Part shown: piece after piece, positions 1-64,000 of the stretch | Layout of the letters: every line of letters starts with the position of its first letter | Numbering within the stretch: the stretch's first letter is position 1 | Source of the DNA: Arcanobacterium haemolyticum | GTDB taxonomy: Bacteria > Actinomycetota > Actinomycetes > Actinomycetales > Actinomycetaceae | Length of the DNA stretch: 64,000 bases | Reading direction: 5' to 3' | Assembly (NCBI GenBank): GCA_021532125.1 | Contig: JADYUX010000002.1 | Span: 248,001-312,000, forward strand | Program-made: the position numbers and the translations under genes | Notes under the pieces: generated by a model | Seen by the model: the letters and a program-made list of their open reading frames with translations, nothing else | Told to the model about the DNA's origin: nothing | Databases searched by the model: none

Positions 1-1518
1 GCAAATAAAATTCCAAATCTTATTTACATGCTCGTTGTTGGCGGCCTTGTGAATGCAGTGCTCGTCCCAGCGATTGTCAAAGCAACAAAACAATCTGACG
101 ACGATGGACAGGCATTTATAAATAAGCTCCTGACGTTAGCGATAACTTTCCTGGGTGCGATAACGCTTGTGCTCACTGTTGCCTCGCCCTGGATCGTTAA
201 GCTTTTTGCTGCGACGATGCAGGAGGATTGGTACAAAATTACGGTAGCTTTTGCCTACTGGTGTTTACCGCAGATCTTTTTTTACGGGATGTACACAATC
301 ATCGGCCAGGTTCTCAATGCGAAAGAGAATTTCGGCCCGTACATGTGGGCACCGGCGCTCAATAATGTCGTCGCGGTTGCAGGTTTGCTCGTTATTCTCG
401 CAATTTTTGGCCCTATCAATGCCGATGTTGCAACGGACCCGACGGCCTGGGCAGGGTCCAGGGTAGCGCTCTTAGGCGGGTTCTCGACTCTGGGCATCAT
501 TATGCAGGCGCTCATCCTGCTGTGGCCGCTCAAGCGCTTGGGAATTCATTTCCGTTTCGATTTTAAGTGGCGCGGATCAGGTTTAGGTGACGCTGGACGT
601 GCGTCGTGGTGGATGCTTCTCATGATGCTCTCCGGCATGATCCCGACAATGGTTCAATCAAATGTTGCCGCTTCCGCGACGGCTCGGGCAGAAGCCGGGG
701 GCTTGGTTCTGAACACCGTCGCAGGAAACTATGCCTATACGACGGCCTACACGATCTATTCGTTACCTACGTCGCTCATTGTTGTTTCGATCGCTACGGC
801 CATGTTTACGCGTATGTCCCGAGCCGCGGTTGAAAAGAATTTCGACAACATGCGCCGAGACACGTCAAAGACCCTCCGAACGGTGTCGTCGCTGATGTTC
901 CTCTCATCAGTTGGTCTTATCGTCTTAGCTGTCCCGGTTTCTCGGCTGCTTGCTACCACTATTTCCTCCGAGGAAGTCCTTACGCTTTCACGTGTAGTTG
1001 TAGCGCTGTCGCTCGGCCTCGTTGGCATTGGTGCCGTAAATATCCTCGATCGCGTGTACTATGCATTCGAAGATACGAGGGGAGCGTTTCTTATCAATCT
1101 GACATTCCAAGTGCTTGGCATTATAGGGTTCTTACTTTCGTCGTTGCTGCCTCCGCAATGGGTTGTTGTTGGGATCGGTGTAACAATGTCGGTGACGAAT
1201 ATACTTTCTGCTTTCGTTATGCTTGCCCGAGTTCGTCGTCGACTAGGAAGAATTGATGGCAAGCGTCTAGCAACATCGCACCTCAAGCTTCTATGCATCA
1301 GCATTATTTCTGGAATGGTAGGTGCTGCTGTTCTCCGAGTACTCAATGGTCTACACCCTGAAGCAAACCTCCTCGGAGCTTTCGTCGTTCTGGCTGCAGG
1401 TGGGCTGGCGATCATTCTCGTTTACGTTGGCCTAATGGCACTATTCAGAATGGAAGAACTACGGCTATTCGCTAGTCCGGTTCGTGGAATGCTCCGGAAA
1501 ATTGGAATTGGAAAGTGA
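1..1518 (+). CDS. murJ: Lipid II flippase MurJ (5' end outside window)
   Basis: A reading frame open from base 1 encodes 505 visible residues of a polytopic membrane protein of the MurJ/MviN family, which moves lipid-linked peptidoglycan precursor across the cytoplasmic membrane. The first visible residues (ANKIPN) match the conserved ANxLPN stretch after the first transmembrane helix, so only about 30-40 N-terminal residues are missing. The rest is a series of hydrophobic helices with short basic loops and no extra C-terminal domain; it stops soon after the last helix (basic tail RGMLRKIGIGK). The next gene begins 2 bases after this stop, and its ribosome binding site lies inside the end of murJ, so the two are probably cotranscribed. 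The family call is firm; the upstream context is not visible. Confidence 0.93.
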   Translation, partial: ANKIPNLIYMLVVGGLVNAVLVPAIVKATKQSDDDGQAFINKLLTLAITFLGAITLVLTVASPWIVKLFAATMQEDWYKITVAFAYWCLPQIFFYGMYTIIGQVLNAKENFGPYMWAPALNNVVAVAGLLVILAIFGPINADVATDPTAWAGSRVALLGGFSTLGIIMQALILLWPLKRLGIHFRFDFKWRGSGLGDAGRASWWMLLMMLSGMIPTMVQSNVAASATARAEAGGLVLNTVAGNYAYTTAYTIYSLPTSLIVVSIATAMFTRMSRAAVEKNFDNMRRDTSKTLRTVSSLMFLSSVGLIVLAVPVSRLLATTISSEEVLTLSRVVVALSLGLVGIGAVNILDRVYYAFEDTRGAFLINLTFQVLGIIGFLLSSLLPPQWVVVGIGVTMSVTNILSAFVMLARVRRRLGRIDGKRLATSHLKLLCISIISGMVGAAVLRVLNGLHPEANLLGAFVVLAAGGLAIILVYVGLMALFRMEELRLFASPVRGMLRKIGIGK

Positions 1519-1520
1519 TC

Positions 1521-2753
1521 ATGACGAAAATCCTCCCAGTCATAGTTGGCTTTGACACAGCTGATTATGCGTTTGCCCGCATCTTCCACGAAAACTGTGG
1601 AGTAGATTCAGTAGTTATCTCAGAAATCGAGCGTGGATCGATCAATAACTCGTCTATTTTGACGAAGCATATTGTCCCCAAAGGAACTATCGTCGATGAT
1701 GCGAAGCTTCTCGGAGTACTCGATGATGTCGCTCAGGCGCATCCATCACGACGTCCGATACTGCTCTTGAATTCGGATGAAGGCGTGGAATTTGCTGCCC
1801 GGTACCGTGAGCGTCTTGAGCCTCGATGGTTTCTACCCTATGCCAGTACAGAATCCGTAGCGACGGCAAATTCCAAGGACGCATTTGCACGTGTGTGTGA
1901 GGAACTCGGCTTACTCGTCCCGAGGCGACATGTACTTGACCTCACCGCTCCTCAGGAGTGGGAAACTGCCCTAGAAGAGCTCTCTTTCCCGATCATTGCA
2001 AAACCGCTCGTCGGATCGCAGCTCGATATCTATTGGCGGCGCGGCTTACGGAAAGTCATAGAGCTTACGACGAAGGATTCAGCGATGGAGTTTTTCACTT
2101 CGCTGGCATCCAATGGCGTTGATATTGAGCTTATGCTCCAGGACCTTATTCCGGGTGACGACACGACGCAATGGGTCGTCAACGGCTATATTGACGGCCG
2201 TGGTGAAGTAACTGCCGCAGCAACGGGACGGGTATTGCTCGGACTGCACCAGCCTCGTTACCTTGGAAACGCCGCAATGATCCTCGTCATGAAAAATCAC
2301 GAGCTCATTGATAGCGCGATCCAGGTCGTCAAACGAGTCGGTTTACGAGGATTCTTCTCACTCGACGTCAAAATCGATCCACGGGACGGGGAGCCTCGTT
2401 GGCTCGACCTTAACCCAAGAATTGGCAGGAGCCATTATTACCTGAAAGTCGGCGGAATTGATCTCGCTCAAGCAATGATTAACGACATGGAGGGTCGCGA
2501 AGGGGAGTACCAAACGAATACCACCGAAGGTATCTATACGGTCATCCCGTCGTGTTTTATTTCTCGACGTTATGTGCGGGATCGTGAGCTATATATTCGT
2601 GCTCACCAGGCAATGAAGAAGAGAATTATCCACCCCCTCCAATACCCGGCGGATAGAAATATTAAACGCACTTTCTACCGAATTGAGAGCGAGGTTAATC
2701 AGGCCCGCCAGATGCTCAAGTGGTATCCGCGTCCGACAGAAAGTGGATTCTAG
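1521..2753 (+). CDS. ATP-grasp carboxylate-amine ligase, D-aspartate-ligase-like
   Basis: A 410-residue ATP-grasp protein. The motif QDLIPGDD near residue 205 and the metal/ATP-binding end motif DLNPRIGRS near residue 295 match, as I remember it, the arrangement in Enterococcus faecium D-aspartate ligase (Aslfm), which attaches D-Asp to the stem-peptide lysine of a peptidoglycan precursor. ATP-grasp enzymes join a carboxylate to an amine through an acyl phosphate. GGAAAG sits 5 bases before ATG 1521, so this start is preferred to GTG 1515, which would overlap the murJ stop. The neighbours murJ and a convergent FemX-type gene support a role in the interpeptide bridge. Whether D-Asp, D-Glu or another acid is added cannot be read from sequence. 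Confidence 0.75.
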   Translation: MTKILPVIVGFDTADYAFARIFHENCGVDSVVISEIERGSINNSSILTKHIVPKGTIVDDAKLLGVLDDVAQAHPSRRPILLLNSDEGVEFAARYRERLEPRWFLPYASTESVATANSKDAFARVCEELGLLVPRRHVLDLTAPQEWETALEELSFPIIAKPLVGSQLDIYWRRGLRKVIELTTKDSAMEFFTSLASNGVDIELMLQDLIPGDDTTQWVVNGYIDGRGEVTAAATGRVLLGLHQPRYLGNAAMILVMKNHELIDSAIQVVKRVGLRGFFSLDVKIDPRDGEPRWLDLNPRIGRSHYYLKVGGIDLAQAMINDMEGREGEYQTNTTEGIYTVIPSCFISRRYVRDRELYIRAHQAMKKRIIHPLQYPADRNIKRTFYRIESEVNQARQMLKWYPRPTESGF

Positions 2754-2786
2754 TTGGGTGAGAGCCGAAAACGTCTCTCACCCAAC
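2753..2786. terminator. Bidirectional hairpin terminator between ligase gene and femX
   Basis: A perfect 12-bp inverted repeat (GTTGGGTGAGAG and its complement) with a 10-base loop lies between the two convergent stop codons. There is no strong T-run, but its position suits a shared terminator. Confidence 0.6.
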
Positions 2787-2812
2787 CAGTTAAGAAGCTC
2801 CTACCTACCTTG

Positions 2813-4054
2813 CTATTGGAGGGCGTTTGTCACTTTCGCGAGGAAGGGGCGCACTGGAATGACGTATGTTCCGACGAATTCTTCGACCTTGCCATTAAGG
2901 CTGCGCTTGAATCGAAGCACTGGGAAGTCTGGCGCCGTCTCGTCGAAAATCCCTGAAATCCCGAAAGTGTTATACGTGTCGAGGTTGTGATCGCAAGCCC
3001 ACTTAAACATGGCACGCTCAACGGGATAGTCGCGCCCAAATTCGACGAAGCGCTTATCCATGCCACCGAGAAGGAGGAGAAGTTCGTTCCCAACGACGAA
3101 GCTTAACGCGGCATTAAATGGAATATCGTCGCCGTGTTCGTCGAGGACTTCCTCGGCTCGCTTGCGTTGGTCGGCAAGCCCGTCGAAACGTTGAGTAATC
3201 TGGTTCATTTCGCGTTGACGAGCTTTAGTATCTGGGCGTTTCTCTAGTTCCTCGAGGCGTACTTTCATATTGGCAACCTCGTCGTCGATTTGTTTCATGT
3301 ATCGGCGAGGAGAGAAGTATGCCACCGACAAAAAGGCGCGATCGGGGCCGAGATGCTCCATGAGGCCCTCGTAGATGCGCCGTGAGGTAGTTGAAATTCC
3401 GGCCATTGACGTCCGCTCCTGGGTGGACTCATGGAGCGAATCAAATACCTCAAATTGATGTGGCTCTAAGAAACGTACTTCTACGCCATAGCGACCCTCA
3501 TTGTGGAATCTGCGGCGCAGACTCTTCGACAATGTTGACGTTGCTTCTTCGAAGCTCTTGCCGGAGATGTCCTTGGTGTAGATATAGCGAATTTGGATAT
3601 CTGCCTGGTCGTAGAACTCTTTGGTCAGTCGGCTCGCCCCGAACGAGCGAAGCTGGGCATCTGCCGAACTCGCGATTGGGTTATCGGCAACTTTGGTGAT
3701 GTCGTCATAGAAGGCACGCGCCAGGAGAGGATTAAACCGAAGAGCGACGACGCCTTGTTGACTATGGAGATGGGATATCAACCCGTTGAAGAAACAGTTG
3801 ATGACTGCAGAATTGGTCCAGTCAAGTGTAGGGCCGTAGACGATGTGGGCACGGCTGAATAGCTTTTTCCAGGGCTGATAAGTGACGATCGCGGCGGCAA
3901 TAACATTGCCAGCGTCGATGACACCAACAAACTCAGATTTCATCCCGTTTTCTTGGCGCACCTGCGCATACTCCGGAAGTTGCGGAATAAATATACGCGG
4001 AGCAGTGGCAGCGAAGTGCGCGTACTGATCGGCATTGAGAATTGAGAATTGCAT
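2813..4054 (-). CDS. FemABX-type peptidoglycan bridge aminoacyltransferase
   Basis: A 413-residue protein of the FemA/FemX/MurM family. These enzymes transfer an L-amino acid from aminoacyl-tRNA to the side-chain amine of the stem-peptide diamino acid on lipid II. Two GNAT-like halves are separated, roughly at residues 255-300, by a charged helical segment (EVANMKVRLEELEKR onward) that matches the coiled-coil arm of FemA-class proteins. The start at MQFSILNADQ is chosen because the 45 residues upstream in the same frame are proline/serine-rich and unlike the family. It converges on the ATP-grasp ligase gene and lies close to murJ, giving a plausible bridge-building module. The amino acid added is not predictable. 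Confidence 0.88.
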   Translation of the reverse strand: MQFSILNADQYAHFAATAPRIFIPQLPEYAQVRQENGMKSEFVGVIDAGNVIAAAIVTYQPWKKLFSRAHIVYGPTLDWTNSAVINCFFNGLISHLHSQQGVVALRFNPLLARAFYDDITKVADNPIASSADAQLRSFGASRLTKEFYDQADIQIRYIYTKDISGKSFEEATSTLSKSLRRRFHNEGRYGVEVRFLEPHQFEVFDSLHESTQERTSMAGISTTSRRIYEGLMEHLGPDRAFLSVAYFSPRRYMKQIDDEVANMKVRLEELEKRPDTKARQREMNQITQRFDGLADQRKRAEEVLDEHGDDIPFNAALSFVVGNELLLLLGGMDKRFVEFGRDYPVERAMFKWACDHNLDTYNTFGISGIFDETAPDFPVLRFKRSLNGKVEEFVGTYVIPVRPFLAKVTNALQ

Positions 4055-4420
4055 GGCTCTAACGGTAGCAGGCTGAGGTGAACACGGGGAGATGTTGGAA
4101 CCTCGGCAGAATTTGAGGTGTCCTGAGAATGGTGGCCTGCCTGCAGAAGAGGAAGCATTGTTATCAGGTGGACGATGCACGGTGTTCACGGATGATCCGC
4201 ATAGCTAAAAGCTACCGTCGAGCGGCATGGGTACTTCACACTCAGTTGTCGAGACGACTGTCATCGGGAAGAAAGAATAAGGGCACGGCCCGGGCATTTC
4301 GGGAATTTCAGGAAGGTGCATATTGCCCGGCTGAACTCCAATTTTGATGATGTGACGTTTGCTACGGCGCGACGATTTGCGTGACCCCGGGGGAACGTTC
4401 TAAAGTTTTATCCGTCGCGA
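4055..4420. other. Intergenic region between femX and tRNA-Asn
   Basis: This 366-base stretch should contain the femX promoter (leftward) and the tRNA-Asn promoter (rightward). I see no convincing gene, no strong Shine-Dalgarno-preceded frame and no large repeat. Confidence 0.5.
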
Positions 4421-4780
<360 letters not shown>

Positions 4781-4818
4781 GCATGAAGATTAGCGCGAAA
4801 CGTGCTTATATGTCTCGT

Positions 4819-5043
4819 ATGAAAACTACTTCCGACGAAGTTCAGGAAGCCGTGACATCCTACATGGTCGCACAACGGTTATCTCAGCGGGGTCTTGCAA
4901 AGCTGCTCGGATGGCATCCTCGAACGCTCAACGCGCGTTTAACTGGCACACGTCGTTGGTCTATTGATGATCTTTCGTCGCTACAGAAAGCGGGCGTGCT
5001 TTCCGTAGAAATCACGCCCGCTGTTGGTGATGTGTCGTGTTAG
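4819..5043 (+). CDS. Small HTH protein divergent from the XRE repressor
   Basis: A 74-residue protein beginning MKTTSDEVQE with a helix-turn-helix near residues 17-45 (SQRGLAKLLGWHPRTLNARL). The ATG at 4819 lies 7 bases after TTATAT (4806-4811) preceded by TG, so the message may be leaderless. In-frame ATGs at 4783 and 4810 are alternatives without Shine-Dalgarno support. The 3' end contains a perfect 9-bp inverted repeat (4990-4998 with 5013-5021) that could end transcription near the convergent gene. It is likely the Cro or excisionase-like partner of the divergent regulator; specific function unknown. Confidence 0.55.
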   Translation: MKTTSDEVQEAVTSYMVAQRLSQRGLAKLLGWHPRTLNARLTGTRRWSIDDLSSLQKAGVLSVEITPAVGDVSC

Positions 5044-5453
5044 ACAATTGCTTCGAAGCCCCATTCAGGCCACTTCTCAGAAATTTTGGCTTCACGCTCG
5101 GCTGGCGAGTATCGCACAGCGTACGCCTTGGTGGTGGCCATCTCGCCACGACCGTAAATTCTAAGCCGCTTGATCGCATCCGATCTTCTGTACTGTGGCA
5201 CCTCACCTATCTGGTGCCCCTTCAAACGGGCAATGACAGCATGCCCGCCAGGTATATCGGTGCTCGTGATATGCAACAGCGACACATCGACTTCGGCAAA
5301 CGTCCCGTAAAAGTCAGCAGGCATCCCCGACTGCTTAAACATCTTCTTCAAACGACGCTTCGGAGCAAAGTACAGCGGCGTGCGCACAGCGCTTTCAACT
5401 TCATCCATGCGAGGCAGCTTCATTGCCTCGCGCAGTTTCCCAAAAATTCCCAT
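5040..5453 (-). CDS. Hypothetical protein of the tRNA-Asn element
   Basis: I do not recognise this 137-residue product (MGIFGKLREAMKLP at the N-terminus). It is basic in the middle (APKRRLKKMFK) with a mixed alpha/beta C-terminal half and no obvious membrane segment or catalytic motif. The stop overlaps the last 4 bases of the convergent HTH gene. The frame extends upstream to a GTG at 5510, but that extension overlaps a palindrome at 5505-5531, so the ATG at 5453 is preferred. It belongs to the inserted segment and may be accessory cargo or part of the element's control. Confidence 0.5.
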   Translation of the reverse strand: MGIFGKLREAMKLPRMDEVESAVRTPLYFAPKRRLKKMFKQSGMPADFYGTFAEVDVSLLHITSTDIPGGHAVIARLKGHQIGEVPQYRRSDAIKRLRIYGRGEMATTKAYAVRYSPAEREAKISEKWPEWGFEAIV

Positions 5454-5504
5454 ATCCGAATTCTCGCACCGATTAAGGACGTGCCGCATGTGGACAATGA
5501 CTGA

Positions 5505-5531
5505 ACCCACGCCGACTGCGCAGGCGTGGGT
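5505..5531. promoter_or_regulatory. Perfect inverted repeat upstream of the orphan gene
   Basis: ACCCACGCC and GGCGTGGGT are separated by 9 bases, about 50 bases upstream of the leftward gene at 5453. It may be an operator or leader hairpin; no T-run supports termination. Confidence 0.35.
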
Positions 5532-5634
5532 ATTGATGCACGCGCAGGTATCGTAAATACTCGTAAATCACGGCATACCAGCTTAGGAGCGTTAATAAAA
5601 GCTGCCGCGCAGCTCGTCTACCGGCGTATAGGCG

Positions 5635-5673
5635 TAATCGGACGGTTACTGGTTCGAGTCCAGTCGCGGGAGC
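5635..5673 (+). repeat. Displaced tRNA-Asn 3' end (attachment-site copy)
   Basis: 39 bases match tRNA-Asn positions 4455-4493 at all but four sites. The four differences are two complementary pairs in the T-stem: GTTGG/CCAAC in the intact gene against ACTGG/CCAGT here. This copy therefore still folds as a T-arm, and it keeps a terminator immediately downstream. It is best read as the original end of the tRNA gene, pushed away when an element carrying its own version inserted. Confidence 0.8.
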
Positions 5674-5678
5674 AAGGT

Positions 5679-5705
5679 GCCCCGGCTTTCAAAGCCGGGG
5701 CTTTT
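5679..5705 (+). terminator. Intrinsic terminator following the displaced tRNA end
   Basis: An 11-bp perfect stem (GCCCCGGCTTT with its complement) around a single C, then CTTTTC. It probably served the tRNA before the element inserted. Confidence 0.8.
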
Positions 5706-5933
5706 CATTTCTTCGTGTTCCTCGGTGTGCTGTCCTGCACCGATCTGGCTTTCAGCAATGGCATGACGCCCTCTACAACTTGACGGCGACGTTGGATTCG
5801 TCGCCAGTACGACGTTCCAACAACACTTAGAGATGCAAGTAAATAAGCCAAAAAGTGTGCAGAAGTCACCAGTTTCGAGTTGGGGGGCGTGGTGTCCTCG
5901 CTCCGCCTTCGAGTTGCGGGTTAGTCTCGGTGG

Positions 5934-7241
5934 GTGCACTGGTTATTGAATCTCTCGTTAATGAGCTTGGGCGTGCAGCTTGCCTCGGTTGCTCTGGTGG
6001 CTTGTGGCGGTTTCGCTATGGTCATTCAATCGCGGCGGGCGAGTAGGAGCCGCGCGGCGATTGTTGTCTGGACGTTCATTGGAGGCGCCATCTTCACCCT
6101 CGCGACATTCCTCCTCGGCAATGTTTTCCACATTTTTGGAGAATTTACTCTTGCCCGGTGGATGATCGTGTGGGTCGGCTTGGGAGGTGCTGGCATCTTC
6201 TCGGCCTTTACTTTTCTTCGGCGGATGGGGAGTGGACGCAGGTGGTGGAACTATGTCACCGCGTTCTTCATGGTGTTGTTCTCGCTGCTGATGGGCGCGC
6301 TTGGCGTCAATCGGGAGATCGGGTATTTCGTCGACATTAATCAGGCTCTGGCAATGGCGACGAAGACGAATCTTCCGGAGATTCCCACGTTGGATACGTC
6401 GCGTGCACGGTCAGTCGATCTCACGACATGGCAGGGCACGGCGGATCAGCCTGAGAGCGGGATGTTGGTTCAGGCTACTGTTCCCGGGACGGCGTCGGGT
6501 TTCCGGGCTCGGCCTGCGATTGTTTATCTTCCGCCCGCTGCGTTGGTCGCTGACCCTGCGCGGCTACCGTTGCTCGTAGCTATAGGTGGCCAGCCGGGTT
6601 CTCCTCAGGATGTCTTTTCGTCCGGTGATCTTCAGAGGATTCTTGAGGATTATCAGAAGGCGCACAACGGTGTCGCGCCGATCGTCGTCGCCCCAGATTT
6701 GCTTGGCTCCCCTCAAAACAATCCCATGTGCCTTGATTCGGATCTTGGAAATACGAAGACGTACATGATGACCGATGTCATGGGGTGGATTCATGAGAAT
6801 CTTCCCGTCTTGGCTGGTTCTGCGAACACGGCCCTCATGGGTTTCTCGTTTGGGGGAACATGCGTGCTCCAGTTCGGATTTGAGTTCCCGGAGTTGGCAG
6901 ACACAATTGTTCCGATCTCCGCCCAGCTTGAGCCGACTATCGGATCTAAAACGGTGGAGCGGGCATTTCACGGCGACGAAGATGCGTATCGTGCGATCAC
7001 GCCACTTGAACTATTGAAGTCCCATGGCCCCTACTCGCATCTTTCTGCGGCATTCTATGTGGGTGAGGACGATGAGAAATACACGGCGTATTCCAGAACG
7101 CTTGAGGAGGCTGCGCGGCATCAGGGGGTTCAGACGAGCCTTACGCTCTCGCCGCACACGGGCCATAACTGGAAGACGGCGAAATTTGCGATCAGTGATT
7201 CTTTTCCCTTTATCATCACGCAGTTAGGTTTGGCATCCTGA
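5934..7241 (+). CDS. Membrane-anchored alpha/beta-hydrolase (esterase family)
   Basis: A 435-residue protein with about four N-terminal transmembrane helices (residues 1-115) followed by an alpha/beta-hydrolase of the putative-esterase type. The nucleophile elbow GFSFGG, an acidic loop VGEDDEKY and the histidine in TGHNW give a complete likely triad. The frame starts at GTG 5934, with ATG 5961 as alternative. The next gene, 1 base downstream, is an aminoacyl-lipid-synthase-like protein. Alpha/beta-hydrolases beside such synthases (AhyD of enterococci, VirJ/AcvB of rhizobia) remove the amino acid from aminoacyl-phosphatidylglycerol. By analogy this enzyme may recycle the lipid product; that role is inferred. 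Confidence 0.75.
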   Translation: MHWLLNLSLMSLGVQLASVALVACGGFAMVIQSRRASRSRAAIVVWTFIGGAIFTLATFLLGNVFHIFGEFTLARWMIVWVGLGGAGIFSAFTFLRRMGSGRRWWNYVTAFFMVLFSLLMGALGVNREIGYFVDINQALAMATKTNLPEIPTLDTSRARSVDLTTWQGTADQPESGMLVQATVPGTASGFRARPAIVYLPPAALVADPARLPLLVAIGGQPGSPQDVFSSGDLQRILEDYQKAHNGVAPIVVAPDLLGSPQNNPMCLDSDLGNTKTYMMTDVMGWIHENLPVLAGSANTALMGFSFGGTCVLQFGFEFPELADTIVPISAQLEPTIGSKTVERAFHGDEDAYRAITPLELLKSHGPYSHLSAAFYVGEDDEKYTAYSRTLEEAARHQGVQTSLTLSPHTGHNWKTAKFAISDSFPFIITQLGLAS

Positions 7242-7242
7242 A

Positions 7243-9786
7243 ATGACGACGAAACTTGAGAATAAACGGTCGCGTTTTACGCCGGTCCTGGCTAACTTGA
7301 AGCAAGCGCTGCCGACATTTCGTACTGCGCCGATAAGTGTGGTCTTTTGCGGGCTGCTTCTTATCACGGGTGTGCTTGCGAGAATTCCGTTTTTCCAACT
7401 TGCTCTCCATGAGTCCTTTGCATTCACGTGGGATCAACTGGCGCTAGGGCGTATATGGACTCCGTTTACGGCCTTGCTTATTCCGGGTCAGTTCTTGGCT
7501 TTTTTCCTGGAAGTTGTCGTTGTCCTTTTTGTGTTGCCTAAGGTTGAACAACGCTATGGTTCGACGAGGCTTCTTGTGACGTTCCTCGGATTGGGGGCCG
7601 TGGCGAATCTTCTTGGTTCGGCTCTCGTTGAGGGCTTAGCTACGCTCGGCGAGCCGTGGGCTATTAACGGATATGGTCTCCTTATTGGCGATCCGTCGGT
7701 GGGGCTTGTTGCGGCACTCGTTGCTTTCCTGGTGCCAGCGCCACAGGTCTGGCGTAATCGTGGCCTGGTTCTTATCGGTGTGTATGTCGGGCTCATGTTT
7801 GGCTATTCTGGGCAGCCTAACGATATTTCTCGTGCGTTGGCATATATCTTTGGTCTCCTTGTTGGACGCTACACCGTGCTTCGTCACGATGAATCGGCGA
7901 GTCATAAGCCTCATATGCCGCACAAGATCTTTGCGCCGGGCCACGAGGTCCGTGTGGCTGCTTCGTCGATTACAGCAATGCTTGCTCTTGGTCCGATCGT
8001 GGCATTGTTTTCTAAGGTTCGGTTGGGGCCGCTGTTGCCCTCTCTCGTCCTTCTTAACAACGATTCGTCGCGGCTCGATCAATTGCCTTGCTCGGTGTTT
8101 AAGCTTGGCCGGCAGTGCACAGAGTGGCTCACATGGGGTCCTGAGATTCGTCATCATCTCACAGCCATCATTCAGATTGTGCCCATGATGATCCTTCTCT
8201 TGTGTGCTTGGGCCTTGATGCGCGGGCGTCGGTCAGCCGTGTGGGTTGCTGTGGTTCTGCTCGTGCGCAACGCTATCGGCACTGTGATTACGTTTGTTGG
8301 CCCTCATGCCTCAGGAGCCGTGGACGAATTTGCTTTGCCGATGGAACGCATTGAACTTATTGTTCAGCTTGTTTTTGTCGTTGTTGTTAATGTGGGTGCG
8401 GCCTTGTGGTTGATTCACTCCCGGGGGTCGTTCCCGATTCACGCCGGTAGGCGCGGCGCGGTGGCGGCGTGGGGTCTCGCCGCATTTTTTGTCGTGGTGG
8501 CGGCAAGCGCGAGTGTCATCGTTGGTCACGTCATGAGTGGAAGCTTTGCGCATGAGCCTTCGGCGTTTGAGCTTTTTGTTGCGGGATTGTCGCTACCGCT
8601 TCCGCCGTCGGCGCGTGTTGTCTTAGGGGTGATGCTTCGACCTACGACGACGATGGCGGGCCTTGCGTTCCGTGCGATTGAGCTTGCATTGTGGGTAAGT
8701 ATCGCGCTGCTCGTCTGGAGGCTGACGTCGCGCGGTATCGGGCATACTGGCCCGCATCAAGGGGAGCTGCGTGAACGGCTGCGGACTGGCTATGGGACGA
8801 ATTTGTCTTTTATGTCGACCTGGCCAGGCAACCTCTTGTGGCAGGATCAAGAAACGGGAGCTATCGTCGCTTATCGTGCTGTCGCAGGAGTCGCCCTGAC
8901 ACTTTCAGAGCCTTTTGGTGCAAAAGATATCGACCTTATGGGAGTGGTTGCACGTTTCCATCAATTTGCCGATAGTCAAGGTCTCAAACCTGCCTGGTAT
9001 TCCGTCAATGCCGATACTTTCGGAGAGGTGGCGCACCAGCTCGGCTGGCAATGTGTTGAGGTTGCCCAGGAGAGCTTTGTTAATGTCCAGGAGTGGCAGA
9101 CGCGCGGAAAATCCTGGCAGGACGTGAGGACAGCTATTTCCCGTGCTAAACGTGACGGGATTGAATCTCACTGGACAAGGTGGACAGACCTCTCTATGGA
9201 GATTTATGCCCAAGTGGTTGAGCTCTCTCAGGAGTGGGTATCTGATCATCCGCTACCGGAGATGGGATTCACACTGGGTGGCCTGGATCAGCTTCAAGAT
9301 CCCGATGTACGCCTGATGCTCGCCATTGATTCGACGAACCGAGTGCAGGCCGTACTCTCGTGGCTTCCGACGTGGAGGGACGGCGAGATTGTTGGATGGA
9401 CACTTGATTTCATGCGGCGCCATAAGGAATCAATGCCGGGCATCATGGAGTTCCTCATTGCACAATCTGCTGTCCGTATGCGCGACGATGGCCTTGAATT
9501 CATGTCCCTCTCCGGTGCGCCGTTGGTTCGTGGGAAGAGCGACGACGAACCGACACTGTTAGATGATCTTTTAGCCTTCCTCTCGACCACTCTTGAGCCG
9601 GTATATGGGTTCCAGTCGCTGCATCGATTCAAGGAGAAGTTCAAGCCTCAAATGAGGTCCTGGATCATGGTGTATCCATCGGCGCTCGATTTGCCGGCGA
9701 TTGGGTTGGCCGTGACACGATCCTATTTGCCGCATTTGTCAGTCGGTGAGGCTGTTCGCGCGGTAAGGGAGATGAGTGCTGCGTGA
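7243..9786 (+). CDS. Rhomboid-like / DUF2156 aminoacyl-phosphatidylglycerol synthase-like protein
   Basis: An 847-residue, three-part membrane protein. Residues about 1-220 resemble the rhomboid fold, but the usual GxSG/His pair is not seen: there is IGDPSVG, and RALAYIFGLLVG where the histidine helix is expected. Residues about 235-510 add further transmembrane helices. Residues about 520-840 match DUF2156, the double-GNAT catalytic domain of MprF/LysX-type enzymes that transfer amino acids from tRNA to phosphatidylglycerol or diacylglycerol (segments ISRAKRDGIES, LSGAPLVRG, SLHRFKEKF). Such lipids reduce membrane negative charge and give resistance to cationic peptides. It follows the esterase gene without a gap. 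The amino acid and lipid acceptor are not deducible. Confidence 0.8.
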   Translation: MTTKLENKRSRFTPVLANLKQALPTFRTAPISVVFCGLLLITGVLARIPFFQLALHESFAFTWDQLALGRIWTPFTALLIPGQFLAFFLEVVVVLFVLPKVEQRYGSTRLLVTFLGLGAVANLLGSALVEGLATLGEPWAINGYGLLIGDPSVGLVAALVAFLVPAPQVWRNRGLVLIGVYVGLMFGYSGQPNDISRALAYIFGLLVGRYTVLRHDESASHKPHMPHKIFAPGHEVRVAASSITAMLALGPIVALFSKVRLGPLLPSLVLLNNDSSRLDQLPCSVFKLGRQCTEWLTWGPEIRHHLTAIIQIVPMMILLLCAWALMRGRRSAVWVAVVLLVRNAIGTVITFVGPHASGAVDEFALPMERIELIVQLVFVVVVNVGAALWLIHSRGSFPIHAGRRGAVAAWGLAAFFVVVAASASVIVGHVMSGSFAHEPSAFELFVAGLSLPLPPSARVVLGVMLRPTTTMAGLAFRAIELALWVSIALLVWRLTSRGIGHTGPHQGELRERLRTGYGTNLSFMSTWPGNLLWQDQETGAIVAYRAVAGVALTLSEPFGAKDIDLMGVVARFHQFADSQGLKPAWYSVNADTFGEVAHQLGWQCVEVAQESFVNVQEWQTRGKSWQDVRTAISRAKRDGIESHWTRWTDLSMEIYAQVVELSQEWVSDHPLPEMGFTLGGLDQLQDPDVRLMLAIDSTNRVQAVLSWLPTWRDGEIVGWTLDFMRRHKESMPGIMEFLIAQSAVRMRDDGLEFMSLSGAPLVRGKSDDEPTLLDDLLAFLSTTLEPVYGFQSLHRFKEKFKPQMRSWIMVYPSALDLPAIGLAVTRSYLPHLSVGEAVRAVREMSAA

Positions 9787-9863
9787 TCGACCTCGTGGAG
9801 CATATCTGTTGTAGTGATATAACGGCCTCCTTCGAGATGAAGCACGTATGAGAGAATATACCT

Positions 9864-10349
9864 ATGGCTTTTCGTGAGATTCGTATAGTTGGCGATCCGG
9901 TGCTTCGCACGCCTTGTGCACCTATTAACGATATTGATGCGGGCGTGCGTACGCTCGTCGAAGATCTCCTAGAAAACGTCGATAAAGACGGTCGCGCTGG
10001 CCTCGCTGCCAACCAAATTGGAGTATCGCTTCGAGCCTTCTCGTGGAATATCGACGGCGAAATTGATTACATCCTTAATCCCGTCATCGTTGAGCTGTCG
10101 GAGGACGAATATCAAGATGGCGAGGAAGGCTGCTTGTCCGTTCCCGAGCTCTGGTTCCCGACGAAACGTGCATGGTACGCACGTGCAGAAGGTATTGACC
10201 TCGATGGCAAGAAGAAGGTCGTCGAAGGTGAAGAGCTCATGGGGCGGTGCATTCAGCACGAGGTTGATCATCTTGATGGTCATTTGTACATCGACCGCCT
10301 CGAGCGTGATGTCCGTAAGAAGGCCATGAGGGCGATCCGCGATCTCTGA
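9864..10349 (+). CDS. def: Peptide deformylase
   Basis: 161 residues with the three deformylase motifs: GLAANQIG (46-53), EEGCLSVP with the metal-ligand cysteine (C90) and HEVDH (132-136). The enzyme removes the formyl group from nascent polypeptides in the cytosol. It is slightly shorter than the E. coli enzyme but complete. It stands alone between the lipid gene and a terminator. Confidence 0.95.
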
Positions 10350-10377
10350 GTCGTAGTTGAGTAGATACTCGGTCTGT

Positions 10378-10416
10378 GGGAGGGCGCGTGTGGGCAATTG
10401 TCGCACGCGCCCTCCC
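10378..10416 (+). terminator. Hairpin terminator after def
   Basis: A 13-bp perfect inverted repeat (GGGAGGGCGCGTG and complement) about 30 bases past the def stop; the loop is 13 bases. No T-run follows. Confidence 0.6.
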
Positions 10417-10532
10417 GCCTGTTCGGGGGTAATGCTGGATTATCTCGCGGTTCTATGGCACAGTTGGGGTGTATTCGCGCAGCCTCGCGTGGGGGTAGCA
10501 AGGGGAAAGCCACCCGCAAGCAGGAGGATGCG

Positions 10533-11039
10533 ATGAGCGCTAAACACGCCACCCGTGGTGTCATATTTATTCACTCCGTTCCACCGGCTGTTCAACCTCA
10601 CGTTGAATGGGCGGTGTCAAGTGTGCTTGGATATGAGGTCCACATGGAGTGGACGAAACAGCCTGCTGTACCTGGAATGAACCGTGCTGAGTTCTCATGG
10701 ACGGGTGAAGTAGGCACAGGGGCCGTTCTGACATCAGCTTTAGGCGGTTGGGAGCATCTTCGCTTCGAGATCACCGAGGATGCTACCGCAGTGAGCGAGG
10801 GCGGCCGGTGGTCGTCCACACCCGATTTGGGAATCTTCTATGCCCAGACAGATCTTTCGGGGAATGTCGTCGTGCCGGAAAATCGGATTCGTTCCGCAAT
10901 TGAGCAGGCCAAGGGCGATCCGCGTGAGTTGCAGCGTCTCCTCGATTTGGCGCTAGGGCAGGCTTGGGACGACGAGCTTGAGGTGTTCCGGTACGCCGGC
11001 GCGGGTGCGCCTATTCGCTGGTTGCACAGGGTCGGGTGA
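10533..11039 (+). CDS. DUF3145 family protein
   Basis: A 168-residue soluble protein matching the actinobacteria-specific DUF3145 family by its opening (GVIFIHSVPPAVQPHVEWA) and its FYAQTDLSGNVVVPENR segment. AGGAGG lies 5 bases before ATG 10533; an in-frame extension to 10398 lacks a ribosome site and overlaps the terminator region. No biochemical function is established for the family. Confidence 0.85.
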   Translation: MSAKHATRGVIFIHSVPPAVQPHVEWAVSSVLGYEVHMEWTKQPAVPGMNRAEFSWTGEVGTGAVLTSALGGWEHLRFEITEDATAVSEGGRWSSTPDLGIFYAQTDLSGNVVVPENRIRSAIEQAKGDPRELQRLLDLALGQAWDDELEVFRYAGAGAPIRWLHRVG

Positions 11040-11080
11040 CGGCGGCGCAGCTAATGTCGCGTTGTCTGCGAAGCGCGAGT

Positions 11081-11329
11081 TTATCGAGGGATCTCGTCGA
11101 GAAGCTCGCCGAGTGTGCGAGCTTTTTGCACCAGAGCATCCGGTAGTTTCGTCCCTGCCTCCGATTCGAGCGCCACGACGAGCGCCCAGCGGGAAACTGT
11201 ATCGAGGCGATCTAAGGCGAAGTTGCGGTCAATGCTTGAGATGAGTTCAGTGCGTTCATCTGCGGAAAAATCCGATGTGTCGCGTTCAAGTGCGGCGCGG
11301 GCTGCAAGAATGAGCTGTTCGTCGTCCAC
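11081..11329 (-). CDS. Acyl-carrier-protein-like protein lacking the carrier serine
   Basis: An 82-residue acidic protein with the length and helix pattern of acyl carrier proteins: FALDRLDTVSRWALVVALE corresponds to the usual LGLDSLDxVELVMALE, followed by KLPDALVQKARTLGELLDEI. The phosphopantetheine-bearing serine of the DSL motif is replaced by arginine (DRL), so the protein should not carry acyl groups in the standard way. The start is GTG 11329, with AGGAGA 7 bases before it. It is convergent with the DUF3145 gene and divergent from the gene at 11364. It may be a structural or regulatory ACP relative. Confidence 0.7.
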   Translation of the reverse strand: MDDEQLILAARAALERDTSDFSADERTELISSIDRNFALDRLDTVSRWALVVALESEAGTKLPDALVQKARTLGELLDEIPR

Positions 11330-11363
11330 AACATTCTCCTGTTCATTGGACTAGGCTCTGAGT

Positions 11364-11981
11364 ATGGCCTTTCTTGATATTTTGAGGCAACTTCTCAAGC
11401 ATGAGGATACCGCCGCCCGTCTGGAGGCACGTGCGGGCGAGCTTCGTGGGGCACTCCAGAATAATCCTAATGATGTGGGAGCCTTCGATGAACTTGCCCA
11501 GCTTGTTCGTGATGCCGGCGAATCTGCACAGCCGGCCGACCCACTCACCGCTGACACCGCAGATATCACTGTCTCTGCGGATCTTGCATTGTGGTCTCTT
11601 GCGGAGGAAATCGGTGCTTCTCCCGACGCCTGGTATCCGCTTGTCGAACTTGCCCGATTGAGCGTGGAGAACGATCGGGAGGGGGCGTTGCGCCGTCTCG
11701 GTGTTGCTGCTGATCGCGACAACTCCGGCGCAGCGCTTGCTGCGGGTATCCGCGTACTTCGAGAGGCCGACTTGGCCAACGATGCTTTATCGTTTGGAAC
11801 TGGGCGATGGGTTCCAGGCGATCATTCGTTTGCCGCAGGCGAAGAGATCGTCCGGGCTGCTATCGAAGCTGGAAAAACTGATGTAGCGGAACGCTACCTC
11901 GATGTCCTCACCCGCTTTGAATCCCCAGCAAATCGTGGCGAGTTTGCGTCATTGCGCGGGGCTATCGCGAAAGGAAAATGA
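11364..11981 (+). CDS. Hypothetical helical-repeat protein
   Basis: A 205-residue soluble protein rich in alanine and leucine helices with a TPR-like rhythm (FDELAQLVRDAG; WYPLVELARLSVENDREGALRRLGVAADRD; AERYLDVLTRFE). No catalytic motif is visible. No Shine-Dalgarno precedes ATG 11364; the message may be leaderless. Its stop overlaps the start of yciO (ATGA), so it heads a three-gene operon with yciO and the HAD phosphatase gene. Confidence 0.7.
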   Translation: MAFLDILRQLLKHEDTAARLEARAGELRGALQNNPNDVGAFDELAQLVRDAGESAQPADPLTADTADITVSADLALWSLAEEIGASPDAWYPLVELARLSVENDREGALRRLGVAADRDNSGAALAAGIRVLREADLANDALSFGTGRWVPGDHSFAAGEEIVRAAIEAGKTDVAERYLDVLTRFESPANRGEFASLRGAIAKGK

Positions 11982-12601
11982 CAATGGCACGATATGTTGA
12001 GATTCATCCCGTAGATCCGCAGGCGCGTCTTATAGACAAAGTTGTTGATCATCTTCGCCAAGGCGAAGTTATCGCTTTCCCTACCGATTCTGGATATGCG
12101 ATTGGCTGTACCTTAGGCAATAAAGAGGGCCTTGATCGTATTAGGATCATTCGTCATGTGGGTGATAAGCACCATTTCACGATGTTATGTCACGACTTCG
12201 CACAGCTCGGAAAATTCGTCATCGTTGATAACTCTGATTTCCGGCTCATTAAGTCGCTCACTCCAGGGCCCTACACCTTCATTCTTAAAGGAACAAAAGA
12301 AGTACCGCGGATGACACTCAATCCGAAGAAACACACAGTCGGGGCACGAATACCCGATCATAAGATCACTCAAGCGTTGCTGGCGGCTCTCGGCGAGCCG
12401 ATACTCTCGTCGTCGTTAATCCTGCCAGGAGATTCAGAACCTATGACTGCCGGTTGGGAAGTCAATGATGTTCTCGGGAATGTTCTCGATGTCGTCATTG
12501 AAGGGCCGTGCGGTGAGGAAGGCGCAACGTCCGTTCTCGATTTGGTTTCCCGAGAGATTGCTCGCGAAGGCGCAGGAGACGTTGAAGGCATCGTCCTATG
12601 A
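11978..12601 (+). CDS. YciO/Sua5/YrdC family protein
   Basis: 207 residues of the YrdC fold. The sequence follows E. coli YciO closely (IHPVDPQARLIDKVVDHLRQGEV; FPTDSGYAIGC; PGPYTFILKGTKEVPR; STILSL-like region LSSSLILPG). The family relates to threonylcarbamoyl-AMP synthase of the t6A tRNA pathway, but YciO itself is a paralogue whose role is less settled. Translation starts at ATG 11978 within an ATGA overlap with the preceding gene, and its end overlaps the next gene the same way, so translation of the three is coupled. Confidence 0.88.
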   Translation: MTMARYVEIHPVDPQARLIDKVVDHLRQGEVIAFPTDSGYAIGCTLGNKEGLDRIRIIRHVGDKHHFTMLCHDFAQLGKFVIVDNSDFRLIKSLTPGPYTFILKGTKEVPRMTLNPKKHTVGARIPDHKITQALLAALGEPILSSSLILPGDSEPMTAGWEVNDVLGNVLDVVIEGPCGEEGATSVLDLVSREIAREGAGDVEGIVL

Positions 12602-13230
12602 AGCCTGTACTTTTTGATTTTGACGGTACTTTGGCCAATTCGGGGCCGATCATTACGGCTTCGATGGACTGGGTTATGAAGACATATGCGGGAATTGATC
12701 ATGGCCCCGATTTCTACCTCAAATACGTGGGGCCTCCGCTTCCGGATACATTCACGGAACTCGGAGTTGATGTAGCTCGATTTACGAAGCTCTACCGCGA
12801 ACGCTATATGGAAGTCATGTATGGGACGCCGCTCTTTCCGGGCGTCGCTGATATGCTCCGTCGTCTGTATGACGCGGGAGTTCCCATGGCAGTTGCCACG
12901 TCAAAGCGCTCTGATACCGCGCTGGCCCTCCTCGAGCACCACGACATCGCACGCTATTTCATGTCGGTATGCGGATCTGCGCCGGGAACAGAAAGTGGGA
13001 CGAAGGCCGATCGCGTCCGGGAGGCATTAACGGCGTTAGAGCACAAGGGCATCAATACCGAAGGTGCGGTGATGGTCGGAGATCGCATCTTCGATATCAC
13101 AGGCGCGGCTGAGGCAGGGTTGCCGTGTATTCTCGTTCGCTGGGGCGAGGCGCCCGATGATGAATTTGCGCACGCCTGGCGTGTGGCTGAAACTGTTGGC
13201 GATCTCGAAGACATGTTGCGCGCTCTATAA
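12598..13230 (+). CDS. HAD-superfamily phosphatase (phosphoglycolate-phosphatase-like)
   Basis: 210 residues with HAD motif I at the N-terminus (FDFDGTLANSG), motif II in VATSKRSD, the lysine in GTKADRV and motif IV in MVGDRIFDITGA. A helical cap lies between motifs I and II, typical of the phosphoglycolate phosphatase/beta-phosphoglucomutase branch. The substrate cannot be assigned. It is the last gene of the operon and starts in an ATGA overlap with yciO. Confidence 0.88.
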   Translation: MKPVLFDFDGTLANSGPIITASMDWVMKTYAGIDHGPDFYLKYVGPPLPDTFTELGVDVARFTKLYRERYMEVMYGTPLFPGVADMLRRLYDAGVPMAVATSKRSDTALALLEHHDIARYFMSVCGSAPGTESGTKADRVREALTALEHKGINTEGAVMVGDRIFDITGAAEAGLPCILVRWGEAPDDEFAHAWRVAETVGDLEDMLRAL

Positions 13231-13265
13231 CCTCCGCATGATCGTGGCTACGAGCACATAAGACT

Positions 13266-13300
13266 GAGAGGGTGGCAGGACAGTGTCCTGCCACCCTCTC
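13266..13300. terminator. Bidirectional terminator between HAD gene and aceE
   Basis: A perfect 17-bp inverted repeat (13266-13282 with 13284-13300) between convergent genes. Confidence 0.8.
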
Positions 13301-13317
13301 ACATGAGACTATTGCGA

Positions 13318-16062
13318 TCAGATCTCTTCCGTAGCTGGCTCAGCAGCAAGCACATCGAAGAGCTCATACTTATCGATTGCCTGCTTGACGACGCCTCGGT
13401 CGATCTTGCCCTGATCTGCAAGGGCCTGAAGGGAACGAACCACCATCGAAGCTGCATCGATCTTAAATTCACGGCGAGCCGCAGGGCGAGTATCCGAGAA
13501 CCCAAATCCATCGGCGCCGAGCGTGTAGTAGTCGCCAGGAACCCATTGACGGATCGAATCTTGTACCTGATGCTCAAAGTCCGATGTGGCGACGAACGGT
13601 CCGTCAGCACCTTGAAGCTTTGAGGTGAGGTAAGGAACCTTGGCTTCTTCTTCGGGGTGAAGGAAGTTGTGCTTATCGGCAGCGAGTGCGTCACGACGAA
13701 GTTCGTACCAGGAGGTCACCGACCACACAGCGGCACTGACACCCCAGTCTTCAGCGAGCATACGCTTGGCGTCGTTTGCCCACGGCACTCCAACGCCCGA
13801 CGCAAGAAGCTGCACGCGTGGGCCATCTCCCTCGGCAGGCGAAAGCTGGTAGATGCCCTTAACGATGCCTTCAACATCGACATTTTCCGGCTCGACCGGC
13901 TGGTGAATCGGCTCGTTGTACACAGTGAGGTAGTACATGACGTTCTGGTCGCGGCCATCGGAGCCGTCCCCATACATCCGTACGAGGCCGTCCTGGATGA
14001 TGTGCGAGACTTCGTAGGCGTAGGCAGGGTCGTAAATGACCGTTGCCGGGTTCGTCGATGCGAGGATGGGGGAGTGCCCATCGAGGTGCTGGAGTCCTTC
14101 GCCTTGGAGGGTTGTACGCCCAGCCGTTGCACCGATGATGAATCCGCGCGTCATTTGGTCAGCGGCAGCCCAGAACTGATCACCGGTACGCTGGAAACCG
14201 AACATCGAGTAGAAGATGTAGAACGGCACCATCGGAAGATTGTGGGTGGCGTACGAGGTTCCAACAGCCTGGAACGCAGCAGCCGAGCCGGCTTCGGAAA
14301 TTCCGGTGTGCATGAGCTGACCGCTTGTGGACTCCTTGTAGGAGAGCAACATGTCGTGATCGACGGCGGTGTAATGCTGGCCAAGTGTGTTGAAGATCTT
14401 GGCAGTGGGGAACATAGCATCGAGGCCGAATGTACGAGCCTCGTCGGGGATGATCGGGACAATACGGAAACCGAAGTCCTTATCCTTCACCATGTCCTTG
14501 ATGAGGCGCACAAGCGCCATTGTCGTGGCGACCTTCTGCTTTCCAGAGCCCGATTTGAGCATGTCAAAATGCTTCTGAGCCGGCATCGTGATGCCGCCCT
14601 TGAAAGCACGGCGCTCGGGCAGGAATCCTCCAAGTTCGCGGCGCTTCTGGAGAGCGTACTGCATCGCCGGTTCACTCGGATCCGGTCGGTAGTACGGTGC
14701 CGAGTAGGGATCTTCAAGCTGCGAATCTGGAATATCGAGCTGGAGAGTATCGCGCAGAAGCTTGAGGTCAGCAGCAGTGAGCTTCTTCATCTGGTGAGTG
14801 GAGTTCTTGCCGGCGAAGTTTCGCCCAAGCAAGTAGCCCTTGACCGTGTGCGCGAGGATAACCGTGGGCTGGCCCTTGTGCTCGGTCGCAGCCTTGTATG
14901 CCGCGTATACCTTGCGGTAATCGTGGCCGCCGCGCTTGAGGGACCAAATCTGTTCGTCGGTCCAGTTGGCAACCATGGCCTTCGTACGTGGATCGCGACC
15001 AAAGAACTCGTCGCGGACGAACGCGCCATCGTTTGCGCGGTAGCCCTGGTAATCACCGTCAAGCGTGGTGTTCATGAGGTTGATAAGCGCGCGATCCTTG
15101 TCGGCTTCAAGAAGCGGGTCCCACTCACGGCCCCAAATAACCTTGATGACATTCCAGCCGGCACCCTTGAAGAATGCTTCGAGCTCCTGGATGATCTTGC
15201 CGTTACCACGCACCGGACCGTCGAGGCGCTGGAGGTTGCAGTTAATAACGAAGGTGAGGTTATCGAGGTTCTGTGAGGCGGCAAGCTGAAGAAGCCCGCG
15301 AGATTCGGCCTCGTCCATCTCGCCGTCACCCATGAACGCCCAGACGTGCTGGTCCGATGTGTCCTTAATTCCGCGCTCGGTGAGGTAGCGGTTGTACCAG
15401 GCCTGATAGATCGCCGATGCAGGGCCGATACCGAGAGAGACGGTTGGGAACTCCCAGAAGTCTTCCATCTGGTGAGGATGCGGATACGAGGGGAGTCCAC
15501 GACCACCCGATGCACGGGATGCCTGCTGGCGGAAGGAGTTGAGATCGTCTTCCGAGAGTCGGCCTTCGAGGAAGGCTCGGGCGTAGTTGCCTGGCGCCGA
15601 ATGGCCTTGGAAGAAGACGTGGTCACCACCGCTTGGATGGTCTTTGCCACGGAAGAAGTGGTTGTAGCCAACTTCGTAGAGGGTGGCCTGTGCAGCGAAG
15701 GATGAAATATGGCCGCCAACTCCGATGCCGGGGCGCTGTGCGCGAGTAACGAGAACAGCAGCGTTCCAACGCACCCACCGGCGGAACTGGCGTTCGAGTT
15801 TCTCGTCGCCAGGGTAGTAGGGTTCGTCCTCAACCGGGATCGTATTGATATACGGCGTGACCAGGTTAGAAGGGACATAGATGCGGTGGCGACGAGCAGC
15901 ACGTTCCATGTTCATGAGGACGTAGCGTGCACGTGGTCCGCCACTTGTGGCAATAAGATCTTCGAGTGAATCAACCCATTCCTGAGTTTCTTCTGGATCA
16001 ATGTCAGGAACCAGGCCAAGCTGACCGTTAATAAGCGGTGAGAGTTCCGATTGTGGGCTCAC
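13318..16062 (-). CDS. aceE: Pyruvate dehydrogenase E1 component, homodimeric type
   Basis: A 914-residue thiamine-diphosphate enzyme that decarboxylates pyruvate and passes the acetyl group to the lipoyl domain of E2. It has the full length of homodimeric AceE, with GHISSFA, the ThDP motif GDGEMDE followed by [14 protein letters not shown], and the [19 protein letters not shown] segment. A GTG at 16062 with GAGGAAG upstream is the likely start ([13 protein letters not shown]); the frame extends 53 residues further but without family similarity. The matching E2 and E3 are at 50322-53418, so the complex genes are dispersed, as is usual in actinobacteria. Confidence 0.96.
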
Positions 16063-16580
16063 AGAATCTTCCTCGTTTCGAAGCTGGTGCAATCGCACTT
16101 GGACGTTCATGGACGAAAGTCCCGATGTGGCCAGTCTATCGTTCTTCAGGTGAAAAATGATGCTTCCGTAAACAAAAAGTATGTGAGCTATCTGGCGTTC
16201 ATGTGTGCGATCTAACGTCATTGGTTGAGATTCGGTTCTTCCAGATATGCCTCCGTTGCTAATGGGTTTGGTGTACCAGACAAGCCGTACGAGGGGCGTC
16301 TCGTGTGAGAGTTCGTCACGGGGGCACGTACAAAGTGCGATATTTCGGCGAGAGCGCGCGCCAAACTCGGTTTTTACTTAAAGACCAGTGAACGGAACCT
16401 CGTCGGAACCCCCTTCATGCGCAGGGTGGTCATTTCGTCGACAGTGCCAACTGAATACTCGGGCGATGACGCCACCTCACGAGGCAGCAGGGCGTCATGC
16501 GGTTCCATATTGTGTCGTCACAACGTTCATATGATGCGGTGAACTTGCTAAATTGCCGCGAATGCGGTGGGCTTATCTCC
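16063..16580. other. Divergent regulatory region between aceE and the DUF3052 gene
   Basis: About 520 bases without a convincing gene; promoters for both divergent genes must lie here. An 8-bp inverted repeat (ATGACGCC 16466-16473, GGCGTCAT 16491-16498) lies near the rightward gene. I cannot assign a known regulator site. Confidence 0.4.
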
Positions 16581-16979
16581 ATGAGATCGTTCGGTTTCGC
16601 TGAAGGAAGTGTTGTTCAGGAATTTGGTTATGACGAGGACGTTGATCCAATCGTCCGTCAAACCATCGAAGAGGCCACGGGCCAGGAACTAGTCGACGAG
16701 GACTATCCAGATGTGGCTGATGGCGCCATTGGTTGGTGGCGCGATGAGGATGGGGATGTCGACGACCTCGCAGACCTCCTTCTCGATATGAAAGCCAATT
16801 TGGATTCAGATTCGGCATTGTGCTGGATTCTTGTTCCTGCGGCGCGTCAGGACGGACACGTTACTACTGACGTCATCGAAGAAGCGGCCGAGACTGCCGG
16901 CCTCATGGCGACGACGAGCGTGGCAGTTTCTGAGGGCTGGCAGGGAGTACGTTTAACTGCCCAGGGGCCACGCCGCTAA
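16581..16979 (+). CDS. DUF3052 family protein
   Basis: A 132-residue acidic protein of the actinobacterial DUF3052 family, recognised by GFAEGSVVQEFGYDEDVD, ELVDEDYPDVADG and the C-terminal TTSVAVSEGWQGVRL. Family members are commonly found beside aceE, as here. Function unknown. Start ATG 16581 gives the usual short N-terminus; an upstream ATG at 16497 would add 28 residues including a CxxC. Confidence 0.85.
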   Translation: MRSFGFAEGSVVQEFGYDEDVDPIVRQTIEEATGQELVDEDYPDVADGAIGWWRDEDGDVDDLADLLLDMKANLDSDSALCWILVPAARQDGHVTTDVIEEAAETAGLMATTSVAVSEGWQGVRLTAQGPRR

Positions 16980-17141
16980 ACTTCGTGCTCTCCAATGGGA
17001 TGTACGACGAGCGATATCACAAGCACGCATTTCCGGTAGATGCCATGATCTGCATGGATAGAGACGCATGCCGATGTCGCCAAGTCGCATTTTCGGAAAT
17101 TAGCTGTTAAGCTCTTCTAGTCTCGTTGCGAGAGCAACTGA

Positions 17142-17218
17142 GGGCCTATAGCTCAGTTGGCTAGAGCGCCACGTTTACACCGTGGATGTCAGGGGTTCGA
17201 GTCCCTTTGGGCCCACCA
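17142..17218 (+). tRNA. tRNA-Val (anticodon TAC)
   Basis: Acceptor GGGCCTA/TGGGCCC, anticodon stem CCACG/CGTGG with loop TTTACAC (anticodon TAC), T-arm AGGGG/CCCTT around TTCGAGT, and an encoded CCA at 17216-17218. Confidence 0.96.
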
Positions 17219-17236
17219 GTATGGCGAATAACGACA

Positions 17237-17268
17237 AAAGCCGGGTTGCGGTCAAGCGGCCCGGCTTT
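17237..17268 (+). terminator. Terminator after tRNA-Val
   Basis: AAAGCCGGG pairs with CCCGGCTTT around a 14-base loop, about 20 bases past the tRNA. Confidence 0.7.
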
Positions 17269-17451
17269 CGTCATCTCTCAGGCCTTTAAGCTCGTGCCGC
17301 TGGGAGTGGTTCGTTCGCAAGATTTGGTTCGATACGAGTGGCGCCATGTCCGGTAGCGTCAGCGTTTATGGCGTTCTAGTCAGCGCCTATGCCCGTGCCA
17401 GGTACTGCCAGTGCCCGTGTGTCCCGTGTTCGGGGTTCTACTATGGTCTGT

Positions 17452-18339
17452 ATGGACGTCCAGGGTGATATTCGTGAGTTTCTTTCGTCGCGGCGAGCGC
17501 GTATCAGCCCGGAGGAGGTTGGCTTCCCCTCTGGTGGTGGGCGCCGACGAGTTCCGGGCCTTCGTCGTGAGGAAGTTGCCATGCTCGCAGGCGTGAGCGT
17601 TGATTATTACATTCGGATTGAGCGGGGCAACTTGGCGGGCGTTTCCGAGGATGTCCTCACCTCGATCGCGAGAGCCTTGCGTTTGACTGAAGCGGAACAG
17701 ACGTATTTTTTTGACCTGGCACGCCAGAATCGCCAACGAAAAACTCTGGCGGCTAACGTCCGCACAGGGCGCAGTGAGAGTACCGATGTGCCCGTATCGA
17801 TTCGTGCAATACTCGACGCCGTAACCGAGACGCCAGCATGGCTCCGCAATCACCGTTTCGACATCATGGCAACGAATCCTTTGGCACACGCACTTTATCA
17901 ACCGATGTTTGATAGCCCGCGGCAGCCGGCAAACATTGCTCGCTTTATCTTCTTGGAGCCGTGCGCTCGAACGTTTTATCCCCAGTGGGAGCGTATTGCC
18001 GACGATACGGTTGCGCTGCTTCGTGTTGAGGCTGCGCACCATCCGGGTGATAAGGCAATGGCTGACCTCATCGGAGAGCTTGCTACCCAGAGTGACGAGT
18101 TTTCAACACGGTGGGCTATGCATAACGTGCTGTTGGATTGCCGTCCGGGAACGAAGCATGTTAATCATCCGGTCGTCGGGGAACTGACATTGGCTTTCGA
18201 GACGATGACTTTCGTGTCCCATCCTGACCTAGCCTTGGTCGTCTATTCTGCCGAGCCAGGCTCGTATTCGGCAGATGGTCTCAAGCTCTTGGCTTCGTGG
18301 GAAGCGACGAAGGAATCGTCAACGCTGAGCTCTGAATAA
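17452..18339 (+). CDS. XRE-family regulator with MmyB-type ligand-binding domain
   Basis: 295 residues. The N-terminal helix-turn-helix (about residues 35-85; RRRVPGLRREEVAMLAGVSVDYYIRIERGN) is characteristic of the actinobacterial MmyB group, followed by a PAS-like MmyB ligand-binding domain (about 110-280; WLRNHRFDIMATNPLAHALY, HPVVGELTLAFETM). These regulators are thought to sense small hydrophobic ligands; none is known here. Upstream in-frame starts at 17389 and 17443 are possible, but MDVQGDIREFL aligns best with the family. It precedes the permease-ddaH cluster in the same orientation and could control it. Confidence 0.88.
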   Translation: MDVQGDIREFLSSRRARISPEEVGFPSGGGRRRVPGLRREEVAMLAGVSVDYYIRIERGNLAGVSEDVLTSIARALRLTEAEQTYFFDLARQNRQRKTLAANVRTGRSESTDVPVSIRAILDAVTETPAWLRNHRFDIMATNPLAHALYQPMFDSPRQPANIARFIFLEPCARTFYPQWERIADDTVALLRVEAAHHPGDKAMADLIGELATQSDEFSTRWAMHNVLLDCRPGTKHVNHPVVGELTLAFETMTFVSHPDLALVVYSAEPGSYSADGLKLLASWEATKESSTLSSE

Positions 18340-18556
18340 CGCCGAGAACCGGTCTTAGGAACATTCCAAACCCCGAGGGGTTTATACATAACTCCACGAT
18401 TTTATGCATCGTCAGTCTGATATGAGGCCTACTTCACGTGGACACTGGTGCACAGTCAGCACCCGTCGGTGCATAATCATAACCACTTACGAATACTATT
18501 GCGGTGGCGATCGTCGCCGCGCTGACGAATATCGGTTATGAGAATGAGGTGAGGCC
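18340..18556 (+). promoter_or_regulatory. Promoter region of the permease-ddaH cluster
   Basis: A 217-base gap. A short hairpin (AAACCCC/GGGGTTT, near 18369-18383) may end the regulator transcript. TTATGCA (18402-18408) and TGCATAA (18470-18476) form a widely spaced inverted repeat that could be an operator. GAGGTGAGG precedes the permease ATG. Confidence 0.4.
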
Positions 18557-20014
18557 ATGTCAGCCTCCTTAGCGCACCAGCTCTTGCGGCGCCGGATGCC
18601 CACAGATAATGGTGGGGAACCGGCAGATGGCACAGTTGTCGGCCTCCGACGCTCGATGTCCACCGTTCATCTCACACTCATTGGCGTTGGCGGAACAGTA
18701 GGAACGGGAATCTTCTTTATTCTCTCCGAGGCAGTGCCCGAAGCTGGTCCAGCGGTGCTTGTATCGTTTGTCCTCGCCGCGCTCGTCGCTGGACTCACGG
18801 TCGTCTGCTATGCCGAGCTCGCTTCTATGATTCCCTCATCCGGGTCGTCGTATTCTTTCACGTATGCGACGATGGGCGAACTCGTAGCTTTCCTTGTGGG
18901 CGCGTGTCTAGTTCTTGAGTACGGCGTATCCGGTGCTGCAGTCGCCGTCGGATGGTCCGAATACCTCAATCTCCTCCTCGATAACGTATTTGGATGGAGC
19001 TTTCCGCAAGCTTTGTCGGCTGCACCCGACGCTGGGGGAGTCATCAACCTTCCCGCGATCATCCTCGTAGTTCTGTGCATGGCTTTGCTTCTCAAAGGTG
19101 CATCAGAATCGGCCTGGGTGAATTCGGTCATGGTTATTATCAAGCTCGCCGTCCTCGTCGTCTTTTCTGCCCTCGCACTCGTAGGTTTCAACGCTGATCA
19201 TTTTGCGAACTTCGCACCGAACGGCGTACACGGAATTACAACAGCCGCAGGTTCGCTTTTCTTCTCGTTCATCGGGCTCGATGCAGTTGCCACAACTGGT
19301 GGCGAGGTGAAAAACCCACGCAAAGCAATTCCACGTGCGCTCATGGCCGCGCTTGCTATTGTCGCCGGCATCTACCTCCTCGTCGCCTTCGCGGCACTCG
19401 GAGCACAGCCGACAGAAGATTTCTCCCGCCAATCCGCGAGCCTCGCGTCGATTGTACAAAACGTCATAGGACAAACCTGGCCGGGTACGCTACTCGCCAT
19501 CGGAGCCGCAATTTCGATCTTTTCGGTGACACTCATTTGCCTCTATGGGCAGACCCGAATTCTCTACTCGATGGGACGTGATGGCCTCGTGCCGTCAACA
19601 TTCGCAAAGCTCAACCGCTCAGGTATTCCTGTCGCTAACACTGTGATTGTCTGTGCAGCCGTTGCCATTCTCGCCGGCCTCTTGCCGATCGGTATTCTCG
19701 CCGACCTTACGAGTATTGGCACGCTCACAGCATTCGCCCTCGTCTCTGTGAGCGTTATGGTTTTACGCCGCCGCGCGCCTGAGATGAAACGTGGGTTCAG
19801 AGTTCCGGGCTACCCGCTCACCCCGGTACTCTCCGTGGTCTCGTGTTTGTACGTCATGTCGGCGTTGCACGTCCTCACGCTCCAGGCTTTCGGCATCTGG
19901 ATGGCGATAGCACTGATCTTTTATCTCACATGGAGTAGGAAGCATTCGACTCTGAACGCCACACCGCCGCCCGAATCTACTCCGCCAGTGACACGCGAAA
20001 TATCAGCCCCATAA
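18557..20014 (+). CDS. APC-family amino acid permease (first of two)
   Basis: 485 residues with about 12 transmembrane helices. The first helix has the APC signature GVGGTVGTGIFFILSEAVPEAGPA, and PSSGSSYSFTYATMGE and FSFIGLDAVATTGGEVKNP match the cationic-amino-acid transporter (YfnA/CAT) branch. It imports an amino acid or derivative by proton-coupled transport; specificity is not readable from sequence. It sits 48 bases upstream of ddaH, and a close paralogue lies on the other side, so an arginine- or methylarginine-related substrate is plausible. Confidence 0.9.
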   Translation: MSASLAHQLLRRRMPTDNGGEPADGTVVGLRRSMSTVHLTLIGVGGTVGTGIFFILSEAVPEAGPAVLVSFVLAALVAGLTVVCYAELASMIPSSGSSYSFTYATMGELVAFLVGACLVLEYGVSGAAVAVGWSEYLNLLLDNVFGWSFPQALSAAPDAGGVINLPAIILVVLCMALLLKGASESAWVNSVMVIIKLAVLVVFSALALVGFNADHFANFAPNGVHGITTAAGSLFFSFIGLDAVATTGGEVKNPRKAIPRALMAALAIVAGIYLLVAFAALGAQPTEDFSRQSASLASIVQNVIGQTWPGTLLAIGAAISIFSVTLICLYGQTRILYSMGRDGLVPSTFAKLNRSGIPVANTVIVCAAVAILAGLLPIGILADLTSIGTLTAFALVSVSVMVLRRRAPEMKRGFRVPGYPLTPVLSVVSCLYVMSALHVLTLQAFGIWMAIALIFYLTWSRKHSTLNATPPPESTPPVTREISAP

Positions 20015-20062
20015 AATTCACGCACCTTGATAGTTGGTATATCTACGAGAAAGGCACATACC

Positions 20063-20836
20063 TTGTCCAAGATCGCTCTTGTACGCAAACCTGGACCGCT
20101 CCTCGACAATGGAATTGTCGACCATATCGAGAAGGTTCCTGTGGACGTTCCTTTAGCACTCCACCAGTGGGAAGGCTATGTAGCGGCATTGAAGCAGGCG
20201 GGATGGGATATCCATTATGTTGAACCCGCCGACGACTGCCCAGATGCGGTATTCGTCGAAGATTCTGTCGTCATGTTCCGAAACGTCGCGGTATCTACTC
20301 ATCCGGGCGCGCTGTCGCGCCGCCCCGAAACCGCGGGAACCCGCAAGGTTGTCGAAGCTCTCGGATGCTCCCTCAACGAAATCAAGGAGCCCGGAACGCT
20401 AGATGGCGGCGATATCCTCAAAGTGGGCGATACCGTCTATGTTGGTCGCGGGGGACGCACGAACGCTGAGGGCGTCGCCCAGCTACGCGCCATCCTCACT
20501 CCTCTGGGAGCCAAGGTTGTCACGGTGCCCGTGACAAAGGTTCTTCATCTCAAGACGGCAGTGACGGCGCTTCCTGATGGTACGGTGATTGGCTACCCGG
20601 ACTTCGTCGACAATCCTGCGATTTTTGAGCGCTTTATGGCTGTGCCGGAACCCCACGGAACCGCTGTTGTCTGCCTTGACGACACTCACCTTCTCATGTC
20701 TGCTTCCGCACCCAAGACGGCAGCGCTCCTGAGCAATCTGGGTTATCACGTCCAGACTGTCGAGATTTCGGAGTTCGAGAAGCTCGAAGGCTGCGTCACC
20801 TGCCTGTCAGTGCGTGTGCGTTGCTTGGTTAACTGA
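20063..20836 (+). CDS. ddaH: Dimethylarginine dimethylaminohydrolase-like enzyme
   Basis: A 257-residue guanidino-modifying hydrolase that should convert N-methylated arginines (or a related guanidine compound) to citrulline plus methylamine. The DDAH elements are present: FVEDSVV, LDGGDIL, the active-site histidine in LHLKTAVTALPDG and the nucleophilic cysteine in GCVTCLSVR near the C-terminus. The start is TTG 20063 (SKIALVRKPG) with AGAAAGG about 9 bases before it; the longer frame from 20027 has no ribosome site. The C-terminus extends several residues (RCLVN) beyond where the family usually stops. An arginine-deiminase-superfamily relative with another substrate is the main alternative. 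Confidence 0.85.
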   Translation: MSKIALVRKPGPLLDNGIVDHIEKVPVDVPLALHQWEGYVAALKQAGWDIHYVEPADDCPDAVFVEDSVVMFRNVAVSTHPGALSRRPETAGTRKVVEALGCSLNEIKEPGTLDGGDILKVGDTVYVGRGGRTNAEGVAQLRAILTPLGAKVVTVPVTKVLHLKTAVTALPDGTVIGYPDFVDNPAIFERFMAVPEPHGTAVVCLDDTHLLMSASAPKTAALLSNLGYHVQTVEISEFEKLEGCVTCLSVRVRCLVN

Positions 20837-20845
20837 AAGGTCTGT

Positions 20846-20886
20846 CGGCCGGTGTGGACACATGCCCAATTACCCCACACCGGCCG
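20846..20886 (+). terminator. Hairpin between ddaH and the second permease gene
   Basis: A perfect 12-bp inverted repeat (CGGCCGGTGTGG and complement) with a 17-base loop directly after the ddaH stop. No T-run follows, so it may terminate partially or stabilise the upstream transcript. Confidence 0.5.
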
Positions 20887-20937
20887 GTATTATTCCTGAA
20901 ATAGCAACGATTTCAGAGAAGAATCGAGGTTTGGAAA

Positions 20938-22404
20938 GTGGGAACGCCACTGTCACGCCAGTTAGTTCGACGACGAATGCCCTCTGGCCTCGTCGATTCT
21001 GGTATTCCTGACGACATTATTCAGGTGGACGACGCGCAGGGGACGCACCTTGAACGTACGATGTCTACGCTCCAGCTCACGCTCATCGGTATCGGCGTTA
21101 CCGTTGGCACGGGTATCTTCTTTATCTTCTCTGAGGTCGTGCCAGAGGCTGGTCCGGCTGTCATCATCTCCTTCCTCATGGCGGCCGTCGTCGCCGGCCT
21201 CACGGTGGTGTGTTACGCGGAGTTGGCCTCGGCCATTCCGTCGTCGGGATCGTCGTATTCGTTCACTTACGCGACGATGGGGGAGTTCACGGCGTTCCTC
21301 GTCGGTGCGTGCTTAATTCTTGAATATGGGGTGTCGGCGGCAGCCGTCTCGGTCGGTTGGTCTGAATATCTCAATCTTCTCTTAGAGAATCTCTTTCACT
21401 TCCGCTTTCCACAAGCCCTATCTGCCGCTCCGGATGCTGGCGGGATTATCAATTTGCCTGCCATTATTCTTGTCGCAATGTGTATGGCACTTTTGCTCCG
21501 TGGCACGACGCAATCCGCTCGTGTTAATGCAGTCATGGTGGCGATTAAGCTCGCTGTTCTACTCTCGTTCGCGGCTGTTGCTTTCACTGGATTCCAGGCA
21601 GATCATTTTGCAAACTTCGCGCCTTTCGGAATGAAAGGGATTACTACTGCCGGAGGCATGCTTGTCTTTTCCTTCCTCGGCCTGGATGCCATGGCAACCG
21701 CTGGAGCCGAAGTGAAGAATCCGACGAAGGCTCTGCCACGGGCATTGATCGCTGCGCTGACGGTTGTTACCGGGCTTTATCTCATTGTTGCCGTCGCAGC
21801 TATCGGTGCGCAGCCCCTTGAGGGTTTCCAGGGTCAGTCAGCAAGTTTGGCCTCCATCGTGCAGAACGTTGTGGGCGCATCGTGGCCGGGAACTGTGCTC
21901 GCAATCGGAGCGGTCATCTCAATCTTCTCGGTGACTCTTATCTGTATTTATTCGAATACTCGCGTGGTCTACTCGATGTCTCACGATGGGTTGTTGCCCT
22001 CAGTGTTCTCCCGACTGTCAGCAAACCACGTTCCTGCGGCAGGCACGTTGATCGTCGCAGCAGTAGTCGCCCTGCTTTCCGGGTTACTTCCCATCGGAAT
22101 TCTTGCCGGGCTCACAAGTATCGGCGCATTGTCAGCCTTTGCGCTTGTCTCTGTCGGTGTCATTATCCTTCGCCGAACAGCGCCCGATATGAAACGTGGA
22201 TTCAAAGTTCCGGGATACCCCGTGACTCCCATCCTCTCGATCGCCGCATGTATCTACATGATTTCCGGTCTCCATACGATGACACTCAAGGCATTCGCAG
22301 TATGGATGACGCTCGTCGTTATCTTCTATTTCACGTGGGCTCGACGACATTCACAATTAGAGAAACTGGCAGCTACCGGCGATTTCTCCAATTCCGTGGC
22401 GTAG
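20938..22404 (+). CDS. APC-family amino acid permease (second, paralogue)
   Basis: 488 residues, closely similar along its whole length to the permease at 18557-20014: the two share long identical blocks such as VPEAGPA, YAELAS, IPSSGSSYSFTYATMGE, SAAPDAGG and MKRGF-VPGYP. The likely start is GTG 20938 with GAGG upstream. The N-terminus differs (PDDIIQVDDAQGTHLER) and the C-terminal tails are unrelated, so these are diverged duplicates rather than a recent copy. Same inferred role, uptake of an amino acid linked to DDAH metabolism, possibly with different affinity or substrate. Confidence 0.9.
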   Translation: MGTPLSRQLVRRRMPSGLVDSGIPDDIIQVDDAQGTHLERTMSTLQLTLIGIGVTVGTGIFFIFSEVVPEAGPAVIISFLMAAVVAGLTVVCYAELASAIPSSGSSYSFTYATMGEFTAFLVGACLILEYGVSAAAVSVGWSEYLNLLLENLFHFRFPQALSAAPDAGGIINLPAIILVAMCMALLLRGTTQSARVNAVMVAIKLAVLLSFAAVAFTGFQADHFANFAPFGMKGITTAGGMLVFSFLGLDAMATAGAEVKNPTKALPRALIAALTVVTGLYLIVAVAAIGAQPLEGFQGQSASLASIVQNVVGASWPGTVLAIGAVISIFSVTLICIYSNTRVVYSMSHDGLLPSVFSRLSANHVPAAGTLIVAAVVALLSGLLPIGILAGLTSIGALSAFALVSVGVIILRRTAPDMKRGFKVPGYPVTPILSIAACIYMISGLHTMTLKAFAVWMTLVVIFYFTWARRHSQLEKLAATGDFSNSVA

Positions 22405-22484
22405 CGTCGTCATCTCTGTGTCCCAGCGCATAGCCAAAAATGCCCTAGCTGCTAGGGTGTTATGCGGATTGAAAGAGGAGATGC

Positions 22485-23312
22485 ATGATGAATTTTGATG
22501 CACACGATGGCCTTAGCTTGCCTCCTATCGGGTTTGGCACCTACAAGCTGAAGGGCGCGACCGGAGCCGACTCGGTGGCCGAAGCGATCTCACTCGGTTA
22601 CACGCTTCTCGACTCTGCGTTTAACTACGAGAACGAGGGCGCGGTCGCAGAAGGCATTCGTCGTTCCGGGAAAGACCGGAGCGAGTTGATCGTCACGTCA
22701 AAGCTACCGGGGCGGCATCATGATACGGACGAAGCTCTCGAAACAATCGAAGAATCCGTCTACCGGCTAGGTTCGTCCTACGTGGATCTGTACCTCATTC
22801 ACTGGCCAAATCCGAAGGTTGGAAAGTACGTGGATGCTTGGCGTGCGCTCATCGAAGCGAAGTCACGCGGCCTCATCCGCCATATCGGAGTCTGCAATTT
22901 CCTTCCGGAGCATCTGGAGCGCCTTGAGAAGGAAACCGGGGTTCTTCCCGCAGTTAACCAGATTGAGCTTCATCCGTACTTCCCGCAGGAAGAACTCGTC
23001 GCTTTTGATGCCGAACGCGGAATTATCACAGAAGCATGGAGCCCGCTACGCAAGGGCGATCTCCTCGACAACCCCGTCATCACTGAGATCGCAGAACGTC
23101 ATGAGGCCACTGCGGCCCAAGTTGTCCTCGCATGGCATCGCGCCCGTGGAGTTCTAGCAATTCCGAAGGCCACGGCTGTTACACGGCAGGCAGAAAACCT
23201 CGCCTCACTCGACGTGCGTCTCGACTCTGACGAGGTAGCCGCGATCACGGCGCTAGGCAAACCTGATGGCCGCATCAAGGATCAAAACCCGGCGTACTAC
23301 GAGGAATTCTGA
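22485..23312 (+). CDS. Aldo/keto reductase
   Basis: 275 residues of the AKR5-like group common in bacteria (2,5-diketo-D-gluconate-reductase type). The catalytic tetrad is visible: Asp and Tyr in LLDSAFNYENE, Lys in VTSKLPG and His in LIHWPNP. NADPH-binding residues lie in IPKATAVTRQAENL. It should reduce carbonyl compounds with NADPH in the cytosol; the substrate is unknown. AGAGGAG precedes ATGATG; either ATG (22485 or 22488) may start translation. Confidence 0.93.
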   Translation: MMNFDAHDGLSLPPIGFGTYKLKGATGADSVAEAISLGYTLLDSAFNYENEGAVAEGIRRSGKDRSELIVTSKLPGRHHDTDEALETIEESVYRLGSSYVDLYLIHWPNPKVGKYVDAWRALIEAKSRGLIRHIGVCNFLPEHLERLEKETGVLPAVNQIELHPYFPQEELVAFDAERGIITEAWSPLRKGDLLDNPVITEIAERHEATAAQVVLAWHRARGVLAIPKATAVTRQAENLASLDVRLDSDEVAAITALGKPDGRIKDQNPAYYEEF

Positions 23313-23319
23313 CACGACA

Positions 23320-23360
23320 GAAAGTGTGGGGAGTGACTGTTGTTCACTCCCCACACTTTC
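23320..23360. terminator. Bidirectional terminator between reductase and YbjQ genes
   Basis: A perfect inverted repeat of about 17 bp (23320-23336 with 23344-23360) in a convergent intergenic space; it overlaps the last bases of the YbjQ gene. Confidence 0.8.
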
Positions 23361-23676
23361 ATTGAAGTTTGACGGCCGTTCCTGTTGCGACGACCATAAG
23401 CATGTTGCCTTGCCCGAGCACTTCGTAATCAAAACGGAATCCAACCACGGCGTCCGCGCCTACCTGCATGGCCCGCTGCGCCATTTCGTTGAGGGCGCTG
23501 TCGCGTGCAGCTACAAGCTCCTCCTCATAACCGGATGACCGCCCACCAAAGACGTTGCGGAGCCCTGCACCGAAGTCTTTAATGATATTAATTCCGGTCA
23601 CGTTCTCACCGTTGACGATGCCGAGATAAGCTGCGATCGGGTGTCCCTCGATATTGTTCGTCGTTGTCACAATCAT
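23359..23676 (-). CDS. YbjQ/DUF74 family protein
   Basis: A 105-residue protein with the YbjQ pattern: an N-terminal TTTNNIEG strand, a [18 protein letters not shown] segment and an alpha helix (AALNEMA-type: [27 protein letters not shown]). Family members form pentameric rings; no enzymatic activity is established. The start ATG 23676 has AAAGGA upstream. It is divergent from the mycoredoxin gene, and both leaders carry the same GAAAGGAAT ribosome-site sequence. Confidence 0.88.
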
Positions 23677-23772
23677 GGTGTATTCCTTTCGTGTCAGGTA
23701 CAGCATAAGTCCTCTTCGGAATGAAAATGATGCGCACGTGGTTGAACTGAGTGACCACCAACGAAAGGAATC

Positions 23773-24030
23773 ATGATGGCTACTAACAACATTGAGTTCT
23801 ACGGAGCACAGTGGTGCGGAGATTGCCGCCGCGCGAAGAAGGTCCTTGACTCGATGGGCACCTCGTACACCTACCACGATCTTGAGTCTGAGGATGGCGC
23901 TGCAGAGAAGGCGTTTGAGATCAGCGGTCAGAAGCACATTCCGGTTATCCAGTTCCCTGACGGTTCCTTCCTTGTTGAACCAAGCAACGACGAAGTGACG
24001 TCGAAGGTTGAAGCACTCGGCTTGCGCTAA
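23773..24030 (+). CDS. Mycoredoxin / glutaredoxin-like protein
   Basis: An 85-residue thioredoxin-fold protein with the redox motif WCGDC near residues 14-18 and the cis-proline motif HIPVIQF. This resembles actinobacterial mycoredoxins, which reduce mycothiol mixed disulfides. GAAAGGA precedes ATGATG (23773/23776). The small size and absence of other domains fit a general cytosolic thiol-disulfide reductase. Confidence 0.88.
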
Positions 24031-24095
24031 GAGCGATGGACGGCGCTGCGCTGGGGCAGTCGTACTACTGTGGCGCGCAGACCTGAAATAGATAC

Positions 24096-24132
24096 GAGCG
24101 ACCCGTGCGAACGAGAGTTCGCGTGGGTCGCT
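24096..24132 (+). terminator. Terminator after the mycoredoxin gene
   Basis: A 17-bp stem including two G-T wobbles (GAGCGACCC half with GGGTCGCTC half) around GAGA, followed by TTCTCTC. Confidence 0.7.
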
Positions 24133-24180
24133 CTTCTCTCACTCTCGTCCAACCGCTTGCGGAGCCGATAAACTGAAAGC

Positions 24181-25089
24181 ATGGCACACACGCACGATCA
24201 TTCCGGAGCACATCGCACTCGTCTTGTCATAGTCTTTGCTACGACGAGTTCAGTTTTCGTCGCCGAAGTTGTAGGTGCGCTTCTCACGGGAAGCCTTGCG
24301 CTGCTCGTCGATGCTGCCCATATGCTCACTGATACCTGCGGTTTGGCGTTAGCGTTGTGGGCTGCGACTCTCATGACAAAGCCTCGTGAGGGCAGGCGTA
24401 CGTGGGGATATCGTCGCGCGGAAGTGATGTCAGCTGCCGCGCAGGCACTTATCCTCCTGTGTGTTGGCATATATGCCGTCATCGAAGGTATCGACCGTAT
24501 CGCTCACCCGGCGAGCATTCCCCCTCGCTCCCTCCTTATTTTTGGAATTATCGGCCTTATTGCGAATCTCGTCGGATTGCTGGTCCTTGTTGGGGGACGT
24601 CACTCAAATCTCAATCTCAGGGCAGCGTTTCTTGAGGTCGCGAATGATGCTTTGGGCTCCATTGGGGTCATTGTCTCGGCTGTCGTTATCTCTCTTACCG
24701 GCTGGACCTCCATCGACGCGATTATTGGCCTTGTGATTGCAGCTATGATTCTTCCACGTGCCATCGTGATCTTGCGTCGGGCGATCCGTGTGCTCATGGA
24801 GGAGAGTCCGGACGGCCTCGATGTCGACGAGCTTCGCGCCCATATTCTTTCTGCGCCCCACGTGCGCGGTGTGCACGATCTCCACGTTTCTGAGGTGGGA
24901 ACGGGATTACCGGTGCTCACTGCGCATGTCGAGATGGACCCGGAGTGTTTCACTCAGGGGGATATTTCTCAGCATCTTGATGAGTTACGACAATGCGTGA
25001 GTGCACATTTTCCAGTGAAGATCGAACATTCAACATTCCAGCTTGAGCCGGCGAATTATTCGGATTCAGAGCATCTCCCTCACGAGTAG
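24181..25089 (+). CDS. Cation diffusion facilitator (metal exporter)
   Basis: 302 residues: a short histidine-containing N-terminus (MAHTHDHSGAH), six transmembrane helices and a C-terminal cytoplasmic domain (residues about 205-300). Helix 2 carries the metal ligands in DAAHMLTD. In helix 5 the usual HxxxD pair appears as ExxxD (LEVANDALGS), so the first ligand is glutamate rather than histidine. The family exports Zn, Cd, Co or Mn in exchange for protons. No adjacent metal regulator is visible; a lone gene with its own promoter is likely. Confidence 0.92.
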   Translation: MAHTHDHSGAHRTRLVIVFATTSSVFVAEVVGALLTGSLALLVDAAHMLTDTCGLALALWAATLMTKPREGRRTWGYRRAEVMSAAAQALILLCVGIYAVIEGIDRIAHPASIPPRSLLIFGIIGLIANLVGLLVLVGGRHSNLNLRAAFLEVANDALGSIGVIVSAVVISLTGWTSIDAIIGLVIAAMILPRAIVILRRAIRVLMEESPDGLDVDELRAHILSAPHVRGVHDLHVSEVGTGLPVLTAHVEMDPECFTQGDISQHLDELRQCVSAHFPVKIEHSTFQLEPANYSDSEHLPHE

Positions 25090-25123
25090 GAGAGTGCGAG
25101 TCATTTTGTCGGCCCGGGTGATC

Positions 25124-26740
25124 TCACTCCGGCAGCTCGGGGAGAGACGATACGCCTTCCGCCGACACCTCGATCGTTGTCGTTACTCCAATCCTGCGAA
25201 GAAAATTGGAATCGTGGCTGACGACGAGGATCGCTCCTTTGTACGCATCGAGAGCTTGGGCAAGATGATCGACACTTCGCATATCCAGGTTGTTTGTCGG
25301 TTCGTCGAGGATAAGAAGTTCTGCGGCAGGTTCACTTAAGAGAATTGAGGCAAGAGCAACGCGGAATCGTTCTCCTCCTGAGAGCGCAGATACAGGAAGT
25401 TCGGCTATTGTCCCTCGAATGAGCAAACGAGCTAGGCCGTTGCGGATATCACCGTCGCTGCGCGCTGAGACCTTGGCAACGTTTGCCATTGCGTTCAGTC
25501 CCTCGTCGAGGTCGTCTCCCCGTTGTCTGAGGTATTTCACCCGGCGCACATGAGTCTGCACCTCCGGTAGGTGCCGAGCATATTTTCCTGGGCTAACCGC
25601 ACGGCCCTGACGAGCGCTTTCGTACAGTGCGTTGAGGAGAGTTGTTTTCCCTGCCCCATTCGCTCCGACAACGGCAATGCGTTCGGGGCCCTGAGCGACG
25701 ACCGGCCGCTCAGCAGAGATTGTGAAAATCTTGCGTCCTCCTGGTAGGCCGGGGTCTGGCAGCTCGACCGCAATGTGGTCGTCCTCCCGGAGACGGGCTT
25801 CGGCTTCGTTGAGACGCTTGTGTGCTTGTGCCATACGATCTTGGGCAACGGCTCGGTATTCACTTGCGGAGTTCTGAGCTTTTCTCGCGAGATTTCCTGC
25901 GATGATGCGGGGGATTCCGCCCTCACGCTGTGCCTTCTTTCCGGATGAGAGACGACGAGCTAGCTTTGTTTCCGCTTCGATACGCTGCCGCTTTTCGTTC
26001 TTCCATGCTTGTTTTGCTGATCGTGCTGCTTGGAGTGCCGCCTCTTGCTCTGACTCTATTGCGACTTCCCATTCGTCGTAATTTCCGCCGAAAAGTGTAA
26101 GATCGGCCGCCCGTAGTTCGGCGATAGCGTCCATGTGGTTGAGTAGTTCGCGGTCGTGGCTCACGACGACGAGGCTCCCGTTCCGCGTGTCGAGCAGCGC
26201 GATAAGGCGGGCGCGAGCGGAGCGATCGAGGTTGTTTGTCGGTTCGTCGAGGAGGAGGGTTGATGAGTGGCGAAGTGTCAGTCCTGTGATTGCAAGGAGG
26301 GTAGCTTCACCACCCGACAAGGTTGAGACTGGCCGGTCGAGGATAGCTGACGACATCTCTAGAGGCGCGAGTGCTTCGTCGATTCTGGACTCAATATCCC
26401 AGTTGTCACCAACAGCATCGAAGTCGGCTGGATCAATCGAACCGGACTCGATCCTCCGTAGAGCGTCAAGTGCACCGCGAACCCCAAGCAGGTCTGCCGC
26501 GGTATTGGTGCGCAACCAGGCGATATGCTGCGGTAGGTAGAGTGCTGTGTCATCACACGTGATGGAACCTGATGTCGGCACAAGCTCCCCGGCGATGAGG
26601 CGTAGTAGTGTCGATTTTCCTGTTCCGTTATCTCCGATGACTCCCGTCTTTCCGTGTGGGAGGTGAGCTGTGACATCTCGCAGAACTGATGTGCCATCCG
26701 GCCAGGAATACGACAGGTGCGATAAAACTACGGTAGACAT
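25124..26740 (-). CDS. ABC-F family ATPase
   Basis: A 538-residue protein with two nucleotide-binding domains and no membrane segment. Domain 1 has Walker A GDNGTGKST, signature LSGGE and DEPTNNLD; domain 2 has GANGAGKTT, LSGGE and DEPTNNLD. The domains are joined by a charged helical linker (about residues 225-310). This is the ABC-F architecture of ribosome-associated factors, which include antibiotic-resistance proteins and translation factors such as EttA. The start ATG 26740 follows AAGGGG with 7-base spacing, but that site is locked in a predicted stem (26741-26809). A MarR-type regulator gene lies upstream in the same direction. Resistance is suggested by context, not proven. Confidence 0.9.
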   Translation of the reverse strand: MSTVVLSHLSYSWPDGTSVLRDVTAHLPHGKTGVIGDNGTGKSTLLRLIAGELVPTSGSITCDDTALYLPQHIAWLRTNTAADLLGVRGALDALRRIESGSIDPADFDAVGDNWDIESRIDEALAPLEMSSAILDRPVSTLSGGEATLLAITGLTLRHSSTLLLDEPTNNLDRSARARLIALLDTRNGSLVVVSHDRELLNHMDAIAELRAADLTLFGGNYDEWEVAIESEQEAALQAARSAKQAWKNEKRQRIEAETKLARRLSSGKKAQREGGIPRIIAGNLARKAQNSASEYRAVAQDRMAQAHKRLNEAEARLREDDHIAVELPDPGLPGGRKIFTISAERPVVAQGPERIAVVGANGAGKTTLLNALYESARQGRAVSPGKYARHLPEVQTHVRRVKYLRQRGDDLDEGLNAMANVAKVSARSDGDIRNGLARLLIRGTIAELPVSALSGGERFRVALASILLSEPAAELLILDEPTNNLDMRSVDHLAQALDAYKGAILVVSHDSNFLRRIGVTTTIEVSAEGVSSLPELPE

Positions 26741-26820
26741 GATTTAGCCCCTTGTAGATCAACCTCTTTATTGATTCGAAATGCGGCGCTCAGTGCGCCG
26801 GGCTAAATCTCACATTGATC
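26741..26820 (-). promoter_or_regulatory. Structured leader RNA sequestering the ABC-F ribosome site
   Basis: In the transcript a perfect 10-bp stem (GAUUUAGCCC, 26809-26800, with GGGCUAAAUC, 26750-26741) ends directly at the AUG and covers part of the Shine-Dalgarno AAGGGG. It encloses two small hairpins: GGCGC/GCGCC (26785-26799) and AUCAA/UUGAU (26758-26775), making a three-way junction. An alternative 6-bp pairing of upstream GAUCAA (26815-26820) with UUGAUC (26757-26762) excludes the second hairpin. This layout suggests translational control. Confidence 0.6.
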
Positions 26821-26979
26821 GAATTCGTACCTTTCACAGGGAATCTCAACAGCGACTTACTCTATCGGTATCAGACGGACATGTCGATGCGACATGATGA
26901 GCGTCACTTCTGCGGTGGTACAAGAATCGGTGGGCACATCACGATATGCCCAGCGATCCGTCAGTGTGGGGGAGTGCTG

Positions 26980-27576
26980 TTACTCCGTTTCAGATTCTTG
27001 CAGTGGATCAGCGGGGCAGGAGTTTTCTGCCACAGGGTCGGCCGGACACGGATCTGCCGGGCAGGAATCGTCTTGCACAGGGTCGGCCGGGCAGGAATCG
27101 GCGCGTGAAATGACCAACTTACCTTCGGGATCAAGGGTACGAAGAATTGCGAGGCACACATTCGCGAGTTCCCCAACTCCGTCACCTGGTAGATCTTCAA
27201 GACCTGAGAGGATGAGACGGCGGGTTATCTGAGCGTAGATGGGTGCCGCTTCAGCTTGGAGTTCGTACCCGTTACTCGTCAAGATCGCGTTCGTCGCGCG
27301 GCGATCTAGTGAACATGTTTCGCGACGAAGTAGTCCACGCCCTTCGAGCGAGGATACGACTCGTGAGAGTCGAGGCAAGGTGGCGTTAGTTTTCGATGCG
27401 AGAGCAGATAGACGCATGGAGCCGCCACGCTCAACAAGTGCCTCAAGGAGCGTGTATTCAAATGCAGTGAGGCCCACCCTGGCTAGCTCGTGATCGAGTG
27501 CCGTCGGAAGTAGCTCAAGGAGAGCGTGCAGACGCGCGATGGCAACCCGCTCTGAGTAAGATAATTCGTTTGACAC
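26980..27576 (-). CDS. MarR-family regulator with Cys-Pro-Ala-Asp-Pro repeat tail
   Basis: 198 residues. Residues about 1-150 are a standard MarR winged helix (LTAFEYTLLEALVERGGSMRLSALASKTNATLPRLSRVVSSLEGRGLLRRE, then a D-R wing). The last 40 residues are unusual: four CPADP motifs in an acidic, low-complexity tail ending LQESETE. The tail is encoded by near-identical DNA units. The start is GTG 27576. MarR proteins usually repress efflux or stress genes and respond to small molecules or oxidation; the cysteines may bind metal or sense redox state, or the tail may be incidental. The ABC-F gene lies downstream on the same strand and is a candidate target. Confidence 0.85.
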   Translation of the reverse strand: MSNELSYSERVAIARLHALLELLPTALDHELARVGLTAFEYTLLEALVERGGSMRLSALASKTNATLPRLSRVVSSLEGRGLLRRETCSLDRRATNAILTSNGYELQAEAAPIYAQITRRLILSGLEDLPGDGVGELANVCLAILRTLDPEGKLVISRADSCPADPVQDDSCPADPCPADPVAENSCPADPLQESETE

Positions 27577-27600
27577 GACGAGAATTATATACCGGTAAAT
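27577..27600 (-). promoter_or_regulatory. Promoter of the MarR gene, possibly leaderless
   Basis: A consensus TATAAT (27589-27584 on the minus strand) lies 7 bases before the GTG start, so transcription would begin at or next to the start codon. It partly overlaps the end of an 8-bp palindrome TACCGGTA (27590-27597), a likely operator for autoregulation. Confidence 0.55.
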
Positions 27601-28231
27601 AGGCCCTGTGGCCGTATCTCCACGTCAAAATATCTTTTTTGGTATGGACTCACCACATAGTGTAGATATGCACTTACCGTAAAATGTTGGTATTTCGGTT
27701 TTCGGCGTGCAGAATCACAAGGATTGTGTTAGGCCAAGAAAGAATATTCCCCGTTTTCCCCTTGGGTGAATTTTTGTCGGAAACGGGATCCACTATCTTT
27801 CCTTAGCCGCGCAGCGAACTCAACTCTCGCTACATTACGCCACTTGCGAGAATGCGAAACCTCTCCAAGCGTCACAGTCATGCTAGATCGACCCACGATC
27901 ACAAGCATCACAGTTATTCTCACAATTCACTCACGAATCCCAGATGTAGCATGGTTTCCTAACGCTTCATTTACGCATGGATGTTACGCACCTCAGCACC
28001 ACATACCGCCGATATTTATATATATGCATCGATTTCGTTACATATTCATTACGAGTCAATAAAATTGTGCGAGATATCTTTACACGTCGTATTTTTTTCA
28101 CGCACCGCCTCCTATTTCCACACGGCATCGGTACAGGATGAACGATGGCCCTCCGAGCCCCATCCGGCCACAGCGTCAAGCAGTGCTCCAACGCAGCCCA
28201 TCTTCGTCATCGTTCGTGACAAAATGGCCTT
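27601..28231. other. AT-rich intergenic region between marR-type gene and pepN
   Basis: About 630 bases, locally low in G+C (for example around 28000-28100) compared with neighbouring genes. Only short or unsupported frames occur on either strand, and none has a ribosome site plus family resemblance. It must contain the pepN promoter. I see no RNA gene or repeat array. Confidence 0.5.
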
Positions 28232-30706
28232 ATGACTTCAGCAAACCTCACCAGAGAAGAAACGGCCCACCGCTCAGCTCACCACACTCTTCATACGATC
28301 GACGTCGATCTTGACCTCACAGGCGCACCGGATCGGAACCAACCGGGGTTCCCAACCACCACTACCTTGACCTTCGACTCGACGGAATCCTCCACGTGGC
28401 TCGACTTCATTGGCCTTGACGTCAAATCCGTGACCGTCAACGGCACCGACATCCCTGTCTCGTGGGATGGCGCACGCATCGCTCTCACAGGCTTGACGGA
28501 TACCAACACGGTCGTCGTTACAGCTGTCGGCGCTTACAGCCGAAGCGGTGAGGGACTCCACCGTTTCCATGATCCGGCAGACAACCAGACATACCTCTAC
28601 ACACAGTACGAGCCAGCCGATTCTCGACGAGTCATGGCATGTTTCGAACAGCCGGACATGAAAGGCGAAGTCGCATTTACCGTCTCGGCTCCAGAAGAAT
28701 GGCTCGTCCTAGCCAACGGTGCACAGACCAACACGAGCATCGCAGACGGAATCCAGACGTCGTCCTTCGCCCGCACCAAACCCCTGTCGAGTTACATCAC
28801 CGCGGTCGCGGCGGGTCCCTACTATCGAGTCACCGATTCATGGAAACGCGGCGACCTCGAGATTCCCCTCTCAGTAGCCTGCCGAGCATCCCTAGCCGAC
28901 CACTTTGATGCCGCAGAACTCATCGCCATCACAAAGCAAGGTCTTGACTTCTACGCCGACGCCTTCGACTTCCCCTACCCGTGGGGGAAGTACGACCAAA
29001 TCTTCGTCCCCGAATACAACCTCGGTGCCATGGAAAATCCGGGGCTCGTCACCTTCAACGAAAAATTCGTCTTCCGTGGCGCAGCAACAGATGCCCAGTA
29101 TGAAGGCCGCGCAAACACAATGCTTCACGAAATGGCACACATGTGGTTCGGGGATCTCGTGACGATGAAGTGGTGGGACGATCTCTGGCTCAAGGAATCA
29201 TTCGCCGACTACATGGGTTCCCACGCTCTTGCCGTCGCAACGCGCTTCTCGCAAGCTTGGGTAACTTTCGCCAATTCGCGCAAAGCCTGGGCCTACACCC
29301 AGGACCAACTTCCAACCACGCACCCCATCGTTGCCGACATTCCCGACCTCGAAGCCGCCAAACTCAACTTCGATGGAATCACCTACGCGAAGGGCGCTGC
29401 TGTTCTCAAACAGTTGGCAGCCTTCGTCGGCGAAGAACAATTCTTCGAGGGCGCGCGGCGCTACTTCAAGGCACACGCGTTTGGAAACACGACGCTCAAC
29501 GATTTCCTTGTCGAACTCGAAGCGGCGTCCGGGCGGGATATGCGCGCCTGGGCAGCAGCGTGGCTGCAGACGAGCGGTATGTCGACAATTTCCTTCGATT
29601 CGGAGACACGTCAGATCGTCCAAACCGACCCTCGTCCACACACGTTAAACGTCGGTCTCTACTCCTATACCGACGGGAATCTCGAGAAGGCCGAAAATCG
29701 TCGTATCGACCTCGTTCATGAACGCACACCGATCGATCTACCGGACGCAGATCTCATTCTCATCAACGACGACGATCTCACTTTCGCAAAGGTGCGTCTC
29801 GACGAACGCTCGCTTGAAACCGCTCAGCGCTCGTTGTCTGCCCTTCCCACCGATATGTCGCGCGGACTCGTCTGGTCGGCGCTCTGGAATGCAACGCGGG
29901 ACGGCCTCCTACCTGCTGAAACGTACCTCTCCATTGTCGCCGACCATGCAGCCGTGGAATCGAATGTCGGGATTCTCAGCGTCGTTCTTGCGCACGCCTC
30001 CTACGCCGTGGAGCATTACACCCCATCCGCTGATGTGCCTGCAGCCCGCCGATCCTGGCTCGACACCACCTGGGATGGATTGTCCACGACTTCCGGCGAC
30101 TGCCAGCTCGCGTGGGCACGAGCCTTTGCCTCAGCAGCAACGACCGACGATCATCGCGCTGACTACATCGCCGCCCTCCTCGCCGGCGACGCGGAGCTTC
30201 CTGGAACACTCGCGCTCGACGACTCACTACGCTGGCTCTTCGTCGAAGCCCTCGCCGCAACCGGCCACATGAGCGTCGAGGCCATTCATGCCGAAGCGCT
30301 AAGCGACAACACAGCGAGCGGCAAAACAAACGAGCTGCTGGCGCTCTCGTCACTCCCAGAACGAGCCGTACGCGAAGCCGCGTGGGAGCGCGCGTGGAAC
30401 GACGAATCCCTTTCCAACGAGCACCTCTCAGCCGTCATCGAAGGTGTCAAGGCAGGCGGCCGGCGTGACCTTATAGCCTCACTCGATAACTCGTATTTCG
30501 AGCGAATCACTGAGGTGTGGTCAAGCAAGTCCATCGAAATGGCTCGCCGTCTGGTGCGTGACGCATTCCCTGCGAGCGAGACGACAGACCTCGTCGACAC
30601 GTGGCTTGAGAATCACCCGAAAGCTCCGGGCGCGCTTCGTCGCCTCGTCATCGAACAACGCGACAACCTTGCGCGCGACATCCGCGTGCGCGCCAGCATG
30701 AAGTGA
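28232..30706 (+). CDS. pepN: Aminopeptidase N (M1 family)
   Basis: An 824-residue zinc metallopeptidase that removes N-terminal residues from peptides. The substrate motif GAMEN is near residue 264 and the zinc motif HEMAH near 299, followed by the third ligand in KESFADY. The rest is the long helical C-terminal domain of actinobacterial PepN (ERAP1-like). Size is typical of the family. No signal peptide, so cytosolic. No clear Shine-Dalgarno is seen before ATG 28232. Confidence 0.96.
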   Translation: MTSANLTREETAHRSAHHTLHTIDVDLDLTGAPDRNQPGFPTTTTLTFDSTESSTWLDFIGLDVKSVTVNGTDIPVSWDGARIALTGLTDTNTVVVTAVGAYSRSGEGLHRFHDPADNQTYLYTQYEPADSRRVMACFEQPDMKGEVAFTVSAPEEWLVLANGAQTNTSIADGIQTSSFARTKPLSSYITAVAAGPYYRVTDSWKRGDLEIPLSVACRASLADHFDAAELIAITKQGLDFYADAFDFPYPWGKYDQIFVPEYNLGAMENPGLVTFNEKFVFRGAATDAQYEGRANTMLHEMAHMWFGDLVTMKWWDDLWLKESFADYMGSHALAVATRFSQAWVTFANSRKAWAYTQDQLPTTHPIVADIPDLEAAKLNFDGITYAKGAAVLKQLAAFVGEEQFFEGARRYFKAHAFGNTTLNDFLVELEAASGRDMRAWAAAWLQTSGMSTISFDSETRQIVQTDPRPHTLNVGLYSYTDGNLEKAENRRIDLVHERTPIDLPDADLILINDDDLTFAKVRLDERSLETAQRSLSALPTDMSRGLVWSALWNATRDGLLPAETYLSIVADHAAVESNVGILSVVLAHASYAVEHYTPSADVPAARRSWLDTTWDGLSTTSGDCQLAWARAFASAATTDDHRADYIAALLAGDAELPGTLALDDSLRWLFVEALAATGHMSVEAIHAEALSDNTASGKTNELLALSSLPERAVREAAWERAWNDESLSNEHLSAVIEGVKAGGRRDLIASLDNSYFERITEVWSSKSIEMARRLVRDAFPASETTDLVDTWLENHPKAPGALRRLVIEQRDNLARDIRVRASMK

Positions 30707-30727
30707 CGCTTGCTCACAACGACGATT

Positions 30728-30760
30728 GTGGGCCTTGCTGTTCCTTGCGGCAAGGCCCAC
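30728..30760 (+). terminator. Hairpin after pepN
   Basis: GTGGGCCTTG pairs perfectly with CAAGGCCCAC around 13 bases, between pepN and the NIF3 gene. Confidence 0.6.
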
Positions 30761-30779
30761 CTCACACGGAGGGGAACAT

Positions 30780-31565
30780 ATGCCAGTCACCGTAGGAGAC
30801 GTAGTCCGCTGCATGGAGGAGATCTTTCCTCCCGATCAGGCTGAAGCATGGGACAGCGTGGGCCTCACGATCGGCGACCCAAGCTGGACTGTTCGCACGA
30901 TCGCCTTCGCCGTCGATCCGTGCGAAGCAAGTGTTAATGAAGCGATGGAACGCGGTGCCGATATTCTCATCACGCATCATCCGTTGTACCTGCGCGGCAC
31001 TCATTCTGTTGCGGCTACATCAGCCAAAGGAAGATGGACGACACGACTCATTGAGTCACGTATCGCGCAGTTCAGCGCCCACACGAACGCCGACGTCGTC
31101 GCATCGACTCATGCACTCGCCGAGCCTTTAGGAATCACACTTGAACGTCCTCTCGATCGCGAGACGGGTATCGGGGGAGTCGGCGTCGTGGGGGATCCAT
31201 GCACGTTGCGTGAGTTTGCGCAGAGAGTTTCCCGTGTTCTCCCGCGGGTACCGGCAGGTATTCTCGTTGGCGGTGATCTTGAACGCCGCATTGAACGAGT
31301 GGCAATCTGCTCAGGGGCGGGCGATTCTCTCCTCGCGGAGGCGAAAGCAAGTGGCGCCGATGTCTACATGACAGCAGATCTACGGCACCACCCCGCAACC
31401 GATCACCTCTGGGATGATGGATGCGCGCTCATTAACATGACGCACTGGGCGAGCGAATGGCCACTTCTTACGCTCATGCGCCGGCGCCTCGAAGCGATCC
31501 TTGGCGACGAGATCGAGTACTACGTCTCAGAGATTCCTTCCGATCCGTGGAGCTTACGAATCTGA
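30780..31565 (+). CDS. NIF3-family dinuclear-metal protein
   Basis: 261 residues of the NIF3/YbgI (DUF34) family, which forms hexamers with a two-metal centre. Metal-binding stretches are seen in LITHHPLYLRG, AHTNADV and the C-terminal TADLRHHPATDH with MTHWASEWP. The start is ATG 30780 with GGAGGGG in front. The family is widespread but lacks a settled function. The order NIF3, zinc-ribbon protein, YaaA, rnpB is a recurrent actinobacterial arrangement. Confidence 0.9.
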   Translation: MPVTVGDVVRCMEEIFPPDQAEAWDSVGLTIGDPSWTVRTIAFAVDPCEASVNEAMERGADILITHHPLYLRGTHSVAATSAKGRWTTRLIESRIAQFSAHTNADVVASTHALAEPLGITLERPLDRETGIGGVGVVGDPCTLREFAQRVSRVLPRVPAGILVGGDLERRIERVAICSGAGDSLLAEAKASGADVYMTADLRHHPATDHLWDDGCALINMTHWASEWPLLTLMRRRLEAILGDEIEYYVSEIPSDPWSLRI

Positions 31566-31570
31566 CTGAG

Positions 31571-31599
31571 AGGGCGACGACCACCTGGGCCGTCGCCCT
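31571..31599 (+). terminator. Hairpin after the NIF3 gene
   Basis: AGGGCGACG pairs with CGTCGCCCT around 11 bases, just past the stop codon. Confidence 0.55.
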
Positions 31600-31657
31600 T
31601 GTCTTTCGTTAGTTGCTGTTCACGATTCTGCGACGTGTGCCACTTTCCGATAAAGTC

Positions 31658-32398
31658 ATGACTATGGCACAGGCACCGCATGCAGACCAGCTCATTCTCC
31701 TTGATGTCGCCGATCTTGACGCTCGTATAGCTCGTCTTGAACGCGACAACAGGAAGCATCCATTGCGGGAGAAGCTCGGCGCCCTTTTAAATTCGACTGC
31801 GGCTAAAGCACGAGAAATTGAGGGGGCTAAGGGCGAGCTTGAAGCGGCACGCGGGCGCCTAGCAGCAGCCGAACGTTCCTCTGGGGCACTTCAAGCACAA
31901 ATTTCAGATAAGGACGAGAAACTCAATTCGGGCATCGGGCTTACATCCCGTGATCTGCTCGTCCTCCAAGATGAAATTGCGGCGCTGCGAATCCAGCTCG
32001 ATCAGGCCTCCGATGAGGAATTTAACGCGCTCGATGCCGTCGAAAACGCGGAAGGCGCAATCGCTCGCCTCCAAAATGAACTGAGTGAACTCACAGATCA
32101 GACACTGAAAGATCGAGCTGCCCTTGAGGACGCGGTCACGATTATTCTCGCTGATCAGAATGAACTTCGCGCGAAGAGAGAAGCCCTCTACGCGCCGCTA
32201 GCAGACAATCTGAAAAAGATATACGAGCACTCTCGCGCGAGTGGCGGGTACGCCGTCATGGCTCTCATGCCTAACGGCCAGACAGGGCAGGGCGTAGTGC
32301 TCTCACCCGTTGAAGTCGCACAGATACGCGCGCTTCCCGAGGATGAGATCTACCTCTCGGAAGATTATGACGCCATCGTTGTGCGAGTCGACGCTTGA
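31658..32398 (+). CDS. Coiled-coil protein related to C4-type zinc-ribbon family, cysteines lost
   Basis: A 246-residue protein: a long antiparallel coiled coil (about residues 15-175) and a C-terminal region corresponding to the zinc-ribbon hairpin of the actinobacterial family next to NIF3. In that family two CxxC pairs bind zinc, but here the matching segment (MALMPNGQTGQGVVLSPVEV through EIYLSEDYDAIVVR) has no cysteine. The fold may be kept without metal, or the gene may be drifting. ATG 31658 is chosen, with 31664 as alternative. Function of the family is unknown; its position after NIF3 is conserved. Confidence 0.8.
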   Translation: MTMAQAPHADQLILLDVADLDARIARLERDNRKHPLREKLGALLNSTAAKAREIEGAKGELEAARGRLAAAERSSGALQAQISDKDEKLNSGIGLTSRDLLVLQDEIAALRIQLDQASDEEFNALDAVENAEGAIARLQNELSELTDQTLKDRAALEDAVTIILADQNELRAKREALYAPLADNLKKIYEHSRASGGYAVMALMPNGQTGQGVVLSPVEVAQIRALPEDEIYLSEDYDAIVVRVDA

Positions 32399-32407
32399 CG
32401 ACGAAGG

Positions 32408-33109
32408 TTATTCGACGACGAGTTCGAGTGTGCGTTGGTTTTTTACCTGCGTCATATGAAGATCGGTCACATGCTCGACGCTTCGCGCCACATCGGCCAC
32501 CTCGTCGCTCCCAGAGTCGAGAAGTGCTCGCGTGAGTAGCCCTCGATAAAACTTCGCCATGTGCGAGATTACTTTCCCGTCCGTGTCGCGTACCTTCACC
32601 TGCCACCACGGACCACGCGGTTTCCACACCTGGTAGACACCCGAACGCATATCGACCACAGCGTCGTCGTTAAGAAACTCAGTACTGGCGGCAAATGTTC
32701 GACGCCATAGGCTCGCTACGGAGCCCAATACTGGAAGCTTCACTCCCATGGACAACCGATAGGCCGGTATCTTGTCCTCACCGGTCGTTGCTCCGAAAAG
32801 GCCAGAAAAGATCACGACGTCGTCACCGGGGCGAAGCTGTGCCGCCTCGTAAAGCACGCCCGTATAGACCTCTCGCGCTGGTGCGCATGGCATATCGAAA
32901 AGCTCTCTTTGCGCCTCTACCTCCGTAGCGATTTTCGAGCCAACACCTAAGAGCGCAAGAGCATCATCTGAAGCCGAAACATCGATGAGTTCATCTGCCA
33001 CCTGACGGCGCACAGTATTCAAGCCGGGCCACGCTAAGGAATCAAAATCTAGGGGAGTACCCGTGGAAGGCGGCGTTTTACCTTCGGAGGGAGGGAGCAA
33101 AATGTGCAT
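32408..33109 (-). CDS. yaaA: YaaA family protein (peroxide stress / DUF328)
   Basis: 233 residues with the YaaA opening (MHILLPPSEGKTPP), the VYTGVLYEA segment, IFSGLFGAT and RLSMGVKLP, and the C-terminal ISHMAKFYRGLLTRALL. In E. coli, YaaA lowers intracellular free iron during hydrogen peroxide stress and binds DNA. The start MHILL is chosen by family; MIRMHILL (33118) is possible. It converges on the zinc-ribbon-like gene with 9 bases between stops and no visible terminator. Confidence 0.9.
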   Translation of the reverse strand: MHILLPPSEGKTPPSTGTPLDFDSLAWPGLNTVRRQVADELIDVSASDDALALLGVGSKIATEVEAQRELFDMPCAPAREVYTGVLYEAAQLRPGDDVVIFSGLFGATTGEDKIPAYRLSMGVKLPVLGSVASLWRRTFAASTEFLNDDAVVDMRSGVYQVWKPRGPWWQVKVRDTDGKVISHMAKFYRGLLTRALLDSGSDEVADVARSVEHVTDLHMTQVKNQRTLELVVE

Positions 33110-33212
33110 ACGGATCATCGTAATGGAGGGCGTCTGCTTCATTCAGTACGTCACGCAGGTGCAGGTCGGGAGGCACACAAGTCATGAGCAGTGCTCAGTG
33201 GTAAGATCTAGC

Positions 33213-33582
33213 TCGCGAATGAGTCGGCTAGGCGGCCGCGTGGCTTTCGAGCCCCGAGGAACGTCCGGGCTCCGTAGGGAACGGTGGTGGGTAACACCCA
33301 CCCGAGGTAACTCGCGGGATAGCGCCACAGAAAACAGACCGCCGACGCTCGTCAGAGCGTTCGGTAAGGGTGAAACGGCGGTGTAAGAGACCACCGCATT
33401 CCAGGTGACTGGGATGGCATGGCAAGCCCCACCGGGAGCAAGGTCAGACAGCGCGCGTAGGCGTCCCGTTTAGCGTGCGGGTGGACTGCTTGAGGCTCGC
33501 GGTAACGCGAGTCCTAGATGGATGGTCGCCGCTGCTCGCGTGAGCAGAACAAAACCCGGCGTACAGGCCGGCTCATTCGCCC
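33213..33582 (+). ncRNA. rnpB: RNase P RNA (bacterial class A)
   Basis: The conserved core is readable: GAGGAACGTCCGGGCTCC near the 5' side, CGCCACAGAAAACAGACCGCC, GGTAAGGGTGAAACGGCGG and the 3' core ACAAAACCCGGCGTACAGGC. The 5' end (GCGAATGAGTCGGC, from 33215) pairs with the 3' end (GCCGGCTCATTCGC, to 33580) as helix P1, which fixes the boundaries to within a few bases. This is the catalytic RNA that matures tRNA 5' ends. A strong terminator follows at once. Confidence 0.96.
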
Positions 33583-33583
33583 A

Positions 33584-33618
33584 GCACGGTAGGCGATCAT
33601 TATTGACGCCTACCGTGC
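33584..33618 (+). terminator. Terminator of rnpB
   Basis: A perfect 12-bp stem (GCACGGTAGGCG and complement) with an 11-base loop immediately after RNase P RNA, also placed to stop transcription from the convergent map gene. Confidence 0.8.
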
Positions 33619-33639
33619 GGTCTTACGGCGTTCATGTTC

Positions 33640-34539
33640 CTAGAGATGCGGCGCCAGGTCTGGATTGCTCGGCAGTGTCAGGATATCGGCACCGTCCTCC
33701 GTCACAACGAGGGTGTGCTCGAATTGCGCTGTCCGGCCACGATCCTTGGTGAGGACCGTCCAGCCGTCGTCCCACTGTTCCCAGTCAATCGTGCCCAGCG
33801 TGAGCATCGGCTCGATCGTGAATACCATCCCGGGCTCCATGATGGTGTTGTAGGCCGGCGCGGCGTCGTAGTGAGGAACGATGAGGCCCGAATGGAAGGC
33901 TTCACCTACCCCGTGGCCTGTGAAATCTTCGACAACTCCGTAGTCAAATCGTTTCGCATACGATTCGATGACGCGGCCAATGACGTTGATCTCGCGCCCC
34001 GGTTTCACAGCTTTAATTGCGCGCAACATCGACGTGGCTGTGCGGTCGATGAGAAGTTTCGATTCCTCGTCCACCTCGCCGACGGTGTACATCGCGTTGG
34101 TATCACCGTGGACGCCGTCCTTATATGCCGTGACGTCGAGGTTGATGATGTCTCCCTCGTGAAGGACGGTGGAATCCGGGATACCGTGGCAGATCACTTC
34201 GTTGATTGACGTGCAGATTGACTTCGGGAAACCCATGTAGCCGAGGCATGAGGGGTACGCGCCATGATCGCACATGTACTCGTGGGCGATGCGATCGAGT
34301 TCGTCGGTCGTCACGCCCGGAACGATGGCTTTGGCCGCTTCGTACATGGCATCGGCGGCGATTCGGCCAGCTTGCCGGATACGCTCGACAGTTTCGGCGT
34401 CTTTGACATCTGACGCCGTGACAACTTCCGGACCGTCATGAAACATATATTCAGGGCGGGGGATGGAGTTGGGGACGTGCCTCTTGGGGGAGAGGCGTCC
34501 GGGTACTAAAGTTCCACGTGGTGCTCGATCTGCCAACAT
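33640..34539 (-). CDS. map: Methionine aminopeptidase, type I
   Basis: 299 residues with the metal ligands of MetAP: the histidine in CHGIP, the aspartates in [16 protein letters not shown], the histidine in [10 protein letters not shown], and the glutamates in FTIEPML and AQFEHTLVV. The roughly 40-residue N-terminal extension with a PxxP-like segment is usual for actinobacterial MetAP1c enzymes. It removes initiator methionine. The start ATG 34539 gives MLADRAPRG. Confidence 0.95.
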
Positions 34540-34604
34540 GTACTCCAGTTTAGGCGTGAGCGCGTAGAAGGTCGATGTGGCGGAGCAATGTCACGGAGGT
34601 TGAC

Positions 34605-34802
34605 GTGTGCGAATTCTATTTCAATACGGCGACGGGCGAAGTGGAAGAAGGTAAACAGAGCTCGTGGCTTCACCGTATGGGGCCATACTCCACGAGGGAG
34701 GAAGCTGCGCGCGCATATGAGGTAGCTGTGGAGCGTAACCGGCAGATTGATGAATCTGACGAATCCTGGAAGCGCACCTGGGATGACGAGGAAGACGATT
34801 AG
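34605..34802 (+). CDS. Small SPOR-like actinobacterial protein
   Basis: A 65-residue acidic protein. CGGAGG lies 5 bases before the GTG at 34605, which sets the start (CEFYFNTATGEVEEG). The segment RMGPYSTREEAARAYEVAVERNRQ resembles the conserved core of short actinobacterial SPOR-like proteins commonly found near map. No function is known. It is divergent from map. Confidence 0.7.
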   Translation: MCEFYFNTATGEVEEGKQSSWLHRMGPYSTREEAARAYEVAVERNRQIDESDESWKRTWDDEEDD

Positions 34803-34862
34803 GCACGACGATGGCCTCGCGTGGCGTTCCTCGAGGAGCGGAGTTTTACGCCTGAACGCGAA

Positions 34863-34893
34863 GTGTGGCGGTGAGTTTTGCCCACCGCCACAC
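34863..34893. terminator. Terminator between the small protein gene and panB
   Basis: GTGTGGCGGTG pairs perfectly with CACCGCCACAC around 9 bases in a convergent space. Confidence 0.7.
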
Positions 34894-34922
34894 GCTGCGT
34901 ATTCACATGAGGAACACGTTAT

Positions 34923-35729
34923 TTACTTGAGGAACGAGTGGGACTCGTCCGGGAATTGCTTTCCCTTAACTGCATCGAGGTAGTTTGTCGTGGCGTTGCG
35001 CAGTTCCTCACCTACGCGCCCGAACTGTTTGACGAATGACGGCGTCCAGTCAGTCATGCCTGCCATGTCTGTCCAGACGAGAACTTGACCATCGCAGTCA
35101 ATTCCGGCGCCAATTCCGATCGTCGGGATCTCGAGGATTCGGGTAATGCGACGTGCCACAGGTGCCGGAACCATTTCGAGAACGATGGCAATTGCGCCGG
35201 CCTCTTGTACGGCCATGGCGTCGTCGACGACTTTCGCTTCAGCATCGTCTCCGCGTCCCTGTACTCGAGGACCGCCGAGGCTGGCTTCTGATTGTGGAGT
35301 AAATCCGATGTGTCCCACAACAGGGATACCTGCATTTGTAATGGCCGCGATCGTATCTGCCTGGCGCACTCCGCCTTCAAGTTTCACCGCCTGCGCTCCG
35401 GCTTTCATAAGGCGTGCGGCCGAGCGGATGGCCTGGGCGTGGCTTTCTTCATATGAGCCGAAGGGAAGATCAGCGACGACGAGCGCGCGGGATACGCCTC
35501 GGCATACGGCGCCGGTAGCGATGACGAGTTCGTCGAGAGATACAGGAACGGTTGAACCGTAGCCTAGATAGGTATTTCCGTAGGAATCTCCGACGAGCAT
35601 GGTATCGACGCCAGCTTCGTCGAAGATTCGGGCCGTCATAGCGTCATAGCACGTGAGCATTGTGATGGGTTCACGTGCTGCTTTCATCTCGGCAAGGTGG
35701 TGGACACGGACACGGCGTGGCTTCGTCAT
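34923..35729 (-). CDS. panB: 3-methyl-2-oxobutanoate hydroxymethyltransferase
   Basis: 268 residues; ketopantoate hydroxymethyltransferase, the first step of pantothenate synthesis, moving a hydroxymethyl group from methylenetetrahydrofolate to 2-oxoisovalerate. Family segments include TCYDAMTARIFDEAGVD, VGDSYGNTYLGY, VKLEGG, GHIGFTPQSE and IPTIGIGAG. The metal-binding aspartate (VGDS) and catalytic glutamate (VLEMVPAPVA) are present. AAGGAG precedes the ATG. No panC or panD is nearby. Confidence 0.96.
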   Translation of the reverse strand: MTKPRRVRVHHLAEMKAAREPITMLTCYDAMTARIFDEAGVDTMLVGDSYGNTYLGYGSTVPVSLDELVIATGAVCRGVSRALVVADLPFGSYEESHAQAIRSAARLMKAGAQAVKLEGGVRQADTIAAITNAGIPVVGHIGFTPQSEASLGGPRVQGRGDDAEAKVVDDAMAVQEAGAIAIVLEMVPAPVARRITRILEIPTIGIGAGIDCDGQVLVWTDMAGMTDWTPSFVKQFGRVGEELRNATTNYLDAVKGKQFPDESHSFLK

Positions 35730-35977
35730 GAGTAACTCCTTTGCGCTCTCGCCGTTCTATCCTAACCCGCTATCGCTCGCGAGCAAGGAATGACCTACGG
35801 ATCGGTAACTTATATGTTTTACCGAACAAACACGAATCGCGCCACCGCCCCTCATTCGCCGCTCGAACTCGCGGCTACCACGGTTGACCTGCATAAACTT
35901 GTCCACGTTGAGCGATTTCCCTGCGGATTCCCAGACGATATGAATAGGATTAGTTTAACAATGAAGGGAGTAAACCA

Positions 35978-37144
35978 ATGGCGCAATACTTTGGGATAAC
36001 TCCCGCTGAGGCATGGGTGGGCTTCATACTTGTCGGTGCCGCACTCGTCCTTCTCCTCGTCTCACTCCGCCCCGAGAGGGAATACGTTGATTTCCCTCGT
36101 GGCGTCTTCCCGGGAAACGGCACCCATCGCACTCGTCGCGTCAGCAGCGGAGAACCGCCGTTACGGACCGAACTCCCAGAAATGACACCGGCAGATGCCG
36201 CACTCATCATCCGCGAAGCCGATGGAACGACGATGCTCATTGCAACACTCGTCGATCTTGCTACACGTGGATTCCTCGATCTAGCCGAATACCGGTATCT
36301 TCCAGCGGGCCCACCGGCAATCGTCGTCATATATAAACGCGGAGCCGACGAATCCTGCACGCCAGAAGAACGCGACCTCCTCACATTCCTCGAAGCAGCA
36401 GGCGCCGCCGAACCCCAAGAATTTGCGCGCGCATACCCCTTCGATTCTCGTCGATATCGAAACGACCTCGAACAACTCGGCATCCCATCAATCGGCTACC
36501 CAACAGCACGATTCTCTGGCCTTCGTCGTTCCCTCTCCGATGTACTCGCACACGACACGGCCCATCGGCTAGAAATCGAACGCCGCTGGTTCCGCTCCGG
36601 ACGCCAGAAGATAACCGCTGCGGGAGCTCTCGAATTGGTCGCCGGTGTCGTCAGCGCACTCGTGAGCACTCTTTTGTGGTTGGTCGGGCCGCTTCGTCCG
36701 TTCTGGATCTTCGTCTGCCTCCTCGTGGCGGTGCTCGGCCTTGCGACAGCGTATCTGGGTTCAGAGCGCACAGCCGAAGGCTCGGTTGCACGCGATCAGG
36801 TCGTTGGATTTCGCAGATACATCACCGAAGCACCTCGAAGCGAGGGCGCACACCTGGCAACCTTCGCACGCTTGGCAGGCTGGGCAATAGCTCTCGACTG
36901 CGTGAACGAATGGGAGGCGAGTCTCTCGCGCCTGGCTGTGGGGTTTGATGGGCGCATCGACGACGCCTTTCCCTGGTTCATTAGGGCAAGCCATATGCCT
37001 GTCGATATCCATGCCGTCTGTGAATTCATCGCGCTCATGTTCGCCCGAATCCACTCAGCACCCGAATCTAACGACCTCTCAACCCCGCTGAGGAGCCTCA
37101 CCGACCCCCACGTGCCCACCTGGCACGATGCCGCTCAAGCCTAA
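35978..37144 (+). CDS. DUF2207-like membrane protein lacking the usual N-terminal domain
   Basis: A 388-residue protein with one N-terminal transmembrane helix (about residues 12-30), a cytoplasmic region (TPADAALIIREADGTTMLIATLVDLATRGFLDL) and a helix pair near 210-260, followed by a C-terminal region typical of DUF2207 (FRRYITEAPRSEGAHLATFARLAGWAIALDCVNEW). Full-length DUF2207 proteins carry a large extracytoplasmic N-terminal domain, which is absent. GAAGGGAG before ATG 35978 supports this as the true start. Function unknown. Confidence 0.75.
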   Translation: MAQYFGITPAEAWVGFILVGAALVLLLVSLRPEREYVDFPRGVFPGNGTHRTRRVSSGEPPLRTELPEMTPADAALIIREADGTTMLIATLVDLATRGFLDLAEYRYLPAGPPAIVVIYKRGADESCTPEERDLLTFLEAAGAAEPQEFARAYPFDSRRYRNDLEQLGIPSIGYPTARFSGLRRSLSDVLAHDTAHRLEIERRWFRSGRQKITAAGALELVAGVVSALVSTLLWLVGPLRPFWIFVCLLVAVLGLATAYLGSERTAEGSVARDQVVGFRRYITEAPRSEGAHLATFARLAGWAIALDCVNEWEASLSRLAVGFDGRIDDAFPWFIRASHMPVDIHAVCEFIALMFARIHSAPESNDLSTPLRSLTDPHVPTWHDAAQA

Positions 37145-37192
37145 CGAGCGCCGCGACGCACATGGCACAATGGGAGAGGCGAGAGGAGAGAG

Positions 37193-38530
37193 ATGGACCG
37201 CCAGGAAGAATATGTATTGCGGACGATCGATGAACGAGGCGTACGCTTCATTCGGCTCTGGTTTACCGATGTCGTCGGCACCCTCAAATCGGTAGCCATC
37301 GCTCCCGCCGAACTCGAAGAAGCCTTCGAGGAGGGAATCGGATTCGACGGCTCGTCGATCCAAGGTCTCACCCGCGTCTACGAATCCGACATGTTGGCCC
37401 GTCCCGACGCCGCAACGTTCCAGCTCCTTCCGTGGCGAGGCATAGACGACCCGGTGGCCCGCATGTTTTGCGATATCACGACGAGAGACAACGAACCGGC
37501 GCGTTCAGATCCGCGTTCGATCCTCAAACGTGCCCTCGAACGTGCTGCCGATATGGGATTCACCTGCTACGTCCACCCGGAAGTGGAGTTCTATCTCTTT
37601 CATCCGGAATCGGACCCTGAAAAGGAGCCGGTGCCGATTGACTCCGGCTCGTATTTCGATCATGTCTCGCGATCAACGGCACACGATTTCCGCCGCGATG
37701 CGATCACGAATCTTGAGGCCATGGGAATCTCCGTGGAATTCTCTCACCACGAGGCAGGCCCCGGCCAGAACGAAATCGACTTGAGGTACTCGGACGCCCT
37801 CTCAATGGCCGACAACCTCATGACATTCAAGACTGTTATCCAAGAAGTCGCCCTTAAACAGGGAGTACACGCCTCGTTCATGCCTAAACCACTCGTCGGT
37901 GCCCCCGGAAGTGGCATGCATACCCACATCTCCCTCTTTGAAGGGGAGCGTAATGCTTTCGCCGATCCGGCAGGGCCTTACGGGCTTTCCGCCACCGGGC
38001 GCCACTTCATGGCCGGGCTTCTCCGGCATGCACGCGAAATGACTGCAGTCACCAACCAGCACGTCAATTCCTACAAGCGCCTGTGGGGCGGCGACGAGGC
38101 CCCGTCCTACGTGTGCTGGGGACCGGGCAACAGGTCAGCTCTCGTACGACTGCCAGCGTACAAGCCCCAAAAGCCTCAGTCGGCGAGGCTCGAATATAGA
38201 TCTATTGATTCCGCTGCAAACCCGTATCTCTCGTTTGCGGCCATGATTCATGCCGGGCTTGAAGGCATCGAAGGCGAATACGAACTTCCCGAACCAGCCG
38301 ATTCCGATGTCTTCCTCATGAACGACATCGAGCGGGAAGTCCTCGGAATCGAAGCACTCCCAGATTCGCTCGGGGAGGCGATCTCGGTCATGCAAAAGTC
38401 CGAGCTTATGGCTAAGGCTCTCGGCGAAGACTGTTTCGACTACTTCATACGCGATAAGCGACACGAGTGGCACCAGTATCAGCGCCAGGTCACGCCGGCG
38501 GAACGAGTGCGATTCCTCGCAACGTTCTAG
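37193..38530 (+). CDS. glnA2: Glutamine synthetase, second type-I enzyme
   Basis: 445 residues with the glutamine synthetase signatures: FTDVVGTLKSVAI, GFDGSSIQGL, the metal-binding VEFYLF and GAPGSGMHTH, NSYKRL and the ATP-binding YKPQKPQSARLEYRS. It lacks the longer C-terminus and the adenylylation tyrosine context of the main glnA and fits the GSI-alpha-like GlnA2 group. GAGGAGAGAG precedes the ATG. glnE starts 9 bases downstream, the standard actinobacterial pairing. It may act in glutamine or polyamine-related amide synthesis; the exact substrate is not certain for GlnA2 enzymes. Confidence 0.93.
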   Translation: MDRQEEYVLRTIDERGVRFIRLWFTDVVGTLKSVAIAPAELEEAFEEGIGFDGSSIQGLTRVYESDMLARPDAATFQLLPWRGIDDPVARMFCDITTRDNEPARSDPRSILKRALERAADMGFTCYVHPEVEFYLFHPESDPEKEPVPIDSGSYFDHVSRSTAHDFRRDAITNLEAMGISVEFSHHEAGPGQNEIDLRYSDALSMADNLMTFKTVIQEVALKQGVHASFMPKPLVGAPGSGMHTHISLFEGERNAFADPAGPYGLSATGRHFMAGLLRHAREMTAVTNQHVNSYKRLWGGDEAPSYVCWGPGNRSALVRLPAYKPQKPQSARLEYRSIDSAANPYLSFAAMIHAGLEGIEGEYELPEPADSDVFLMNDIEREVLGIEALPDSLGEAISVMQKSELMAKALGEDCFDYFIRDKRHEWHQYQRQVTPAERVRFLATF

Positions 38531-38539
38531 GAGTTTGGG

Positions 38540-41500
38540 GTGCGCGAAGAGAGCCTTCACAGCAGGTTACGGCGCTGCGGTTTCGTCGATCCCACGCGAG
38601 CAGAATCCCTGATAGCAGAGCCAGCTCTCAGCAGTATCGATATCGTGGCGCACCTTGATGACTTTAGTTTCGTGCCCGACCCCGACCAGAGTGTGCTCGC
38701 ACTCATCCGCCTAGCCGAGGCCACGGAGCATGCAGGATTAGCCGAAGATTTTGCGATGTCTTGTGACGACGAGGAGGATCGGCGCCATCTCCTATCGCTG
38801 CTCGGGATGTCCAGCTCATTAGGCGATTTCCTCATCGCGCATCCACATGTGCTTCGCCCTGTCATGGAGAGCGCGCGCAGTTTCCCAACAACCAATGCGC
38901 GCATCGAACGGGAGATCGCCTTGTGCGCTGTCGGTGCCGATCCAGGTGACGAATTCCCCGTTGCCCGCCTCTCCGGTGCCGACGGCATCAACGCCCTACG
39001 AGTCGCTTACTTCACTCGTGTTGCGGCACTCGCAGCGTGCGACCTCACATCGGATGATCCCCTCGCTATCATGCCGTCTATCGGTGCAGCGATGTCTGAC
39101 ATCGTCGCGGGTGCCCTTGAAGCCGCCCTCGCCGTCGCTCGCGCCGATACGGAAAACGCCGACAAGGTGGGCCTCACCATCGTCGCCCTCGGAAAGACAG
39201 GAGCACACGAACTCAACTACATTTCCGATGTCGACGTCATTTTCGTAGCTCGTTCTCGAGACGTTCCCGATCCACTTGACGATACCGCGATGCTTGAGGT
39301 GGCGACGAAGCTCGCGGTGGCGGTTGGACGCGCCGTATCGGCGCCTGCCGGAGAACCAGCACTCTGGATCCTCGACGGCGGTCTGCGCCCCGAAGGGAAA
39401 GACGGCCCACTCGTACGCACACTCGACTCCCATGTGGCCTACTACCAACGATGGGCGGAAGGATGGGAATTTCAAGCCCTACTCAAAGCCCGCCCCATTG
39501 CCGGAGACATGGTTCTCGGACGCGCCTACCTCGACAAGCTGTGGCCACTCGTCTGGAGCGCCGCCAGCCGTGACAACTTCGTCGAAGAATCCCGAGCAAT
39601 GCGCAAGCGAGTCGAAGACCACGTCCCAGCACGTGAGGAAGGACGTCAGCTCAAACTCGGCAAAGGAGGCCTACGCGACGTCGAATTCACAGTGCAGCTA
39701 CTCCAACTTGTCCACGGACGTACCGACGAGAACCTCCGAGTTCGCCCGACACTCCAAGCCCTTGCCGCACTTCGTGACGGCGGCTATATCGCCCGCAAAG
39801 ATGCCGTGGCTCTTGACCACGGCTACCGTTTCCTCCGCGCACTCGAACATCGTATTCAACTGCAGCGACTGCGCCGTTCGCACCTCGTACCGACGAACGA
39901 CGTCGAACTTCGTCGCATCGCCCGTTCCCTCGGAATTCCCGAGATAAAAAGTGGCGCCGAACTCGAACATGCATGGCAGAACATCCGAAAACACATTCGC
40001 CAACTCCATCAAGAGATCTATTACCGGCCGCTCCTACCGGAGGCGGCTCGGCTCTCACCTGACGATGTCTCACTCGATGCCGATTCCGCTGCCGCACGGC
40101 TTGCCGCTATCGGATATCGCGACCTTCGCGGCGCTATCAACCACATCCGCGCTCTCACCACCGGAGTATCTCGTACTGCCGCCATCCAACGTCAGCTTCT
40201 ACCCGTTATGCTCGGTTGGTTCGCCTCGGGCCCCGAACCAGACCACGGGTTGCTGTCGTTCCGCCTTCTCTCCGAAAAGATGGGCCGGACATCGTGGTAT
40301 ATGCGTACGTTGCGTGACGGTGGTGCCGCAGCCGAACGCCTCTGCCGTATCCTCGCTTCGTCCCGCTACCTAGCAGAACACATCCCCGAGCTGCCGGAAT
40401 CTATCTCGTGGCTATCCGAAACACATGACGTGACGCCTCTCTCACGTGCACAGCTCGACCAAGAACTCGATTCGATGATCGGGCGCCGCCTCGATCCGGA
40501 CGACATTGCTGCCGCCGGGCGTTATCTTCGGCGGCGCGAGCTCCTGCGGACGGGCATCGGCCAGACCCTCCGGCTTGTCGATCCTGTCGATTCGCGCGCT
40601 GCGGTCTCTCATGCGGCGGATATCGCCCTCGATGCCGCACTGCGCGGCGCACTTCTCCGCGTACACGGCCACAATGAACCTCCTGCCGATTTCCTTATCG
40701 TTGCCATGGGTCGCCTCGGTGGGGAAGAAATGGGTTACGCCTCTGACGCCGACATTCTCGTCGTCTACCGTCCTCACGACGGCGCGGATTCCGAGGCATG
40801 CAGCAAGAGCGCCATTGAGGTCGCTTCCCAACTCTCCCATGTGCTCACCCAACAGAATGGGGAGCTTCCCCTTCCCGTCGATTTCGATCTCCGACCAGAA
40901 GGAAAGCAGGGAGTCCTCGCTCGAAGCCTCGATTCGTACGCAGAGTATTACGCGAGATGGGCGCATACATGGGAGCGTCAGGCATTGTTGCGGGCGCGCC
41001 CGTGTGCCGGCAGCCGGGAGCTTGGCGATGATTTTCTTCGGGTCATTGAGCCGTACCGTTACCCGGCCGGTGGCCTAAGCCAGTCAGAGCTTCTCGATAT
41101 TCGCAGAATGAAAGCGCGCGTAGAAACAGAGCGTATACCCCGAGGCGTTTCGCCCCTTCATCACCTTAAGCTCGGACGCGGCGGTCTTTCCGACGTCGAG
41201 TGGACGGCGCAGCTCATCCAGCTTCAGCACGCGGGTGAGCATGAAGCGCTCCGAGTCACCTCGACTCTTGGCGTCCTCACGCAGGCTTCTCACCTCGGGA
41301 TTCTGACGAGCGACGAGGCCGACGTGTTGGCGCATGCCTGGAACCTCGCCTCGGAGCTTCGCGATCTTAACTTCCTCGGCACTGGCCGTTCCTCGTCGAC
41401 GAAGATTGACGTTCTGCCTCATGGTCTCCGAGATCTTGCTGTGGTGGCCTCGCTCCAAGGCCGGGATACGTCGACCCGTCACGATGTTGAAGAGGAGTAT

Positions 41501-41557
41501 TTACGTGCGACCCGCCGTTCACGTGCCCTCGTGGAAAAGATCTTTTACGGCAAGTAG
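38540..41557 (+). CDS. glnE: Bifunctional glutamine synthetase adenylyltransferase/adenylyl-removing enzyme
   Basis: A 1005-residue protein with two nucleotidyltransferase domains: an N-terminal one with GKTGAHELNYISDVDVIFV (adenylyl-removing side) and a C-terminal one with GRLGGEEMGYASDADILVVY (adenylyltransferase side), each followed by an LRPEGKxG motif and a helical bundle. It switches the main glutamine synthetase (glnA, 47813-49237) off and on by adenylylating a tyrosine. The start is GTG 38540. Length and domain order are normal. Confidence 0.95.
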   Translation: MREESLHSRLRRCGFVDPTRAESLIAEPALSSIDIVAHLDDFSFVPDPDQSVLALIRLAEATEHAGLAEDFAMSCDDEEDRRHLLSLLGMSSSLGDFLIAHPHVLRPVMESARSFPTTNARIEREIALCAVGADPGDEFPVARLSGADGINALRVAYFTRVAALAACDLTSDDPLAIMPSIGAAMSDIVAGALEAALAVARADTENADKVGLTIVALGKTGAHELNYISDVDVIFVARSRDVPDPLDDTAMLEVATKLAVAVGRAVSAPAGEPALWILDGGLRPEGKDGPLVRTLDSHVAYYQRWAEGWEFQALLKARPIAGDMVLGRAYLDKLWPLVWSAASRDNFVEESRAMRKRVEDHVPAREEGRQLKLGKGGLRDVEFTVQLLQLVHGRTDENLRVRPTLQALAALRDGGYIARKDAVALDHGYRFLRALEHRIQLQRLRRSHLVPTNDVELRRIARSLGIPEIKSGAELEHAWQNIRKHIRQLHQEIYYRPLLPEAARLSPDDVSLDADSAAARLAAIGYRDLRGAINHIRALTTGVSRTAAIQRQLLPVMLGWFASGPEPDHGLLSFRLLSEKMGRTSWYMRTLRDGGAAAERLCRILASSRYLAEHIPELPESISWLSETHDVTPLSRAQLDQELDSMIGRRLDPDDIAAAGRYLRRRELLRTGIGQTLRLVDPVDSRAAVSHAADIALDAALRGALLRVHGHNEPPADFLIVAMGRLGGEEMGYASDADILVVYRPHDGADSEACSKSAIEVASQLSHVLTQQNGELPLPVDFDLRPEGKQGVLARSLDSYAEYYARWAHTWERQALLRARPCAGSRELGDDFLRVIEPYRYPAGGLSQSELLDIRRMKARVETERIPRGVSPLHHLKLGRGGLSDVEWTAQLIQLQHAGEHEALRVTSTLGVLTQASHLGILTSDEADVLAHAWNLASELRDLNFLGTGRSSSTKIDVLPHGLRDLAVVASLQGRDTSTRHDVEEEYLRATRRSRALVEKIFYGK

Positions 41558-41644
41558 ACCTGCATGTTACATCGCGGTGTCGCACGTCACGCGGTGGGCC
41601 GCGAGGCGTAAGGTTGAGTTTGGATACACGATCGAAGGAGAAGC

Positions 41645-42262
41645 ATGCGCATCCACCTCATCAGGCACGGCGAGACCGAACTCAATGCGATTCACACCAT
41701 CGACACCGCATTTCCGGGAGCACCACTCACTGATCGTGGGCGCGAGCAAGCACGCAACCTCGTCGAGCGTCTCGATGGGATAGAGTTCGATGCACTGTAT
41801 GTGTCGTCGCTCCGCCGTACTCACCAAACGGCAGCTCCACTCGCACAGGCCCGTGGATTAACTCCCATTGAGCGTCCAGGTTTACGTGAAATTGAGGCGG
41901 GTAGCTGGGAACTTGGCGATTCCGATGACGAGTACCGCGGTTATTTCGCCACGCTTCTCTCGTGGATTGACGGTGATCTCTCTGTGGCACAGGGTGGGGG
42001 AGTACGCGGCGAGGAGACGCTCGCGCGATTCGATGCTGTGATTCGTGAGATCGAGGAATCTGGTGCGCAAAGCGTCGCTGTTTTTTCTCACGGTGCGATG
42101 ATCGGATGCTGGTCGGCCATCCGAGCTGAGGGAATTACCGAGCGTGCGATTTTCGATCGGCATTTGCCCAACACAGGCATGTGCGTGATTGAGGGCAGCC
42201 TTGATGAGGGATACCGGGCATTGTCGTGGAACGACGAGGAAGTGCGCCCTGGTACCTGGTGA
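41645..42262 (+). CDS. Histidine phosphatase family protein
   Basis: 205 residues of the phosphoglycerate-mutase-like superfamily. The catalytic RHG is near residues 7-9 (IRHGETELN), with VSSLRRTHQTA, the acid/base glutamate in REIEAGSWE and the second catalytic histidine in VFSHGAMI. Small cytosolic phosphatase; substrate not predictable. AAGGAG before the ATG. Confidence 0.92.
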   Translation: MRIHLIRHGETELNAIHTIDTAFPGAPLTDRGREQARNLVERLDGIEFDALYVSSLRRTHQTAAPLAQARGLTPIERPGLREIEAGSWELGDSDDEYRGYFATLLSWIDGDLSVAQGGGVRGEETLARFDAVIREIEESGAQSVAVFSHGAMIGCWSAIRAEGITERAIFDRHLPNTGMCVIEGSLDEGYRALSWNDEEVRPGTW

Positions 42263-42283
42263 TGTGCGCGTTCGTCGCGAAAA

Positions 42284-42318
42284 ATACTGAGGGCCCGGCA
42301 TGTCCAGACCCTCAGTAT
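42284..42318. terminator. Bidirectional terminator
   Basis: ATACTGAGGG pairs with CCCTCAGTAT around 15 bases, between the convergent phosphatase and importer genes. Confidence 0.65.
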
Positions 42319-42339
42319 GTGTGTCACGTCAGAGTATCG

Positions 42340-43095
42340 CTACTTAACACGTGAGAGAAAATCGCGTGTACGTTCGAATTGCGGATTTTCGAAGATTTGG
42401 GCCGGAGTACCTTCTTCGAGGATCGTTCCCTCGTCCATGAACACGACGTGGTCGGCAACTTCGCGGGCAAAGCCAAGCTCGTGGGTAACGACCATCATCG
42501 TCATTCCAGAATCGGCGAGGTCTTTCATGACGGCCAGAACCTCACCGACGAGCTCCGGGTCAAGTGCTGACGTCGGCTCGTCGAACAGCATGACATCTGG
42601 CTCCATTGCGAGAGCACGTGCAATCGCGACACGCTGCTGCTGCCCACCAGAGAGCTGGGAGGGGAAGTGATCGAGGCGATCGGCGAGCCCCACCTTGGTG
42701 AGAAGTTCGGTTGCTCGGGCTTGCGCAGTTTCCTTGTCGAGCTTTTTTACTTGGATCGGTGCCTCCATGACGTTTTCGCGTGCCGTCATGTGGGGGAATA
42801 AGTTGAAGCGTTGGAACACCATTCCGATGCTCGCTCGCTGAGCGGCCAGTTCAGCGGGGCGAAGCTCGTGCAGGTGCCCGGCCTCATCACGGCGGTAACC
42901 CATGAGGGTGCCATCAACGGTGATCGATCCAGCTTGGATTTCTTCGAGGACATTCACGCAGCGCAGGAGCGTCGATTTTCCCGAACCCGAGGGGCCGAGG
43001 ATTGCACACACTTCGCCGCGTTTCACCTCAAGGGAGACACCTTTGAGTACGTGGAGATCGCCGAAAAACTTATGTACGTCTTGAATCTCAATCAT
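42340..43095 (-). CDS. Polar amino acid ABC importer, ATPase
   Basis: 251 residues with Walker [10 protein letters not shown], signature LSGGQQQ, Walker [15 protein letters not shown] and switch histidine VVTHE, all typical of the GlnQ/HisP group of amino acid importers. Last gene of a three-gene operon; its ATG at 43095 overlaps the permease stop by one base (TGATG), so translation is coupled. A further in-frame start at 43107 exists. Confidence 0.94.
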
Positions 43096-44066
43096 CACGG
43101 AGTCCATTCGGCATCGTTCGATTCGGGGGTGGTCTTTGCGGCGTTGATTGCACTTTGGCGGGAGACGCGCTGCTTGGCCTGGGCCCGGCGCGACGAACGC
43201 ACGCCCTGTTCGTTGTCGCCCTTGCCGTAGTACCGTTCGATTCGTGCCTGCCCCACCATGAGGATTGACGTGATGACGAGATACCAGATCGCTGCAACGA
43301 CGAGGTAAGGGATTTGGAGGAGGCTGGCCGAGCCGAGATCGTTCGTCACTCGCGTGAGTTCAAGAGTGAAGGGAACAGCAGTCACGAGCGAGGTGGTCTT
43401 GAGCATTGAGATCGTCTCGTTGCCGGTGGGCGGAACGATGACGCGCATGGCCTGCGGGATAATAATGCGCCGCATGATCTGCCGAGGGCTCATGCCGAGG
43501 GCCCGGGCAGCTTCTTCTTGGCCTGGATCGACCGAGTTAAAGCCCGAGCGCATGATCTCCGAAAGGTACGCACCTTCGTTAAGTCCGAGCCCAAGAATCG
43601 CGGCGACGGCCGGTGTAAAGAGGTCGAAGGTTTTGAAGCTGAAGAACTCCGGACCGAAAGGAATCCCCAGCGAGAGCTTCGGGTAGAGCACGCCAATAAG
43701 ACCCCAGAAAATGAGCTGCGTGTAGATCGGGGTTCCACGGAAGAACCAGATGTATGCCATGGATACCCATCGCAAGATCGGGTTATCTGAGCGACGCATG
43801 ATCGCAAGAAGGACCGCAAGAACAATTCCAATGACCATCGATGTGACAGTGAGGATGAGAGTCCAACCGATCGCTTCAAAAATTTGCGGCTTGAAGAGCG
43901 TGGCAAGAACAAGATCCCAGTGGAAGTTCTCGTTGGTGACAAGCCCGTGTACGAGCATTGCGGCGAGAACCGCGATTATCGCGGCTAGTACCCATCGACC
44001 CCAGTGGCGCACCGGGACAGCTTCAATAAGCTGCGGTGCGCCGTGTGGTGTAGTTTCGTGTGCCAT
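43095..44066 (-). CDS. Polar amino acid ABC importer, permease
   Basis: 323 residues of the HisM/GlnP type. Membrane helices cover about residues 25-280, with the EAA loop [33 protein letters not shown], which contacts the ATPase. The C-terminus is a long basic, low-complexity tail of about 50 residues. A single permease gene suggests a homodimer. Its ATG overlaps the stop of the binding-protein gene by one base (TGATG). Confidence 0.94.
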
Positions 44067-44953
44067 CAGAGTGCCGGGTTCACCGTTGCTTCAGTGGCGA
44101 CGTTCGAGGTGATTCCCCAGGCTGCGAAGATCTCGTCGAGGATCCCTTCGTCCATGAGGTACTGGAGCGCGGCCTTCGTCGCCTCGGTCATAGCTTCGTC
44201 GTCCTTGGCTGCGACGATACCGATCGGCACAACGTCCTTAGCTTCGCCAGCAACTTTGAGCTTTCCGTTCGTCTGAGCGACGGTGTATTCGGCTACCGAG
44301 GTATCGGTGTAGGTGGCATCGAGCTTGCCGCCTACGATAGCTGTTGTAATAGCAGTCTGGGCGTCGTAGCGCTGAACCTTCAGGTCTCCATTGCAGCTTT
44401 CAATAAGAGAAGCGGATTCTTCATCCTGAACGGTGCCCGTCTGAACACCGATCGTCTTGCCGCAGATGTTTGCAGGATCGAAGTCCGAATCTGCGGGGAC
44501 TGCCCACGACGAACCTGTGGAGAAGTAGGGGATCATGTTGAAGTTAGCTTCGCGTTCTTCATTCACCGAGAAATTGGCGATGCCGATCTCGTACTTGCTG
44601 GGGATACCCGGAAGAATTGCGGCAAATTCGGCATTCTCGAAGCTGAGATCGAGGCCCATAACCTTGGCAAGCGCGTTGGAGAGATCAACGTCGTATCCGA
44701 TGGCCGTCTTACCATCCTCAGCGTAGAACTCGGCTGGAGCAAAGTAGATGTTGGTGCCCACGGTGAGCTTGCCATCAGCCTTCACCGATTCCGGCACCAG
44801 TGATGCCACGGAATCAACCTTCTGGATGCTCGACGTGTCGTAGCCCTGAGCAGGCGCTGCGGATGAACCTGTTGTGGACGACGAATCATTGCCACAAGCG
44901 GTGAGGGTGAGGGCAATAGCAGCTGCCATGCCGACGATTCCGAGGCGACGCAT
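44066..44953 (-). CDS. Amino acid ABC importer, substrate-binding lipoprotein
   Basis: 295 residues. AGGAGA before ATG 44953 sets the start MRRLGIVG; a signal peptide ends at lipobox LTAC, so the protein is lipid-anchored outside the membrane. The mature part is a family-3 solute-binding protein (LTVGTNIYFAPAEFY, GYDVDLSNALAKVMGLDL, GKTIGVQTGT). This family binds glutamine, glutamate, arginine, cystine or similar; the exact ligand is uncertain. First gene of the operon. Confidence 0.93.
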   Translation of the reverse strand: MRRLGIVGMAAAIALTLTACGNDSSSTTGSSAAPAQGYDTSSIQKVDSVASLVPESVKADGKLTVGTNIYFAPAEFYAEDGKTAIGYDVDLSNALAKVMGLDLSFENAEFAAILPGIPSKYEIGIANFSVNEEREANFNMIPYFSTGSSWAVPADSDFDPANICGKTIGVQTGTVQDEESASLIESCNGDLKVQRYDAQTAITTAIVGGKLDATYTDTSVAEYTVAQTNGKLKVAGEAKDVVPIGIVAAKDDEAMTEATKAALQYLMDEGILDEIFAAWGITSNVATEATVNPAL

Positions 44954-45098
44954 ATCTTCTCCTACAAGTAAAAGTGTTCTTCTGACAACCACCATACACC
45001 ACTGTGCATAGTTATTCATCGCTGAAAGAGTGAAAATTCCTGTGTTATCGGCAACAGGGAGAGGTTTTCTGCCGCGATCACGGAGTTTTATTCATGAC

Positions 45099-45701
45099 TT
45101 ACATCCAGGTTTCCCGCCTGCGAGGAATCGGATGCAGTTTGTGCCACACGCGAATAATTCCACCGGAGGCACCGAGCAGAACGATTGCAGCAAGTTGATG
45201 TTGTGGCGTAGCTCCGGGCAGAGTTACCGCCCACGGACGGGGCGTGCCGTACATGTCGGAGCCGAGAAGCCACACGAGGAAGGCGAAGGCGAGCGGCGGC
45301 ATCCATGACAATGAACCTGCAAGGGGATATACGGCTACAACGAACATTCCATAAAACAACGCACCCAACCCGACTTCATCGATCGGCAAGACACCCGCGC
45401 GTGCGATAGCGATGCTCAGCAGCACGCAGGCCCCGCCACAAGCGAAATCAAGGCACGCTCGTTCCCGCCGATAAGGGCTTACGACCACGATGTCGTATCT
45501 GCGTGCACGAAGAATGGGCATGAGCGCAATTCCCACGATCGGCAAGGCCATTGGCCATAGGTAGTTAAATACGCCGGTACGCCCGAGTACCGGATGAATC
45601 TCAATCGGCATCGCAAGGATCGCTAGGCCTCCAACGCATGCAATAGCCAGGCACGCAGTGTATCCACGGATGTGCGCTACTTGGAGAATATCGGTGTGCA
45701 T
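45099..45701 (-). CDS. Membrane protein, last gene of ABC exporter operon
   Basis: A 200-residue protein with about five or six transmembrane helices and a basic C-terminus (KLHPIPRRRETWM). I do not recognise the family. It overlaps the end of the preceding permease-like gene by 25 bases and is likely a second membrane subunit or an accessory factor of the same transporter. There is no signal peptide or catalytic motif. Confidence 0.7.
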   Translation of the reverse strand: MHTDILQVAHIRGYTACLAIACVGGLAILAMPIEIHPVLGRTGVFNYLWPMALPIVGIALMPILRARRYDIVVVSPYRRERACLDFACGGACVLLSIAIARAGVLPIDEVGLGALFYGMFVVAVYPLAGSLSWMPPLAFAFLVWLLGSDMYGTPRPWAVTLPGATPQHQLAAIVLLGASGGIIRVWHKLHPIPRRRETWM

Positions 45702-46861
45702 GTGCGCAGAGCCTCGTATGAACGGGAGATAAGTTGCGACTGTTCAGCACCAGATGCAGCGATAAATTCCTCAGGGAGTCGAGGCAACCAATCCGTATGT
45801 ATAGCATCGGTTCCCGTAACGTAAATCAGGACATCTATCTCACGATCTACCACAGCTATACACTCTGGATTTGTATAGCCAAAAATCACAGATTGGTTGA
45901 GATATTCTGGTGCCTCTAATGCCGACCAAACATCGATATATGATTCCTGTAGCGAATTCTGAGCAGCACTTTGAGAGAATCTTTGCGGGGCTGGCAGATT
46001 GTGTGAATCAAATTTCGCCATCTGATTTTCATAGTTTTCAATAACAGCATCGAGAAAACTCCGATAGCCGATGCCGAGGCAATATTCTCTGCCATTATCT
46101 GATGTTCTACACTCCATCGGGGGATCGGTATGGACAATCGACTCACTGCGCATAAAAGCTGGGGCGAGGCAGATAACGCCAATAAGAATATAAAGGGATG
46201 CTTTGAGCATCACAGACCGCTCAAGAGCGACGTACGAGACCAGAAAAATGAGAGAGATAAAGATTCCCATCTGTGGAAGGTAATACATCGGGTTGGGTGC
46301 GAAGCCAACGAGCGAAGCCGTTGCACCGCCCACATTAACGAGCATGGAAAAATCTCCGCCATATGCCCACACGATCAAGGCAAAGCTTCCGAGACTGGCC
46401 AGAGGAGCCATCCAGAGGCGGCGTACGCGCCAGCCAAGAGCGAAACCGCACACCGAGGCGAGGTAGAGAAACACGACAGATGATAGGAGGGGAAGATAGT
46501 CACGAGGATCGGGAACGCCTGGTTGTGATGAGACAAGAGTTGTGACACAGACACCGCAAAGACCGCACAACCACATACAAGCTGCGGGTAGGAAAACAGC
46601 GAAGCTCTCCGTGAGGATAAATGACGTTCGCCGACGCCCGAGGATAACAAGCGACGATGCTCGACGGGCGAACCGAGTACCCCATGCGCAGAGGATACCG
46701 AGGAGGATCGGGCCGAGCATGACATTGGAAAAGGCGTAGACCTCGAAAGTCGTAGTCCATTCGTAGCGCCAACGAAAAGACCGAAGAGCAATGTGGGGAA
46801 GAAGAGTGACAAACGCAGCAAGTACTGCCACCTTCCATGGCCGAGCTCGCCACGCCATCAT
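45677..46861 (-). CDS. ABC exporter permease-like protein with cysteine-containing outer domain
   Basis: A 394-residue protein with about six transmembrane helices in residues 1-245, then a soluble C-terminal domain of roughly 145 residues beginning SESIVHTDPPMECRTSDNG, which by topology probably faces outward. It holds cysteines in MECRT, REYCLG, NPECIA and LRTCTP, enough for two disulfides. The start overlaps the ATPase stop as ATGA (46861). Overall design fits an ABC-2-like exporter subunit; the outer domain is unfamiliar to me and may bind the exported or inhibited molecule. Confidence 0.75.
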   Translation of the reverse strand: MMAWRARPWKVAVLAAFVTLLPHIALRSFRWRYEWTTTFEVYAFSNVMLGPILLGILCAWGTRFARRASSLVILGRRRTSFILTESFAVFLPAACMWLCGLCGVCVTTLVSSQPGVPDPRDYLPLLSSVVFLYLASVCGFALGWRVRRLWMAPLASLGSFALIVWAYGGDFSMLVNVGGATASLVGFAPNPMYYLPQMGIFISLIFLVSYVALERSVMLKASLYILIGVICLAPAFMRSESIVHTDPPMECRTSDNGREYCLGIGYRSFLDAVIENYENQMAKFDSHNLPAPQRFSQSAAQNSLQESYIDVWSALEAPEYLNQSVIFGYTNPECIAVVDREIDVLIYVTGTDAIHTDWLPRLPEEFIAASGAEQSQLISRSYEALRTCTPIFSK

Positions 46862-47571
46862 GACCACATCGATTCATGCATGATGCTTTTGACATCTTCA
46901 GTGGTCAGTGAACCGTGCTCATAATGAGCGCTATGAGCGATCCCGCCGCGAGTGAGAACAACAAGCTGCCCAGCAAGGCTCGCCAACTGGTCAATCGAAT
47001 GCGTGGCTACAAGAAGAACTCGCTCGCGCGCCAAGCCCAACAAAACTGTGTCGAGCATATCTTGTTGATGCGGATCGAGGCCCGAAGCCGGTTCATCGAG
47101 AAGTATAAGATCAGGGCGATGAACGATCGCCTGAGCGATGAAAGCCCGCCGTTGCATGCCGCCTGAGAGTTCTCGAATCCTTTTCGTTAGTAGCTCGGCG
47201 GCCTGTGTAAGCTCCACGGCTTCATCAATATAATTCTTACGCTCTGAGCGCGGGACTTTGTGGAGCCATAATTGATAATTCAGCGCTTCGCGGACACTAA
47301 AGTTTCCGGGAAAATCAGGAAATTGGCTTAAATACCCGATGCGCTTACGTAAAGTATTGATGGTGTTGGGTGCGTAAGTTATCTCGTTGTAGGATATCTC
47401 TCCTTTCCGGGGGCGCTCTAATGTTGCGAGGAGCTTCATGAGCGTCGATTTCCCGGCACCATTTTCACCGACAATGACCGTTGCTCCCTGAGAACATGAA
47501 AGGGAGAGGCTACTCAGAGCCTGATGCGAACCGTAAGAAAACGACACATCGTCGCAACGGAGCCCAATCAT
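46858..47571 (-). CDS. ABC exporter ATPase
   Basis: 237 residues with Walker A GENGAGKST, Q-loop LSQFPDFPG, signature LSGGMQRR, Walker B LILLDEPASGLD and switch histidine ATHS. This is the type found in ABC-2 exporters of peptides, drugs or lipids. Translation starts at ATG 47571, which overlaps the stop of a 15-codon leader frame (47568-47615) as ATGA; an in-frame extension upstream to 47637 is less likely. First structural gene of the three-gene exporter operon. Confidence 0.9.
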   Translation of the reverse strand: MIGLRCDDVSFSYGSHQALSSLSLSCSQGATVIVGENGAGKSTLMKLLATLERPRKGEISYNEITYAPNTINTLRKRIGYLSQFPDFPGNFSVREALNYQLWLHKVPRSERKNYIDEAVELTQAAELLTKRIRELSGGMQRRAFIAQAIVHRPDLILLDEPASGLDPHQQDMLDTVLLGLARERVLLVATHSIDQLASLAGQLVVLTRGGIAHSAHYEHGSLTTEDVKSIMHESMWS

Positions 47572-47615
47572 GAAGAATTCGTCACTCTCGTACGTAATGA
47601 TAATCTCGACCCCAT
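47568..47615 (-). CDS. Possible leader peptide of the ABC exporter operon
   Basis: A 15-codon frame (MGSRLSLRTRVTNSS) is preceded by AGGAGG four bases before its ATG and ends in an ATGA overlap with the ATPase start, which itself has no clear ribosome site. This arrangement would couple ATPase translation to the leader. The same bases also code for the N-terminal extension of the ATPase frame, so it could be coincidental. Confidence 0.35.
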   Translation of the reverse strand: MGSRLSLRTRVTNSS

Positions 47616-47756
47616 ATTTCCTCCTCATTGAGAACACGAACGGAAGTTCGTAGCCGAAGCCTATAAAACGATCATCACCCTGTCAATATTTGTATTATTA
47701 GTATTTCGTGAAACTATTTTTCAGACGTAGCCAACATTAATAACTTATCTAAAAAA

Positions 47757-47790
47757 CGAAGCCCACCGGAACAGAACCGGCGGGCTTCGT
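47757..47790 (-). terminator. Intrinsic terminator of glnA
   Basis: On the minus strand a 13-bp stem with one wobble (CGAAGCCCGCCGG with CCGGTGGGCTTCG) is followed by a run of T, just past the glnA stop. Confidence 0.9.
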
Positions 47791-47812
47791 CGTTAATCTC
47801 TACGCTGCTGAA

Positions 47813-49237
47813 TCACAGGTCGTAGTACAGAGCAAACTCGTACGGATGAGGACGCTGACGCAGGGGAGCGATCTCGTGCTCCATCTTGTAGTCGATCCAC
47901 GTCTGGATGAGATCCTCGGTGAATACGTCGCCTTCAAGAAGGAAGTCGTGATCCTCTTCGAGGGCGCGCAATGCGTCTTCGAGCGAAGCGGGAAGCTGCT
48001 CGATCTGTGCGTGCTCCTCCGGAGGAAGCTCGTAGAGATCCTTGTCGATGGGCTCGGACGGCTCAATACGGTTGCGGATGCCGTCAAGCCCAGCCATGAG
48101 CTGTGCGGCGAACGCAAGGTAGGGGTTTGCCGACGGATCGGGCACACGGTATTCGATGCGCTTTGCTTTCGGGGAAGAACCCGTCACCGGAATTCGGATG
48201 CAGGCCGACCGGTTACGCGCCGAGTACACGAGGTTCACTGGCGCCTCGAAACCTGGCACCAAGCGGTGAAAAGAGTTCACTGACGGGTTCGTGAATGCGA
48301 GCAGTGCGGGGGCATGCTTGAGCAAACCGCCAATGTACCAGCGAGCCATATCAGAAAGGCCACCGTAGCCCTTCTCGTCGGCGAAGAGCGGCTTGCCATC
48401 CTTCCAGAGCGACTGGTGGCAGTGCATACCCGAACCGTTGTCACCATAGAGGGGCTTCGGCATGAACGTCGCAGACTTTCCGGCCTCAAACGCAGCATTC
48501 TTGATGACGTACTTGAACTTCATCATGTCGTCAGCAGCGGCCTTGAGCGTCGTAAAGGTGTAGTTGATTTCCTGCTGACCGCCAGTTCCTACCTCGTGGT
48601 GGGCACGCTCTACCGTGAGGCCGACTTCTTCGAGCTTAAGCACCATCTCGTCGCGCAGGTCGCATTCCTGATCGTTCGGCCCGACGGGGAAGTAGCCGCC
48701 CTTAACTGGCGTCTTGTAGCCGAGGTTGCCACCCTCTTCTTCGCGGCCGGTATTCCACCATCCCGAGTTGGAATCAATAGAGTAGAAAGACGAATGGACG
48801 TTTGAATCGAAACGAATATCGTCAAAGACGTAGAACTCGGCCTCAGCGCCGATATAGACCGTATCGGCAATACCCGTGGACTTGAGATAATCCTCAGCCT
48901 TCTGGGCGATATTACGAGGATCGCGGTTGTACACTTCCTCAGTAAATGGATCGACGATCGAGAAGTTAACAACGAGAGTCTTTTCCTTGCGGAAAGGATC
49001 AACGAAGGCCGACGACACGTCCGGGATCAGCTTCATGTCCGATTCATGAATCGCCGTGAAACCACGAATCGACGACCCATCAAACATAAGTCCTTCGGTG
49101 AATGCCTCGTCAGCAAAAGCTTTGACAGGGATTGAGAAGTGCTGCATGACACCCGGAAGATCGCAGAAACGCACGTCAACAAATTTGACGTCCTGCTCCT
49201 TAATGAAAGCAAGTGCCTCTTCAGCGCTTGAGAACAT
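47813..49237 (-). CDS. glnA: Glutamine synthetase type I (main, adenylylated form)
   Basis: 474 residues of GSI-beta. Signatures: [29 protein letters not shown], the metal ligands in EAEFYVFDD and [10 protein letters not shown], the latch SFHRLVPG, and the site YELPPEE containing the tyrosine that GlnE adenylylates. It makes glutamine from glutamate, ammonia and ATP. AGGAGA precedes the ATG. With glnE and glnA2 at 37193-41557 and the amino acid importer, the window holds a large part of nitrogen assimilation. Confidence 0.96.
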
Positions 49238-49471
49238 GATCGTCTCCTACTCTTGGCAACAAGGTCGGCTCCCCGCTGCGATAGCTCAAGACTAACGAGC
49301 AGACGTTACCCCCGAGTCACCCGAATGTTTCAAGAATGTTACAGCCCCTGTGGTGCGCATAACGTCGCATGAGTCTACTTCCACATTCGCAGCAGCCCGC
49401 CCGCTTGCCGTCATATACGACAACGACGAGGGACAGGCAAGCCATCCCTCGTCGTTATCAATACCTTTTGC
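49238..49471 (-). promoter_or_regulatory. glnA upstream region and terminator of the DUF4191 gene
   Basis: Between these codirectional genes a 12-bp perfect hairpin (AACGACGAGGGA 49422-49433 with 49445-49456) stops the DUF4191 transcript. The remaining 180 bases should hold the glnA promoter; I find no recognisable AmtR- or GlnR-type site with confidence. Confidence 0.5.
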
Positions 49472-50170
49472 TTAACCACGCAAAGCGCGACGGCTCACGC
49501 GAGTCTTGTAAGGATCAATTCCCTTCGGAATCGGCATATTGTTCGAGCCAATAGCCTCAAGACGACGAGCGAGCGCAGCAACCTCGGGGTTGGTGATCGC
49601 CTTCGGAAGCTTCTTTACCGTACGCTCCACCTTCGAGAGCGGAGTCTGGCCTTCGTCGTGACCGACGAAAATGACGCTCACCGGAGCGTTCGGCGCGACA
49701 CGCTTGATCGCCTTACGCTCATCCTCGACAAGAGAACGAACACGATTCTTCGGGCCCTCAGCCACGAGGACAACCCCAGGGCGGCCAATGGCACGAAACA
49801 CCATATCCTGCGTCCGGGCATTGAACCTGACCGGCTCAGTCTTGACGTCCCAGCCGCGGCCCATGTTGTCGAGTACAGCAGACGCAGCGCCCGTCATCCC
49901 CTCAAGCTGAGCGTAGCTGGCGCGGCGAACAAGGTTCGTCAAGAGAAGCATCGGCGCGAGCGTCATGAGGAAGATTCCAAGAATAATCCACTGAATCCAC
50001 GCCTTCGTGATGATAGCCGGAATAACACCAATGGCCAGGCCAAGGAGTGCGGCACCAATCAGGCCCCATGGAAGCCAACTGTATGTACGCTTGGTGACTT
50101 TGTAGGCATCGCCCAAGTAGTTCCACCAATGCTTCTTCTTGGGGGTATCCGCCTTGCGGTCCTTCGCCAT
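49472..50170 (-). CDS. DUF4191 family membrane protein
   Basis: 232 residues with two transmembrane helices (about 33-85) between a lysine-rich N-terminus and a soluble C-terminal part (AYKVTKRTYSWLP, GMTGAASAVLDNMGRGW, GRPGVVLVAEGP). This matches actinobacterial DUF4191, a family typically located between lipoate/2-oxoacid dehydrogenase genes and glnA, as here. Function unknown. AAAGGA before the ATG. Confidence 0.88.
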   Translation of the reverse strand: MAKDRKADTPKKKHWWNYLGDAYKVTKRTYSWLPWGLIGAALLGLAIGVIPAIITKAWIQWIILGIFLMTLAPMLLLTNLVRRASYAQLEGMTGAASAVLDNMGRGWDVKTEPVRFNARTQDMVFRAIGRPGVVLVAEGPKNRVRSLVEDERKAIKRVAPNAPVSVIFVGHDEGQTPLSKVERTVKKLPKAITNPEVAALARRLEAIGSNNMPIPKGIDPYKTRVSRRALRG

Positions 50171-50268
50171 TGTCGTCCTTTCACGGTCTGATACGCACTA
50201 AATTCTAGGGGAAATCGGGACAATTCCCAACGTCGCACACACAAAGTGAACGCGGACACCCGATACGA

Positions 50269-50298
50269 ATGTGGGGCGTGCCGAAGCACGCCCCACAT
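50269..50298 (-). terminator. Terminator after the E2 gene
   Basis: A perfect 13-bp inverted repeat (ATGTGGGGCGTGC and complement) around a 4-base loop. Confidence 0.75.
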
Positions 50299-50321
50299 TT
50301 CTCGTCGTGACGATCTATCGA

Positions 50322-52022
50322 TCAGATACCAAGATCCGACTCGAAATCGCCGGACTCAAGGCGCTTACGCAGATCCGAGAGGTAACGACCGGCATCTGCT
50401 CCGTCGACGATACGGTGATCGTAAGAGAGAGCCAAGTAGACCATCGAACGAATACCAATCGTCTCGTTACCGTCGGCGTCCTTGACAATGCCCGGGCGCT
50501 TAACAATCGTGCCAACACCGAGGATCGCAACCTCGGGCTGGTTGATAATCGGCGTATCGAAAAGTGCGCCGGCCGAACCCGTGTTTGTGATCGTGAAGGT
50601 GGAGCCCGAGAGCTCGTCGGGCTTGATCGAGCCGTCACGTACGCGTGCGGCGAGATCGTTAATACCCTTGGCGATACCAGCGATGTTGAGGTCGCCAGCA
50701 TTCTTGATCACCGGAACCATCAGGCCCTTCGGTGCATCAACAGCGATACCGGCATGCTCGTAATCCCAGTAGTGGACGTTCTTACCGTCGATCGTTGCGT
50801 TGATCTTCGGGTGCGACTTCAGGGTGTCGATAGCCGCCTTGACGAAGAAGGGGAGGAACGTGAGTTTCGTACCAGTCTTGGCCTGGAACTCGTTCTTCTT
50901 CGCAGTACGCAAAGCAACAATGCGTGTCACGTCCGCTTCGATAACCGTCGTGAGCTGCGCCGAAACTTCGAGCGATTCGACCATGCGCTTGGCGATGACC
51001 TGGCGCAAGTGGCTCATCTTCTGTGTGGTGCCGCGAAGCTCAGCAGCGGCAGCCGACGGCTTGGCCGGAGCGCTTGCTGCCGGCGCGGCAGCAGCGGCCG
51101 GAGCGGCAGGCTTAGCGGCTGCTTCCTTGGCCTTAATCGCGTCTTCGACATCTTGGCGACGAATACGCCCGCCAACACCCGTACCCTTGAGGGATCCGAG
51201 ATCGATGCCGCCTTCGCGAGCAAGCTTGCGCACGATCGGGGTGACGTAAGCGCCTGCCTCGGCAGAATCTGCCGTGGTTGGAGCTGGGGCAGCGGGGGCT
51301 GCAGGCGCCGGAGCTGCTGGAGCCGGTGCCGGTGCCGCCGGTGCGGGAACAGGCGCAGGCGCCGGTGCCGCTGGAGCCGGTGCAGGTGCTGGAGCTGCTG
51401 CCGCTGCCGGAGCAGCAGGTGCAGCAGAATCACCAACGTAGGCAAGAACCGTGCCAACGGAAACCGTCTCGTCTTCCTGCACGAGGATCTGCGAGAGAAC
51501 GCCGGAGGCCGGTGCGGGGACCTCAGTATCGACCTTGTCGGTGGAAACCTCAAGGATCGGCTCATCAACCTCGACGGTATCGCCAACCTGCTTAAGCCAT
51601 GTGGTCACTGTGCCTTCCGTGACCGACTCGCCGAGAGCAGGCATCGTCACAGCTACGCCTTCACCTGCGGGTGCAGCAGCCGGAGCCGCGGGAGCTGCAG
51701 GAGCTTCTGGAGCAACAGGGGCTGCGGGGGCAGGTGCAGCCGGAGCTGGAGCGGCCTGCTCGACAGGAGCCGCGCCGGCGCCGGAACCGTCGCCGATGTA
51801 TCCGAGCACGGTGCCGACTTCTACTTCCTCATCTTCCTGGACGAGGATCTGCTCAAGCACGCCTTCGGCAGGAGCAGGAACCTCGGTGTCAACCTTATCG
51901 GTCGATACTTCGAGGATGGGCTCGTCAAGGGAAACGGAGTCTCCTACGTTCTTCAGCCAGGTGGTGACGGTTCCGGTTGTGACGGATTCGCCGAGTGCTG
52001 GCATCTTGATGGGTTCGGACAT
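50322..52022 (-). CDS. Dihydrolipoamide acyltransferase (E2) with two lipoyl domains
   Basis: 566 residues: lipoyl domain 1 (about 1-80, lipoylated K43 in [12 protein letters not shown]), an Ala/Pro linker, lipoyl domain 2 (about 125-205, same STDKVD motif), a second long Ala/Pro linker, a peripheral-subunit-binding domain ([24 protein letters not shown]) and the acyltransferase core with catalytic [12 protein letters not shown]. In related actinobacteria a single E2 serves pyruvate dehydrogenase with AceE and also associates with OdhA. GAGGAA precedes the ATG; lpd lies 19 bases upstream, so the two form an operon. The linkers explain the low-complexity DNA at 51270-51430 and 51670-51780. Confidence 0.94.
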
Positions 52023-52041
52023 AATTCCTCAATCCCTCCGG

Positions 52042-53418
52042 TCAGTTATGTGTGTGGAGCGGCTTACCAGCGAGAGCCAGGACGGCCTCACCGACGGATT
52101 CATTCTGGGTTGGGTGGGCGTGGATCAGACCGTCGAAGTCCTGCGGCTCAGCTTGCCATGCAACCATAAGTTGGCCTTCACCAACCTGTTCACCCATACG
52201 CGCACCGATAGCATGGAAGCCTACGATTGGGCCGTCCTTCTGGCGAACGAGCTTGACGAAGCCGGCGGTCCCAAGCATCTGCGACTTGCCGTTACCCGCA
52301 AGGTTGAACTCCACGGATTCGATGTTGTCCTTGCCGTAGATTTCCTCGGCCTTGTTCTGGTTGAGACCCACTGAGGCGATTTCTGGGTTGCAGAAGGTGA
52401 CGCGCGGGATGAGGTTTTCCTCAATTGGCTTCGGGTTGAGGCCTGCGATGTGCTCGGCGACGAAGATTCCCTGAAGGAATCCGCGATGGGCGAGTTGGAG
52501 GCCAGGGACGATGTCGCCTACTGCGTAGACACCGTCGATATTGGTACGAAGATGCTCGTCGGTCAGCACAAATCCACGATCCATGTTGATGCCAACTTCT
52601 TCGTATCCGAGGTTGGCGGTTGCCGGTCCGCGGCCAATGGCGACGAGGAAATAGTCGGCCGTGTAGGACTTGCCGTTCTGGGTGTAGACCGTCACCGAAT
52701 CGGCATTCTGCTCGACACGATCGAACATCGTCTTGGTGGCGAACTTGATGCCACGCTTGCGGAATGCGCGTTCGAGGGTCTTGGATACCGCTTCGTCTTC
52801 GTTCGGGACGAGGTGGGGGAGACCTTCGATGATCTGGACCTCAGCACCAAATGAACGCCATACGGAGGCGAACTCGACACCGATGACGCCGCCGCCAAGA
52901 ATGATCACCGACTTGGGCACATCCGTCATGTTGAGTGCTTGATCCGACGTGATCACGCGGCCCGAGATGTCAAGACCAATGGTCTTTGAGAAGGAGCCGG
53001 AAGCGAGGATGACATTCTTGCCAAGGTAGTGCGTGCCATTAACCTCAACGGTGTCTTTGGCGACGAGGCGTCCCCATCCGTGGATCGTCTCGACACCACG
53101 AGAATCAACAAGTCCCTGCAGGCCCTTGTACATCTTCTCGATGACGCTGCTCTTGTAGGCGTTGAGTGCACCCATATCGATGCCTTCGAACGTCCCGCGG
53201 ACACCGATCGACGAACCTTCGCGCATTTCGTCAGCTACTTCAGCGGCATGCAGGAAAGCCTTTGTCGGGATACATCCACGGTGGAGGCAGGTTCCACCTA
53301 CCTTGTCGCCTTCGATAAGTGCGACCTTCTTGCCGAGCTGTGCCGCTCGCATTGCGGCAGCGTAGCCTCCGCTACCTGCGCCGAGCACCACGATGTCGTA
53401 GTCTTGCGTGTCAGCCAC
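52042..53418 (-). CDS. lpd: Dihydrolipoamide dehydrogenase (E3)
   Basis: A 458-residue FAD enzyme that reoxidises dihydrolipoamide with NAD+. N-terminal FAD motif GAGSGGYAAA, redox disulfide CLHRGC, NAD-binding GGGVIGVEFA, second FAD site YAVGDIV and the C-terminal catalytic HAHPTQNES. The start is GTG 53418 with GGGAGAGG upstream. It is the first gene of the lpd-E2 operon and supplies E3 to AceE and probably the 2-oxoglutarate complex. Confidence 0.96.
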   Translation of the reverse strand: MADTQDYDIVVLGAGSGGYAAAMRAAQLGKKVALIEGDKVGGTCLHRGCIPTKAFLHAAEVADEMREGSSIGVRGTFEGIDMGALNAYKSSVIEKMYKGLQGLVDSRGVETIHGWGRLVAKDTVEVNGTHYLGKNVILASGSFSKTIGLDISGRVITSDQALNMTDVPKSVIILGGGVIGVEFASVWRSFGAEVQIIEGLPHLVPNEDEAVSKTLERAFRKRGIKFATKTMFDRVEQNADSVTVYTQNGKSYTADYFLVAIGRGPATANLGYEEVGINMDRGFVLTDEHLRTNIDGVYAVGDIVPGLQLAHRGFLQGIFVAEHIAGLNPKPIEENLIPRVTFCNPEIASVGLNQNKAEEIYGKDNIESVEFNLAGNGKSQMLGTAGFVKLVRQKDGPIVGFHAIGARMGEQVGEGQLMVAWQAEPQDFDGLIHAHPTQNESVGEAVLALAGKPLHTHN

Positions 53419-53765
53419 GTACCTCTCCCTCGAGCTAGGAACGGCCTAGTCCTGGCGACTAGTCCTTACGTCCTAATTATTGACCCTAATTGTCTGAGAG
53501 TCACAGTTATTTCATTGTGCCACGAACAACATCTTGTTCGTTTGGATTCGTTCCGATTGATGCGCTATGGGTGAAAATCTCATCCTCTTTGGAAATAATG
53601 TCCCCAAGGTGAGGCAAAAGCACTGCTCACAGTGGGTACCCTTATCCGGCATCCACAAGTTTTCTTTCCCTCAATATCTGGATTAACGACGATAACTGCA
53701 CTGACGAAAGCCATAGGACACGTTCACCTCTGTGTCGTCGTTCCTTCTCCAGTTACCCTTTATCC
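53419..53765. promoter_or_regulatory. Divergent region upstream of lpd
   Basis: 347 bases without a gene. It must hold the lpd promoter. ACGAACAA and TTGTTCGT (53522-53529, 53534-53541) form a perfect palindrome with a 4-base centre, a candidate operator. Its CGAAC-N8-GTTCG spacing differs from the actinobacterial LexA box (N4). Confidence 0.45.
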
Positions 53766-54095
53766 ATGGGTCTTTTTTCTCGTAAACGCCATTCGAGCTC
53801 GAATCCCTCACGTCATTCCCAACGCGAGGCACAGGCCGCGACCGTGAAACATTTTGAAGACTTCGTCGGCTCGCGAATAGGAGTCGAAGCCTATTTCGAG
53901 CCGGAAACTCCCCGAGAACAATCTGCGCTTCTTCTCGTCGCACGCGATGGGGAGTGGACGCGGCGCAAAGTTCCCGATCTGCGTGAGGGAGGACAACTAG
54001 CCGCGAAGCTCGGTATCCCGTTCTACGAAGTTGTGAAGACCGGGTATCCCGATTCCATGCGCCAATGGAACGCGCGCCAACAACGCGGACGGTAA
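53766..54095 (+). CDS. Hypothetical small basic protein
   Basis: 109 residues, basic at both ends (GLFSRKRHSSSNPSRHS and RQWNARQQRGR), with a central segment (SRIGVEAYFEPETPREQSALLLVARDGEWTRR) that looks like a small beta-rich domain, plus KVPDLREGGQLAAKLGIPFYEV. I recall similar short actinobacterial proteins without assigned function. The ATG at 53766 has no strong ribosome site. Confidence 0.65.
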   Translation: MGLFSRKRHSSSNPSRHSQREAQAATVKHFEDFVGSRIGVEAYFEPETPREQSALLLVARDGEWTRRKVPDLREGGQLAAKLGIPFYEVVKTGYPDSMRQWNARQQRGR

Positions 54096-54114
54096 CCACT
54101 ATCGTCGTCATACA

Positions 54115-54148
54115 CGTGTGGGAGGTAAGCAGGCTTACCTCCCACACG
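54115..54148. terminator. Bidirectional terminator between hypothetical gene and pepA
   Basis: A perfect 16-bp inverted repeat around only two bases (CGTGTGGGAGGTAAGC and complement). Confidence 0.8.
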
Positions 54149-54167
54149 CCATATTAGGAACTATCTC

Positions 54168-55592
54168 TTACTTCGCAAGGTGCTGCACAAGCGTGCGCAC
54201 GGCAAATCCGCTAGCGCCCTTGCCGGTGTAGCCCCACGGTTCCTCAGTGTTGTACGACGGGCCAGCAATATCGATATGGGTCCACGGAACGTCACCGACG
54301 AATTCTTTGAGGAAAAGTCCCGCGACGAGCATTCCGCCAAACCGTGTTCCCGAATTCTTGATGTCTGCCACGTTCGACTTCAGCGACGAGAGCAGGTGCT
54401 CGGGAAGCGGCATCGGCCACATGGCCTCACCCGCCTCGGCAGCAGCCTCACCGATCTCAGCGACAAGCGCATCCGTCCCCATGATCCCTGCGCAACGGTT
54501 CCCGAGCGCAACCATCTGTGCACCTGTGAGAGTAGCAATGTCGATAACCTCGTCGGGCTTCTCAGCGATAGCCTGCGTCAGGCCATCAGCGAGCACAAGG
54601 CGCCCCTCGGCATCCGTATTCGTCACTTCGACAGTCTTACCACTCGACATGTGCAGAACATCACCGAGGCGCGTCGCCGAACCTGACAGCATGTTTTCCG
54701 CCACACACAACCACGCCGTAACGCGCACAGGAAGATTCATTCGCGCGGCAGCCCACACAACGGCGGCAACAGTTGCGGCACCTGTCATATCTGTCTTCAT
54801 GTCAAGCAAGCCAGCATGAGTCTTGAGGCTCATACCTCCCGAATCAAAGGTGATGCCCTTGCCGACAAGAGCCACATGACGCTCAGCATTGGCTGGTGCC
54901 CATTCGAGGCGAAGAAGGTACGACTCCGAGGTGGAACCAGCGCCAACACCCAAAAGTCCACCGCAGCTATGCTCCTGAAGCTCCTTCTCGCCCCAGACGC
55001 GAGCCGTCACTCCCGCCTTATCCGTCATCGAGATCGCGGCATCAACAAGCTCACGTGTACGCAAATCACCGGCGGGAGTATTCACGAGGTCACGCACAGC
55101 GTTCTGCGCATCGACAAGAATACGAACATGGTCGAGGCCATCTTCGGCCGTCGGTAGCGCCGAGACGACGTGAATCTCGTCAATCGGAGCCGACTTTTCC
55201 GACTTGTAACGGTCAAAACGGTATGCGCCGAGCAAAGCTCCCTCAGCAATTGCTGCAAATTCCGCCTCGTCCGAATGAGGGAAATCAACGACAACGACGC
55301 TCGGCAAGTCATGTGAGCGCAGCGCTGCGCCGGCGCACTCGCGCAAGTCAGCGAGCGAGGGATCACTTCCAAGGTGAACTGCGAGGATCTGGTGGCCGGC
55401 AAGCGCCGGTGAGGCGATCTTCGTGATCGTCTCCTTACGCGGAGATGCTGCTAACGTAGTAAGCGCGTCAACGACATCTGCCTTGGCTTGGCCAGTGAGT
55501 ACGGCCGAATCGAGTAGATTATGTGCAGTGACTCCGACGACAAGCGCGGCCCCTTCGGGCAGCGTCTGCGCGGTTGTTGTAATAGTTGTCAT
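54168..55592 (-). CDS. pepA: Leucyl aminopeptidase (M17)
   Basis: 474 residues of the two-zinc M17 family. Metal and catalytic residues are in VGKGITFDSGGMSLK, DMTGAA and the family signature NTDAEGRLVLADGL. The N-terminal domain is short, as in actinobacterial members. It trims N-terminal residues from peptides in the cytosol, overlapping in role with pepN. Confidence 0.95.
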   Translation of the reverse strand: MTTITTTAQTLPEGAALVVGVTAHNLLDSAVLTGQAKADVVDALTTLAASPRKETITKIASPALAGHQILAVHLGSDPSLADLRECAGAALRSHDLPSVVVVDFPHSDEAEFAAIAEGALLGAYRFDRYKSEKSAPIDEIHVVSALPTAEDGLDHVRILVDAQNAVRDLVNTPAGDLRTRELVDAAISMTDKAGVTARVWGEKELQEHSCGGLLGVGAGSTSESYLLRLEWAPANAERHVALVGKGITFDSGGMSLKTHAGLLDMKTDMTGAATVAAVVWAAARMNLPVRVTAWLCVAENMLSGSATRLGDVLHMSSGKTVEVTNTDAEGRLVLADGLTQAIAEKPDEVIDIATLTGAQMVALGNRCAGIMGTDALVAEIGEAAAEAGEAMWPMPLPEHLLSSLKSNVADIKNSGTRFGGMLVAGLFLKEFVGDVPWTHIDIAGPSYNTEEPWGYTGKGASGFAVRTLVQHLAK

Positions 55593-55625
55593 AGATCAAT
55601 GCTAAACGCATCTTTGGAGGAATTC

Positions 55626-56063
55626 GTGAGTTCAGAGCCCCGCGGGCTTAAGGACAAGCGCCAGTCCACACATGGCTGGCCGCTCGCAGTCCTCATTGTT
55701 CTCGCAGTTTTCGCCGTTATTTTTGCGTGGCGGGCAATCTTAGGTTCATCCGACGATTTCGCTGAAGGCAACGTCGCGACAGCCCTCATGACGTTCATTG
55801 CCGCCGGCATATGGGTAGCCGGTTCGGCTGGCATTATTCACAACGGCAGGAGAATGCGCCGACTCGCTTGGACGGCATGGACCATTAACCTCGTCGTTCC
55901 GCTTGGCACCCTCGTCGTTTCTACAGAATTCTTCTCCCGCGTGAGCCCCTGGTTCCACGGCGGTTCCACATATTTCTACATTCCGACGGTACTTTCGGCT
56001 ATAGCGCTGGCGCTGCTCGCGTGGTCCTCACCGTCCCAAATTGCGAGCCGCAACGGAGGCTGA
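55626..56063 (+). CDS. Hypothetical four-helix membrane protein
   Basis: 145 residues with about four transmembrane helices (VLIVLAVFAVIFAW, VATALMTFIAAGIWVAGSAG, a third near WTINLVVPLGTLVV, and a fourth near PTVLSAIALALLAW). GGAGG lies 5 bases before GTG 55626, preferred over ATG 55599. The stop is 1 base before pyrD, whose ribosome site is inside this gene, so they are cotranscribed. Similar small proteins precede pyrD in other actinobacteria as I recall; no function is known. Confidence 0.7.
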   Translation: MSSEPRGLKDKRQSTHGWPLAVLIVLAVFAVIFAWRAILGSSDDFAEGNVATALMTFIAAGIWVAGSAGIIHNGRRMRRLAWTAWTINLVVPLGTLVVSTEFFSRVSPWFHGGSTYFYIPTVLSAIALALLAWSSPSQIASRNGG

Positions 56064-56064
56064 C

Positions 56065-57093
56065 ATGCTCTACCGCTTCATTTACGACAAGATCTTTGTT
56101 CACATCGATCCCGAAAAAGCTCACCACGATGCGATGGAGGCGATTGGGCTTTTCGGCCGCACGCCTCTTGCTCCACTCGCGGCGGCAACCATAGGATTTC
56201 CCGGAACGGGCACATTCCCGGGGCTTTTTGCACGTCCCCTCCGCGGGCGTGTCGGCCTTGCGGCCGGGCAAGATAAGAATGCCACCGCGGTTCTCGGGAC
56301 ACTGGCTCTCGGCTTCGCTTTCACCGAGATCGGCACGGTCACACCGGAGCCCCAGCCCGGCAATGAACGCCCACGCCTTTGGCGTATCACTGAGCGACGC
56401 GCCTTCCGCAACCGCATGGGGTTCAATAACGATGGCGCCGACGCCGTAGCACAACGCTTGCGTGCTCTGCGCTCGACAAAACGGGGAAGGGCAGCCTTCG
56501 TCGGCGTCAACATCGGGAAGAATAAGTGGGTCAGCGCCGACGATGCCCCACGTGACTACGCCACGTGTGCACGAAAGCTCGCTCGCTACGCCGATTACCT
56601 CGTCATCAATGTTTCCTCGCCCAACACTCCTGGGCTCCGCGATCTCCAAGCCGTCGATCACCTCACAGGAATCGTCCGCGCAACTCGCGAAGCGGCTGAT
56701 GCCGCCGCCAACCGACACGTTCCCATTCTCGTCAAGATTGCACCGGACCTCGCCGACGACGACATCCTCGCCGTTGCCCGCATGGTGATCGACAAGGGGC
56801 TTGACGGCGTTGTCGCCACAAACACGACCATTGCTCACGACTACGGCGAAGGTGGGATGTCCGGAGCCCCGCTTATCGATCGTTCCGTGGATGTCGTCGG
56901 AATGCTTCGCTCCGCTCTCGGCACCGATAAAGTCATTATTGGCGTCGGCGGAATTTCGACCGTCGACGATGCACAGCGCATGATCAACGCAGGCGCCGAT
57001 CTTCTTGAGATTCTCACAAGCTTCGTTTACGAAGGCCCTCTCCTTCCAGGCAAGCTCAACCGTGCGCTTGCCGCAACGGGGGTACATCGCTAG
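56065..57093 (+). CDS. pyrD: Dihydroorotate dehydrogenase (quinone), class 2
   Basis: 342 residues with the class-2 features: an N-terminal amphipathic segment for membrane contact (MLYRFIYDKIFVHIDPEKAHH), the FMN/substrate motifs GLAAGQDKN, IGTVTPEPQPGN, RMGFNNDG, NVSSPNTPGLR, VKIAPDL and VGGI. The catalytic serine of class 2 is in NVSSPNTPG. It oxidises dihydroorotate to orotate in pyrimidine synthesis, passing electrons to quinone. GGAGG 5 bases before ATG 56065 fixes the start. Confidence 0.96.
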   Translation: MLYRFIYDKIFVHIDPEKAHHDAMEAIGLFGRTPLAPLAAATIGFPGTGTFPGLFARPLRGRVGLAAGQDKNATAVLGTLALGFAFTEIGTVTPEPQPGNERPRLWRITERRAFRNRMGFNNDGADAVAQRLRALRSTKRGRAAFVGVNIGKNKWVSADDAPRDYATCARKLARYADYLVINVSSPNTPGLRDLQAVDHLTGIVRATREAADAAANRHVPILVKIAPDLADDDILAVARMVIDKGLDGVVATNTTIAHDYGEGGMSGAPLIDRSVDVVGMLRSALGTDKVIIGVGGISTVDDAQRMINAGADLLEILTSFVYEGPLLPGKLNRALAATGVHR

Positions 57094-57167
57094 GGCTGAG
57101 CTTGAAGCAGCCTTGACGAGTTATCGGTTCATTCGAGGCGTCGCCACAGCGGTGAGAACGATAAAAA

Positions 57168-57196
57168 GAATGGGAGGGTGTTTCACCCTCCCATTC
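57168..57196. terminator. Bidirectional terminator after pyrD
   Basis: GAATGGGAGGGTG pairs perfectly with CACCCTCCCATTC around three bases. Confidence 0.85.
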
Positions 57197-57210
57197 GTCG
57201 TTACTGCCGA

Positions 57211-58218
57211 TTACGGCTGTGCCGGACCGTCTGTTGGCGGTGTCTGCGGTGGCTCGCTCTCATTCTGCGGCATCTGCTGCGGCGCAGAATTCGGCTGAGG
57301 CTGGGCCTGCGGCTGGAACGGAGCGGCCTGACCGTAAGCAGGCTGGCCATACGGAGCTGTTCCATATGGGGCCTGTGGCTGTTGAGGCTGACCGTACTGA
57401 GGTACACCAGATGTCGGGAACGGGGGAGCGTAGGGCGCTGCCGCCACTTTGCGCTTGTGTTCACGATTCGTGTAAAGCACCGAGAGTACCGACATGGCAG
57501 TCAAGGCTAGGCCTACGAGGATGAGAACCCACACGCCGATACCGGGGCTAAGCGGGTCCTTAGCCAAACCTACGATCCTGAAGCCATCAATGAGTGCAAT
57601 AACTCCAACGACGATTCCAAGAATAGAACCGGCCCATGCAGCCCACGACTTATTCGTCGCAAGGAATACGCCAACAAGGCCACCTACAAGAATGTAAGCA
57701 ATGAGGAAGATAATTCCGTCGCTTCCGATTCCGATTTCGCGGCCGCCCATAAGGCTGATGCTCATGCCCCAGAATTTAACGATCGGAAGGAAAAGGTCGA
57801 TAATTCCGACAAAAGCCGAAATGATCATGCCGTAGAGAATCCACTGGTAGGTAGGTTCACGTCCCGGTAGTTTCGCAGCTTGATCGTTGACGAGCTGCTG
57901 CGTGTCTTGCGCCAGCTTTGCCGCGCGTGGCGCAACCTGCTCGGTAAAGAAATCTTTTGCGCCCGAGGCGAGTTTCTTAGCCCCTTCAGTAACCTGATCG
58001 AGCGGATCAGGGCTTACAGGCTGCTGCGGCTGTGCCTGAGTCTGGGCTCGGAGTTGAGCGTTGATCCAGTCGGCTAGCCCGGGGTAGCAGGCTGGGTGCG
58101 AGAGAATGGCAGTCCAAAGATCTGGGCGCACCTGTGCAACCTGCGCCAAATATTCGGGTGTGACTCCTGGAGCGTAGAGCTGCTCCAGTGTCACCGTGGT
58201 CGGATCAAACGTTGTCAT
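57211..58218 (-). CDS. LRV-domain membrane protein with Pro/Gln-rich tail
   Basis: 335 residues. The N-terminus (VTLEQLYAPGVTPEYLAQVAQVRPDLWTAILSHPACYPGLADWI) is a variant leucine-rich-repeat unit seen in actinobacterial membrane proteins. A helical linker (GAKKLASGAKDFFTEQVAPRAAKLAQDT) precedes four transmembrane helices (about residues 125-250). The last 80 residues are Pro/Gln/Tyr/Gly-rich (PYGQPAYGQAAPFQP) and probably disordered. No enzymatic motif. The role is unknown; LRV modules usually mediate protein contacts. Confidence 0.75.
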   Translation of the reverse strand: MTTFDPTTVTLEQLYAPGVTPEYLAQVAQVRPDLWTAILSHPACYPGLADWINAQLRAQTQAQPQQPVSPDPLDQVTEGAKKLASGAKDFFTEQVAPRAAKLAQDTQQLVNDQAAKLPGREPTYQWILYGMIISAFVGIIDLFLPIVKFWGMSISLMGGREIGIGSDGIIFLIAYILVGGLVGVFLATNKSWAAWAGSILGIVVGVIALIDGFRIVGLAKDPLSPGIGVWVLILVGLALTAMSVLSVLYTNREHKRKVAAAPYAPPFPTSGVPQYGQPQQPQAPYGTAPYGQPAYGQAAPFQPQAQPQPNSAPQQMPQNESEPPQTPPTDGPAQP

Positions 58219-58410
58219 GAGAGGCGCCCTTCCTTAGTGGTCCCAACGTTTTCAGCATTAAGCCTATAACTTCGCATGGTTAAAGCCGTATTCTTTCCGG
58301 ATGTCTGCGGGTCTCGTGATTCGCGCGGGATGCGGCGGTTTTTCAAGCAAGAAGGCGCCGCTCAACTTAGCGACAGGTACATTTTTGGTGCACGAATTTC
58401 GTCGTCCATA

Positions 58411-58448
58411 AAAAATCCCAGGCCAGTTGTATCTTCTGACCTGGGATT
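58411..58448 (-). terminator. Terminator of tRNA-Pro
   Basis: On the minus strand AAATCCCAGGTCAG pairs with TGGCCTGGGATTT (one mismatch) and is followed by a T-run. Confidence 0.8.
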
Positions 58449-58456
58449 TCGTTCTG

Positions 58457-58530
<74 letters not shown>

Positions 58531-58596
58531 TCGCCACATCGTGACCAGACGAGATTACACCATCGGCACACTGCTCACCAAATGGGGGAGTGCGTG

Positions 58597-59214
58597 CTAT
58601 CCCACAACCGGGCGGATGACCCTCGCCGGATTTCCCACAGCAACGACACCTGAGGGGATATCCCTCGTTACGACACTTCCCGCGCCAATCACGGAGTCGT
58701 CACCAATTGTGACGCCGGGGCAGACGATAACTCCGCCACCAAGCCACACATTGTTGCCAATGACGATCGGCCGCGCGGCTTCGTATTTCTCTCGGCGAGG
58801 TTGAGGTTCGATTGGATGGATGGGTGTCAGGAGTTGGACATTGGGGCCGATTTGGCAATCCTCTCCAATTGTGATGCGTGCTGGGTCTAGTGCCACGAGG
58901 TTGTAATTGATGAATGTGCGGGCTCCGATCGACACGCTTTCGCCATAATCGACTCGAAATGGCGGCCTGATCTCGACGTCGTCGCCAACGTACCCGAAGA
59001 TTTCTCTCGCGAGGTCGTGAGCCGTATCGTCCCCATGTATGTACGCTTCTTCGTAGTGGGCGACGAGCTTGAGCGCTAACCTGTAGCGGGCTTGCAGTTC
59101 GGAATCGTCGGCAATGTACCAGTTGCCCGCGAGCATATTGTCGCGGACACTCGCATTCTCTCGGAGTGCCGGCGTGTGCACTTCGGGATCATCGAAAGTG
59201 TGATCGTTAGCCAC
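58597..59214 (-). CDS. Sugar O-acetyltransferase (left-handed beta-helix)
   Basis: 205 residues of the maltose/galactoside acetyltransferase group: an N-terminal helical domain (MLAGNWYIADDSELQARYRLALKLVAHYEEAY) and hexapeptide repeats (ITIGEDCQIGPNVQLLTPIHPI, IVIGNNVWLGGGVIVCPGVTIGDDSVIGAGSVVTRDIP). The catalytic histidine is the one in TPIHPI. The start is GTG 59214 with AGGAAAGGA upstream; the frame continues 45 residues further, but that part contains the rightward garA promoter. It uses acetyl-CoA; the acceptor sugar is unknown. Confidence 0.9.
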   Translation of the reverse strand: MANDHTFDDPEVHTPALRENASVRDNMLAGNWYIADDSELQARYRLALKLVAHYEEAYIHGDDTAHDLAREIFGYVGDDVEIRPPFRVDYGESVSIGARTFINYNLVALDPARITIGEDCQIGPNVQLLTPIHPIEPQPRREKYEAARPIVIGNNVWLGGGVIVCPGVTIGDDSVIGAGSVVTRDIPSGVVAVGNPARVIRPVVG

Positions 59215-59312
59215 GTCGCGTTCCTTTCCTACAAGACGCTGCACCTCGACGAATGTTGCGCCAGTAACGTTGCACATCAGTGGCTCAATCCATTCGATCG
59301 TTATAGACTTGT

Positions 59313-59318
59313 TATAAT
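59313..59318 (+). promoter_or_regulatory. -10 box of the garA operon
   Basis: A consensus TATAAT lies about 50 bases before the garA ATG, inside an AT-rich stretch. No matching -35 is obvious. Confidence 0.45.
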
Positions 59319-59370
59319 AATTGTGGTGTAAAAAACGTCCGCACCACAAGGCAATCGAGGAGGACTCACA

Positions 59371-59820
59371 ATGTCAGAAATGGGCAGCCAGCCATTGACC
59401 GGCGACATCTCCTCAACCTCACAGTTCCAGGCAATCGGTTCGCAGCAGGAAGCTGTTATTCCCGATCGGCGTGGCCTTCTGCCCGAAGAAGTCACGGCCA
59501 TCGAATCACTGCCGTTCGGCTCTGCGCTTCTTATTGCGCTGGCCGGGCCTAATGTGGGTGCTCGTTTCCTCCTCAATTCCGACACGACGAACGTCGGCCG
59601 CCACCCACGCACCGATATTTTTCTTGACGACTTCACCGTTTCTCGTCGTCACGCCCAGTTCCTCCGCGACGGCAATGAGTTTTCCGTCCGCGATTCAGGT
59701 TCACTCAATGGCACCTACGTCAATCGCGAGCGTATCGACGAAGTTGCGCTTCATGAGGGCGACGAGGTCCAGATCGGCAAGTACCGTCTCACGTTCTATC
59801 CTTCCCGAGCACAGGCATGA
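59371..59820 (+). CDS. garA: FHA-domain regulator GarA/OdhI
   Basis: 149 residues: a flexible N-terminus and a C-terminal FHA domain (about 50-145; NVGRHPRTDIFLDDFTVSRRHAQF, SLNGTYVN). GarA binds and inhibits 2-oxoglutarate dehydrogenase E1 and activates glutamate synthase until phosphorylated by Ser/Thr kinases on an N-terminal ETTS motif. Here the corresponding stretch reads SSTSQFQ, so the phosphoacceptor threonine is kept in a changed setting. The garA-ftsR-merR order follows Rv1827-Rv1828-Rv1830. Its stop overlaps the next start (ATGA). Confidence 0.9.
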   Translation: MSEMGSQPLTGDISSTSQFQAIGSQQEAVIPDRRGLLPEEVTAIESLPFGSALLIALAGPNVGARFLLNSDTTNVGRHPRTDIFLDDFTVSRRHAQFLRDGNEFSVRDSGSLNGTYVNRERIDEVALHEGDEVQIGKYRLTFYPSRAQA

Positions 59821-60581
59821 CGAATTACTCTCTCGTTTCCCAGGTTGAGACCGGCCAGCCTGACGCTAAGGTTGCGTGGCCTCAAGATCTTTCACACGAA
59901 CCAAATCTCAAGATCGGTGACGTGACGGCTGCTCTCGCTACTGAGTTTCCCATGCTCAGCCAGTCGAAGATCCGCCACTACGAATCCCTTGAGCTCATTA
60001 CTCCTCACCGCACTGCGTCGAATCAGCGTCTCTTTTCTGTGGCTGATGTTGAGCGTTTGCGTTTCATCCTTCAGGAACAGCGCGATCGTTATCTTCCGCT
60101 CTCTCAGATTCGAGAGATGCTTCGCCAGCTTGATTCTGGCGATCTCCCCGAAGGTGCGCATCCTGGCCGCATGCGGGCAGTGGCAGACGACGAGGTTCGG
60201 CGCGCCCAGCCAGGGACTCGTTTGCGCGTCGAGGAAGTCTCTGAGCTTACGGGGGTTTCCGTCACCGACATTACGGCAATGGTTGATATCGGGATCCTCG
60301 CGACCGACCCTCGCGGCCGCCTGTCGTGCCAGGCTCCTGAGATCGTGCGCTACGCCTCAATGATGCAGGCCAATGGGTATGAGCTACGGCAGATCAAGAG
60401 TATCCGCACATCGGCTCATTCCCATGCAATTATGATTACCTCCGCACTTGCCACAGAGCGCGCGAAGAAAACCGCCGTTGCGAAGGAGCGGGTTATCACG
60501 CAAGCTGCTGAGGACGCCGCCGCCATGACCCATCTTTATCGCGCTCTCCTCGCAGAAAATGTGGAGGTTGAGCTTCGCTAG
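59817..60581 (+). CDS. ftsR: MerR-family regulator FtsR
   Basis: 254 residues with an N-terminal MerR helix-turn-helix (NLKIGDVTAALATEFPMLSQSKIRHYESLELITPHR) and a second DNA-binding-like winged helix (LRVEEVSELTGVSVTDITAMVDIGIL). This two-lobe layout matches Rv1828/FtsR, shown in Corynebacterium to activate ftsZ and influence cell division. It starts within an ATGA overlap with garA, so the pair is translationally coupled. Confidence 0.88.
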   Translation: MTNYSLVSQVETGQPDAKVAWPQDLSHEPNLKIGDVTAALATEFPMLSQSKIRHYESLELITPHRTASNQRLFSVADVERLRFILQEQRDRYLPLSQIREMLRQLDSGDLPEGAHPGRMRAVADDEVRRAQPGTRLRVEEVSELTGVSVTDITAMVDIGILATDPRGRLSCQAPEIVRYASMMQANGYELRQIKSIRTSAHSHAIMITSALATERAKKTAVAKERVITQAAEDAAAMTHLYRALLAENVEVELR

Positions 60582-60666
60582 GTGAGGTGTCAGCTCACAC
60601 ACCACACCTTCTGACCAGGTAAAACGCTGGGTCGTAACGGTGGGAGAGTGGACAGTGTGAACAATA

Positions 60667-60687
60667 CTTCAAGTTAAAGTTGAAGTT
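60667..60687 (+). promoter_or_regulatory. Palindrome with three AAGTT repeats upstream of the MerR gene
   Basis: ACTTCAA and TTGAAGT flank 7 bases; the same stretch contains three consecutive six-base units beginning AAGTT (60672-60689). It lies about 100 bases before the MerR gene at 60785 and is a candidate operator for one of the two MerR proteins. Confidence 0.45.
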
Positions 60688-60784
60688 TAGACACGCCGAT
60701 GCGAGCGTGAGAGGCAAAGCTGCTATATCGTTGTGTCGTCGGCGTCCACCGGCACCACGTCACGCACTCGACTATGGAGGACCA

Positions 60785-61351
60785 ATGAGCGAAGGGGTTG
60801 CGCCTCACGACACAAAGCAGCGCGCACAGCAGATGCTCTTCGGCGACCCTCTGCCTGACCTCGATATTGAGACAGGCTACCGCGGTCCTATTGCCTGCAA
60901 AGCAGCCGGAATCACCTACCGCCAGCTCGATTACTGGGATCGTACGGGCCTTGTTTCGCCGTCAATCCAGAACGCAACCGGCTCAGGAAGTCAGCGTCTC
61001 TACTCGTTCCGCGACATCCTCGTTCTCAAGGTCGTTAAGCGCCTCCTCGACACCGGAGTTTCGCTCCAGCAGATTCGACGCGCGGTCAGTCAGCTCGCAG
61101 CTTACGGCGTAGATGATCTCGCTCAAATCACCCTCATGTCTGACGGAGCTTCCGTCTACGAATGTACATCCGACGACGAGGTTATTGACCTCGTCATGGG
61201 CGGCCAGGGAGTCTTTGGTATCGCAGTTGGCCGTGTGTGGCGCGAAGTCGAAGGCAGCCTTTCTGAACTTCCGACAGAGCGCGCCGAGGAAGCGCCCATC
61301 GTCGAAGACGAACTCGCAAAGCGGCGCGCTGCTAAACGCAAGCTCGGCTGA
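60785..61351 (+). CDS. MerR-family regulator (Rv1830-like)
   Basis: 188 residues with a MerR helix-turn-helix (about 30-100; YRGPIACKAAGITYRQLDYWDRTGLVSPSI, LYSFRDILVLKVVKRLLDTGVSLQQIRRAV) and a C-terminal effector-like part (DLVMGGQGVFGIAVGRVWREVEGSL). It corresponds to Rv1830 of mycobacteria. GGAGG before ATG 60785 gives the start. The DUF151 nuclease gene that lies between ftsR and this gene in mycobacteria is absent. Confidence 0.88.
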   Translation: MSEGVAPHDTKQRAQQMLFGDPLPDLDIETGYRGPIACKAAGITYRQLDYWDRTGLVSPSIQNATGSGSQRLYSFRDILVLKVVKRLLDTGVSLQQIRRAVSQLAAYGVDDLAQITLMSDGASVYECTSDDEVIDLVMGGQGVFGIAVGRVWREVEGSLSELPTERAEEAPIVEDELAKRRAAKRKLG

Positions 61352-61373
61352 TTGTTGTGAACAGATAGTAATG

Positions 61374-61409
61374 ATGTCCCGTCATCTCGATCATGACGGG
61401 ACATTTTCT
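61374..61409 (+). terminator. Intrinsic terminator after the MerR gene
   Basis: ATGTCCCGTCAT pairs perfectly with ATGACGGGACAT, followed by TTTCTTT. Confidence 0.85.
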
Positions 61410-61478
61410 TTGCTCATTCTGCGTCCACTACCAACAATTGTCCCTCTGATCCCACAGAAGTTTCCAACGGAGGTATCC

Positions 61479-62132
61479 ATGAAAACAAGAACATTGTTGA
61501 CCAGTACAGCAGTCGGTATTTTTCTCGCCCTGTCAGCCTGCACACCAACACCTACACCTGATGACTTATCATCATCGATTGCAACGACATCCGCAGATGC
61601 CGCAGACGAACTGTCATCCGCTGCGTCGAGTCTCCCACAGCGCGACCGGATTGAGGTGTTTGCCGCAGCAGTTTCAGAGGGCCGTACCGGCACCGCGCGT
61701 AAAACCCGTCCTGTAGATGCTCGACCGGCCCAAATAGGTGAGGTCATCGTAACGAACATTAAAGGTGACGGCGTTGAAACGGTATCAGAACCCGCTGAAG
61801 CAGGGGATATGGTTGTCCGGAATCGTTGTGAAGCCACAGGTAATGAGGAAATTCTTGTTAAGGCATCAAAATTTCCTCAGCGTTATGGCGAACCTCAGGG
61901 CACACCAGATGCCGAAGGTTACCAGGAATATATCCCAAGCGGGGTCGAACAAAAGTACTTCGTCGTAAACGAATCCGACGGCGAATTTGTCATGGAAGCA
62001 CCGTGGGGCGAGCTTCAGATTTACAAGCCAGGGGATGCTGTTGTACAAAATCCCGCTGACGAATCCGATATCTATCGGATCTATTCGCAGTCATTTGCCT
62101 GCACATACGAGGTCATCCAAGCTGCACGATGA
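61479..62132 (+). CDS. Putative lipoprotein of unknown function
   Basis: 217 residues. CGGAGG precedes ATG 61479. The signal peptide ends in a lipobox (LSAC), followed by a Thr/Pro/Ser-rich linker (TPTPTPDDLSSS) and an outer domain with two distant cysteines (RNRCEAT, SFACTYEV) that could form a disulfide. It is preceded by the MerR gene's terminator, so it is transcribed separately. I do not recognise the outer domain. Confidence 0.75.
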   Translation: MKTRTLLTSTAVGIFLALSACTPTPTPDDLSSSIATTSADAADELSSAASSLPQRDRIEVFAAAVSEGRTGTARKTRPVDARPAQIGEVIVTNIKGDGVETVSEPAEAGDMVVRNRCEATGNEEILVKASKFPQRYGEPQGTPDAEGYQEYIPSGVEQKYFVVNESDGEFVMEAPWGELQIYKPGDAVVQNPADESDIYRIYSQSFACTYEVIQAAR

Positions 62133-62135
62133 TAA

Positions 62136-62190
62136 TGAGATGAATTGGGGGGGGGCACAGCTTTTCGCTGTGCCCCCCCAATTCATCTCA
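62136..62190. terminator. Very strong bidirectional terminator with a nine-G run
   Basis: TGAGATGAATT plus a G-run and CACAGC pairs with GCTGTG, a C-run and AATTCATCTCA, about 24 bp with a 4-base loop. The left arm has nine G (62147-62155), the right arm seven C. It separates the convergent lipoprotein and permease genes. Confidence 0.85.
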
Positions 62191-62198
62191 GAGCAGCT

Positions 62199-64000
62199 CT
62201 ACTTCTCCTGGAACTTCGCCTCCCACGCCGCGCGAAGCGGATTGGCATTGTCGACGAGAATATCGAAACGGTCGTTCGAAATCTCAACTACCTGTGACAG
62301 GGCCACTATGTGCTCTTGAGCAGGGGAGTTGGCAAGCCTCCTCATACCATCGTCGATGATCTGCTCGGGCGTCGAGAACGGACTGAGATACCCAACAAAT
62401 GGAATCCCGAAACGCTCACGATATTCATGAGACAGCGAGACAATCTGTTGGAGCTCATCCTCGCTCGCCCCATCGAGGGCCAGTGAACCAATATCCTGAG
62501 TGACGACATCGTCGCCCTCAACACCAAGCAGCTGCGCCATATCAGGGTAATCCGCCACGAGTGCCTGCTGATCCTCCCGGCTAGCCGTCAAAATTGCCTC
62601 TTGGATCGATTCACGAAGATCGGCCACATCAGCAAAAGGCCGGCGCTCCCAGGCACGTTCGAGCGGCCACATCGTCGAATTGACGATTGTCCGGAACGCA
62701 GAAATAAACTCATCGCGACTCATAGCATTAACAGCGTCAATACCGAGCCCACGCCCTGATTCGTCGGTAACAACATCCGAACCGCTCTGCTTGCCAACAT
62801 GGAAGAACAACACGTTGAGGACGATGGCCGTGATTGCCCCGATCGTCATTCCCGACGAGAAGAAGATCTGCGCCCACTCAGGGAAAACCTGAGCGATCGT
62901 CGGCTTGAAAGTAACGAGCATGGCCAGGCCGAGAGCCGTCGTGACGATGACGGCGTTGCGATTATCTCGCATATCCGCCTTAGCGATGGTTTGGAGGCCT
63001 ACCCACGCGACATTCGCAAACATTGCCAGACTTGCGCCACCCAAAACAGGAGAAGGAATCATTGCAACGATCGCACCAGCCTTGGGGAGCAGCCCCAAGA
63101 CGATCATGATGATGCCAGCGCCAGCCGCAACCCACCGCGACTTCACACGGGTAATGCGTACAAGTCCGACGTTCTGAGCGAAACACGTGTACGGAAATGA
63201 ATTCATCACGCCACCGAGCAACGTTGAAAGACCATCCGCTCGCAACGCCGCAGTAATGTCGCGCTTCGTAATACGCTTGCCGACGATCTCGCCAGTCGCA
63301 AAGACGTCACCTGTTGTCTCGACCATCGTGATCGCCATGACGATAATCATCGAGATGCAGCCAGTGAGCGTAAAGGCTGGAATACCGAAGTAGAAAGGGG
63401 TGGTAACTGAGATCGCTCCAGCGTCATGGAACGCCTGGATCTTGCCAGCATCCAAATCGCCCGTAACGAGAGCGACAAGCGTACCGCCAATGAGACCGAC
63501 GAGAACTGCAACTGTTCCAAGGAAGCCACGGAAGAACCTCTGCACGAGAACGATAGCTGCAAGGGTTCCGAAGCCGTAAGCCAAAACGCGACCCGAGGGG
63601 ATCCCTTCGGCGTATCCCACGAAGTCGTTGGCGGAAACCGAGAGCAGCGTCGTACCCATGACGAGAAGGACAGTGCCGGTCACAACAGGAGGGAAGAATC
63701 GAAGAAGCTTCGCGAAGTACGGGGCGACGAGGAAGGTGAAAAGCCCTGCGACAATAATCGCGCCATAAATGGCGGGAAGCGCCTCATTGCCGCCCTTGCC
63801 ACCTGTGACGGCAAGGCCGATAGCAATAATCGGCGTCACGGCAGTCGTTGTCACGCCTTGGATGATTGGGAGGCGCACACCCACATGCTTCGTGATACCG
63901 ACCGATTGGATGATAGTCGCAATTCCGCACGTGAGTAGATCGGCGTTAATGAGGTGAATCGTCGTCGCGGCGTCGAGATTAAGGCTCGATGCGATGAGGA
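62199..64000 (-). CDS. NCS2 purine/urate permease fused to OHCU-decarboxylase-like domain (5' end outside window)
   Basis: Open to the right edge; about 600 residues are visible. The N-terminal part is a nucleobase:cation symporter-2 with about 12 helices, the family motif in QNVGLVRITRVKSR and segments such as INADLLTCGIATIIQSVGI and RLPIIQGV typical of xanthine/urate transporters. The last 175 residues or so (62199-62735) resemble 2-oxo-4-hydroxy-4-carboxy-5-ureidoimidazoline decarboxylase (NAMSRDEFISAFRTIVNSTMWPLERAWERRPF, SHEYRERFGIPFVGYLS), which acts on a urate breakdown product. The family's catalytic HPDL reads YPDM here and the SxxEQ motif is not apparent, so this domain may be inactive. 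Confidence 0.85.
   Translation of the reverse strand, partial: LIASSLNLDAATTIHLINADLLTCGIATIIQSVGITKHVGVRLPIIQGVTTTAVTPIIAIGLAVTGGKGGNEALPAIYGAIIVAGLFTFLVAPYFAKLLRFFPPVVTGTVLLVMGTTLLSVSANDFVGYAEGIPSGRVLAYGFGTLAAIVLVQRFFRGFLGTVAVLVGLIGGTLVALVTGDLDAGKIQAFHDAGAISVTTPFYFGIPAFTLTGCISMIIVMAITMVETTGDVFATGEIVGKRITKRDITAALRADGLSTLLGGVMNSFPYTCFAQNVGLVRITRVKSRWVAAGAGIIMIVLGLLPKAGAIVAMIPSPVLGGASLAMFANVAWVGLQTIAKADMRDNRNAVIVTTALGLAMLVTFKPTIAQVFPEWAQIFFSSGMTIGAITAIVLNVLFFHVGKQSGSDVVTDESGRGLGIDAVNAMSRDEFISAFRTIVNSTMWPLERAWERRPFADVADLRESIQEAILTASREDQQALVADYPDMAQLLGVEGDDVVTQDIGSLALDGASEDELQQIVSLSHEYRERFGIPFVGYLSPFSTPEQIIDDGMRRLANSPAQEHIVALSQVVEISNDRFDILVDNANPLRAAWEAKFQEK

Follow-up and report, generated by a model that had tools for sequence, protein, structure and literature searches.

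A predicted start-hiding stem in the leader of an Arcanobacterium haemolyticum ABC-F gene and its possible place among translational attenuators

An ABC-F gene on the reverse strand of a 64,000-nucleotide stretch of Arcanobacterium haemolyticum DNA (the whole stretch is called the window here, and all coordinates are its own) is preceded by a leader in which a perfect 10-bp stem runs up to the base before the AUG. The reading favoured for this leader, with a confidence that stops just short of half, is that it is a translational attenuator of a known kind whose sequence has diverged. Behind it are ranked a static brake, translational coupling, control by a MarR-family protein, transcription attenuation and a riboswitch. 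Most likely the control scheme is the one already known for the ABC-F family, in a version of divergent sequence.

The ABC-F gene and its relatives

25124–26740 (−): ABC-F gene, 538 amino acids (ORF call, NCBIfam match and tree)

The ATG at 26740 is the earliest possible start of this gene, an in-frame TAA lying two codons 5′ of it. The best NCBIfam match of the protein is NF000355, ‘ribosomal protection-like ABC-F’, at 317.6 bits, and since this is below the cut-off of 380 a role in resistance, suggested by sequence, is graded as likely and no firmer. Both the locus comparison and a tree place the protein in the actinobacterial ABC-F clade that contains the tiaA and are5sc orthologs. The tree included 56 of the 162 homologs (L168 and L143, intended for inclusion, were too short), with two further homologous ATPases from the genome of the window as outgroup, and the protein stands there on a long, separate branch (0.75 versus a median of 0.21). 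In the searches the best ABC-F relatives had about 55% protein identity; nothing above that level came from 59 genomes of relatives, 213 of the family and 396 of the order (overlapping sets, the last a sample), nor from the 80 loci listed by a contig scan, and in a plasmid search with the protein the best 5000 records were all under 60% identity.

The clade matters for what the leader might do. In Streptomyces coelicolor the tiaA and are5sc leaders are described, in the part of PMC12421871 available to us, as ribosome-mediated attenuators of ARE5 ABC-F genes, and drug stalling at the start codons of their upstream open reading frames (uORFs) has been published there. Among the loci compared here, that of Streptomyces coelicoflavus (L055) has a uORF, MVGDDDISG, identical to the tiaA leader peptide as given in the same part of that paper, and 41 of 161 loci have a frame that encodes MLV, the leader peptide of are5sc.

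The stem and its predicted fold

26800–26809 (−): 5′ arm of the sequestering stem, GATTTAGCCC (sequence and predicted fold)
26741–26750 (−): 3′ arm of the sequestering stem, GGGCTAAATC, directly before the AUG (sequence and predicted fold)
26748–26753 (−): Shine-Dalgarno sequence of the ABC-F gene, AAGGGG (sequence)
26785–26799 (−): hairpin H1, GGCGC ACTGA GCGCC (predicted fold)
26758–26775 (−): hairpin H2, ATCAAT / GTTGAT (predicted fold)

The 5′ arm GATTTAGCCC (26809-26800) complements GGGCTAAATC (26750-26741) without a mismatch, making a 10-bp inverted repeat with 49 nt between its arms. The 3′ arm stops at 26741, immediately before the AUG at 26740, and takes in the final three bases of the Shine-Dalgarno sequence (26753-26748), while in the predicted fold the stem closes on H1 and H2. 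An earlier note on this DNA had reported a perfect stem to the AUG that covers part of the Shine-Dalgarno sequence and encloses two hairpins, and sequence and predicted fold bear out each of these points. Relative to the ABC-F start an AUG-UGA pair is at −75, the 5′ arm at −69 to −60 and the 3′ arm at −10 to −1. On this prediction the ABC-F ribosome site is partly hidden by leader structure.

How far does this exceed chance? Dinucleotide shuffling of 26850-26741 gave, in 20000 trials, 2 sequences with a perfect 10-bp stem right up to the AUG and 17 with one ending anywhere within −10 to −1. These odds flatter the stem, since the real window is much richer in 10-bp repeats than its shuffles are (80 overlapping matches with loops of up to 100 nt, against a shuffle mean of 8.4). 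Even so, of the 52 starts of called genes in the window only 2, at 26740 and 54111, have a 10-bp repeat ending at −8 to +3. The whole-fold signal is weak: z is −1.99 for the leader, with 10 of 200 shuffles equally good, and −1.82 for a 280-nt stretch, with 8 of 200. Opening the region from −20 to +10 costs 14.3 kcal/mol (p 0.077 against shuffles), a cost equalled or exceeded by 13 of 50 control genes, and the mean pairing of the ABC-F Shine-Dalgarno sequence, 0.53, is equalled or exceeded by 36 of the 50; these controls are ORFs picked mechanically from the window, their starts guessed (52 were called and 50 used).

Long inverted repeats were seen elsewhere in the window, a perfect one beside the second called gene start just mentioned, 54111 (−), and one at 62136-62190 with a G-rich arm.

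Candidate upstream frames and the proposed switch

26810–26815 (−): AUG-UGA start-stop pair directly 5′ of the 5′ arm, candidate ribosome parking site (ribosome-site score −3.9)
26790–26813 (−): candidate uORF, GUG to UGA, MRFSPAH (same −3.9 site at longer spacing; sequence)
26790–26837 (−): candidate uORF, GUG to UGA, MKGTNSINVRFSPAH, longer and in the same frame (weak ribosome site, −2.7)
26857–26895 (−): 12-codon frame MSHRHVRLIPIE, named in the earlier note, probably promoter DNA and not a regulatory uORF

In the free leader the 10-bp stem would hold the start region and part of the Shine-Dalgarno sequence, and little ABC-F protein would be made. A ribosome would start on a minimal upstream frame near 26815, either AUG-UGA or an overlapping GUG frame, and a drug acting at the peptidyl-transferase centre would hold it there, covering the 5′ arm (26809-26800); the 3′ arm would then be freed and a second ribosome could start the ABC-F gene. 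In this scheme we infer the transcription start, the use of a uORF, the stalling by a drug and the induction. The stem itself can be read off the DNA, and its fold and the loss of pairing once an arm is covered come from calculation.

When a ribosome footprint is placed at 26815 the mean pairing of −13 to −1 is predicted to fall from 0.78 to 0.31; across the seven codons tried between 26819 and 26795, 26815 among them, the values are 0.31-0.33. At 26825 it is 0.57, and with a ribosome on the GUG at 26837 the stem stays closed, at 0.78. The total cost of opening −20 to +10 falls little when the 5′ arm is covered, since other pairings form in its place: 13.8 kcal/mol becomes 11.0-12.3.

Three candidate frames that overlap one another could bring a ribosome there, and in each the ribosome site is weak or badly spaced. 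AUG-UGA (26815-26810) shares the best ribosome-site score among the 13 starts listed, −3.9 with AAGG, at long spacing; the MRFSPAH frame overlaps it, crosses the 5′ arm and stops within the H1 loop. A profile built from 21 uORF starts of the family has no match in the window leader. It is doubtful, though conceivable, that the sensor is the smallest possible uORF, the start-stop AUG-UGA directly before the sequestering arm, where a single parked ribosome would open the gene. A peptidyl-transferase drug would in that case trap the ribosome at initiation, fMet occupying the P site and a stop codon the A site. The same hexamer is known from E. coli as ambiguous AUGUGA start-stop sites (PMC9841429), and in the window it has an overlapping GUG frame; in the available part of that paper the E. 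coli sites were studied as gene and reporter starts, not as drug-sensing leaders. As a family trait the start-stop uORF was rejected, AUG-stop pairs numbering 4 in 160 leaders against 4.1 expected from shuffles.

AUG-UGA and the GUG frames overlapping it, absent from the earlier note, are more likely sensors than the 12-codon frame, which had been put forward as an upstream frame with a poor ribosome site. The frame exists, at 26895-26857, and its ribosome site is indeed poor; with this, its likely position 5′ of the transcription start and a stem left intact when it is occupied, a sensor role is unlikely (in silico a ribosome on the stop codon falls short of the stem, and the pairing of −13 to −1 stays at 0.78). 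A second suggestion, that pairing of GAUCAA with UUGAUC could open one branch, is likewise not supported. The competing GATCAAT (26820-26814) and GTTGATC (26763-26757) are present, at the level of chance: a helix this long or longer joins the two stretches in 34% of shuffles (P 0.34), and the forced fold, at −28.0 kcal/mol, is 6.8 worse than the main fold at −34.8.

What of a leader that does not switch at all? A static brake, or a stem without function, with translation slightly lowered at all times, is the rival that survives best, and we regard it as unlikely while giving it real weight. It is favoured by the z of only −1.99 for the whole fold, by the opening cost, with its p of 0.077 and the 13 of 50 control genes as high, by the fall of only 1.5-2.8 kcal/mol in that cost when the 5′ arm is covered, and by a leader without a convincing uORF. 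It has, however, to accommodate how rarely shuffles produce a perfect 10-bp stem that reaches the AUG, and the switched leaders of relatives as described in the available part of PMC12421871.

Translational coupling also needs no stalling. Ribosomes on the GUG frame (26837 or 26813 to 26790) would melt the stem in passing, and output would track uORF translation. The course of that frame across the 5′ arm into the H1 loop suits this, as does the drop in pairing of the start region when a ribosome occupies any of the codons tried between 26819 and 26795. But the ribosome sites of the GUG frame are weak, and the recognised uORFs of relatives have, in the cases examined, 3 codons or a stop before the stem that hides the Shine-Dalgarno sequence; we consider coupling improbable.

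Homologous leaders

The attenuator reading draws on the homologous leaders as a group, which clearly hide their start regions beyond their own shuffles. With the upstream part shuffled for comparison, the cost of opening −20 to +10 gave a mean z of 1.23 in 159 leaders, 30% of them at p<0.05; for the 50 control genes the figures were 0.08 and 10%. The starts of 162 loci could be aligned; L101, L126 and L127, with badly called starts, were dropped, and the 159 that remain include the window leader. They are not independent cases because the leaders are related to each other. That the window leader hides the ABC-F ribosome site and responds to stalled ribosomes, as had been proposed from the DNA, is supported by these relatives, through both the tiaA/are5sc clade and the group tendency to hide starts; for the response to stalled ribosomes ‘probably’ is the appropriate word.

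A census of pairing between uORF and Shine-Dalgarno sequence was near chance overall, 6 of 100 reaching p<0.05. Across 99 leaders, taken because a uORF in them fitted a search pattern, scores of at least 20 were found in 4, with 2.1 expected, and of at least 24 in 2, with 0.4 expected. The window AUG at 26815 falls outside the census rule on Shine-Dalgarno spacing and its helix score, 25, was computed apart. Because of the weak uORF sites and the outcomes of the family profile, the start-stop count and this census, the argument for the window stem is from its own improbability and from analogy, not from covariation.

Other layouts occur among the homologs. In 20 leaders with a long uORF, chosen by a pattern and leaving out leaders without a match to it, the ABC-F start is more open with the ribosome on the start of the uORF than with it on the stop in 12, and less open in 1; compared with the free leader, occupancy of the uORF start makes it more open in only 8 of the 20. 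By eye, L120, L011, L014, L112 and similar long-uORF leaders have a recurrent complementarity between a GCGCTGA-like stretch at or after the uORF stop and a TCAGCGC-like one just 5′ of the ABC-F Shine-Dalgarno sequence, which fits a switch where one of the two partners is masked by a ribosome standing at the uORF stop. In L160, of unrelated sequence, a perfect 10-bp stem ends one base short of the AUG, with its 5′ arm within a 7-codon uORF.

The nearest likeness in layout is a set of 15 leaders, the MKI class, from genus g42 of family f9 (L018, L131-L134, L139-L141, L144-L147, L149, L167 and L169). These are 15 of the 17 g42 leaders among those compared; L164 and L166, with TTG-AAG-ATC-TAA, are similar, missed the pattern and are outside the alignment. 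Mostly they have a TTG-AAG-ATC-TAG uORF, a hairpin CCAGAC/GTCTGG, a second CCAGAC copy and a Shine-Dalgarno-hiding stem at the start codon, with the 3-codon uORF sitting directly on the 5′ arm of that stem. The uORF starts at −72 to −77 in 9 of the 15 (range −68 to −90) and the 3′ arm directly abuts the start codon in 9. With a ribosome on the uORF start the in-silico pairing of the start region drops from 0.71 in the free leader to 0.41, by more than 0.1 in 13 of the 14 tested (L147 was left out). Whole-structure covariation in the 15 sequences is 0.091 versus 0.032, a value that 0 of 500 shuffles reach, and it depends on 4 double-changed cells; L140, with AGGGAT:ATCCCT in place of AGGTTC:GAACCT, supplies three of these. 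In the outer stem both sides are changed in 3 of 6 pairs. No Rfam match at gathering score was found in the two MKI loci scanned, L139 and L169, and no description of the class in the literature on ABC-F leaders, the class name itself not having been a search term.

Like the MKI class, the window has a uORF start near −75, in its case a candidate one, followed by the 5′ arm, an enclosed hairpin and a 3′ arm at the start codon. It differs in the uORF, which in the class is mostly TTG-AAG-ATC-TAG with a normal ribosome site, and in the arm, which there is AGGTTC, 6 bp and of unrelated sequence. None of the class uORFs (MKI, MKK, MKH, MEL or MTEL), which stop at the 5′ arm, is present in the window leader, and it is not a member. 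Its geometry, which had not been recognised from the DNA, can now be likened to this 15-member layout, differing from it in uORF and arm sequences.

The small fall in opening cost, the thinness of the MKI covariation and the excess of inverted repeats in the window all reduce our confidence in the attenuator reading and in its start-stop form, and add weight to the static brake.

Known systems and significance

The window and the tiaA and are5sc loci have a homologous gene clade in common, and those loci have a short uORF 5′ of the ABC-F gene. Their uORFs, MVGDDDISG and MLV, are, in contrast, absent from the window; 5′ UTRs of 194 and 232 bp, with terminator and anti-terminator forms, are described in the available part of PMC12421871. 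Similarly the cplR and vmlR leaders, to go by the available parts of PMC10201436 and PMC9226507, have a 3-codon uORF (MRI and MIN) and, like the window, a hairpin that wholly or partly hides the Shine-Dalgarno sequence, and translational attenuation adds to their control. Unlike the window, where none was found at 26600-27800, they have an intrinsic terminator too.

Were the attenuator reading true, ABC-F attenuation would extend to a further actinobacterial lineage, in a sequence unlike the leaders compared, and it would seem that different sequences can arrive at a common layout of mini-uORF, arm, hairpins and an arm at the AUG. Inducible ABC-F genes might then be detectable by layout where the uORF peptide is not conserved. 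A start-stop sensor, if real, would offer a minimal test case for peptidyl-transferase drugs acting at initiation and release.

The promoter region and the upstream marR gene

26859–26887 (−): promoter-like site, TCGACA-17-TAGAGT (consensus scan; 1 found versus 1.0 expected by chance)

From this promoter-like sequence we infer a transcription start near 26852, 3′ of the 12-codon frame. That frame overlaps the site and would be untranscribed if the site is used; it probably lies in promoter DNA. To the eye, some relatives show a −10-like element about equally far 5′ of the uORF Shine-Dalgarno sequence; the MAFFT alignment of promoter regions gave the window a poor placement, so this argument relies on inspection.

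Control might instead act at the promoter, by the MarR-family protein encoded upstream (27576-26980) or by another factor, the leader fold being incidental. The marR gene is 5′ of the ABC-F gene on the same strand, and a palindrome, CATGTCG-CAT-CGACATG at 26880-26896, overlaps the predicted −35. Yet palindromes with 7-nt arms are common (69 matches in 64 kb) and this one has no second exact site in the genome, so that as a MarR operator the 17-bp palindrome was set aside as not significant; and when the MarR protein was searched by tblastn against 169 loci (E<=1e-3; flanks mostly 0.7-3 kb) only the window's own matched. Control of this sort has a low probability in our estimation.

Transcription attenuation, in which the stem or another hairpin would stop transcription early unless a ribosome stalls, has published precedent in vmlR, cplR and are5sc (available parts of PMC9226507, PMC10201436 and PMC12421871). 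But 26600-27800 holds 0 terminator-like sites and the stem is not followed by a U run; the possibility gained some weight because terminators without a U run would escape that scan, and it is still very unlikely. Direct sensing of a drug or metabolite by a riboswitch, which the three-way junction shape might suggest and the earlier note had entertained, is hardly credible, there being no Rfam 15 match at, or even near, gathering score in the leader, where the sole riboswitch among the weak matches is Glutamine-II (11.4 bits versus 33 needed, E 1.9).

The upstream gene has peculiarities of its own. Pfam MarR covers only residues 36-94 of its product, which has a repeated C-terminal tail with four CPADP motifs (26980-27110, −), and in the DNA of this tail region a 45-bp tandem repeat extends over 27005-27090 (1.9 copies, 82% matches). 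Just beyond it, 22 bases past the marR stop codon, a near-perfect inverted repeat at 26926-26957 (15-nt arms, 87%, 2-nt gap) is possibly a terminator without a U run, or an operator.
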